Source: a virus
Virus record (IMG/VR): IMGVR_UViG_3300021961_000281
Location: 1 to 36,441 of that record
Length of the DNA: 36,441 nt
Strand: one strand, 5' to 3'
The position numbers and the translations under genes are program-made. This document shows, piece by piece, positions 1 to 36,441 of this stretch (positions within the stretch are counted from its first letter, which is position 1; every line of letters starts with the position of its first letter). The notes under the pieces were generated by a model. That model was not told the DNA's origin and searched no databases. It saw only the letters and a list, made by a program, of their open reading frames with translations.

Positions 1-3000
1 ATCTAGAAGTTGTTGAGATGCCAGAGTTGATTGTGCTTACAGCAAACTGAACCTCGTTAGTAATACTCTGACCAAGAATCAGAACCTCGTTCGCATAAAG
101 AGGAGTTGATCTTGTTCCTAAGTTTTCGCCAAGAGAGTCTGCAGTACCATCGTTACCAGCAAAAGCGTGCTTCAGAATACTTAGAGTTCCAGTGAAGCTT
201 CTTCTAGTTTTGGATGTAAAGATTGTTGGTGAGACAACTTCGGTAACCAAATAATCACCAAGATTATTATTTGAAGAATCTAATACTCTAAACTTATTTC
301 CTGCGATCAAACCGTGAGGAAGAGAGCAAGTGAAAGTATTGACTAGAGTGGTAGAATTGTATGAAGTTGAAGAAGTCTTTGCAGTAGGTCCAACATTTAC
401 AAAGTATTGATTCTGAACTGGAGATGCTTCACCAGCGGTTTGTGCAATAGCGATTTGATTTTTCGCTGGAATCGAATAAATCTGATAGATTCCATCAGTT
501 GCTGTACCAATACCTGTCAATTGAATTGTATTTCCAACTGCTGTCGAAATACCAGAAGTTGCAATAGTAATTTTTGCACTTGGAGTTCCACCAATTACTG
601 TGCTATCAAACCATAGAGTTTCTCCATTTTGATATCCAGATCCACCAGAGATAATTTCTGTAGAAGAAACTGCACCAGAGGCAACAACAACTTTTGCAGT
701 TGCGCCATCCCAATTTGTTAATCCACTTTCGTTATAGAGTTTTACGTTATAATAAGTTCCGTCGTTATGACCAGATCCACCTGTTAATGTATTGTGGGTA
801 ATAACACTGTTTAATTGATGTTCCTTGTTAAAGGTTATCGTCGTAATACCAGCAGTTGATGTGGAAACACCAGTAATAAGTGGGCTAATATTAAGATAGT
901 GGAAGAACTTATCAATACTTTCTCTGGTAATACTCTTCTTGAGATCGTTAGTTACAACTTCACCAAGTGGTTCTCTCTTTGCATAAGATGCTGTAGATTG
1001 TGGGTTATCATCTGGATTATCTTTATCTTGTTGTGGATAAAGATCAACCACGTTTTGTGCATACTTAAGATCTGTGAATTCATTTTCAACAGCATTAGAA
1101 GAGTTCAGCAGATAGACATAATAAACACCATCCTGAACGTTATAGATGTATGGAGTAATAACTTCTTTTCTATAAACGAAGAAGTTACCCTTCATATCGT
1201 TTCTTTCAAATCTAGGAAGACTTACGCTTCTAGTATTTGTGTCATTTGTAAAAGTACCAGGACTGTGAATGATTCCAAGTACGTCTGTAGTTCCATATGT
1301 AAATACTTTATCATTGACAACAGATGCTACTTCAAATGTTCCATTATATCCAAGATTTAGAGTAGCAGAGGTATTCGTTGTACTGGTTACGTTTTTAACA
1401 ACAATCTTATCTCCAACCTTAAGATCGTGTGGAAGATCAGATGTTACAGTAACGATACTTGTTACTGGATTAAAAGTACAAGTACTAATAAATCTTGGAT
1501 TGCGATTATAGAGATAGTCGTTTGATGTAATGGATGAGAGTAAGAAATCAGCATTGCTTCTTACACCAGTCGTGCTGCTCTCTTGAATTACAAATCCTTC
1601 ATTAGGATCTCTAGCATTTACGAGTTCCTTAGGAATAACGACACGAATCTTGTAAAGTTTTTCATCTAAACTTCTTGAATCGTCAGAACGTCTTAGATAC
1701 GAAACACTAGTCTTTACGTCACCAAATCCAGAAATCCCAAGAGAATTAATAGTTTGATATATGCTATTAGATGCATCTACATGAACATACCAAGCACTAT
1801 TGACAGAATCCCACTGAATAGGAGATCCAATTTCACCAGCACTCTTATCAGATACTCTACTTACAACTTTGAGTTGAGTACCACCATAGATGTTAATTGG
1901 AATTGGTGTTGCTGCCTCGGCGTTTGTTTTAGAAGCAGCAATCTTGATTTGATTGCTAGAGTGGCGAATTGCATAATATACTTTATGCTCAGTCAGATTT
2001 TGTGAGAGATCTCCAGTATCACTAAAAATTCTGATTTTCTCACCAGTCTGAATTCCAACTGTTCCGGAAAGTGTAAGAGCATTGGAACCACTATAAGTAG
2101 CAGTATAAACTTTTTCCGATGATTGATTTCCTAATGCAACTGTAGTACCAGCACCGATTACATTATCAAGCATCTTGATTTCTGCCGTCTTCGTCCCTGA
2201 AGGAGAAGTGATGTACAGAAGATCTGAAACTCTAGCACCAATACGATAACCTTGGCTGATTACAGGTGGTTGATCGTCTTGGTTGTTGAATCCATAAAGG
2301 TAAAGGTGACTTGATATACCAACTTGCTTTGTTTTATCAATATCAAAAGCAATCCAATCAATATCAATTTCTTCAACGTTGATTGCTCTTGGTGTAACAA
2401 TTGAGGTGACAAAAGCTTTATTATCTTTATCGAACGAATCCTTTTTAAATCCGTCAGATGATAGTGAAAATTGACCAAAGTTTGAGTTGGAGTTTGTGAT
2501 TGAAGCATCACCACCAGACTCTAGTGCAAAGTGCTTATTGAAACCAATTGCGAATACAGAAACAACCTGAATAAAAGCATCATTGCTTACTTTAATATGA
2601 ACAGGTTGCCATCCTTGTCTGTAAATAGCACCAGAGTCTAAGTGATAAACTGTTGCAATATTTGTTGAAGATGAACCAGAAGATAGTGCAGAACCAGTTA
2701 CCTTAGTATAACTGATTGAATCATATGTTCTGTTGGTTTCATTGTACTTAACAAAAGCACGGTCGTCTTTTTGTAGAGATACAGCGGTGAATTGGGCAAC
2801 AACCATTGAACGGAAACCTGATGCCTTGCTTCCGTCAGCATGCATACCCTGCATACCCCACACAGAGCGTAGGGAGATGTTAAAGATATAAGGTGAAGCA
2901 CCAGATACAGTGTCAGTCTCAATTGTTACGTTTCCTGAAGATCCACTTAGACCAGCAGCAGCACCAGCAGGAAGATTATCTCTTACAAATGGAAGTACGT

Positions 3001-4039
3001 AAGTAAAGGTTGTTGGATTAATAACAGTCTGAACCTTAGTTGAGATGTTATAATCATCGACATTGACATTACGAATCTTGATAGGGGTATCTGCTGTTAA
3101 TCCGTGTGCAACCGTAGTCGTTACAGTTACAACAGGACCAGCATTTACACTATCTCCAGAGAAGATGTCAGAAATATTGATTGGATCACTTGCAAATGCA
3201 CCAACGATTTCCCATTCTGGACGTTGCTTAGCAAATCCAGAAGCGTTATCTGGATACTTCTGCTCAATATCTCTACCAGATGCTACGTTAAAAGCATTTG
3301 ATAGTTTGCTATAATACATATCGAGGTCGGTGATCGCATATCCTGTTGGGATATTGACACCATCTGCATATTCAAAGCAAGTTAGCTTGTGGTGAGAGAA
3401 AGTTGGTTTAGACTGATTGTTCGATGAGAAATCAACAGGGTCAGTATAAACAAGACCACTTTCGCTACCATCAAAGATAGAAAACTGCCAGAAGTAACAA
3501 GCACCAGTTACTCTAAAGATAGCAGTTCCTTTTACATCACTATCAGTTGGATTAGGAACATACTTAGGACGAATCTTGGTCTTTCTTAGATCAAGACCAA
3601 CGATTGAAGTTCCTCTAGGTACAACAACACCACCATTGACACTATTAAACTTATAAAGAATATTGTTTCCTTGTGTTAAATCGAAATTGGAATTTAGATT
3701 TAATGTAAGTTCTTCGGACGCAACACTCTCTGAACCAGAAGGAGAAACCGCTGTAGCAACATTGCTTACCGATTTAATTGCATATCCAGGTCTGTTATCA
3801 ACTAAGTGCTCTCCAGGAAATAAAAGAATCGTAGTTTTTTCAACTAGATCGTTATTATCTCCTCTCAAATACGAAAATCTTGCAGACTCCAGAAGTGCTC
3901 TCTGAATCGTCTTGAAAGGTTTTGTCAGAGAGTTACCTTGATTATCAATACTATCAGTTGCATCAAGATCGTTAGGATTTACATAAAGAATTCTTCCCTC
4001 AGTATTCCTAATAAAATTTTCCAGCTTATTAAGAGGCAT
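1..4039 (-). CDS. Giant virion structural protein, N-terminal part (3' end outside window)
   Basis: One frame stays open on the minus strand from an ATG at 4039 to the window edge, giving 1346 codons without a stop; the C-terminus is missing. The N-terminus (MPLNKLENFI) is followed within 60 residues by KPFKTIQRAL, the start typical of pectate-lyase-like beta-helix proteins, and then by FPGEHLVDNRPG. The rest is Gly/Ser/Thr-rich beta structure with repeated modules of the form 'TVTTTVAHGLTAD...FTYV' that recur in the 1175-aa protein at 14346-17873, plus one GGSGY motif. No catalytic motif is visible. The composition and size match the very large tail or fibre-associated structural proteins of cyanomyoviruses. 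An AATAAATA late promoter lies 33 bases upstream of the start. The exact place in the virion cannot be told. The call as a structural protein is firm, the beta-helix N-terminus is probable. Confidence 0.8.
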   Translation of the reverse strand, partial: MPLNKLENFIRNTEGRILYVNPNDLDATDSIDNQGNSLTKPFKTIQRALLESARFSYLRGDNNDLVEKTTILLFPGEHLVDNRPGYAIKSVSNVATAVSPSGSESVASEELTLNLNSNFDLTQGNNILYKFNSVNGGVVVPRGTSIVGLDLRKTKIRPKYVPNPTDSDVKGTAIFRVTGACYFWQFSIFDGSESGLVYTDPVDFSSNNQSKPTFSHHKLTCFEYADGVNIPTGYAITDLDMYYSKLSNAFNVASGRDIEQKYPDNASGFAKQRPEWEIVGAFASDPINISDIFSGDSVNAGPVVTVTTTVAHGLTADTPIKIRNVNVDDYNISTKVQTVINPTTFTYVLPFVRDNLPAGAAAGLSGSSGNVTIETDTVSGASPYIFNISLRSVWGMQGMHADGSKASGFRSMVVAQFTAVSLQKDDRAFVKYNETNRTYDSISYTKVTGSALSSGSSSTNIATVYHLDSGAIYRQGWQPVHIKVSNDAFIQVVSVFAIGFNKHFALESGGDASITNSNSNFGQFSLSSDGFKKDSFDKDNKAFVTSIVTPRAINVEEIDIDWIAFDIDKTKQVGISSHLYLYGFNNQDDQPPVISQGYRIGARVSDLLYITSPSGTKTAEIKMLDNVIGAGTTVALGNQSSEKVYTATYSGSNALTLSGTVGIQTGEKIRIFSDTGDLSQNLTEHKVYYAIRHSSNQIKIAASKTNAEAATPIPINIYGGTQLKVVSRVSDKSAGEIGSPIQWDSVNSAWYVHVDASNSIYQTINSLGISGFGDVKTSVSYLRRSDDSRSLDEKLYKIRVVIPKELVNARDPNEGFVIQESSTTGVRSNADFLLSSITSNDYLYNRNPRFISTCTFNPVTSIVTVTSDLPHDLKVGDKIVVKNVTSTTNTSATLNLGYNGTFEVASVVNDKVFTYGTTDVLGIIHSPGTFTNDTNTRSVSLPRFERNDMKGNFFVYRKEVITPYIYNVQDGVYYVYLLNSSNAVENEFTDLKYAQNVVDLYPQQDKDNPDDNPQSTASYAKREPLGEVVTNDLKKSITRESIDKFFHYLNISPLITGVSTSTAGITTITFNKEHQLNSVITHNTLTGGSGHNDGTYYNVKLYNESGLTNWDGATAKVVVASGAVSSTEIISGGSGYQNGETLWFDSTVIGGTPSAKITIATSGISTAVGNTIQLTGIGTATDGIYQIYSIPAKNQIAIAQTAGEASPVQNQYFVNVGPTAKTSSTSYNSTTLVNTFTCSLPHGLIAGNKFRVLDSSNNNLGDYLVTEVVSPTIFTSKTRRSFTGTLSILKHAFAGNDGTADSLGENLGTRSTPLYANEVLILGQSITNEVQFAVSTINSGISTTSR

Positions 4040-4071
4040 CGGATTATATTCGCCAAAATATTTCTATGTTT

Positions 4072-4079
4072 TATTTATT
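4072..4079 (-). promoter_or_regulatory. T4-type late promoter (AATAAATA) for the giant structural gene
   Basis: AATAAATA on the minus strand differs from the T4 late consensus TATAAATA at the first base. It would start transcription near 4066, leaving a leader of about 27 nt before the ATG at 4039. It overlaps the TAA stop of the upstream 100-aa gene. Confidence 0.6.
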
Positions 4080-4380
4080 AACCCATTAAATCCTCTTCAT
4101 CACAGTAAAAATCCATATCTGGCATATCTTCAGGGTTTTCTAGTTCTATCGGAAACATACAGGGATGTGCTTCCTCATCTATAAGATAGAAAGAACTTCT
4201 GTATAAGTCGTCTGGTTCAAAAGATCTTTCTTTATCTGCTAATCTTTTTAATTCTTCGTCTTGTAAATGTCCATCAGGTAATTCATCAAAGGTAAATGGA
4301 ACCTGATTGATAAAGTACATTTTCACTATCATACTGCCATCATCGTACCAGCAGTATGCAGTGTCAATTCTATAAGACAT
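4078..4380 (-). CDS. Conserved-looking acidic protein of unknown function, 100 aa
   Basis: I do not recognise the family. The 100-residue product starts MSYRIDTAYCWYDDGSM and is strongly acidic (many Asp and Glu, for example PEDMPDMDFYCDEEDLMG at the C-terminus), with no signal peptide and no membrane segment. The first third looks like a short beta-sheet, the middle (DEELKRLADKERSF) is helical and charged. The ATG at 4380 is the only good start, and an AATAAATA late motif lies 22 bases upstream, so it may be expressed late although it sits next to the early tRNA cassette. Small acidic proteins of this kind are common accessory genes in cyanophages. Coding is supported by tight placement between a promoter and the next gene's promoter, and by a protein-like composition. 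Confidence 0.7.
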   Translation of the reverse strand: MSYRIDTAYCWYDDGSMIVKMYFINQVPFTFDELPDGHLQDEELKRLADKERSFEPDDLYRSSFYLIDEEAHPCMFPIELENPEDMPDMDFYCDEEDLMG

Positions 4381-4401
4381 AGGGTTTGCTCCCGTATCTT
4401 A

Positions 4402-4409
4402 TATTTATT
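4402..4409 (-). promoter_or_regulatory. T4-type late promoter (AATAAATA)
   Basis: AATAAATA on the minus strand between the 3' end of tRNA-Leu and the 100-aa gene. Initiation would fall near 4396, about 16 nt before the ATG at 4380. Confidence 0.55.
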
Positions 4410-4422
4410 TTAACCTTTTAAG

Positions 4423-4506
4423 TGGGCAGAGGGGGACTCGAACCCCCACGGGATTACTCCCAGCGCATTTTAAGTGCGATTCGGCTACCGATTACGACAT
4501 CCGCCC
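4423..4506 (-). tRNA. tRNA-Leu(UAA)
   Basis: An 84-nt class II tRNA. The acceptor stem is GGGCGGA with TCTGCCC (one G-U pair) and discriminator A. The D stem is TCG/CGA. The anticodon loop CTTAAAA gives anticodon UAA. The variable arm is GGGA-GTAA-TCCC. The T arm is GGGGG-TTCGAGT-CCCCC. The outermost anticodon-stem pair is a U-C mismatch. CCA is not encoded, so the host or phage must add it. It reads UUA, a codon favoured by AT-rich phage genes. It is the last tRNA of the three-tRNA cluster. Confidence 0.93.
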
Positions 4507-4549
4507 GTGATGTGAAACCATAATAACTCAAAGAGTCTTTATGGTCAAG

Positions 4550-4622
4550 TGCTCGTTGAGAGAATCGGACTCTCCTGAGGCGCTTTATGAGAACGCTGCC
4601 TTCACCAGATGGCTAAACGAGC
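4550..4622 (-). tRNA. tRNA-Met(CAU), elongator type
   Basis: A 73-nt class I tRNA. The acceptor stem GCTCGTT/AACGAGC is fully paired, with discriminator A. The D stem is GCC/GGC with a GG in the loop. The anticodon stem GCGTT/AGCGC encloses CTCATAA, anticodon CAU. The T stem GAGAG/CTCTC encloses TCCGATT, slightly off the usual TTCRANY. The paired G1-C72 argues against an initiator. A CAU anticodon could also belong to a lysidine-modified tRNA-Ile2, which cannot be excluded by eye. CCA is not encoded. Confidence 0.85.
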
Positions 4623-4625
4623 AAG

Positions 4626-4713
4626 TAGAAGTGGATGGATTCGAACCATCTCAAAGCCGCTAATCTGGCGGAAAAGGTTTATAAGACCTCTCTGACTACC
4701 AAGTCTCACTTCC
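4626..4713 (-). tRNA. Class II tRNA of uncertain identity, apparent anticodon UAU
   Basis: An 88-nt tRNA-like gene. The acceptor is GGAAGTG/CACTTCT (G1-U72 wobble), discriminator A. The D arm is GAC-TTGGTA-GTC. The T arm is GATGG-TTCGAAT-CCATC, fully canonical. The anticodon stem GAGGT/ACCTT encloses CTTATAA, so the anticodon reads UAU (Ile, AUA). Yet there is a long variable arm, CCGC-CAGATTA-GCGG, which normally marks Leu, Ser or Tyr tRNAs, and position 8 is A rather than the near-universal U. It may be a functional oddity or a decaying gene. It lies only three bases from the tRNA-Met gene, so the three tRNAs are clearly one cluster. Confidence 0.75.
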
Positions 4714-4723
4714 AGATGATGAA

Positions 4724-4897
4724 CTACTGAGCTTCGTTATTCTCTTCCGTATGTATTCGGACGAGTTCATCATCATAAGGTATCATAACAGCAGCAGTTC
4801 CATCTTCGGCAATTATACCAATGTGCTCTCCGTTTTCTACACGTTCTAGGAGAGCATCAAAGTTTTCTTCCCACTCTTTAACCGTATAAACTTCCAT
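4724..4897 (-). CDS. Phd/YefM-like antitoxin homologue without a toxin partner, 57 aa
   Basis: This short ORF reads MEVYTVKEWEENFDALLERV, then ENGEHIGIIAEDGTAAVMIP. That is the layout of Phd/YefM-family antitoxins: a first strand and helix (residues 1-20), then a beta-hairpin with 'ENGE.I.I....G.AAVM.P' (21-40). Family members are usually 75-90 aa with a C-terminal toxin-binding helix; here the tail after residue 42 is short (YDDELVRIHTEENNEAQ) and no toxin gene is adjacent. The upstream gene's TGA overlaps this ATG (TGATG), so the two are probably translationally coupled. It is the second gene of the early operon that starts at the promoter at 5128-5156 and continues into the tRNAs. Such orphan antitoxins in phages may counter host toxins or act as repressors; that is inference. 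Confidence 0.75.
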   Translation of the reverse strand: MEVYTVKEWEENFDALLERVENGEHIGIIAEDGTAAVMIPYDDELVRIHTEENNEAQ

Positions 4898-5103
4898 CAA
4901 TACTCTTCTCCCCGAATAGCAAGATCAGCATACTCAATCTGATCTTCAGATAGATTAGCAGTTACAACTTCCAGCACGTTCATAAACTCTTGAACGGTTT
5001 CACACTCTACCATCTTTTCGCTACCTTGATCGCTGAGAAGGAGGAAAGAGCGAGTGCAGACATCAATCACAATACCTTGGACGGTTTCTTGTGCGGTGCT
5101 CAT
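4897..5103 (-). CDS. Small early protein of unknown function, 68 aa
   Basis: First gene of an early operon. The product MSTAQETVQGIVIDVCTRSF continues into a beta-rich half and then a helical half ending in LSEDQIEYADLAIRGEEY; no family is recognised. The open frame extends upstream to an ATG at 5139, but that start lies inside a consensus sigma-70 promoter (5128-5156) whose transcript would begin near 5121. The ATG at 5103 is therefore the right start, with a leader of about 18 nt and no clear ribosome binding site. Its stop overlaps the start of the Phd-like gene. It is small, neutral to acidic and without a membrane segment, as expected for an early accessory or host-takeover protein, but no function can be assigned. 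Confidence 0.7.
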   Translation of the reverse strand: MSTAQETVQGIVIDVCTRSFLLLSDQGSEKMVECETVQEFMNVLEVVTANLSEDQIEYADLAIRGEEY

Positions 5104-5127
5104 GGGTGTTTTGTTGATTACCCACAT

Positions 5128-5156
5128 ATTATAGGGCATCTGGGGTCAGGTGTCAA
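5128..5156 (-). promoter_or_regulatory. Consensus sigma-70 early promoter
   Basis: TTGACA (5151-5156), a 17-nt spacer and TATAAT (5128-5133): a perfect match to the bacterial consensus. The -35 box overlaps the TGA stop of the upstream small coiled-coil ORF. It should drive the 68-aa gene, the Phd-like antitoxin and the three tRNAs with host RNA polymerase early in infection. Confidence 0.88.
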
Positions 5157-5312
5157 GCATTTTCCTCAAGAGCAGACAGTGCCTCGATCGCACCTTGAAC
5201 TTTTATGAACTGTTCTTTCTTCATTGAAAAAAGTTGTTCTAAATCAATCAGATCTTTTCTAAGATCTTCTGCTTGACTTTTAAGTTCTTCAAGCATTTCC
5301 TTAGATTTCATT
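5153..5312 (-). pseudogene. Small coiled-coil ORF interrupted by a one-base shift
   Basis: The ATG at 5312 opens MKSKEMLEELKK, then stops after 17 codons. The +1 frame from the same spot encodes an excellent helical continuation, SQAEDLRKDLIDLEQLFSMK and then KEQFIKVQGAIEALSALEENA, ending at a TGA at 5153-5155. The switch falls in a run of five A (about 5278-5282); removing one A gives a single 52-aa protein. Alternatives are a sequencing error in the homopolymer, or a real start at TTG 5293 preceded by AAGGA, which would yield 46 aa. The tail resembles the 57-aa protein at 34597-34770 (IK..GAI..L..LE). A sigma-70 promoter lies directly upstream (5335-5362). Confidence 0.55.
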
Positions 5313-5334
5313 TAAATTACCCTGAAAGTGTATA

Positions 5335-5362
5335 TTATAAAATAAATACTCAAAAAAGTCAA
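5335..5362 (-). promoter_or_regulatory. Sigma-70 early promoter for the small coiled-coil ORF
   Basis: TTGACT (5357-5362), 16-nt spacer, TATAAT (5335-5340). It points away from the PA14 gene and overlaps that gene's late promoter on the other strand. Confidence 0.65.
5337..5344 (+). promoter_or_regulatory. T4-type late promoter, exact TATAAATA
   Basis: An exact TATAAATA 19 bases upstream of the ATG at 5364; initiation near 5350 would leave a 14-nt leader. Its bases are shared with the -10 box of the opposite early promoter. Confidence 0.8.
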
Positions 5363-5363
5363 A

Positions 5364-7514
5364 ATGGCTCAGAAGATATATAAGCGAACAGGTATCAGAA
5401 GAGATAATAACTTAGGTGATTTATCTGATACTAAACAAGCACTGAACAATCTCTTAGATACGTTAGTTGATGATGCATCTTCAACTTTTATATCTGAAGA
5501 CCTAGACGCTATTAGAAATATATTCTCATACAATTTATCAGATACTGGTTATCAGCAGATTGCTGGAAGCAGAGTACAGATTACAAATAATAGTGGAGTT
5601 GATATAGATTTTATACCAAGAATTACCTATCAGAATCGTTTAGATAGATTCAGAGTATTTTCTGGGGAACCAAGAATTAATGGGGGAAATGGTTTAACTG
5701 CAAAGTATTTTAACGCAAATCAAGTTTTTGAAAATACTCAACAAGTTTTTACTGGATCACCAATCAATACAGATAATTTTTGGGAGGCTGGTAACTTTTC
5801 ATATAGTGGAAAGATTACACCAGAATCTGTAAATGCGAACGGTGGAGTTGAATGGACTGGATATTTTATTCCAACATCAACTGGATCTCATACTTTTTAT
5901 ATAAACACAACAGCACTTACAAGTTTTGAATTTGAAACTCAAGGATATACTTCAGGTATCGGAACTTACACTGAACATATAAGAGTTGGATTATCATCAA
6001 CATTTACTGCTACAGGAACTAGTGGTAATAACTTCATTACACTTACATCTGCATCAAATACAAATTATGTTGGGATAGGGCAAAGTGTTACTGCTTCAGG
6101 AATACCTTCCAATACAGTAATTGATTCTTATGATAGAGGGACTGGAGTGATTACACTATCAGCAAACCTAACAGGGAATGTAAGTGGAAATGTAGTATTC
6201 AGTAAGGCAATTGGTCAATCTACACAATCATCTTGGACAAGTTATGCTCTAGAGGCACAGAGACGTTATAATATTAGAGCAAGATATTATATACCACAAT
6301 CTGTAGATGCTATTAGTGTTACACGGAATATTGACTTCAATATTTTATATCCAGGAAATAATTCTACCAGTAACTTAAGATACAATTACCTTTATTCTTA
6401 TGATTATGACTTTAGCGATTCTGCAAAAGGAGAATTTCCTGTCTTTCTAGATAATTCTATTCTTTCTGGTGGTGGATTAGTTGGAGGTGCATCAACGTCT
6501 ATTGATTATGTAAAAGTTAAATCGACTAAAAAAGTAGATATAAAATATCAACCAAAAACTTCAGACGCTGCCATTACAAAAGCAACAACAACTGGAACAA
6601 CAACAATTAATACAAATGTGATTTCACTTGACAATACTACTGGTATTGAAGTCGGAAATTATGTATTTGGATCTAATATTCCTGAAGGAACAGTTGTTGA
6701 GAACATTGTAGTTAATACATTTGTAATCTTAAATAACTCAGCAACTGCCTCAGGATCCACAACTTTAACCTTTATCGACCATCGTGGATTTGTAAAGAGA
6801 ACAGTTGGAAGTATTTCTGGAACTACACTTACCTTAAGTAGTGGAAATACAAGTAACTTAAGAAGCAATATGGTTGTGATTGGTAGTGGTGTAAATCAAT
6901 ATACTGGAATCACAACAACAGGATCATCTAGTGTGGTTACGGTTTCTCCCTCACAAACTGTTGGTGCTGGAACAACACTTTATTTTTATCAATCTAGAGG
7001 TTTAATTGACGATGCACTAGCAGCATTCTGTACTTTAAGTGAAACAAAGTGTATTGTAACAACAAGCCCTACTGCTTCAGGAGCAACTGTACTTGATGTA
7101 TCCAATGGACATTCTGGATTAATTAACGGTTGGGATGTTTATGGTGCTCAGTTTGCTTCTGGAACACAAGTAACAAGTTCCACATCAACAACAATAACGA
7201 TTGATACACCTACGATTGCTGGACTTGCGTCTGGTGGAAACTTTACAGTTACAAATGTAAGTGTTGCATCATCTGAACGTTCTCTTTGTTGCCCACCAAC
7301 AGATACATCTCCACCATTTAGTGCAACTGAGTCTGGACTAGAAACTACAGTTACCTATCCAGATTTAAAAATAGATGGAGGAAATGTAATATTCGATGCT
7401 CTTATTGCAACAGTTACACCAGCAAATATCACAAATATCAGCACATCTGATACTTCTAATAAAAGAATTCCTATTCAAACACCATCGGGAACTTTTAATA
7501 TTTTATGTGCGTAA
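5364..7514 (+). CDS. PA14-domain virion adhesin/structural protein, 716 aa
   Basis: The N-terminal 70 residues carry an attachment-type segment (NLGDLSDTKQALNNL) shared in outline with the two fibre-like genes that face it. Residues about 110-330 form a PA14 domain, a carbohydrate-binding beta-barrel: GLTAKYFNANQVF, then VEWTGYFIPTSTGSHTFYI, EHIRVGL and ALEAQRRYNIRARYY. A beta module (about 212-281) interrupts the PA14 domain between two of these strands. Similar modules with 'G..V.G..IP.GT.V' follow at about 400-640, and a Cys-Cys-Pro-Pro motif precedes the C-terminal domain. No enzyme motif is seen. The likely role is binding host surface glycans from the tail or baseplate periphery. It is the only plus-strand gene of the left half and overlaps the end of the next, convergent gene by 12 bases. 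An exact late promoter precedes it. Confidence 0.85.
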   Translation: MAQKIYKRTGIRRDNNLGDLSDTKQALNNLLDTLVDDASSTFISEDLDAIRNIFSYNLSDTGYQQIAGSRVQITNNSGVDIDFIPRITYQNRLDRFRVFSGEPRINGGNGLTAKYFNANQVFENTQQVFTGSPINTDNFWEAGNFSYSGKITPESVNANGGVEWTGYFIPTSTGSHTFYINTTALTSFEFETQGYTSGIGTYTEHIRVGLSSTFTATGTSGNNFITLTSASNTNYVGIGQSVTASGIPSNTVIDSYDRGTGVITLSANLTGNVSGNVVFSKAIGQSTQSSWTSYALEAQRRYNIRARYYIPQSVDAISVTRNIDFNILYPGNNSTSNLRYNYLYSYDYDFSDSAKGEFPVFLDNSILSGGGLVGGASTSIDYVKVKSTKKVDIKYQPKTSDAAITKATTTGTTTINTNVISLDNTTGIEVGNYVFGSNIPEGTVVENIVVNTFVILNNSATASGSTTLTFIDHRGFVKRTVGSISGTTLTLSSGNTSNLRSNMVVIGSGVNQYTGITTTGSSSVVTVSPSQTVGAGTTLYFYQSRGLIDDALAAFCTLSETKCIVTTSPTASGATVLDVSNGHSGLINGWDVYGAQFASGTQVTSSTSTTITIDTPTIAGLASGGNFTVTNVSVASSERSLCCPPTDTSPPFSATESGLETTVTYPDLKIDGGNVIFDALIATVTPANITNISTSDTSNKRIPIQTPSGTFNILCA

Positions 7515-8411
7515 AAGGAGATAATAAGTTTCTCCATTAATTACTACTGGCAACTTATGAGTAAAGGAAGATGCCAACACTGATGTGGCAGCAGTTGGTG
7601 TAAGACCTTCTATTACAATATCATCTGAAAAGTTTAATTCTGCAATTGATACTTCTACACTTACTGTACTAAGTGCTGTTCCAACTTCTGACCATGGATT
7701 ATTATCACTTGAAAAAGCACGGGTGTCTCCAATAAAGACTCCAGGTGACTTACTTGTAGATAATCCAGAAACTGTTTCATTGATTCTAACTGGATCATTA
7801 ATGGATATGATTCCTTCAAAGTTTAGATCTCTATCAGTATTTGTGTCTTCATCAGATCTATATTTTCTACCAATAAAGTATCGTGATAATTCATTATTTG
7901 CTGAAACATTTAGAAAAGTATCATTAATAGTTCCTCCAAGATATGAAAACTCTTCAGTGTCTTGAATTTCTGGAGTTATATAATTGACAATATTATCTTG
8001 AGTTACTGGATCCTTTCTAATAAAACTAAAGGCAGTTGTCCCAACTCCAGTTACAATTACTGTACTTAATCCTGAGGATGAAGGTGTAGTTGATAATTTG
8101 AATCTAGTTTCACCGTTAGAGTTACAAACAAAATATTCTGTGTCAACAGTGAGAGTTGTAGATCCAACATTGACGCTTGTACTTACTCCAACGACATCAT
8201 TATTGGTATAAACAAATTCGTTATTTGGAAAAGAAAAAAATCCATCAGACAAACTATCGTATGATAATGATGATGTATTTCTTAAATTATTTTGTATGAT
8301 TCTTAAATCGTTAGCGATACCTGCACCACCTAGGTTGTTTAGTGCTAGGGTGTCATTTGGATTTTCTTCTAAGTTTAGGTCTTTTCTGTAACCTTGATTC
8401 TGCTTTACCAT
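7503..8411 (-). CDS. Fibre-like virion structural protein, 302 aa
   Basis: The N-terminus (QNQGYRKDLNLEENPNDTLALNNLGG) matches the 'DL....ALNNL' attachment segment of the PA14 gene and resembles that of the leucine-rich-repeat gene. The remainder is beta-rich, with a short 'VGSTTLTVDTEYFVCNSNGE' strand pair and ELSRYFIGRKYRSDEDTN in the middle; no catalytic residues stand out. Its start lies one base after the stop of the upstream LRR gene, so it is co-transcribed as the last gene of the long structural operon. It ends head-on against the PA14 gene with a 12-bp overlap and no room for a terminator hairpin. It is probably a short fibre or fibre adaptor. The function is inferred from position and composition. 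Confidence 0.75.
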   Translation of the reverse strand: MVKQNQGYRKDLNLEENPNDTLALNNLGGAGIANDLRIIQNNLRNTSSLSYDSLSDGFFSFPNNEFVYTNNDVVGVSTSVNVGSTTLTVDTEYFVCNSNGETRFKLSTTPSSSGLSTVIVTGVGTTAFSFIRKDPVTQDNIVNYITPEIQDTEEFSYLGGTINDTFLNVSANNELSRYFIGRKYRSDEDTNTDRDLNFEGIISINDPVRINETVSGLSTSKSPGVFIGDTRAFSSDNNPWSEVGTALSTVSVEVSIAELNFSDDIVIEGLTPTAATSVLASSFTHKLPVVINGETYYLLLRT

Positions 8412-8412
8412 T

Positions 8413-10842
8413 TTAGTTATAAACGATTGACCAACCTTTCGATCTTAAAATATCAACATAATCTAGAGCATCTCCACTTGGGATGGCGTTTCCACGTAGA
8501 TTGACAGTCACACCACTACGATTTACTGCATTATAATTTGCATATAGATCTGTAATAATTTGATTAACTGCTTGCTGTGTGAGTGAATTTCCAGAAAGAT
8601 CTAAGTATCTTAAACGATAATTAGTGCTCAGAGCACCACTGGCATAATCTGTAAATAAATTATTGAAAAGAATTAAATAATACAAATTTGGACAGTCTCC
8701 AAAAGAAGGAATCTCTCCAGACATCTTATTATTGTGTGCATAAAAATATGTAAGTCTTGGAAGGTTTTGAAACTCATTCAAAGAAGTAAATTGATTATTA
8801 TATAAGTACAGATAATATAAATTTGAGAGGTTTTTAAATGCAGGGATTCCTCCACTCAAAGCATTATACGCTACTTGAACATAATAGATGTTGGGATTTG
8901 ATGCAAGATTTGGCATCGTCCCAGTAAAATTATTATAATACAAATATAAGTATGTTAAATTTTTATTTGCAGATAGACTTGGAATAGATCCAGTTGTTCT
9001 TCCATAAGATGTGTACCAGAGATAATATAAATTTGGTGTATAAGAAAATGCGTTTGGATGTATTGGAGACGTTAAAAGATTTCCAGACTGAAGTAACATG
9101 TACGATAAGTTAGTACATTGCTCAAAGGTTCTTTCTGGTATCACATAAGTCGTATCTCCACTTGGATCTCCTCCAGTAAGGTTTGTATATCTTAACTCAA
9201 GATAACTTAGTGAAGTGTTGGTAAATTTTGGTATTGCACCAGTCACAGATGAAGCATAAAGATATAATGTTGATAGAGAACTACACCCATCATACAGATA
9301 ACTTCCAGATACTATTAGAGGACCAGCACTTCTACAATAGTAATGGTATAAAGTTGTAAATGAACTCTTTCCTGCAAGACCAGTTGGAAGTGTTAAACCT
9401 GTAGAATAACTGTATATTGATTGTATTTTTGTATTTGCTGCAGCAATAGAAAAAGCACCAGACAAATAATAGTTTCCGCCAATATGAAGAGTGACCAGAT
9501 TTGTTAGATCTTTAACGTTATATCTTCCATTTACACTATCTGTAGTGCCAAATGCTCTAAAATCATTGTTGTATGCATAATATGACTCACAAGTGTTTGG
9601 TACATTTGGAAGCTCACAGTTTAAGTCATCACTATCTGGGTGATAGTATGCACCAGAAGATCTTCTACCGACATCTAATACACTAAGAGATGTAAATCTA
9701 TCAGCAATAATATTCTGCTGTATAGATCCATAAAATGTCGATCCAAGATATAATTGTGTCAATCCAGTTGGTATTTTATTAACAACGTTGCTGTTTAACT
9801 TTCTTTCATTTTCTGTTTCTGATTGATAGAAATAATTGTATATTAAATTTAAACTCCTAATGTTTGGTGCGATAAAATTAATATTTGGAAAATTTCTAAG
9901 TTGATTAAAAGAGAAGTTTAGTGACGTGGCGTTCTGAAGTTTTACAGGAGGAAGTTGTTCAATATTTGCTGAAGTGATCGTAACTGTTGATATATTATCT
10001 GGATTATAATAGAACTGAATATTTCTTTCTCTTGATACTGAAGATCTGAATCTTATTGTTGATGTGGTTCCCCCTCTGTTAGGAAAATTGGTAAAGTTAT
10101 TTGTATTCTGAGTCTCAATAATCTTCCAACTTGCTGGAGTATTGCTAATTAATGAAGTTAATGTAATAGTTGCATCAAGATTTCTAAAGAATCCAGTGAA
10201 TATAATCGGAATACCCTTCATTGCATAAAGAGTTACTGTAGATCCACCTATGTTGCAACTTATTTTTGATGTCGGAAATTCTGATGCAAATTCTTTTACT
10301 TGTGGAGTTAAAGTTGTCTGAAGTCTTGGTCCAGTTACTCCACTAGATTGTGTTCCAAATACAAGAGCACCGCCAGTATTAATCTTTACCTGTGCCCCAT
10401 AAGAAATAGGAGATGTATCAGTAACAGGTGAAGCACTTGAACTCCAAGAACTAACTCTAGATGTTGAAATATCTGCAATCTTTACTGCAGCACCGGAACC
10501 AGTTCCATCCAAATATCTGTATCTGATTGCATTTCCACTTAAGGCACCGTTAATATCAAGATTACCAAATAATGTTCTTTCTGTTCCTGCTCTAAGATCT
10601 AATATTGAAGAATATGATGATGAGTCTGTACTAAACCTGTCAAGAGTTTTATATATTGGATCCGATAATCTAGATAGGCTTACCCAATCTCCTCTAGTTG
10701 CACCTGCGTTTGATGATCCACGAATTACATCTAGATCAAAAGGTGGTAAATTCAGAGCATTCAATGCAGCATTCTTATCTAGAACGTCTGCAAAATAACT
10801 CAATACATTTAGACCAAATATTTTAGGATTAGTTATTGCCAT
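8413..10842 (-). CDS. Leucine-rich-repeat tail fibre/adhesin, 809 aa
   Basis: Residues 1-100 hold an attachment region (LDKNAALNALNLPPFDLDVI). Residues about 140-290 are a beta domain (YGAQVKINTGGALVFGTQ, GFFRNLDATITLTS). From about 300 to 775 the protein is a long series of leucine-rich repeats of the xxLxxLxLxxNxLxGxIP type, for example NLTYLYLYYNNFTGTMPNL, NLYYLYLYNNQFTSLNEF and LRYLDLSGNSLT, unusually rich in tyrosine (YLYLY). The last 35 residues cap the solenoid. LRR solenoids serve as binding surfaces, so the protein most likely recognises a host surface structure as a tail fibre or a fibre-tip protein. It sits between two other structural genes with 1-2 base gaps. The repeat assignment is certain; virion location is inferred from the N-terminus and context. 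Confidence 0.88.
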   Translation of the reverse strand: MAITNPKIFGLNVLSYFADVLDKNAALNALNLPPFDLDVIRGSSNAGATRGDWVSLSRLSDPIYKTLDRFSTDSSSYSSILDLRAGTERTLFGNLDINGALSGNAIRYRYLDGTGSGAAVKIADISTSRVSSWSSSASPVTDTSPISYGAQVKINTGGALVFGTQSSGVTGPRLQTTLTPQVKEFASEFPTSKISCNIGGSTVTLYAMKGIPIIFTGFFRNLDATITLTSLISNTPASWKIIETQNTNNFTNFPNRGGTTSTIRFRSSVSRERNIQFYYNPDNISTVTITSANIEQLPPVKLQNATSLNFSFNQLRNFPNINFIAPNIRSLNLIYNYFYQSETENERKLNSNVVNKIPTGLTQLYLGSTFYGSIQQNIIADRFTSLSVLDVGRRSSGAYYHPDSDDLNCELPNVPNTCESYYAYNNDFRAFGTTDSVNGRYNVKDLTNLVTLHIGGNYYLSGAFSIAAANTKIQSIYSYSTGLTLPTGLAGKSSFTTLYHYYCRSAGPLIVSGSYLYDGCSSLSTLYLYASSVTGAIPKFTNTSLSYLELRYTNLTGGDPSGDTTYVIPERTFEQCTNLSYMLLQSGNLLTSPIHPNAFSYTPNLYYLWYTSYGRTTGSIPSLSANKNLTYLYLYYNNFTGTMPNLASNPNIYYVQVAYNALSGGIPAFKNLSNLYYLYLYNNQFTSLNEFQNLPRLTYFYAHNNKMSGEIPSFGDCPNLYYLILFNNLFTDYASGALSTNYRLRYLDLSGNSLTQQAVNQIITDLYANYNAVNRSGVTVNLRGNAIPSGDALDYVDILRSKGWSIVYN

Positions 10843-10844
10843 CT

Positions 10845-13800
10845 TTATTGCTCTTTAAAGTTCAAACTCGTTTGCACAGTTCCACTACTTCCAGAATCAA
10901 TTTTCTTAGCAACAATAAACGTTGCTTCAAGATTATTATTATCTGGAGTAATTACTCTTCTATCTTGACCAAATACCTTACCCATATCAATTGAAGTCGT
11001 TTGATTTGCACCAATATAAAGAACATCTCTCAGTACAGATGGTCTAAGTTGTTGATCGTTCTGTGTATCAATAAGTGCAGAAGATAATCTATCTATCTCC
11101 AAGAAGTTTGTTGGTGCAGTTCCACTGTTGTCAGTTTTTCCACTATAAAGATCGATTGACGCACTACTATTTACATACCATTTTGGCGATATAGTTCTTT
11201 GAAAATTTCCGATAGTTTCTACAACAGATATATTGTTAATCTGTGCGTTATCTTTTAGTTTAACTACAAGATAAAGTGGGAATGGATTATAATTGAATAA
11301 TTTTCCAGAATTTACACTTCCATTACCAGTCAATACAACAGGTCTCAATAGTAGTGAGAAGTTTGCTAAACCTGTTGATCCTGATACTTGAATGTGGGAA
11401 AAAGAATTTGTTCCTGAAAAATATGGACCAACAGGTTCTCCAACATAGGTTAAACCAGTTGTAACAATTTCACCAGCGGGATTTTTTAAGGCAACTTGTC
11501 CTCCATCATAATCTAACTGTGGAAAAGATCCTGGTATTTGTATATAAACGTTACCATCAACTGCTCCTGTTTCGGGATTAGATGCATACTCAACAGCACC
11601 TGCAATCTCAATTGGATCATTTACATCAACTGTAACTTTTGAACAAACACCACCTGCTGGACTTGAAAGACTGGGTATTCTATAATCTATTCCCATTCGC
11701 AATCTTGGTTGTGTAGGTGCCCATCCTTCAGCCTGCTCAACACCATTTTCATCAGCAGATGCATAACTGTGTGTATGTTCTCCAAATATTATATCTCTAT
11801 TTGGTAAAATAGTTGTTGTTGCGGCACCAATAATAAATCCATTCAATGTATCTGGAAGTGATACATCTGGTTGTTTATCAGTAACACCAATTAAAAAGTC
11901 TGCAAAGTGTGCATAGTCATCCTGACTATTTGGATTAACAAACTGAATTTCAATCTTTGATCCAGTAAATTTAAAGTCTGACGCTGCATAAGCATTGTAA
12001 TTACTCAATCTTACAGGATATTGATACGGTTGGAATATTGATATTGTAGAAGCAGTTCCAGTTACTCTGTCATATACAAGTGCTCCTGGAATATTCCTGT
12101 TAGTCAAAGTAAAGGAACTAAGACCACCAAATCCTTTAATTGTTGCACTACCATAAGATCCACCTATTCCAATCGGATCACTTACGTTTGTAATGTATGC
12201 ATTGTAAATTGATGGTGCTATGAGTTTAGCACCAATATCTGTTTCTTCAAAATAAGTATCGTTAATAGCAGCAATTGTATTAGGATCTGTAAATTCAATC
12301 TCAACATACCTCCCAGTTTCTGTTGTTGCAATTCCAGGAGTATAGACGTGCCCAAATCCAGGACAAGCAGTGCAAGTAACAATCTTAATTTCAGATAGTG
12401 AATCTGAAGTTACATTTAATTTTGTTGGTATAATCAATTTCTTATTTTCTATCTCCACACCATCACGATTCAGAATATAATCTTTAGGGCGAATCCCTAG
12501 AAGAGTTTTTTCATTTGCAGATAAAATTGTTCTTTCCCTTGAACTAACAGAGTATATCTGCGATGTTCCTTCATCTCCACCATCAATATAGTAAGATGCA
12601 CCATACTTATAAAGATACTGGGGTGTTCTTAAATCTCCAGTGTTTGCAACGTTCAGTGAATATTTAAATCTAAAGTACGAATCTTTTAAACAAGGTGACC
12701 CAAGAGAGTTTTCAATAACTAAAGTATGAATTACAACCCACCTGGCATCCCCACTGTCTGTTGGAATGTAAGCATAAAATCTAGCACCAATTGCACCATA
12801 CCAACCAAATTCAATCTTATACATTGTTACTTTTTCTGGTTGAAGTAGATAACCAGATGGACCATTTGAGTTCAGTGGATCTCCGTTAAACTTGTCTCTT
12901 GGAATACTAATAGTCCAGTAAAGTTCATTATCAAATGGATCTCCGCTTTCTATTCTTGTTTGATCTAAAAGTGTTAAACCGTTTCTCTCCAAAACTTCTC
13001 TTTCAAGTGGTATGACACTTCTACGAACAATTGAGAATTGACCAGCATCAATTCTGAAAACATATTGATCAGTTGGGTTTGATATTCCCCATTCTAAAGT
13101 TACTCCAGTAACTGGTTCTGCAGATGATCTTAATCCAAAAGTGAATCCACTAATTCTTCCAGGCTGATATCTAAAAACTCTTCTAGATTGTAAATATGCA
13201 TATCTAATTTCAGAGTCGGAATATCCTGGTCTAGTGTTTGTAGAATCATAACTAGAACTCAATATCGTAGATATTGTAGAAAAAGTAAAGGATAATCCAG
13301 TTACTGGATCCCTAAGAATACCATCTCTTATGTCCCTCCAAGTATCTGTCCAGGTATCAATCTTTGCAAATGATTCTGAAATTCCAGCAGCATAGTTAGC
13401 ATCTCCAAATTCAACTCTAACAAATGAAGATGATAAGAATTTCTCTTTCCAGGTTGAAGGATATCCTAATCCAGATCCAGCACCAGTGTCAAAATAATCA
13501 TACAATAAATTTCCAAGTTCTATAAAAGAAAGATATCTATTAAAAAGATCTGCGTCATATAATCCCAATCTAGTAAAGTTTGGTCCAAAAGGATATGAAA
13601 AAGGAGTGGGAAACGCTGTTAATCTAATTCCAGATTCTTGAACTTCTTCTGTTTGTTTTGCAGTGTATCTATTTCCATAGATATTATTTCTTCTAGTTTC
13701 CCAAGAACCAAAACTATTTCCACTAGAAAAAGAATAAAATTCAAACTCGTCAGGATCTAGTCCATACGAAGATACATTAGAAAATAAAGATATCTGCCTT

Positions 13801-14342
13801 TCGGCACGATCAATACCAAGTAAAGTTGTACTAACTTCGCTTGTCTCTACAAACTGTTCTTCAACTTTTATAATAGGATTTGATTTTACCTTTATAGTTT
13901 CTCTTCTCTGTATTAATATACCTTCTGAGAGAGATGAAGAGTTTGTAGTATTTTTTGAAATAAAAATGCTACCAGTTCCTATTCTAGAAACTATTGTTCC
14001 ATCGGGAATTGATGCACCAGAAATAAAATCTCCAGGCAATATACCGGTCGTTGTTAATCCAACTACGTTAGTAGTTCCAGAAGAATATGTTGCTGTTAAT
14101 GAAGCAACATTAGACCACTGATAACGTGTTGAAGAACTAGTCTCATTTCCAAAAACAACTGAGGTTGATTTCTCAGAAGTTGTGTCTGGTAAGAAGTAAG
14201 AATCAACCTCAACTATCAGAGGATTACCAAATTCATCAGTTAAAAATTCTCCATTAGCAATATTATAGAGATTCTCTTCAGAAACAAAGATACTTATCGG
14301 ACGTTTATCGTCACCAATTTTTACATCTTTTCCGAGAACCAT
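10845..14342 (-). CDS. Large virion structural protein, 1165 aa, paralogue of the upstream gene
   Basis: Shares a scattered but collinear set of motifs with the 1175-aa product of 14346-17873: LLGIDRAERQ, FRYQPGRISGFTFGLRS, MYKIEFGWYGAIGARFYAY, KYGASYYIDGGDEGT and LLGIRPKDYI, ending in FKEQ against WEEQ. Thus the two genes arose by duplication and keep the same core fold. An N-terminal beta module (about 80-140, GASIPDGTIVS) is of the same kind as those in the PA14 protein. It contains a cysteine pair (CTACPGFGH) that the paralogue lacks. No enzyme motif is visible. It is a cyanophage-type structural protein, perhaps of the baseplate periphery or fibres. The gap to the upstream gene is three bases and to the downstream gene two, so translation is likely coupled. 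Confidence 0.8.
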   Translation of the reverse strand: MVLGKDVKIGDDKRPISIFVSEENLYNIANGEFLTDEFGNPLIVEVDSYFLPDTTSEKSTSVVFGNETSSSTRYQWSNVASLTATYSSGTTNVVGLTTTGILPGDFISGASIPDGTIVSRIGTGSIFISKNTTNSSSLSEGILIQRRETIKVKSNPIIKVEEQFVETSEVSTTLLGIDRAERQISLFSNVSSYGLDPDEFEFYSFSSGNSFGSWETRRNNIYGNRYTAKQTEEVQESGIRLTAFPTPFSYPFGPNFTRLGLYDADLFNRYLSFIELGNLLYDYFDTGAGSGLGYPSTWKEKFLSSSFVRVEFGDANYAAGISESFAKIDTWTDTWRDIRDGILRDPVTGLSFTFSTISTILSSSYDSTNTRPGYSDSEIRYAYLQSRRVFRYQPGRISGFTFGLRSSAEPVTGVTLEWGISNPTDQYVFRIDAGQFSIVRRSVIPLEREVLERNGLTLLDQTRIESGDPFDNELYWTISIPRDKFNGDPLNSNGPSGYLLQPEKVTMYKIEFGWYGAIGARFYAYIPTDSGDARWVVIHTLVIENSLGSPCLKDSYFRFKYSLNVANTGDLRTPQYLYKYGASYYIDGGDEGTSQIYSVSSRERTILSANEKTLLGIRPKDYILNRDGVEIENKKLIIPTKLNVTSDSLSEIKIVTCTACPGFGHVYTPGIATTETGRYVEIEFTDPNTIAAINDTYFEETDIGAKLIAPSIYNAYITNVSDPIGIGGSYGSATIKGFGGLSSFTLTNRNIPGALVYDRVTGTASTISIFQPYQYPVRLSNYNAYAASDFKFTGSKIEIQFVNPNSQDDYAHFADFLIGVTDKQPDVSLPDTLNGFIIGAATTTILPNRDIIFGEHTHSYASADENGVEQAEGWAPTQPRLRMGIDYRIPSLSSPAGGVCSKVTVDVNDPIEIAGAVEYASNPETGAVDGNVYIQIPGSFPQLDYDGGQVALKNPAGEIVTTGLTYVGEPVGPYFSGTNSFSHIQVSGSTGLANFSLLLRPVVLTGNGSVNSGKLFNYNPFPLYLVVKLKDNAQINNISVVETIGNFQRTISPKWYVNSSASIDLYSGKTDNSGTAPTNFLEIDRLSSALIDTQNDQQLRPSVLRDVLYIGANQTTSIDMGKVFGQDRRVITPDNNNLEATFIVAKKIDSGSSGTVQTSLNFKEQ

Positions 14343-14345
14343 AAA

Positions 14346-17300
14346 TCACTGTTCCTCCCACGTCAAACTGACAGAGGTTTCAGCAGCAGGAGTTCCAGAG
14401 TTATATGTTGATTGGGAAGAACCACATAGATACAAGCTCTCGACAATATTTGTCAATGGGAATGAAAGATATTCTTTATTATAGTCGAAGTATGGTGATA
14501 AATCATATTCTTCACCAGATGCTGGGATATACAAGCTAGCAACAATAGTTCCAGTTTTTGGAATAGGGCTTCTTATCTGTGGATTAACTTTAATCGAAGA
14601 TAGTTGGGCAAGCGTAAATTCTGATGTTGCCGAAGAAACTCCCTCACCTTCAGGATTTGAATTCTCTTCTCTTAAGAAAGGCTCAGAAGTTGTGAGAATA
14701 ATATTATCAGAAGTAGAATTCAGTGCGTAGAAATAATACCCATCAGTTTGAATACCTTTGGTTCTATCAGATCCTCTATTTTCAAGATAACCTAAAACAG
14801 AGATTGGTCTTTGTGTTGGATCATTCTCAAGATATCCTCTGAAGTATCCATATGTTCCGCCACCAATATCCCTAATATATTCTGCTTGTGCTTGACCAAC
14901 ATTTACAGTAAAGGTTGTACTATTAACTACTGTTACTGATAGTGTTGAACCAGAAGATGGGTCAGTAGATCTTGGATAGGTGTGGTTTGTAGAATAATTA
15001 TCTAATGAACAAGTAAAAGTTAAAGAATTATTTGCAATGGTAACCGTATTGCCAGTTGTAAGACCGTGTGAGGTGGTTGTGACGATTGTCAGTACTCCAG
15101 TGCTTCCTTCATAGGTTGTGCCTGTAGTTGCCGTTAGAGAACCTCCTGCGGTCTTTGTGATACCATTTGTGGTTGCACTTACAAACTGATGACCTCCAGT
15201 ATAAACAACTAAAGGAACTGTTACTAAAGTTGGTTTTCCACGCTTACCAATATTGACTTCAGAACTCAAAAATAGTGGATTGAGTATTGGTGTAAGAACA
15301 GTAGATGTAGTTTGGAATATTGGAGTTTTTAACAAATCAACTTTAATCACACCAGTTGATCCACTCGAAAGTCTTGTAGGATAAACTTGTGTTCTGTTTC
15401 TTACATCTCTACCAGTGCTGCTTTGAATATAATCTCTGCACTTGATTCCAATTAAAGGAGTCTTCCTATCTGGAATGATAGTAATATTTGCCAGCGAAGT
15501 TGAATTTAGAGGAGCATTTAAATGCAATCTATTATTTGTCGTATTAACGTAGGTAATTTCAATATTTTGATCAAGAGGATCTACAGTAATTATTTTAGAT
15601 CCAACATAGTATGAAGAGGTAAGTCCTGTGGTTGTTCCTGCAGTAATATATGGATCAGTTGCAATACCTGCATTGGTTAGAAGAACTTGACCTGTGCCAC
15701 TTCCGGAAGCAAATGTTCTCTTAGATCCATAAACTTCAACGTTTGTTGGTGTTGCATAACTGAATAATTTTACTGTTCCCCTATCTCCACCGTCAATGTA
15801 ATATGAAGCACCATACTTGACAATGTGCTCTGAAGCACTTCCATATGAAAAACTTGATTGTGGTCTATCACTGTTAGTGTATCCATTTCTATTTTGGTTT
15901 CCACCACCATATACCATATAGGTAATGGGGAGAGTAGCATTTCCAAGTGAGGAAACCTTCAACTGGTTTGATGCTCTTAAGTGATGAACCCTTACCCATC
16001 TTGCTTCACCGTTGCTTACAGGTACATATGCAAGGAACAGAGCACCAACAGCACCATACCAGGAGAATTCAATCTTATACATTGTGACCTTGGTGAAGTC
16101 AAGGTCCCAAATACTTGTATCTGTGAGTTCTTCATTAGTATCTTCATCAATAACATTTTGACCTGCTCTCTTATCACCAACAACATCACTATAAAGTAGT
16201 TCGTCTGTTGCTGCATCTAATCTATCACCACTAAATCTAGATCTAGGAATACGGTATTCATAGACATTCCAGTAGTCTTTATCGACATTCTGATTAATCC
16301 ATTTATCATAATAAGTATTGATTGCATCTATTTCGCCTTTAAGAGTTGCTGTTTCTGCAACAGGTCTGGAAGTATCAATATATCCTTCCGTATTACCATC
16401 TCCATCATCATAGAGGTATGGGAACATACCTGTTGGTTTAATAGTATTATATCTACTCTTTCCTGATATTTGTCCTGTAAGTGGCTGAACAAAAGGTACT
16501 GGAGTAACAATTTGATGTGAAGTGTATGTTCCGTTTGTAATCCCAGTAACAGAACTTCCGTCTAAATTTGACAGAGTAATTTGTCCAGACGTATTTACAC
16601 TGGCAACTTTATAGATCTTTGTATCAGTGAGACCTGTTATGACGGAAGTATTTGTTCCTTTAGAATAGGAAACATACTGCCCCGTTGATAATCCAACAAC
16701 TGTACCACCAGAAACGTAAAAAGTTGGAACAGTAGAAACACCAACATTAACAGTGAATTGTGTTGGAGAATTTACCTGAAGAACGTTGTATCCTAAAGTT
16801 CTATTTGGATAAACTTTTGGTGTCACTGGATCCAAATAGCAAGTCATTGCTATTCCGGACAAGGTAACATACTTACCTACGTGAAAATCATGCTCCTGAG
16901 AGGTTGTAATAACCATCAATCCACTACTTATATTATAAGTAGCGTTTGAGACATTCTTTATAATTTCAGGTATGGCAATAGTATTTCCACCAGTAACTGT
17001 TGTGATACCTACTTTAGATTCTGGTTGTAATAGAGAAGGATCATACACAGCAGCGTGTGTCATCATAAGATTATCTCTTACAATGACAAGATCACCAAAC
17101 TTTTTAGGAACTCCAGATGGATTTGAGAGAGCAGTGGCATTGTTTTCCGACTCAGAACCTCTTGCTCCCAATGGATCCTGTGGGTTTGTTCTTCCGTAAT
17201 CTTCAGTTTGTTGTCCTGCTCCAGTGCCAAACGTTAGAGGATTTTCATAGATAATTGATTGAGTTCTTCTGACTACACAGAAATTATCTTCTTCTCCGTT

Positions 17301-17873
17301 GTTTCTAGTTTCCCAATAATAACCATCAAAATTGTCAAAAATACCATATTTACGGACAGCAGGATTTTGAACACTTGCTCCTGTTATAGTTGTTGGTAAT
17401 ATTGTAGTCTTAACACCAAATGTTGCAGCAGATACTCTACCTGGTTGATATCTGAAGAATCTTTTTGATGTAAGAACGGCAGTTCTATCTGCTGGTGCCT
17501 CAATCAGTGCTCCTGATTCCTCTGGAACATGGGAAAGACCACATCCCATTGTCTGTGCAATACCAGCATAAGCACCAGTATTTGAAACTGTGGCATACTG
17601 CTCTGGATTTGCTGACCATTCCGATGGATTTACATCATAGGTATTAACGTCTGCAAAGATACCAAGAGCAACTTCTGAACGTGGAATACCAAGAAGAGAT
17701 AGAGCAACTTCAGACTGAACTTTATTTTGTTCTGCAACAGGAATTGTTGCCTGATCACTCGCAATAACAACAGGAATAGACTTTTCTGCTTTTTGTTGTC
17801 CAGCAGGAACTGGAGCAGTTCTACCGACAACTACAACGGCTGCATTATTATTGACATTTGTATTATCTGCCAT
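14346..17873 (-). CDS. Large virion structural protein, 1175 aa, paralogue of the downstream gene
   Basis: Starts MADNTNVNNNAAVVVVGRTA and carries the same core blocks as the 1165-aa neighbour: LLGIPRSEVALGIFADVNTY, FFRYQPGRVSAATFGVKT, MYKIEFSWYGAVGALFLAY, KYGASYYIDGGDRGT and LIGIKCRDYI. Two insertion modules of about 80 residues with 'V.TT..HG...G..VT..........Y....V...N..TFTVNVG' lie near 310-400 and 925-1010; they are also found in the partial giant protein at the left edge. This pattern suggests a common beta scaffold decorated with interchangeable modules. The ATG directly follows the stop of the upstream beta-helix gene, without a gap. No catalytic site is seen. The structural role is well supported by family resemblance to large cyanomyovirus proteins; its exact virion position is unknown. 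Confidence 0.8.
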   Translation of the reverse strand: MADNTNVNNNAAVVVVGRTAPVPAGQQKAEKSIPVVIASDQATIPVAEQNKVQSEVALSLLGIPRSEVALGIFADVNTYDVNPSEWSANPEQYATVSNTGAYAGIAQTMGCGLSHVPEESGALIEAPADRTAVLTSKRFFRYQPGRVSAATFGVKTTILPTTITGASVQNPAVRKYGIFDNFDGYYWETRNNGEEDNFCVVRRTQSIIYENPLTFGTGAGQQTEDYGRTNPQDPLGARGSESENNATALSNPSGVPKKFGDLVIVRDNLMMTHAAVYDPSLLQPESKVGITTVTGGNTIAIPEIIKNVSNATYNISSGLMVITTSQEHDFHVGKYVTLSGIAMTCYLDPVTPKVYPNRTLGYNVLQVNSPTQFTVNVGVSTVPTFYVSGGTVVGLSTGQYVSYSKGTNTSVITGLTDTKIYKVASVNTSGQITLSNLDGSSVTGITNGTYTSHQIVTPVPFVQPLTGQISGKSRYNTIKPTGMFPYLYDDGDGNTEGYIDTSRPVAETATLKGEIDAINTYYDKWINQNVDKDYWNVYEYRIPRSRFSGDRLDAATDELLYSDVVGDKRAGQNVIDEDTNEELTDTSIWDLDFTKVTMYKIEFSWYGAVGALFLAYVPVSNGEARWVRVHHLRASNQLKVSSLGNATLPITYMVYGGGNQNRNGYTNSDRPQSSFSYGSASEHIVKYGASYYIDGGDRGTVKLFSYATPTNVEVYGSKRTFASGSGTGQVLLTNAGIATDPYITAGTTTGLTSSYYVGSKIITVDPLDQNIEITYVNTTNNRLHLNAPLNSTSLANITIIPDRKTPLIGIKCRDYIQSSTGRDVRNRTQVYPTRLSSGSTGVIKVDLLKTPIFQTTSTVLTPILNPLFLSSEVNIGKRGKPTLVTVPLVVYTGGHQFVSATTNGITKTAGGSLTATTGTTYEGSTGVLTIVTTTSHGLTTGNTVTIANNSLTFTCSLDNYSTNHTYPRSTDPSSGSTLSVTVVNSTTFTVNVGQAQAEYIRDIGGGTYGYFRGYLENDPTQRPISVLGYLENRGSDRTKGIQTDGYYFYALNSTSDNIILTTSEPFLREENSNPEGEGVSSATSEFTLAQLSSIKVNPQIRSPIPKTGTIVASLYIPASGEEYDLSPYFDYNKEYLSFPLTNIVESLYLCGSSQSTYNSGTPAAETSVSLTWEEQ

Positions 17874-20330
17874 TTACAGGACCCCGACTCTTCCTTTTGC
17901 GATAGTGAATATGTTTCTTATACTTATGTATCCAGTTGCGTTACCGTTTGTTGAAGAAGTAACATTTAATCCAGTTAATCTTAACTGTTTTGTTGCTGCA
18001 CTGACATTTATCTTAGCAGCAACAGTCAATTCTGTTGCTGACAAATCTGGCGAAACCGAGTGATTGACTAGTTTTACCACATCACCAACTGAAATACCAC
18101 TAAACTGAGAAAAATCACTGAGAGTTACTGTGTATTGTGTGGCACCTGCACCAATTGTATTCCAAGTTCCAGAGGATATTGCAACATAAGTAGTGAATCC
18201 AACTGGTTGAGATAAGAATTCAGTTCCAACTATTTCATATCCAAGAGCACTTGTTAATCCAAGAGTACTTGTCTGTGCGCTAGTAAGACTTAGTTGAATA
18301 TATCCGTTTTGTCTTCCAAAAGTTCCAGAATCAGGTGTGGTGATATTAAAGTCTAAGAATTTAGTTCCAAGAGTCTCACTGCTAAGACCAGCATTGACAA
18401 TTGTTGAAATGCCAGAAGTAACTGAAACTTGACTACTGCTAATGTCTTTTGGATTACCGTTTTCGTGATACTGAAGAACTGGTCCAGTAAATGTCTTTCC
18501 TCGTTCTATACTGAAGTTGATAGAATTGTAATCACTATCATAAATGTCTGGTGATGGAATAAACTCATCAGAAGGACCAAGAATAATATTGTTCGTTGTG
18601 GTAATTTTTCCAGTAGCATATGTTCTTAGACCAGTTCCACAGTTACGAATAATATTTCCACCTGTGGAAACAACCGTGGTTACAGATAAATCAACGGAAC
18701 CAGGATAGTTCTCAAATAAAGAATCGTTTATTCTTAAGACTTCAGATTCCTGTGCGTTTAGTGGTGAGAAAAAGTATCTATCAGTCAAAGATCCATCAAC
18801 AAATTCACAGTTCTCAACTGATAGCCTTGTTGAATTATAAACATAAAGACCATGACCAGGAGAATTTCTTATTTCAACATCTCTTAGTAGAGTAGAAGAA
18901 ACATTGTAGAAATAAACTAGGTAGTTATCTATGTCATCTGTGAATAGAATATTATTAGTATTATTTCCATCTATTGTCAAATTCTGAACTGTCATATCAG
19001 ATGGAGAAGTTGTACTTATTCCAATCAGATTTCCATCAAAGGATACAGAATTTCCTCCACCGTCCGTTTCATCATTAGCAAAATACTGCTGTTTGATGAT
19101 TGTGTTCTTACCATCACCCTTTAAAGTGAATCCTGTAGGTAGAACAACCTTACTTGTTAAATATGTTCCGCTGGGAAGGTGTAAAGATTTTCCACCAGCG
19201 GATACAATACCGTCAATTGCAATACTGAATCCATATGTATTGTCATGGACAAGTTTTACTGCTGCTGTTGTTCCAATTCCGATATTGGTATCATATTCAT
19301 TACTAACAGTGATATAGTTTAATCCAACACTGTCAATTGTATCAATTGCCCAACCTCTTCCTTGATTTGTTGTTGCTACATTTGGAAAATGAATTTGATC
19401 TTCATCATATTCATTTTTGATAGTCTTTGAGGACCACTCTGTTTTTTCATAAGGACCATAGTCTTTCCAATTGATTGAAGAAGTTGCATCCTGCAATTCC
19501 TTTGGTCCAAGAATAGCAACTAATTTTGCATCATTGATACTTGCAGATTCACTACGATAAACTAAAATTCCGTGAGAGGTATCCGTTCTTGCGAGTGTTA
19601 GTGATATATGATCTAGATCATTAAAGTCTCCAATTGCTGCCATAGAAATACCTGCAGTTGGAGTTATCTGTGCTGCAGCACCAATCTTTCCGTTACGGTA
19701 ATTGTATTGTGCTAACCAATAACGGTATGTTGTAACTGCTGCTGAACTTCCTATCTTTGCAAAACTACAACCTCCAGTTGGAACAGCGGCAACTGTTGTG
19801 GTATCACTAGTGGCAGTAACACCAAACATCTTTACTTTATGACCAGCACTAAATCTTGAGGTTGAGATTCCACTAATCTTAAAATTTCCAGATTCATTGG
19901 CACCGATGCCAGTGTAAATTGTTGGATCATTACTTAGACCATAACCACTTAGTTTAATTACATCTAACTGAGCAGAATCTACCAATTCATATCCACTTCC
20001 GTCAGTCTTGGCTCTTAAAACACGACCACCACCATAAGATGGTTCGGTAGTGGTTGGAAGATCTGATAACTCAAAGTTCTGATATGAAGATGCACTGATT
20101 GGACCAGATACTGTAACACTCTGAGATGCAGTTAAGGATCTGCAAAAAATATCTAAAGCGTTAGTTGTTCCAGTAATTGTGATATTACCTGTGGTAATAT
20201 TGTCAGCAATTAAGTTGCTATTTGATAAGTTTGTAAAGTCATAATAAAGATTTCCATAGATATAAACGTCTTTAAAGAATTTAGTATCTTCGTTAAAGTT
20301 TGACGGATTACCAATATATTGTTCTTCCAT
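17874..20330 (-). CDS. Right-handed beta-helix (pectate-lyase-like) tail protein, 818 aa
   Basis: The N-terminus (MEEQYIGNPSNFNEDTKFFK) and following GNLYYDFTNL region is a cyanophage fibre attachment segment. Residues about 380-600 form a parallel beta-helix: LPSGTYLTSKVVLPTGFTL, KGDGKNTIIKQQYF, MTVQNLTIDGNNTNNI, LLRDVEIRNSPGHGLYVYN and RLSVENCEFVD, in the usual rung spacing. Such helices are found in phage tailspikes that bind or cleave polysaccharide; catalytic carboxylates cannot be picked out by eye. The C-terminal 180 residues are beta-rich. The frame extends two codons further to a TTG at 20336 that overlaps the previous stop (TTGA); I chose the ATG at 20330. It lies between the gp5-type needle gene and the paralogous structural pair. 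Confidence 0.83.
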   Translation of the reverse strand: MEEQYIGNPSNFNEDTKFFKDVYIYGNLYYDFTNLSNSNLIADNITTGNITITGTTNALDIFCRSLTASQSVTVSGPISASSYQNFELSDLPTTTEPSYGGGRVLRAKTDGSGYELVDSAQLDVIKLSGYGLSNDPTIYTGIGANESGNFKISGISTSRFSAGHKVKMFGVTATSDTTTVAAVPTGGCSFAKIGSSAAVTTYRYWLAQYNYRNGKIGAAAQITPTAGISMAAIGDFNDLDHISLTLARTDTSHGILVYRSESASINDAKLVAILGPKELQDATSSINWKDYGPYEKTEWSSKTIKNEYDEDQIHFPNVATTNQGRGWAIDTIDSVGLNYITVSNEYDTNIGIGTTAAVKLVHDNTYGFSIAIDGIVSAGGKSLHLPSGTYLTSKVVLPTGFTLKGDGKNTIIKQQYFANDETDGGGNSVSFDGNLIGISTTSPSDMTVQNLTIDGNNTNNILFTDDIDNYLVYFYNVSSTLLRDVEIRNSPGHGLYVYNSTRLSVENCEFVDGSLTDRYFFSPLNAQESEVLRINDSLFENYPGSVDLSVTTVVSTGGNIIRNCGTGLRTYATGKITTTNNIILGPSDEFIPSPDIYDSDYNSINFSIERGKTFTGPVLQYHENGNPKDISSSQVSVTSGISTIVNAGLSSETLGTKFLDFNITTPDSGTFGRQNGYIQLSLTSAQTSTLGLTSALGYEIVGTEFLSQPVGFTTYVAISSGTWNTIGAGATQYTVTLSDFSQFSGISVGDVVKLVNHSVSPDLSATELTVAAKINVSAATKQLRLTGLNVTSSTNGNATGYISIRNIFTIAKGRVGVL

Positions 20331-20332
20331 AT

Positions 20333-20890
20333 TCAAGCACCGATTGAGAATACAATCCCACCAGCATTAAATGCTGCTTTTGTAATATCAGATCCAACAA
20401 ATGATCCTTCAAAGCATCTTTCACCAAAACTAGATCCTTCTGGAATTGCATTGCCAGTATGAGCACTGGTAGAACATTCGTTACCCTGTATCAAAGTTCT
20501 ACCACTTGCTTTGATATTAATATCTTTTCCTGCAAGTAATTCTAGGTTCTCGTCAGCATCTAGTACAATTTTACTTGCTCTAATTCTTACTGCACCGTTT
20601 TTTTCTGCAGTGATTGTTACATCACCATTTTTGCCAACGATAACAATATCTACACCAGTTCCTTTCGCTTTCTGACCGCCAATAATTTCAATAGACTGAT
20701 CGTTGTAAATTTTATAAATGCCACCTTCACTTAGACTTTGAACATTTACGTTATTGTCATCAGTTACTGCATACTGGGTATATACATCCGATCCATTACA
20801 TCCCATCTTGGGATTGTGCCGATCAACTCTAAAGTCAGCACCAATACTTTCAATAGATCTCTGCCACCAGTTTTGTTCTCTTGCAGCCAT
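20333..20890 (-). CDS. Central spike/needle protein, gp5 C-terminal beta-prism-like, 185 aa
   Basis: Residues 55-135 consist of short, regularly spaced strands with alternating hydrophobic residues: GIYKIYNDQSIEIIGG, GVDIVIVGKNGDVTITAE, NGAVRIRASKIVLDADENL, ELLAGKDINIKASG. This is the pattern of the trimeric beta-helix at the C-terminus of T4 gp5 and of VgrG spikes. The N-terminal part has paired tryptophans (NWWQRSIESIGADFRVD) and probably seats the needle on the OB-fold hub protein encoded immediately upstream (20891-22912), whose stop directly precedes this ATG. In T4 the OB fold, lysozyme and needle are one chain; here OB fold and needle are separate genes. The C-terminal 45 residues (ECSTSAHTGNAIPEGS onward) may form the tip. 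The identification rests on repeat pattern and gene order. Confidence 0.72.
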   Translation of the reverse strand: MAAREQNWWQRSIESIGADFRVDRHNPKMGCNGSDVYTQYAVTDDNNVNVQSLSEGGIYKIYNDQSIEIIGGQKAKGTGVDIVIVGKNGDVTITAEKNGAVRIRASKIVLDADENLELLAGKDINIKASGRTLIQGNECSTSAHTGNAIPEGSSFGERCFEGSFVGSDITKAAFNAGGIVFSIGA

Positions 20891-22912
20891 TTATGTTGTA
20901 ATACAATCTATATTTTGAGATACTTCACCTTGGAACTCTGGAGGTAGGTCAAGATTTACTCTTACAATCGCCCCAGAACCAGTATCGCTAACAATTCTTA
21001 TAGTTGGCAAACTGGTAAATTCTGTGTTGTTATTATTTATTACCTTAACCAGATATCCGTTTGTTACTTGTATCTCATACTTATTGCCAAAACTATCTTC
21101 GGCATAATCTTCGTTGGAATATCCACTACCAGGATCAACAATAACAATATCACTAATATTATATGGTGTAAAGTCTCCTACTGGATAATTTTCACCTTCC
21201 GAAACAACATAAATGCTATCTAACTGATCTCCCTTAAGAATTGCTCTTGCTACCGCACCATATCCTTGACCACACTCATCCATAACCTCAACAAATGGTG
21301 GGAATACATATCCAGAACCAGGGTTTGTAATCTTCACAGATATAATACTACCAGTCATTCCACTTGCAGCATCTACAAGATTACCCATCAGCGGAATTGC
21401 AGATCCACCAATTCCTCCTCCACCAAATATCTTGATTTGAGGTGGTCCGCAGAAACGTGGTATTCCAGTGAAACAAGAACCCAATGCACTAGAATAATCT
21501 GGAACGTTACTAAGACCAGTAAAGATATCAAATGCACCGATAAGATCTTGTACTCCTTCTAGAGGATTTCCTGTATCTCTAGCAGATTTTGATATCTCAA
21601 ACGCAGTATTTGCAACGTCTAGAATGTTCTGAAGATCTTTGTTTGATGGGCTCTTAGGTCCGCATCCAATGGTCCAAGATTGAACATCACTTCCAGCAGA
21701 TGACTTCTGACCACAATTGAGAAGATCTGGAAGACCTGTGATAGAAGAAACTGCAGAACGTAGGAAGTCTTCAAGATTGAAGTTTTCAAAGAATTGGAGT
21801 ATTTTTTGAATTCCACCAATTGCACTAGAAAGTCCGCTCGCTACTCTACCAATAATATCATTTACAATTCCACCCATCACCTGATCTGCAACACAAGATA
21901 CAAAATTAGCGATGTTATTTACAACAGACTCAAGTATTTGTTTGATCGTATTACCAAGAGCATTAATAATAGTATTTGCGATACAAGGAATAAGATCTTG
22001 TAGTATATTAACAGGAGCAACCATTGCCTCCTGAGCAGCAACACCAGCAAGGTGTGCGGCAACAGGATTTCCAGTTGCTGCCAGAACTAGTGCATAGACC
22101 TGCTTATACAGCATATCTAATCCAGATTTGATAATTGGTATAAGACGTTCGAACAAGTCTTTAACCATTCCATTTACTAAACCACTAGAGATTGATTTTA
22201 GTTTTTCAACTTTCTTATCAATTTCTTGATTTAACCAATCTCTAGCACCTTCAATTCCTTCCTTTACAGCATCAGAATACTTTTGAACTTCACGTAGGAA
22301 ATTATCAATTTCTGAAGTGATTTTATCAAGAGTGCTAGGTTTCTCACTTCCAAGCTTTACAACATCTCCAATCCCATCAAAGTATGATATCTGTTTAACA
22401 TTCCCACTTTCTGCTACCTTTTTTGGTGCATGTATAGGTGAATCTTGTGCTGCTGCATTCTGTTCGTTTGATTCACCTTTTTTTAGTTTTCCATCAGGTG
22501 CTTTGACTTCATTTGTATATCCGGTGAAAGGAATAAAAGGTCCAGAATATTCTTTACTTGGAACATAATCAGTTCTTCCGAACGCACCAAGAATAACGGG
22601 AACCTGTGCGTTGTCGCCATCCATAAAGAATCCGAAGACAACATCACCCTGCTGAAGTTTTACATCGCTAGCATAGTTTGCTGCACCCGTTCCAGAAGTT
22701 GTTGGTAATAAACACTGTGCCCAAGGAAGATCTTCGTCTTTTAGTTCAATCGTATTAGCAGGATGGTATCCCATAATACGAACTTTATATCTATTACCCC
22801 ATCCACCACCCTTGGTTTGCTTTCCCATTGTGGAAAGAGGTGGTATTTGTCCCACCCACCAACGGAATCCGTCTCTTCCAATAAAGTTACTTTTAAGTAA
22901 AGATTCTTCCAT
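20891..22912 (-). CDS. 5: gp5-like baseplate hub OB-fold protein without a lysozyme domain, 673 aa
   Basis: Residues 15-112 match the T4 gp5 N-terminal OB fold: FRWWVGQIPP, YKVRIMGYHP, LPWAQCLLPTTSGTG, QGDVVFGFFMDGDNAQVPVI, LGAFG. T4 gp5 then has a lysozyme domain; here none is found. Instead residues about 200-400 are long amphipathic helices (KEGIEGARDWLNQEIDKKVE, NIANFVSCVADQVMGGIVND), followed by a Gly/Pro-rich segment with several cysteines. Residues about 540-650 contain GSGY modules (ITNPGSGYVFPPFVEVM, IVDPGSGYS). It should sit at the centre of the baseplate between the gp27-like ring encoded upstream (one-base overlap, TAATG) and the needle encoded downstream. The OB-fold call is strong; the role of the long C-terminal part is unknown. 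Confidence 0.85.
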   Translation of the reverse strand: MEESLLKSNFIGRDGFRWWVGQIPPLSTMGKQTKGGGWGNRYKVRIMGYHPANTIELKDEDLPWAQCLLPTTSGTGAANYASDVKLQQGDVVFGFFMDGDNAQVPVILGAFGRTDYVPSKEYSGPFIPFTGYTNEVKAPDGKLKKGESNEQNAAAQDSPIHAPKKVAESGNVKQISYFDGIGDVVKLGSEKPSTLDKITSEIDNFLREVQKYSDAVKEGIEGARDWLNQEIDKKVEKLKSISSGLVNGMVKDLFERLIPIIKSGLDMLYKQVYALVLAATGNPVAAHLAGVAAQEAMVAPVNILQDLIPCIANTIINALGNTIKQILESVVNNIANFVSCVADQVMGGIVNDIIGRVASGLSSAIGGIQKILQFFENFNLEDFLRSAVSSITGLPDLLNCGQKSSAGSDVQSWTIGCGPKSPSNKDLQNILDVANTAFEISKSARDTGNPLEGVQDLIGAFDIFTGLSNVPDYSSALGSCFTGIPRFCGPPQIKIFGGGGIGGSAIPLMGNLVDAASGMTGSIISVKITNPGSGYVFPPFVEVMDECGQGYGAVARAILKGDQLDSIYVVSEGENYPVGDFTPYNISDIVIVDPGSGYSNEDYAEDSFGNKYEIQVTNGYLVKVINNNNTEFTSLPTIRIVSDTGSGAIVRVNLDLPPEFQGEVSQNIDCITT

Positions 22913-24207
22913 TATACGTTATTTTTCCCGTGAAGACCAAAAGTATCTCTTATAAGTTTCATCGATGTGTATGATGCCTCAGTATCAAAGTGATGGCACA
23001 GTTCCTTAATCATATATAGACCACTTTGCTCATCGTCAAAAGTATTCTTATCAGATTCTGAGATCTTAGGGAACTTACATTCAATAATATCACCAGCGTT
23101 TAGATTTGTGTTCAATGGAACAGTCATACTCACAGTCTGAGTAAACATAATATTGTATCTCATAATTGCCTGAGATTGATACTCAAAAGGATTTGCATTT
23201 GCTGAAGTAGAAACATCTTGTTCCATAGTTCCAATATCAAGAACTTGTGTGATAATTCTGCTAGGAAGATCACCCAAGTTACTTGGTAGATTTAATTTTT
23301 CACCAAGATTTTTTGTCTTATCAACATAATTTTCTAGTTTGAAAACTGACTGACTTTGGGGAGTAAAGTTAAAAGTTAGTGGATCATAAAATATTCTCTG
23401 ACTAGAATATGTACCTAGTCTAAGTTTCTCAAGAAGATTATTGTTTCTTTCTGTAGTATAACTGATGATAAATCTATCATTATTTCTAAAGAAGTCAGAT
23501 TCATTAACTTCATTATATGTGTAAGACGCTTTTGGTGATTGCTTAATTAGATTATCAATTGATCGAAACTGAAATCCTTCCTTTGTCTGATAGAAGAGAA
23601 ATCCTGCTGTTCCACTTCCAGATGCATCAGGAACAGACTTTGATGCTAACCAAACTAATAAGGTAAATGGTTTCCTCATATTACCAATGAAACCATACTT
23701 ATTTGATGTGGAATCAATTGTTCCGACTCTATCAGTTTTTAGATATTCGGATATAATTTTAGTAACAGAACTACTAATTGAAGATCCAGTAGGGAACTTA
23801 ATTGGGACTCTAGTAGTTTCGTTTGTAATTGCTTCACGGGAAACTAGATTTAAAGTGAAAACTTCAGTTTTGGATTTACTTATTACATTTGAGATGCTTG
23901 AAACATAGAGATAGTCATCTGGTTTAGAAAAATCTAGACCTTCGTTTGTATCAGAATTTCCTCTGATTTTTAGTGAAAGTCTTTCTCCACCACGAAGAGG
24001 AAGACCATTATATATTGATTGAGACTTTCCATTCTTTCCAGTAATACTACCACCAGTATCCATTACAATAATTTTAGCAGTTACTGTTGGAGAAAATATA
24101 TCTTCATAGTAATCAATAGAATATGTACCAAGTCTAATATCAACAGTCTTAGACTGATCTACAGATTCTAGTATTAGTTTTTCGTACTCGGATCCTTTTG
24201 TTGACAT
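22912..24207 (-). CDS. 27: gp27-like baseplate hub protein, 431 aa
   Basis: Length and position, directly before the gp5-like OB-fold gene, fit the T4 gp27 / VgrG N-terminal hub that forms the trimeric ring at the end of the tail tube. The sequence has the expected mixed beta pattern: VDIRLGTYSIDYYEDIFSPT and TAKIIVMDTGG at the start, RLSLKIRG, LVSREAITNETTRVPIKF, VTKIISEYL, then FLFYQTKEGFQFRSIDNL in the middle (the 'phage late control D' style segment), and MYMIKELCHHFDT-like GLYMIKELCHHFDTEASYTSM at the C-terminus. No enzyme motif is seen. Start and stop both overlap the neighbouring genes by one base, so stoichiometric translation of hub, OB-fold and tape-measure proteins is likely. The fold assignment is inferred from pattern and synteny, because gp27 homologues diverge strongly. 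Confidence 0.75.
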   Translation of the reverse strand: MSTKGSEYEKLILESVDQSKTVDIRLGTYSIDYYEDIFSPTVTAKIIVMDTGGSITGKNGKSQSIYNGLPLRGGERLSLKIRGNSDTNEGLDFSKPDDYLYVSSISNVISKSKTEVFTLNLVSREAITNETTRVPIKFPTGSSISSSVTKIISEYLKTDRVGTIDSTSNKYGFIGNMRKPFTLLVWLASKSVPDASGSGTAGFLFYQTKEGFQFRSIDNLIKQSPKASYTYNEVNESDFFRNNDRFIISYTTERNNNLLEKLRLGTYSSQRIFYDPLTFNFTPQSQSVFKLENYVDKTKNLGEKLNLPSNLGDLPSRIITQVLDIGTMEQDVSTSANANPFEYQSQAIMRYNIMFTQTVSMTVPLNTNLNAGDIIECKFPKISESDKNTFDDEQSGLYMIKELCHHFDTEASYTSMKLIRDTFGLHGKNNV

Positions 24208-26222
24208 TAGGTATAAGCGAGCTCCAACAATATTCTTTGTTTGATAAGACTATTTAACCCATCACCAATGATGATGGTTGGAGAACTATCACTAGAAGCA
24301 GATGCCATAGAACTTCTATTTCCTGATGCTGGTGCTGTAACAACAATTGTTTTATCTTTGGTTTCTGGAGTAATACTATCAGCAGAAGTTATTCCTCTTC
24401 TTGTTCCAGACACCGACGTTGATGCTGGTTGAGTAACAACTCCTGTTGGAGCATTTGTTGTAAAAATAAACGCATCGACATATGGATCTGGTTCAAGATA
24501 GTTTGGATCTGATCCACCATACCCCACTCCATCTAGATTCTTTGTTGCTTCAAGATGGACGTGAGGTCCAGTACTTCTTCCAGTATTACCACTTCTCACC
24601 AAAGGTTTTCCTGCTGGATAATTAATACTTAAAGAGTTTATTCCACTTGGAGCACCTTTAAAGAAATATGCTCCTGCAGTTAAGTGTGCTAGTCTAACTC
24701 TTACTGATAGTGCTGGAATAACTACATCAACGTAGTGTCCGTAACCTGATTGAGTTCGTGCCTCTTTAATAATACACTCATATCTACAAGAAATTACAGT
24801 TCCAACAGGCATTGTAACATCAATACCACCGTGCATTGTTCCCCACCTCCAACCTCTACGACTGGATACTTGAGCACCAACTTCTGTTCCAGTTGCAACT
24901 CTCTCACCTACTTTGTATCTCTTGTTTGGATCAAATCCAGATGGAAGTGGTGTTGCTTGTGCTGGTGGTGGTGCTGGGGTTGTTTGTGCTGGTGCAGAAC
25001 CAAATTTTTTAAATGCCTGTTCAACTTGATCTGCAGTTACTGTAGCGCGATTACCACCATACCCTTGATAAAAACTTTCTCCTCTTCTAACAGTTCTGCG
25101 AGCATAACTAGAGTATGCTGAAGATAAAACTGGAACTCCTGCAAAAAGTTGTGCTAATTTTAAAGCAGCTTCATTAGGATTTGTCCTTATTAAATCGGGT
25201 GTTATTTTTCTTTCTTTTTCTATCAGGTAAACTGCTATCCTATCCTGATTTTCGGGGCTAAACAAATCTCTATCAATATTCAGTCCAGCACTCTTTGCTC
25301 TACCTAGAGGATTATCTAGAATTTGATACGCTCCCATAGCTCCACTTCCACCATATCTCACTCTATATCTTTCACTTGCATTGTATGCTTGCCGAATAGT
25401 CATTTTACTAAGACCGGGTATTTTTCCTGGACCTCTACCATAATTTACGGAATCATATCCACCCTCAGCCTTTGATATTAAATCCAATATATGCTTCCAT
25501 CTACCAACACCAGAAGAAGTAGAGGGATTGGAAGGACTTGGTTGCCCACTAGGAGGTTGTCCACCAGCAGGAGGTTGCTCACTGGGAGGTTTCTCTTCTT
25601 TCTCCTCACCAAAATCAAAAGGTTTTACTAACTCCTGTAGAGATTCACGAAAATCATTTTCCATTCTATTAAATGATGTTTTCACTTTAGACAGAGAATC
25701 ATCTACCTGCCTTCCCATTTCAGAAAAATCAAAAGTAGCAAGATCTCTAAGAAGAGTAGCAGATAGACTTCCCATTTCTCTTATGATAGAGAAAGTATTA
25801 GTCATAAAACTATTCATTACCTTAACTACTTTACCGATTCTTTCTCCTAGTTGATCAGCAAGAAAGATAATCTTTGGTAGGTTTAAAACTGCCCAACCAA
25901 CCATTGCTATAGAAATAGCATTCAATATTCTTCCAAGAAAACCTTTTGAAGAATTTGATACTACTTTTCCTATTTTCTGAACGGTGTTAGTCGATTTACT
26001 AGCCTCAAATAAATCTCTTTGATTTCTTCTACGAATACCGTCTTTTCTTTTTTGATAGATGTTTTCTTTCTTCGCAATAGACTGTTTTTTGAATAAAGAT
26101 TGTCTTTCTAACGTTTTTCCAATGTTTTTAGATATCTTTCTAGATTGTGTAGCATTCTTTTCAAGAGTATCTGCGGTCTTGAAAAGTCTATTAGAACTAA
26201 GTTTTAGAAATGCTATTGCCAT
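24207..26222 (-). CDS. Tape-measure-like protein with lysozyme-like and M23 peptidase domains, 671 aa
   Basis: Residues 1-200 are basic and helical with a hydrophobic stretch at 103-122 (ISIAMVGWAVLNLPKII), like a short tape measure. A Pro/Gly/Gln linker follows (207-238). Residues about 241-390 resemble a lysozyme-like fold: ILDLISKAEGGYDSVNYG with candidate catalytic Glu253, and GAMGAYQIL at 294-302. A second Pro/Ala linker (409-428) leads to an M23 metallopeptidase at about 440-600, with zinc-site residues in MHGGID (His464, Asp468), the LAHL His513, and GPHVHLE (His554, His556). These domains would cut glycan strands and peptide cross-links of the cyanobacterial wall during DNA injection. 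The OB-fold gp5-like protein lacks a lysozyme, so this chain probably supplies that activity. The M23 site is very clear; the muramidase call is probable. Confidence 0.85.
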   Translation of the reverse strand: MAIAFLKLSSNRLFKTADTLEKNATQSRKISKNIGKTLERQSLFKKQSIAKKENIYQKRKDGIRRRNQRDLFEASKSTNTVQKIGKVVSNSSKGFLGRILNAISIAMVGWAVLNLPKIIFLADQLGERIGKVVKVMNSFMTNTFSIIREMGSLSATLLRDLATFDFSEMGRQVDDSLSKVKTSFNRMENDFRESLQELVKPFDFGEEKEEKPPSEQPPAGGQPPSGQPSPSNPSTSSGVGRWKHILDLISKAEGGYDSVNYGRGPGKIPGLSKMTIRQAYNASERYRVRYGGSGAMGAYQILDNPLGRAKSAGLNIDRDLFSPENQDRIAVYLIEKERKITPDLIRTNPNEAALKLAQLFAGVPVLSSAYSSYARRTVRRGESFYQGYGGNRATVTADQVEQAFKKFGSAPAQTTPAPPPAQATPLPSGFDPNKRYKVGERVATGTEVGAQVSSRRGWRWGTMHGGIDVTMPVGTVISCRYECIIKEARTQSGYGHYVDVVIPALSVRVRLAHLTAGAYFFKGAPSGINSLSINYPAGKPLVRSGNTGRSTGPHVHLEATKNLDGVGYGGSDPNYLEPDPYVDAFIFTTNAPTGVVTQPASTSVSGTRRGITSADSITPETKDKTIVVTAPASGNRSSMASASSDSSPTIIIGDGLNSLIKQRILLELAYT

Positions 26223-26223
26223 C

Positions 26224-27564
26224 TTAGATCACCACGTTGTAATTCGCCATTGAATAATACACGTAGAAATTATCAGAATTTGAGGAGGGAATATTTGGGA
26301 TAGTATTAGCGATTGGATTTGTTGTAGTTGGAACTTCTTGTGCTTGTTGATCAGCAGATGTTACAACGACGTTAGTTTGAGCTTCTGGGGCAGGACCAAT
26401 GGTTTGTGCCCTAACAGTTGATGATGATGGTGGTGTAGTTTGTATCGTTGCTGGAGTTACACTAGCAGTTGAACTTTGATTTGCGTCTGGAGAAGAGAAT
26501 AAGGACGATAAATCAAGTCCGCCACCAAATGAAGACGCTCCAGATGTAATATTACTGAAGGCGTTTTGCCCCATCTCGTTCAACATTGGATATGCTAAAA
26601 ATCCAGCTCCAATTTTAATTGGTAGTGGCAAAAAAGGAATCTTAGAAAGACCATAAAGAGATCCTACACCAAATGATGCTCCAGCAAGTGCTTGTGGAAA
26701 TGAAGCACCACTAAACAAATTAGCACCAGTTCCAATAGCAACCTGTCCAGGTGGTCCTAACAAGGCACTACCGAGTGATTTCATACCACTCACAATAGAA
26801 GAACCTAGAGTTTGTGGTGGTGCAGCAGATGGAGGTGCAGTAGTTGGTGGTGGATTATTTCCTCCAGGAATAATTCCTTTAATTTTATCAATCGTTCCCT
26901 GAACAATATTCCTTAGAACATCAACAGGATACTTGAACAAACCATTTGAAATTGATTGCTTAACTCTTGAAGTTGTTCTAGAAATACTTCCAACTATATT
27001 TGATAATCCTGATGTAATATTGCTGAATACATTCTTTATACCAGTGAATCCTTTAACAACTAGATTCTTTACTTGATTGAATTTTTCAATACTAAACTTG
27101 GAAATAGACTTGATGCCTTCAAGTATATTTGGTCCTAACCATCCAGTCAATATTAATGAGAAAAGACCCATCAAACGAGCGAGGGAAGACTGTGCCTTAA
27201 CTGCTGCTTTCTGTGCAGGTGCAACAGTTGCGTTTTCAATCTTTCTTTCTACTAACGCTTCCTGTCCCTCTCTAAGTTGAGATTCAGCAATTCTTCTTTC
27301 TCTTTCCTGTTCAATTGCTTCTTTCTGTCTTTCTAGAAAAGTATTCTGAGTTATAGAAGCAGATACATTTTGCAAAGATCTAGATAGATCCACCATTTGT
27401 ACGGTAATTCTATCTAGTCTTAGATTTAAACCACCAACTAAATTTGAAACTGAAGCGATTAATTCCTGTCTTTCAATTTCAACAGCACCAGTCGCCGCTT
27501 TAGGAGAAATCATTCCTCTAGCGTTATTAATTCCACCTGCGATTGGTGATGCCATTTCAGCCAT
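26224..27564 (-). CDS. Tape-measure-like tail protein, 446 aa
   Basis: Residues 25-115 form a long charged helix or coiled coil (ERQKEAIEQERERRIAES). A hydrophobic segment at 130-150 (LMGLFSLILTGWLGPNILEG) is followed by helices with regularly spaced hydrophobics (KNLVVKGFTGIKNVFSNITS) and a second hydrophobic part near 295-325 (LYGLSKIPFLPLPIKIGAGF). The hydrophobic segment corresponds to that of the 671-aa neighbour (GW..xN.P/I), which suggests that the two genes are related or are parts of a split tape measure equivalent to T4 gp29 (590 aa). A long low-complexity Thr/Pro/Ser tail precedes the C-terminus. It overlaps the end of gp51 by 8 bases and precedes the enzyme-bearing gene by one base. 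Tape-measure or membrane-pore function is inferred. Confidence 0.68.
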   Translation of the reverse strand: MAEMASPIAGGINNARGMISPKAATGAVEIERQELIASVSNLVGGLNLRLDRITVQMVDLSRSLQNVSASITQNTFLERQKEAIEQERERRIAESQLREGQEALVERKIENATVAPAQKAAVKAQSSLARLMGLFSLILTGWLGPNILEGIKSISKFSIEKFNQVKNLVVKGFTGIKNVFSNITSGLSNIVGSISRTTSRVKQSISNGLFKYPVDVLRNIVQGTIDKIKGIIPGGNNPPPTTAPPSAAPPQTLGSSIVSGMKSLGSALLGPPGQVAIGTGANLFSGASFPQALAGASFGVGSLYGLSKIPFLPLPIKIGAGFLAYPMLNEMGQNAFSNITSGASSFGGGLDLSSLFSSPDANQSSTASVTPATIQTTPPSSSTVRAQTIGPAPEAQTNVVVTSADQQAQEVPTTTNPIANTIPNIPSSNSDNFYVYYSMANYNVVI

Positions 27565-27730
27565 TTGATTTGCTCTTCAGATTTTCTTCTTCTATAAAAT
27601 TCTGGAGAAGAGAAAGATAAACTTCTCTTTCCCAAGGTATCATATTTTCTAGTTCGGTCAATGAATATTTATGGTGCTGAATCATAGCAAAGTTAGTTTT
27701 ATAGTATGACTCAAGACTTTCATGAGCCAT
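27557..27730 (-). CDS. 51: gp51-like baseplate hub assembly catalyst, 57 aa
   Basis: A short ORF reading MAHESLESYYKTNFAMIQHH, then KYSLTELENMIPWEREVYLS. The segment 'Y..NF..I.HH.YSL.ELE.MIPWERE.Y' is a hallmark of the small T4-like hub assembly protein gp51 and of related small tail chaperones encoded just before tape-measure genes. It is all helical, charged at the C-terminus (IEEENLKSKSNG) and without membrane segments. It starts two bases after the gp26 stop and overlaps the tape-measure-like gene by 8 bases. gp51 acts in assembly of the central hub and is not found in the virion of T4. T4 gp51 is longer, so the family name rests on motif and gene order. Confidence 0.75.
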   Translation of the reverse strand: MAHESLESYYKTNFAMIQHHKYSLTELENMIPWEREVYLSLLQNFIEEENLKSKSNG

Positions 27731-27732
27731 AC

Positions 27733-28455
27733 TCACCCGAAAAAAGCAGTTAGACCCTCCAGAAGAACATCACTTTTCACTCCAGTATTTGGATTCTTGA
27801 CTGTAATTGTGTGAGAAAGTTTTGGCATCGTTTCAAAGAACTTTTCAATTTCTTTGAACTGCTTTGAATTCAATTGCTCTAAAAATTCTACAAGTTCTTT
27901 TTTAGAATAATCAGAAGAACTCCAAGACTCTTCTTCATTATAAATCTGCTCAATACAACTTGAAATTAGTTCAAAGGTATCATCAACACTTACAGAAGAT
28001 TCATCAACGTTAAAGTTACTCTTGATGAACTCGTTCATCGACGGATACTTCATTCTCAAACTTAAATTATCATCTAGTTTGATATCTCTGTTATGCTCTT
28101 TGCTGACCTGAACTTTGATTTCATCAAGGTTAATCAATGTAGGAACCTGAGTCATTCCATCATCAGGACACGTGATTAATACTTCAATATCTTCTCCTAC
28201 TGACTTTCCACGAATATTTAAGAAGAGATATTCAATATCAAAAGTAGAAAGTTCATCTACTTTGACTCCCTTAGTTAATATGCAGTTTGTAATTACAGTC
28301 TTAACTGCAGAAGCAATTTGTTTTGGATCCTCAGTTTCCATTGCAATAATGAGGATCTTTTCTTCCTTAACTAGAAAAGGACGGTACTTTATTTTCTTTT
28401 TATTTGAAGGCAACTCAATTTCATAAGTTGGAGTCGCAACGGTTGGTAAAGGCAT
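27733..28455 (-). CDS. 26: gp26 baseplate hub assembly protein, 240 aa
   Basis: MPLPTVATPTYEIELPSNKK followed by KIKYRPFLVKEEKILIIAME is the characteristic start of the T4 gp26 family in cyanomyoviruses, and the length (T4 gp26 is 208 aa) fits. The middle contains LRMKYPSMNEFI and the C-terminal half helices such as LVEFLEQLNSKQFKEIEKFF, ending LLEGLTAFFG. gp26 acts in assembly of the central hub with gp51, gp27, gp28 and gp29; the neighbours here are gp51 and two tape-measure-like genes, which agrees. A CTAAATA late promoter lies 27 bases upstream, at the end of the previous gene, so hub genes can be transcribed separately from the tube initiator gene. Confidence 0.9.
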   Translation of the reverse strand: MPLPTVATPTYEIELPSNKKKIKYRPFLVKEEKILIIAMETEDPKQIASAVKTVITNCILTKGVKVDELSTFDIEYLFLNIRGKSVGEDIEVLITCPDDGMTQVPTLINLDEIKVQVSKEHNRDIKLDDNLSLRMKYPSMNEFIKSNFNVDESSVSVDDTFELISSCIEQIYNEEESWSSSDYSKKELVEFLEQLNSKQFKEIEKFFETMPKLSHTITVKNPNTGVKSDVLLEGLTAFFG

Positions 28456-28481
28456 AATATCCTATAGAGTTCAGTTATGAA

Positions 28482-28488
28482 TATTTAG
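28482..28488 (-). promoter_or_regulatory. T4-type late promoter (CTAAATA) for gp26
   Basis: CTAAATA on the minus strand just before the end of the upstream gene; initiation near 28476 leaves a leader of about 21 nt. Confidence 0.6.
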
Positions 28489-29304
28489 TTAGTAACCGTT
28501 AATGACTGGAACTCCAGATAAACTAGTGAAAGAGTTTGTTACTGTAGTTTGTCCTTGAGATACATCAGCATCTCTAAAAACAACTCCGCTGGATCCACGA
28601 ACAGGAACTCTACTTGCCCCTGGTTTGTTTGCAGTTTTATCTTCTTGCTGTGTTTGCTGTCTTTGATTATTGGAAATTAAATTATTGCTAATTCCAGAAT
28701 AAACACTATAACTTGAAGTCTTACCACAAACATAACGATCAAAGTTAAACGATGCAGAAACTTTTAAAATATCAGAATTTGCATAAGAAACAGGAATAGA
28801 GTTCATTGCAATTGGAAACAAACCATAGAAAGTATATTCCACTTGCTTATCATAATCTCTATCAAATTTAATTATTCGTGTAGAGTTAGTTTTATATTCT
28901 TGTGGGTATCTCATTCTAAAGAAATATCCATCTCTTGCTGGAGAAACACCAGAACCAAAGGAAATAAATTCAATCCAGTGTTCCAAAAACTTTAGAGATC
29001 TGTATGAAGAATCAACATAAAACTCTAAATCAATTTGTGTGAATAGTCTGGTGTGTGCCATCTTCTCAACAACACCAGTAAAGTTACCTGAAATATCTGC
29101 AGTTCCAAGAGAACTACCTGGAAGAACAGCAGAATTGCATAATAAACCTACATCTTCTCCAATAAAACGAGCGTCTATTCCTCTAGCAGCTAAGTGACCT
29201 CTGAGCGGAGCAGATAACCCACCAAATATAACTTCATAGTGAGAAGTTTGTGCTAGATTTGTTACCAGGGGTTTTATATCGGATATTCTTTTAGGTGTAG
29301 GCAC
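28489..29304 (-). CDS. 54: gp54-like baseplate tail-tube initiator, 271 aa
   Basis: The start is a GTG at 29304 (MPTPKRISDIKPLVTNLAQT). The pattern is that of tail-tube-fold proteins: HYEVIFGGL early, a central LFTQIDLEFYVDSSYRSLKF followed by LEHWIEFISFGSG, and FYGLFPIAMNSIPVSYANSD near residue 175, where the tube fold has 'F.G.FP..I..I..S...S'. T4 gp54 (320 aa) and gp19 share that fold; gp54 starts tube polymerisation on the baseplate. The last 60 residues are polar and Gln-rich. gp48, its partner in T4, is encoded just across the divergent promoter region, which supports gp54 over the gp19 tube protein. Confidence in the tube fold is good, in the number 54 moderate. Confidence 0.68.
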   Translation of the reverse strand: MPTPKRISDIKPLVTNLAQTSHYEVIFGGLSAPLRGHLAARGIDARFIGEDVGLLCNSAVLPGSSLGTADISGNFTGVVEKMAHTRLFTQIDLEFYVDSSYRSLKFLEHWIEFISFGSGVSPARDGYFFRMRYPQEYKTNSTRIIKFDRDYDKQVEYTFYGLFPIAMNSIPVSYANSDILKVSASFNFDRYVCGKTSSYSVYSGISNNLISNNQRQQTQQEDKTANKPGASRVPVRGSSGVVFRDADVSQGQTTVTNSFTSLSGVPVINGY

Positions 29305-29305
29305 T

Positions 29306-29312
29306 CTAAATA
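29306..29312 (+). promoter_or_regulatory. T4-type late promoter (CTAAATA) for the gp4-gp48-gp53 operon
   Basis: CTAAATA on the plus strand, two bases from the GTG start of the divergent gene. Initiation near 29318 gives a 28-nt leader before gp4. Confidence 0.6.
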
Positions 29313-29338
29313 CCTTATACGAGTATTATATTATTAAG

Positions 29339-29345
29339 TATTTAG
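29339..29345 (-). promoter_or_regulatory. T4-type late promoter (CTAAATA) for the gp54-like gene
   Basis: CTAAATA on the minus strand, touching the ATG of gp4. Initiation near 29333 gives a 29-nt leader before the GTG at 29304. It mirrors the plus-strand motif at 29306-29312. Confidence 0.6.
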
Positions 29346-29783
29346 ATGGCATATAGCGGTAAATATCAACCATCCTATCCAAAAAAATATAAAGGTGATC
29401 CAACTAATATAATCTATCGTTCTCTCTGGGAACGTAAGTTTATGAAATATTGTGATCTGAATGAAAATATTCTAGAATGGGGAAGTGAAGAAATGTTTGT
29501 GTGGTATCGTTCTCCAATAGACAATAAACCACATAGATACTTCCCAGACTTTTATATTAAAGTAAAAGAATCAACTGGACAAATCAAAAAGTATATTATT
29601 GAAATTAAACCTCAAAGACAAACTGCTCCACCACCAAAACCAAAAAGACAAACTAAAGGTTATATTCGTGAAGCATATGAATATGCTAGAAATCAAGCAA
29701 AATGGGAAGCAGCAAAAGAATGGTGTCTTGATAGAGGATATGAGTTCAAAGTTCTAACAGAAAACGAACTTGGTATTAAGTAA
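29346..29783 (+). CDS. 4: gp4 head completion protein, 145 aa
   Basis: MAYSGKYQPSYPKKYKGDPT, then NIIYRSLWERKFMKYCD, HRYFPDFYIKV, YIIEIKPQRQT and a C-terminal NQAKWEAAKEWC follow T4 gp4 along the full length. The residues Glu29, Asp68 and Glu86-x-Lys88 (PDF...EIK) form a PD-(D/E)XK nuclease-like signature, and the family resembles TnsA/VRR-type nucleases. gp4 acts with gp50/gp65 and gp2 to finish the filled head before tail joining. A basic, proline-rich patch (PPPKPKRQTKG) may bind DNA. It is the first gene of a plus-strand late operon, driven by the CTAAATA at 29306. Its TAA overlaps the ATG of the next gene by one base. Confidence 0.93.
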   Translation: MAYSGKYQPSYPKKYKGDPTNIIYRSLWERKFMKYCDLNENILEWGSEEMFVWYRSPIDNKPHRYFPDFYIKVKESTGQIKKYIIEIKPQRQTAPPPKPKRQTKGYIREAYEYARNQAKWEAAKEWCLDRGYEFKVLTENELGIK

Positions 29784-30190
29784 TGCCTAGAAAGAGTCTC
29801 AAAGAAAGACAACAAAAAAAGGTTACAGATACTGATAGTAACCGTAACCGAGTTCGTGCTGTTTCTGATGGTCTCGTTGGTAATGAAGATCCAGATGATA
29901 TTATGTTAGAACTTATGGAAGTATTAGAAGAATCTCCAAAGATTCCTCAGTCGGGAAAGTTTTATGTCTTTGTTTATAATCCAAAGACTCCAAATATTCA
30001 ATATGATCAAAATCCATTTGTTGCTGTAACTGATGTTTTTCAGTGGGGATTTCGTGGTATCAACTTTCACTGGGGAGAAATGAGACAATACACTTGGGAT
30101 GAAATACCAGGAAGCATCTATGAAGTCTATGCGTCTGAAGTAAAGGATCTACAACAACTACCTTTTGCCAATTTTCGTCTAAATACTTAA
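29783..30190 (+). CDS. Conserved T4-like cyanophage protein of unknown function, 135 aa
   Basis: I recognise the style but no function. The N-terminal third is basic and disordered (MPRKSLKERQQKKVTDTDSN), the middle acidic and helical (DIMLELMEVLEESP), and the rest a compact, aromatic-rich beta domain: KFYVFVYNPKTPNIQYDQNP, then VTDVFQWGFRGINFHWGE and MRQYTWDEIPGSIYEVYASE. The placement between gp4 and gp48, with a one-base overlap to gp4, points to a late morphogenesis role in head completion or tail tube assembly. No cysteine, membrane or catalytic motif is seen. A CTAAATA late motif overlaps its last codons and serves the following gene. Confidence 0.78.
   Translation: MPRKSLKERQQKKVTDTDSNRNRVRAVSDGLVGNEDPDDIMLELMEVLEESPKIPQSGKFYVFVYNPKTPNIQYDQNPFVAVTDVFQWGFRGINFHWGEMRQYTWDEIPGSIYEVYASEVKDLQQLPFANFRLNT
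30179..30185 (+). promoter_or_regulatory. T4-type late promoter (CTAAATA) for gp48
   Basis: CTAAATA at the end of the preceding gene. Initiation near 30191 leaves a leader of about 16 nt before the gp48 ATG at 30207. Confidence 0.6.
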
Positions 30191-30206
30191 AAAAGTAGTG
30201 CTATAA

Positions 30207-31199
30207 ATGGCTTTTAATGCAATACCATCAATAGGAAGTGATGCATCAATAGCAGCATCTGCAGAAAATGCTTATGCATCAAATGGTGGTGGAGAAAAAA
30301 AGAAGTCTGCAAAGGTTCTTAGGTATCCTCTGAAAAGAATTGAGAGTAATAGTGATTATCTAGAAATAACTGCTGTTAAATATGAACCACCAGGATTTAT
30401 AGCAGTATCAGAAACTAAAGCAGGACTAGCAGACATTGGGAATGCTACTGATCAAATAAGAGCAAAAACAGAAATAAAGACAAGAATACTTTTACCAATT
30501 CCTCAAAACTTATCAGATACAAACTCTATTACTTGGGGTGATGATACATTAAATCCACTTGAAGCTTTTGGTCTTTCTGCTGGAACTGCTGCAGGAGAAA
30601 CATTTAAAAAATTTGTAGAAATATACAAAAGTGGTGTTGGAGAAAAAGTAAGCGAGTCAATATCCGGCAATCAAGCAGCAATAACTGCAACTATTGGAGG
30701 AGCATTATATAACGCTGTTGGTGGAAACGTCAGTATTCAAGGTGTGATATCAAGAGCCACTGGACAAGTATTAAACCCAAATTTAGAATTACTGTTTCAA
30801 GGTTCAAACATTAGAAGTTTTCCTTTCACATTTGATTTTGCTCCAAGAGATCAAAGAGAAGCAAAGGAAGTGAAAGAGATTATTAGAATGTTTAAACGTC
30901 ATATGATTCCAAAGAACACCAGTTCTGGGTCTCTAGGAAAAATCTTTATTGGTTCTCCAGAAGTTTTCCTAATCAAATATAAAACTGGAAATAGAGATCA
31001 TCCATTCTTAAATAAATTCAAACCTTGTGCTTTGACTGATATGCAGTTGAGTTACACTGGTTCTGGAACTTATGCGACTTATCAAGATGGAACTCCAGTT
31101 CATATCACAATGTCTTTAACGTTTAAAGAACTCAACCCAATTTACTCTGAAGATTATGATGAACTTGATTCAAAAAAAGATACTTCAGTAGGTTACTAA
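30207..31199 (+). CDS. 48: gp48 baseplate tail-tube cap, 330 aa
   Basis: Similar in plan to T4 gp48 (364 aa). The N-terminal third is polar and disordered (SDASIAASAENAYASNGGGE). The C-terminal half holds the tube fold: NLELLFQGSNIRSFPFTFDF, APRDQREAKEVKEIIRMFKR, HMIPK, and then SPEVFLIKYK, FKPCALTDMQLSYTGSGTYA and PVHITMSLTFKELNPIY. The motif 'R.F.F.F...PR...E...I..I' and the final 'MSLTFKELN' are typical of contractile tube initiators. gp48 joins the baseplate centre to the tube and works with gp54, the product of the divergent gene at 28489-29304. It is followed after one base by gp53, as in an assembly operon. Confidence 0.9.
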   Translation: MAFNAIPSIGSDASIAASAENAYASNGGGEKKKSAKVLRYPLKRIESNSDYLEITAVKYEPPGFIAVSETKAGLADIGNATDQIRAKTEIKTRILLPIPQNLSDTNSITWGDDTLNPLEAFGLSAGTAAGETFKKFVEIYKSGVGEKVSESISGNQAAITATIGGALYNAVGGNVSIQGVISRATGQVLNPNLELLFQGSNIRSFPFTFDFAPRDQREAKEVKEIIRMFKRHMIPKNTSSGSLGKIFIGSPEVFLIKYKTGNRDHPFLNKFKPCALTDMQLSYTGSGTYATYQDGTPVHITMSLTFKELNPIYSEDYDELDSKKDTSVGY

Positions 31200-31200
31200 T

Positions 31201-31851
31201 ATGTCTTACTTTAGAGAACTTCCAGACTTACAATATCAATCCACATCTTCCGATAGAAATTCTTCTCTTGAATATGTAACTGTAAAGAATCTATTCAGAA
31301 GAGTTAAACTTCGTGATGATCTTCAAAATGTATTCACTCTCTTCAATAAGTATCAGATCAAAGATGGTGCTAGACCAGATACAGTTGCAGAAGAAATTTA
31401 TGGTGCTCCAGATTATGATTGGGTTGTGCTTTTATCGGCAAACATAATCAATGTTAGAGATCAATGGCCACTTTCTGACAGAGACTTATATCGTTTTGCA
31501 GAGGAAAAATACACCGTTCAAAAACTAAACGATGTAAAATTCTATGAAACCAGAGAAGTTAAAGATTCTTTTGGAAGAGTAATTCTCCCAGCAGGTAAAG
31601 TTGTAGATGCTAACTTTAGAATACCAGATCCAAGTAATCCTCTAACAACTTTAAATCCTGTAACTGGGGTTTCTAACTATGAATATGAAGTTAGGAAAAA
31701 CGAAGATAAAAGAGGAATCTACCTATTAAAACCAGGATATCTTCAGCAGTATGTAAATGACTTTAAGGATATTATGTATTATCAAAAGTCTTCTCAATAT
31801 GTCAATAACAGACTTATAAAAACAGAGAATACAAGAAATACTTCACCATAA
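31201..31851 (+). CDS. 53: gp53 baseplate wedge protein, 216 aa
   Basis: The sequence MSYFRELPDLQYQSTSSDRN, then VTVKNLFRRVKLRDDLQNVF, DTVAEEIYGAPDYDWVVLLS and NIINVRDQWPLSDRDLYRF follows T4 gp53 (196 aa), including the strong 'YG.PDYDWV.LL.N.I....QWPLS' block. gp53 holds adjacent gp6/gp7/gp25 wedges together around the hub, and the central block resembles a LysM-like fold. The C-terminal part (ENTRNTSP) is not conserved. It is the last gene of the plus-strand operon and ends head-on against the Mom-like gene, overlapping it by 9 bases with no terminator between. Confidence 0.94.
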   Translation: MSYFRELPDLQYQSTSSDRNSSLEYVTVKNLFRRVKLRDDLQNVFTLFNKYQIKDGARPDTVAEEIYGAPDYDWVVLLSANIINVRDQWPLSDRDLYRFAEEKYTVQKLNDVKFYETREVKDSFGRVILPAGKVVDANFRIPDPSNPLTTLNPVTGVSNYEYEVRKNEDKRGIYLLKPGYLQQYVNDFKDIMYYQKSSQYVNNRLIKTENTRNTSP

Positions 31852-32430
31852 GAGTTCTAGACTCTTATCAAATACCATAACATAACGGTGCTTGCGGGAG
31901 CGTTCTTTCCATTCTCCCTCGGCACCTTTTATTTTACCTCTTGAATGCTTGGTGCCGTCAGCATAGTAGAAATCTTTTTTTGCGTCTGTAAGCCCACAAT
32001 AGCGAAAGTTACAAGCACGATAAATTGTGCCGCCGTGAAAGTCGCTATCAGCATAACTAATGATCGCCCGAACTTTTGTTTCTCTGCGTAGTTGTCTGAT
32101 ACATCTCGATACAAACCATGATGTAATATTGTATTCTCCTTGTTGTGTGTCAGGGTGTATGCAAAGTCGTGAAAGTTCAAACAGTCCTTCTTGTTCATCT
32201 CTCTTTAAACCAAATGCTCCTTGTGCGACTTCGGGAACAGGGAGACCTGTAAAAATTACTGTCCCAAGTAACTGTCCGATGTTTAATGGACAAAAATCGT
32301 TCTTTTTGAAGAGACCAAAATTGTGTCCCGATTTGAAAGTTTTAGAATAATCTTTAAGATAATGATAAGTTAGTAGAAGTTCTTCTGCCTGCTTTTTGGA
32401 AATCTTATCAATGTAATAATCAGATTTCAT
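31843..32430 (-). CDS. Mom-like GNAT-family protein, candidate DNA base-modification enzyme, 195 aa
   Basis: The protein fits the Mom / phage GNAT family. Features are QLLGTVIFTGLPVPEVAQGAF-type substrate-loop residues 53-73, the diagnostic FELSRLCIHP (84-93), a central helix FVSRCIRQLRRE, and SYADSDFHGGTIYRACNFRY (125-144), which is the 'YAD...H.G.IY.A.NF.Y.G' acyl-CoA-fold segment. Mu Mom converts adenine in DNA to N6-carbamoylmethyladenine and protects against restriction; this protein is slightly shorter than Mu Mom (about 240 aa). It has its own consensus sigma-70 promoter (32461-32489), so it would be made early, before phage DNA accumulates. No restriction or Com-like gene is nearby. 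Family membership is likely; DNA modification is inferred, and another acyl transfer cannot be excluded. Confidence 0.78.
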   Translation of the reverse strand: MKSDYYIDKISKKQAEELLLTYHYLKDYSKTFKSGHNFGLFKKNDFCPLNIGQLLGTVIFTGLPVPEVAQGAFGLKRDEQEGLFELSRLCIHPDTQQGEYNITSWFVSRCIRQLRRETKVRAIISYADSDFHGGTIYRACNFRYCGLTDAKKDFYYADGTKHSRGKIKGAEGEWKERSRKHRYVMVFDKSLELLW

Positions 32431-32460
32431 AAAAAAGGGGAGACCCTTGACCTTCCCTAT

Positions 32461-32489
32461 ATTGTAGCACCTTATCAGTCCTTCGTCAA
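32461..32489 (-). promoter_or_regulatory. Sigma-70 early promoter for the Mom-like gene
   Basis: TTGACG (32484-32489), a 17-nt spacer and TACAAT (32461-32466). The -35 box lies within the last codons of the GIY-YIG gene (Leu-Thr). Initiation near 32454 leaves a leader of about 24 nt. Confidence 0.8.
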
Positions 32490-33179
32490 TTTTTTGCCTT
32501 TATTCCACGGAACTCTTCCTTTAGTTGCTTCACTTATTTTTTTTCTAGTTTCTTCACTATGTTTTTGTTTTGGTTTCCCTCTTGCTTTTAAACCTTTTTC
32601 TATATCAGACTGTTTTCTTTTTTCAGTCATAGTTTTTGGAGTTCCTCTATTTGCTTCGGCAATTTTTCTTTTATGTTCATCAGTTAATTTTCTCCCCTTT
32701 GTCGCTTTACTTATTTTTTCCCTTGCTTCTTCAGACATTTTTCTTCCCATACAAGAAAGACTTAATTTTTTCCTTTGCTCTAAACTCATTTTTTTACCCT
32801 TATTATGGGGAGGTTTATTTTTTCTAGCATCATTCATTTTTCTTATAATTTCAGGGTCTCTTGGAACACCTTTATTCCAAGGAACAGTTCCCCTTCTACT
32901 AAATCCAACAGAAGTTTGATATGCCCTATTAGCAAAGTGTGGGTTCTCTACTACCTTATAATATTCTTGTAAGATAATCTCATCAACATATGCTTCTTCT
33001 CTTGTAGCATATGTTTTTAAGATTATTTTTTGTGTTGGTTTGAAGTTCTTATCACTAAAAGAACCAAAATACTTTACATCTTCTTCTGGTAAGCATCTAC
33101 AAGTTCTACTACCAAAATATCCTCTACCATATTCCTCATAGGAATAATAGACATAGTGATACTCTTTTGGAGTTTCCAT
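32475..33179 (-). CDS. GIY-YIG homing endonuclease with NUMOD3 repeats, 234 aa
   Basis: Residues 9-75 form a GIY-YIG nuclease: YVYYSYEEYGRGYFGSR (9-25) corresponds to the GIY...YIG strands with the catalytic Arg25, and EEAYVDEIILQEYY (61-74) carries the candidate metal-binding Glu. Residues about 95-234 consist of NUMOD3-type DNA-binding repeats: WNKGVPRDPEIIRKMNDARK, MSEEAREKISKATKGRKL, TDEHKRKIAEANRG, HSEETRKKISEATKGR and a final PWNKGKKL. The frame extends to GTG 33242, but that stretch is the gp32 terminator hairpin, so the ATG at 33179 is the start. It is free-standing, not inside an intron, and sits next to gene 32 as SegG does in T4. A TATAAATA late promoter lies 26 bases upstream. The nuclease class is clear; the target site is unknown. 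Confidence 0.9.
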   Translation of the reverse strand: METPKEYHYVYYSYEEYGRGYFGSRTCRCLPEEDVKYFGSFSDKNFKPTQKIILKTYATREEAYVDEIILQEYYKVVENPHFANRAYQTSVGFSRRGTVPWNKGVPRDPEIIRKMNDARKNKPPHNKGKKMSLEQRKKLSLSCMGRKMSEEAREKISKATKGRKLTDEHKRKIAEANRGTPKTMTEKRKQSDIEKGLKARGKPKQKHSEETRKKISEATKGRVPWNKGKKLTKD

Positions 33180-33205
33180 AACTGCTCTTCTAATGTCCGC
33201 ATTAA

Positions 33206-33213
33206 TATTTATA
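33206..33213 (-). promoter_or_regulatory. T4-type late promoter, exact TATAAATA, for the homing endonuclease
   Basis: Exact TATAAATA on the minus strand. Initiation near 33200 gives a leader of about 21 nt to the ATG at 33179. Confidence 0.75.
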
Positions 33214-33240
33214 ATAAAAAGGAGGAGATTTCTCTCCTCC
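33214..33240 (-). terminator. Rho-independent terminator of gene 32
   Basis: On the minus strand GGAGGAGA-GAAA-TCTCCTCC forms an 8-bp stem with a GNRA-type tetraloop, followed at once by TTTTTATT. It lies about 36 bases after the gp32 stop. Confidence 0.92.
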
Positions 33241-33276
33241 ACCCTTAAAGTTTGCGGACATTTAAGGCGATACTAT

Positions 33277-34209
33277 TTATTCCTCCGCCAAACGAGCGAA
33301 ATATGATAATGTAGAATCATCGTCCTCGTCTTCATCAGAGGAGGAAACGGTGCGAGTGGGTTTCAGAGAAGACAGTTCATCACGGAGATCTTCGGTGAGT
33401 TCACGGGAAGAACCACGGGTGTACTCTTCCTCTTCACCCTCTTCGGGATCTTGATAGCGAGGAGTGCCTTTGGTGCCAAGCACATAGTCAAGGCGCTTTT
33501 TCAGTTCATCGTAGGTCTTGAATTGGTCAGCAGCAACCAGTTCTGCAAGAGAATATTCTTTCTTCCAGATTGCTTCCATTGCGTCATCATCGTCCAGAAG
33601 TGCTTCCTGGCGAGCAAACTCAGAAGAGTCATAGTTACGATAACCAGCAACGTTCTTTGCCTTCAGTTTGAAGTTAGCACCCTGCCAGAAGTCAAACGGA
33701 TCGATTGCTTCCTCATCCTCAAACTCAGGTTGCATAGCAGCAGTGAGTTTGTCAAAGATTTTCTTACCGAATTTATACAGGAAGACTTTACCTTCGTTAG
33801 CAGGATTGGCAGGATCCTTGACAACATAGATGTTGGCAACATAAGTCAGTTTGCGCTTCTGCTTACGTGCCTGCTCTTTGCCAGCATCGGTGCCGTTGTT
33901 CCAGAGCATCGTGTTGTGCTCAGACACAGGATCTTTCTGACCCAGAGTAGTCAGAGAGTTCTCAATATACCAACCACCAGGACCTTGGAAGGCGTGACTG
34001 TAGAGTTTCACGAACGGCAGGTCCTCACCGTTCGGAGCAGGCAGGAAACGGATAACGGCATAACCATTGCCGCTCTTATCACACTCCAGTTTCCAGAGAC
34101 GGTCATCGCCAGAGGATGAACCGTTAGTATTCATTTTTTCGACTTCCTTGACCAGTTTTGCGGTCAGGTTGCCAAGTTTCGATTGCTTTTTAAGGTCTGC
34201 GAAAGACAT
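33277..34209 (-). CDS. 32: gp32 single-stranded DNA-binding protein, 310 aa
   Basis: The N-terminal basic segment (MSFADLKKQSKLGNLTAKLV) fits the gp32 cooperativity domain. The OB-fold core contains YAVIRFLPAPNGEDLPFVKL, YSHAFQGPGGWYIEN, KRKLTYVANIYVVKDP and NEGKVFLYKFGKKIFDKL, closely like T4 gp32 (301 aa). The C-terminal tail is acidic (SSSDEDEDDDSTLSYFARLA) and recruits gp59, polymerase and UvsY in T4. The His/Cys zinc ligands of T4 gp32 are absent: only one cysteine is present (LECDK). The gene has its own sigma-70 promoter, a direct repeat in the leader and a strong terminator, so it forms a separate high-expression unit. T4 gp32 represses its own translation by binding its leader, which may apply here. 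Confidence 0.96.
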   Translation of the reverse strand: MSFADLKKQSKLGNLTAKLVKEVEKMNTNGSSSGDDRLWKLECDKSGNGYAVIRFLPAPNGEDLPFVKLYSHAFQGPGGWYIENSLTTLGQKDPVSEHNTMLWNNGTDAGKEQARKQKRKLTYVANIYVVKDPANPANEGKVFLYKFGKKIFDKLTAAMQPEFEDEEAIDPFDFWQGANFKLKAKNVAGYRNYDSSEFARQEALLDDDDAMEAIWKKEYSLAELVAADQFKTYDELKKRLDYVLGTKGTPRYQDPEEGEEEEYTRGSSRELTEDLRDELSSLKPTRTVSSSDEDEDDDSTLSYFARLAEE

Positions 34210-34211
34210 TT

Positions 34212-34256
34212 GGATTACCTCGGATAGTTTGGATTCGGGGGATTTACTCGGATAGT
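34212..34256 (-). repeat. Direct repeat in the gp32 leader
   Basis: ACTATCCGAGTAAATCC (34240-34256) and ACTATCCGAGGTAATCC (34212-34228) are identical at 15 of 17 positions, 28 bases apart. The first copy overlaps the -10 box and the predicted start of transcription, the second ends three bases before the gp32 ATG. It could be an operator for gp32 autoregulation, or a duplicated leader element. Confidence 0.7.
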
Positions 34257-34282
34257 ATAACAGGGTTGCCCTCAGGCGTCAA
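34254..34282 (-). promoter_or_regulatory. Sigma-70 early promoter for gp32
   Basis: TTGACG (34277-34282), a 17-nt spacer and TATACT (34254-34259). The -35 box lies in the last codons of the DUF1825-like gene (Leu-Asp). The leader would be about 38 nt. Confidence 0.85.
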
Positions 34283-34607
34283 GGTATTGCTTGAGGGATT
34301 CGATTGTCTGATTCATACTATTGAATAAAATTTGCATATCGGTCTCTGGCGGGAAACCCATCAGTGCCACCGACTTGCGTAGGTTCTCTTTCATCTCAAC
34401 TGCTGTTGGATCGTCTGAAAGGGATAATCTAGTATACATCACTCTTTGCTTTTCTAGCAAGCTTTGAAGTTTCTCAATGTGATCCAACTTGGTCTCACGA
34501 TCCATCGCTCCAAAAGTTAAGATACTTCCGTAAATTTGCTCTTGAAGATTGTTGATCTCAGTCAACTCATCTTGAATAATATCGGATTTAAAAAACTCAC
34601 TCATCAT
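34272..34607 (-). CDS. DUF1825-like protein, 111 aa
   Basis: The start MSEFFKSDIIQDELTEINNL, followed by a helical core (ETKLDHIEKLQSLLEKQRVM) and YTRLSLSDDPTAVEMKENLR, has the layout of DUF1825 proteins: 'FF.S.IV......I..L' and then 'LLEKQ...Y.R..LSDDP.A'. The family is nearly confined to cyanobacteria and their phages, so the gene points to the host group. Its function is unknown; the placement between gp59 and gp32 suggests a link to DNA replication, repair or host takeover. The product is all helical and lacks membrane segments. Two ATG codons in a row open the frame; the second (34604) gives the usual MSEFF start. The preceding small gene overlaps it by 11 bases. Confidence 0.8.
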   Translation of the reverse strand: MMSEFFKSDIIQDELTEINNLQEQIYGSILTFGAMDRETKLDHIEKLQSLLEKQRVMYTRLSLSDDPTAVEMKENLRKSVALMGFPPETDMQILFNSMNQTIESLKQYLDA

Positions 34608-34770
34608 CTACATCTATTGAAGTTTCTGTTTCTACATTAGATAGTTCAATTTGCTCTAGAACATCAATGGCACCTTCAAGCTTGATTAAAGTATTGCGAA
34701 TATTTTCAAATTGCTCAAGAGCTTGCTTACGTTGCTCTTTTAATTTTTCCAATGCTTCAATATTAGTCAT
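34597..34770 (-). CDS. Small coiled-coil protein of unknown function, 57 aa
   Basis: Reads MTNIEALEKLKEQRKQALEQ, FENIRNTLIKLEGAIDVLEQ, then an acidic tail (SNVETETSIDVDDE). Heptad-like spacing of Leu and Ile through residues 5-43 indicates a helical hairpin or coiled coil. It overlaps the end of gp59 by 8 bases and the start of the DUF1825-like gene by 11, so it is a real, coupled member of this operon. The 'IKLEGAIDVLEQIE' stretch resembles the tail of the interrupted ORF at 5153-5312. The position between gp59 and gp32 suggests a replication or recombination accessory protein, but no function can be assigned. It is much shorter than UvsY (137 aa in T4). Confidence 0.75.
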   Translation of the reverse strand: MTNIEALEKLKEQRKQALEQFENIRNTLIKLEGAIDVLEQIELSNVETETSIDVDDE

Positions 34771-35356
34771 TTGAAATAATCTCCTTCAAAATTTTTTTAT
34801 AGTTGAACACATCAATATTTAGGAATGGGGAATATTTTTTCAGTTTCAAACTGACGGTTTCCCACACTGGATCTAAAAGTTTCTTGTCAAAATCTTTTGA
34901 GAAACCAAATATTTTTTCGTAGATTGTGAAGGTTTCTAACGACAACTGCCCGCTTAGAAACTTTTTGAGAATCGTCGGGTGTCCTTTGGTACAATTGAAC
35001 AAACTCTCTAACTCGTTCTCCGATAACAATTCGTTGCTTTGCTCTTTGAATAAGTATGTCAAACTCTGTTGGCGTTTCATCCACTCGGAATAGTTTCTTT
35101 CGCCAGAATTGATAATTTCGCCAATCCATAAGTTTCCAGGGTTGTCTGCGGATACAAAGTTTGATACTAAAAAATCTACGACTTCTTTATCAGAATACTT
35201 GCGTGAAGTCTTTTCGAACCAGTATTTGTCCTTTCGTTTATTGAAAGAAGTCATACTGGCACGGGTCTTCGCACCGTATTTAAAGAAGTCGTATTTTGGG
35301 TTTGTAAAGTGGTTTTTGAGTGACAAATAATGTTGATAAGTTTCAAAAGGTGACAT
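34763..35356 (-). CDS. 59: gp59 loader of the gp41 replicative helicase, 197 aa
   Basis: MSPFETYQHYLSLKNHFTNP, KYDFFKYGAKTRASMTSFNK, RKDKYWFEKTSRKYSDKEVV and LVSNFVSADNPGNLWIGEI match T4 gp59 (217 aa) block by block: 'Y..Y...K.H....YD..KY', 'KRRDKYFF.KLS.KY', 'FI.N.V....WIGDI'. The C-terminal domain (LDPVWETVSLKLKKYSPFLN) also matches. gp59 binds forked DNA and gp32 and loads the gp41 helicase at recombination forks. The frame can be opened four codons earlier at a TTG (35368) with GGAGG ten bases ahead; I prefer the ATG at 35356, where family homology begins, although it lacks a good ribosome binding site. The upstream gene ends 15 bases before it. Confidence 0.9.
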   Translation of the reverse strand: MSPFETYQHYLSLKNHFTNPKYDFFKYGAKTRASMTSFNKRKDKYWFEKTSRKYSDKEVVDFLVSNFVSADNPGNLWIGEIINSGERNYSEWMKRQQSLTYLFKEQSNELLSENELESLFNCTKGHPTILKKFLSGQLSLETFTIYEKIFGFSKDFDKKLLDPVWETVSLKLKKYSPFLNIDVFNYKKILKEIISND

Positions 35357-35371
35357 AATAAATTTCAAGAA

Positions 35372-36016
35372 TTACTTTCCTCCGTATGCCTGATACCTAG
35401 ATTTTTCAGTATCAGTCCATTTTCTAGCAACAAAGTCTTTTCCAACACCAGTTCCTTCTACACCTTTTAGTTTTGAGAGAACTCTTGACGATGTTGGCAT
35501 AGTGACGGCAGCGGCAGGAGCACTAAAAGATGGAAGACTTTTGTTTCCTGTATCATAAGATGAATAACTTCTTGGATGAACTCCGTCTCTTCCAGGTACA
35601 AAACCACCTTTGAAATTAGCACCATATGTGGAGGAAAGTGCTGCTAGTCTGGCATTTTCTCTATCATAACGACCCTGTGCTGCACCGAGAACATTTACTC
35701 TTGCACCAGACTTTTGAAGAAGAGCAAGTTGTCTTTCAATACTTTTAAAATCACCTGGATTATTACTTACACCAGTCGAAATATTAACTGTACTACCTTT
35801 AAATTTTTCTGGATTGTTTTTTAGATCTCTTTCAAGATATGCAAGAACTTCTGCTGGACTTGCACCAACTCTTCTAGATCCAGAAGTTTTTCCACCGTAA
35901 CCAACGGCAATACTATCACCATAATAGTACTCCAATAACTCACCAGCAAAAGATGGTGAAATTGTAGAGCAAGCGATTAAAAATTGCCCGAAAGTTTTCA
36001 TTAGTTTATTCTTCAT
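35372..36016 (-). CDS. Secreted SGNH/GDSL-type hydrolase, 214 aa
   Basis: A signal peptide is evident: MKTFGQFLIACSTISPSFA (residues 7-24) with likely cleavage after SFA. Directly after it come the SGNH blocks: YYGDSIAVGYGG (block I, nucleophile Ser35), VNISTGVSNNPGDF (block III-like, Asn85/Asn86), LQKSGARVNVLGAAQGRYD, and GRDGVHPRSY (block V, Asp144 and His147). These are the catalytic serine, oxyanion and Asp-His residues of esterases and acetylhydrolases. The tail from 160 on is Ser/Ala/Pro-rich with a basic end. An AATAAATA late motif lies just upstream; with a start near 36019 the internal ATG at 36001 gives a better leader than the ATG at 36016. The substrate is unknown; cell-wall or exopolysaccharide deacetylation during lysis is possible. 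Confidence 0.78.
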   Translation of the reverse strand: MKNKLMKTFGQFLIACSTISPSFAGELLEYYYGDSIAVGYGGKTSGSRRVGASPAEVLAYLERDLKNNPEKFKGSTVNISTGVSNNPGDFKSIERQLALLQKSGARVNVLGAAQGRYDRENARLAALSSTYGANFKGGFVPGRDGVHPRSYSSYDTGNKSLPSFSAPAAAVTMPTSSRVLSKLKGVEGTGVGKDFVARKWTDTEKSRYQAYGGK

Positions 36017-36024
36017 TACAAACT

Positions 36025-36032
36025 TATTTATT
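36025..36032 (-). promoter_or_regulatory. T4-type late promoter (AATAAATA) for the SGNH hydrolase
   Basis: AATAAATA on the minus strand, one base past the gp33 stop. Initiation near 36019 would leave 18 nt before the ATG at 36001. Confidence 0.5.
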
Positions 36033-36293
36033 TCAAAGAGGTAGTTTTGCTCTCGAAGTTCGCTTCATAAAGTTGAGACGTGTTGCGTCCCACTTCAATC
36101 GCTCTTTCAAAGGTTTTGAAATGAGCTTTGTTACTGATTCTACCTCAAGATTATTAAGTTCGCAATAGTGGCAAATGGCATCGATGTAGTTGAAGTTTTC
36201 TTCCGCAACAATCTTTTCAATCTCAAGCGCAAACTTGGAAGGTGTCAGAAACTTACTCTCTATTGCTTGTTCTAGTTCTTTATTCTGTTCCAT
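36033..36293 (-). CDS. 33: gp33 late-promoter co-activator, 86 aa
   Basis: MEQNKELEQAIESKFLTPSK, FALEIEKIVAEENFNYIDAI, CHYCELNNLEVESVTKLISK and then KPLKERLKWDATRLNFMKRT align with T4 gp33 (112 aa) around 'F..I.EKMVEE..M.YLEA...F.EEN.I......K.I'. gp33 binds the RNA polymerase beta flap and links sigma gp55 to the gp45 sliding clamp, which activates late promoters such as those found throughout this window. The open frame runs 35 codons further upstream to a GTG at 36398, but that part overlaps another small ORF and has no homology to gp33; the ATG at 36293, which overlaps that ORF's end by 14 bases, is preferred. The C-terminal hydrophobic clamp motif of T4 gp33 is replaced by KTSRAKLPL-like residues (RTSRAKLPL). 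Confidence 0.85.
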   Translation of the reverse strand: MEQNKELEQAIESKFLTPSKFALEIEKIVAEENFNYIDAICHYCELNNLEVESVTKLISKPLKERLKWDATRLNFMKRTSRAKLPL

Positions 36294-36405
36294 AGAGCTC
36301 CAGTTTATCTCTAACAAACTTTCTAATGTATTTGCTGAGTAGTTTGATGTATTTTGATTTGTCTCGTTCTTCATAGACGACGCATTCTCCATTTTCACAA
36401 GCCAT
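36280..36405 (-). CDS. Small or partial protein upstream of gp33, 41 aa from the first ATG in the window
   Basis: From the ATG at 36405 the frame encodes MACENGECVVYEERDKSKYI, then KLLSKYIRKFVRDKLELYGTE and a TAA at 36280. Two cysteines near the start (C3, C8) are followed by a basic amphipathic helix. The same frame continues without a stop to the window edge (12 further codons), so the true start may lie outside. The overlap with gp33 (14 bases) looks like translational coupling. No family is recognised. Coding is supported by codon pattern and the tight overlap, but the evidence is modest. Confidence 0.5.
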   Translation of the reverse strand: MACENGECVVYEERDKSKYIKLLSKYIRKFVRDKLELYGTE

Positions 36406-36441
36406 GATGATTACAAGTTTTTTGACTGAGATTCCAGTCAG

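Follow-up and report, generated by a model that had tools for sequence, protein, structure and literature searches.

The survival of homing endonucleases is usually ascribed to promoters borrowed from the host phage or to simple hairpins in their leaders. In I-TevI, I-TevII and I-TevIII of T4, in segB and in mobE of Aeh1, a hairpin occupies the start region on read-through RNA, and an internal late promoter gives an unfolded mRNA (PMC2988022). These genes are not described as having a distinct late promoter further upstream, a 5' hairpin that displays a seed or a terminator in between, nor as sharing a portable, many-seed module with unrelated nucleases. In seg43(25) of Aeromonas phage 25, a stable hairpin lies just upstream of the RBS and not over it (PMC2988022). 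Another relevant class are the type I toxin-antitoxin loci, such as tisB/IstR-1, zor/orz, symE/SymR and ralR/RalA, in which an adjacent antitoxin RNA pairs with the toxin mRNA and blocks synthesis; for tisB, zor and symE this pairing falls in the 5' region of the toxin mRNA, and RalR is a DNase (PMC4147584). Their RNA genes are divergent or overlapping antisense genes that use host promoters. In the cyanophage S-PM2, the antisense RNA CfrI is likewise linked to a homing endonuclease gene; it is ~225 nt long, comes from the opposite strand and spans psbA and F-CphI (PMC2984593, PMC12197685).

The leader described here lies in a 36,441 b stretch of a virus record (the window) and combines features of these systems. 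As in I-TevI, segB and mobE, it precedes a homing endonuclease gene, its read-through RNA forms a structure in the start region, as seen by folding and covariation, and a late promoter with a predicted start would give an RNA that is free of the 5' arm and unfolded. As in seg43(25), the stem of the cis fold abuts the RBS without covering it; unlike that single hairpin, the window module includes a predicted small-RNA unit. As in type I loci, complementarity to the 5' region of the mRNA is maintained through covariation. A promoter-like element (P1), a 5' hairpin (H1) and a terminator, all conserved, together delimit a predicted RNA (RNA1) and would make up a small RNA gene beside its target. 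In contrast to those loci, this putative RNA gene is placed in tandem on the same strand, phage late-type promoters take the place of host ones, and the target gene encodes a mobile nuclease. RNA1 also differs from CfrI in length, strand and extent. The module thus appears to be more than an I-TevI-type hairpin, with P1, H1 and the predicted RNA1 added. Modules from five sources had no match in Rfam at the gathering threshold, and a literature search, chiefly of freely readable papers, found no description of such a module.

The endonuclease gene and its leader

On the minus strand of the window, a gp32-like gene is followed by an ORF of 234 aa and then by a gene for a Mom-like protein (31843-32430), which has the endonuclease on one side and convergent baseplate-type genes on the other. 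A tRNA gene is recognized by Rfam at 4423-4506, also on the minus strand. The ORF matches NUMOD3 repeats (1.8e-22) and a homing endonuclease PHROG (1.2e-22), in agreement with a preliminary description that had attributed the leader to a free-standing endonuclease. As to the GIY-YIG label given there, the invariant motif Y-V-Y-Y-S-Y..G-Y-x-G-x-R is present, but Pfam GIY-YIG returned zero matches, and a fold search of the PDB gave nothing significant (I-TevI domain, TM 0.52 by target, E 9.2). Profile comparison with PF01541-positive relatives yields a match mainly in the NUMOD part, outside the catalytic motif. Going by motif and weak fold similarity, the protein may be a GIY-YIG enzyme.

The elements of the leader are collected in Table 1. 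A terminator, perfect 10-bp arms and TATAAATA had been reported, and all three are there, on the minus strand. The arms, AATGTCCGCA and TGCGGACATT, are complementary at 10/10 positions and lie 51 nt apart; the terminator has a stem of 8 bp (33240-33221, minus strand) with a loop of 4 nt, followed by a U-tract; and TATAAATA occurs once in the window versus 3.7 times in shuffles. Folding of the leader on the minus strand is 3.6 sd better than that of its shuffles, which agrees with the earlier prediction that read-through RNA would fold beside the RBS. It had further been argued that RNA from P2 starts within arm 2 and escapes the hairpin. The predicted start is indeed in arm 2 and this RNA forms no hairpin alone, yet it is the predicted target of RNA1 in trans. 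Similarly, the cis elements of the proposed I-TevI-type switch are present, but a second late-type promoter and a 5' hairpin displaying arm 1 had been missed. This promoter, P1, lies exactly 5 nt upstream of H1, with the predicted RNA1 start at a G (33268).

Table 1. Features of the endonuclease leader and its flanking genes in the window
Feature	Coordinates	Strand	Basis or remark
gp32-like ssDNA-binding protein	33277..34209	-	upstream neighbour of the leader
P1, late-type promoter AATAAATA	33274..33281	-	overlaps gp32 stop codon 33279-33277
RNA1, predicted antisense small RNA, ~55 nt	33214..33268	-	P1, H1 and terminator
H1, RNA1 5' hairpin with seed in loop (GCCUUAAAUGUCCGCAAACUUUAAGG)	33243..33268	-	folding, covariation
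Arm 1, the seed, AAUGUCCGCA	33253..33262	-	complementarity to arm 2, covariation
Intrinsic terminator, predicted RNA1 3' end	33214..33240	-	stem and U-tract
P2, late promoter TATAAATA	33206..33213	-	sequence; predicted mRNA start G at 33200
Arm 2	33192..33201	-	its last 9 nt would be nt 1-9 of the endonuclease mRNA
Presumed ribosome binding region AGAAGAG	33185..33191	-	purine-rich; partly under the extended RNA1-mRNA duplex
Free-standing homing endonuclease ORF, 234 aa	32475..33179	-	GIY-YIG-like N-terminus and NUMOD3 repeats

The two tandem T4-type late promoters are spaced ~60 bp apart, and the mRNA leader measures ~20 nt. Counted from the predicted starts, nt 1-16 of RNA1 form the antisense of nt 1-18 in the P2-started mRNA; on each RNA the complementary stretch starts with the very first nucleotide past the spacing of its promoter, P1 or P2. 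As a single 10-bp repeat in 36 kb proves little, the observation was settled by its conservation in relatives.

A layout conserved in relatives

Relatives of the window ORF, gathered from viral contigs by a protein-based search in which the layout played no part in selection, are found after gp32 and also after other genes. They share one layout from 5' to 3': [A/C]TAAATA, N5, a purine starting H1, the terminator, TATAAATA, N5, a leader of ~20 nt and ATG. P1 stands at the fixed N5 spacing to the purine in 51 of 51 distinct leaders with enough sequence; in the 52nd protein-selected leader, the contig end cuts off the upstream part. In S-SRM01, TAAATA is found 271 times in 480 kb, or about every 1,800 nt of strand, so its presence in all 51 is not due to chance. 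P2 is equally constant, reading TATAAATA in 129 of 131 distinct modules and CATAAATA in the other two, and where relatives have complete arms, TATAAATA mostly lies 4 nt upstream of arm 2, the P2 start being predicted.

The late motif published for S-PM2, which is also found upstream of Syn9 late genes, is NATAAATA (PMC2984593). Upstream of long ORFs in S-SRM01, ATAAATA is enriched 19x and CTAAATA 10.6x, and GTAAATA and TTAAATA are each enriched under 2x. The variable base of P1 follows the same preference in the 131 modules (A in 83, C in 48, G and T in 0). Judged by its sequence, P1 has the late-promoter signature of these phages.

A terminator stem with a U-rich tract is found in most relatives, although 28 of 137 distinct leaders have short U-runs (<=3). 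H1 folds in all 137, with compensatory pairs, and its signal is moderate, 56 of the 137 falling within the lowest 5% of shuffles. RNAalifold found no structure on a plain MAFFT alignment because the columns are out of register. The joint conservation of P1, H1 and the terminator defines a discrete predicted small-RNA gene.

Covariation between the predicted RNA1 and the endonuclease mRNA

The pairing of the arms, whose loss in relatives had been named as a test of the earlier reading, is retained: TATAAATA is present in each of the first 35 relatives examined, and their arms are complementary despite changed sequence, with a G-U pair in some arm types. In the wider set, nt 1-7 of the mRNA are paired in all 137 distinct leaders despite about 70 different arm sequences. 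At mRNA nt 3, for instance, the pair is C-G in 63 leaders, G-C in 46, U-A in 24 and A-U in 4. In 132 of the 137, nucleotides 3-4 of RNA1 have partners both inside H1 and in the mRNA, which is what a hairpin opened by binding to its target should show. An energy threshold was used to gather the 137 leaders but played no part for the 51 selected by protein, so the unbiased tests carry more weight.

Across 22 arm types, the duplex has an energy of -21.0 (sd 1.3) kcal/mol for cognate and -8.6 (sd 4.0) for non-cognate partners, an advantage that none of 100,000 permutations approaches; 4 of 35 RNAs pair better with a foreign arm type than with their own. Net of the cost of opening both RNAs, the values are -14.0 (sd 2.2) for cognate and -2.5 (sd 2.7) for non-cognate partners, and -14.3 for the window. 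A pattern scan of viral contigs for P1-RCCTG-P2 that ignored complementarity returned 88 distinct sites, of which 74 pair at -15 or below, one at -13.2 and 13 above -10; the site at -13.2 also precedes a GIY-YIG-type gene. In bacterial genomes, where the same pattern marks chance sites only, 1 of 117 pairs at -15 or below. Control pairings gave 0/522 when offset, 0/115 when reversed and 38/2540 when shuffled.

Proposed mechanism and alternatives

On balance, it is likely that the endonuclease mRNA is silenced in trans by a tandem small RNA resembling a type I antitoxin, and that read-through RNA is silenced in cis. The leader would then be a self-contained control unit carried along by mobile nucleases. 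P1 would drive RNA1, ~55 nt of a seed-presenting 5' hairpin followed by an intrinsic terminator. P2 would drive the endonuclease mRNA; in its ~20-nt leader, the first ~18 nt can pair with nt 1-16 of RNA1. A duplex of the two would open the RNA1 hairpin and sequester the mRNA from nucleotide 1 as far as the presumed ribosome binding region. Translation would thus most likely be blocked in trans, with RNA1 acting as an antitoxin-like brake on the nuclease. An RNA that reads past the terminator would carry both strands and silence itself in cis, maybe as a second layer. From the promoter signature, the conserved unit and the covarying complement, we infer that RNA1 is transcribed and acts in trans, its effect most likely being repression. 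If both promoters are late, RNA1 and mRNA would be made together, which counts against the brake model.

Pairing in cis and in trans involves the same nucleotides, and covariation alone cannot tell the two apart. The main rival is therefore a switch acting in cis only, of the I-TevI, segB and mobE type, in which the fold of arm 1 on arm 2 hides the start region, the P2 RNA is free, and P1 and H1 are incidental. Such switches have documented precedents (PMC2988022), the arms do pair in read-through RNA, and they always lie near each other in cis. That would leave unexplained why P1 stands at a fixed spacing in 51 of 51 leaders and why pairing begins at the P1 start; moreover, H1 competes with the cis hairpin and yet covaries, and the terminator would remove most read-through. 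With P1 and H1 unaccounted for, we do not accept this switch as the full account and regard it as unlikely.

Small RNAs can also activate or stabilise their targets; in Streptococcus, FasX acts in this way on ska mRNA. A genuine RNA1 bound to the very 5' end of the mRNA might do the same, and pairing does begin at the mRNA 5' end in all leaders; but the duplex spans 16-18 of ~20 leader nucleotides and runs into the presumed ribosome binding region, which makes activation decidedly improbable. Finally, a DNA element read by the endonuclease as an operator, cruciform or homing site is barely credible: I-TevI autorepression through an operator over its late promoter is a precedent (PMC2988022) and P2 adjoins arm 2, but closely related nucleases have different arms, unrelated ones share them (23 of 67 seeds occur in more than one family), and what is kept is complementarity, not sequence.

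Silencing by RNA1 in trans invites an extension that is offered tentatively and is somewhat doubtful: the seed-coded brake may be portable, so that cassettes with the same seed cross-silence one another's nucleases or those of co-infecting phages, while different seeds act independently. Seeds would then form groups that can be likened to the incompatibility groups of plasmid antisense copy control. If the brake exists, it would explain how mobile nucleases are tolerated downstream of essential genes such as gp32. Unrelated nucleases, a TnpB among them, have one compact module in common that seemingly brings along two promoters, a small RNA and the target of that RNA, and its many natural seed-target pairs are candidate orthogonal RNA regulators. 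Cultured phages that carry modules make the idea testable.

Distribution among nucleases and phages

The module precedes genes of 13 N-terminal families, five of them large. The nucleases behind it comprise several GIY-YIG (PF01541) families, HNH_3, HNH, NUMOD4 and an endonuclease VII family, as well as a weak PD-(D/E)XK match and one TnpB (OrfB_IS605). The TnpB/OrfB_IS605 gene lies behind a class I module on contig L265 (3848-5151), and the mRNA start of that module, GCGAACCA, is also used by GIY-YIG-type and HNH genes. Each large family has 6-29 seeds, and the seeds common to several families indicate that leader and nuclease reassort.

Among cultured isolates, six modules, each with a different seed, occur in S-SRM01 (MW015081), and a single one, with AATAAATA as P2, in B23 (MN695335). 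Selection for differing seeds within a genome was not seen, same-seed pairs numbering 1 observed versus 1.4 expected. A strict filter found no solitary RNA1 gene with a distant target in S-SRM01, and it also missed two of the six known modules. By pattern, inspected matches contained no class I module in S-PM2, S-SKS1, Sf-CH5, S-B43, S-N03, ACG-2014f, RN05-S, DSL-LC03 or P-SSM2.

The S-SRM01 record annotates the nucleases but neither promoters nor RNAs in the stretches examined, and places some nuclease start codons within the control module. GIY-YIG-type/NUMOD genes are annotated as 'translation initiation factor 2' in the S-SRM01, B23 and Sf-CH5 records (L286 14716-15474, L321 1195-1818, L327 592-1014). 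The gp32 terminator of S-SRM01 (L001 4110-4190) has the same stem-loop, GGAGGAGAGAAATCTCCTCC, as the window terminator; the window cassette may thus have captured a gp32 terminator, or the reverse.

A second leader type, with a conserved hairpin TGGGCAGCA...TGCGTAAGTCCCA, precedes GIY-YIG-type and other genes at L288 ~540-700 (S-SRM01, 77.56 kb), at L327 ~490-600 (Sf-CH5) and at ~50 further viral contig sites. It is devoid of a constant P1 or a U-tract and has no credible match in Rfam. The hairpin loop can pair with the initial ~15 nt of the late mRNA that follows the next NTAAATA; this holds in 51 of 51 cases, at -16 to -30 kcal/mol. A near-identical leader, ACGCAAGTAAGTCGCGGAACGGAGCGTWAGCAATTAGA, stands before a homing endonuclease in both Sf-CH5 and S-B43 (L164 and L165, ~1900-1946), and is possibly a third conserved leader or an intron end.
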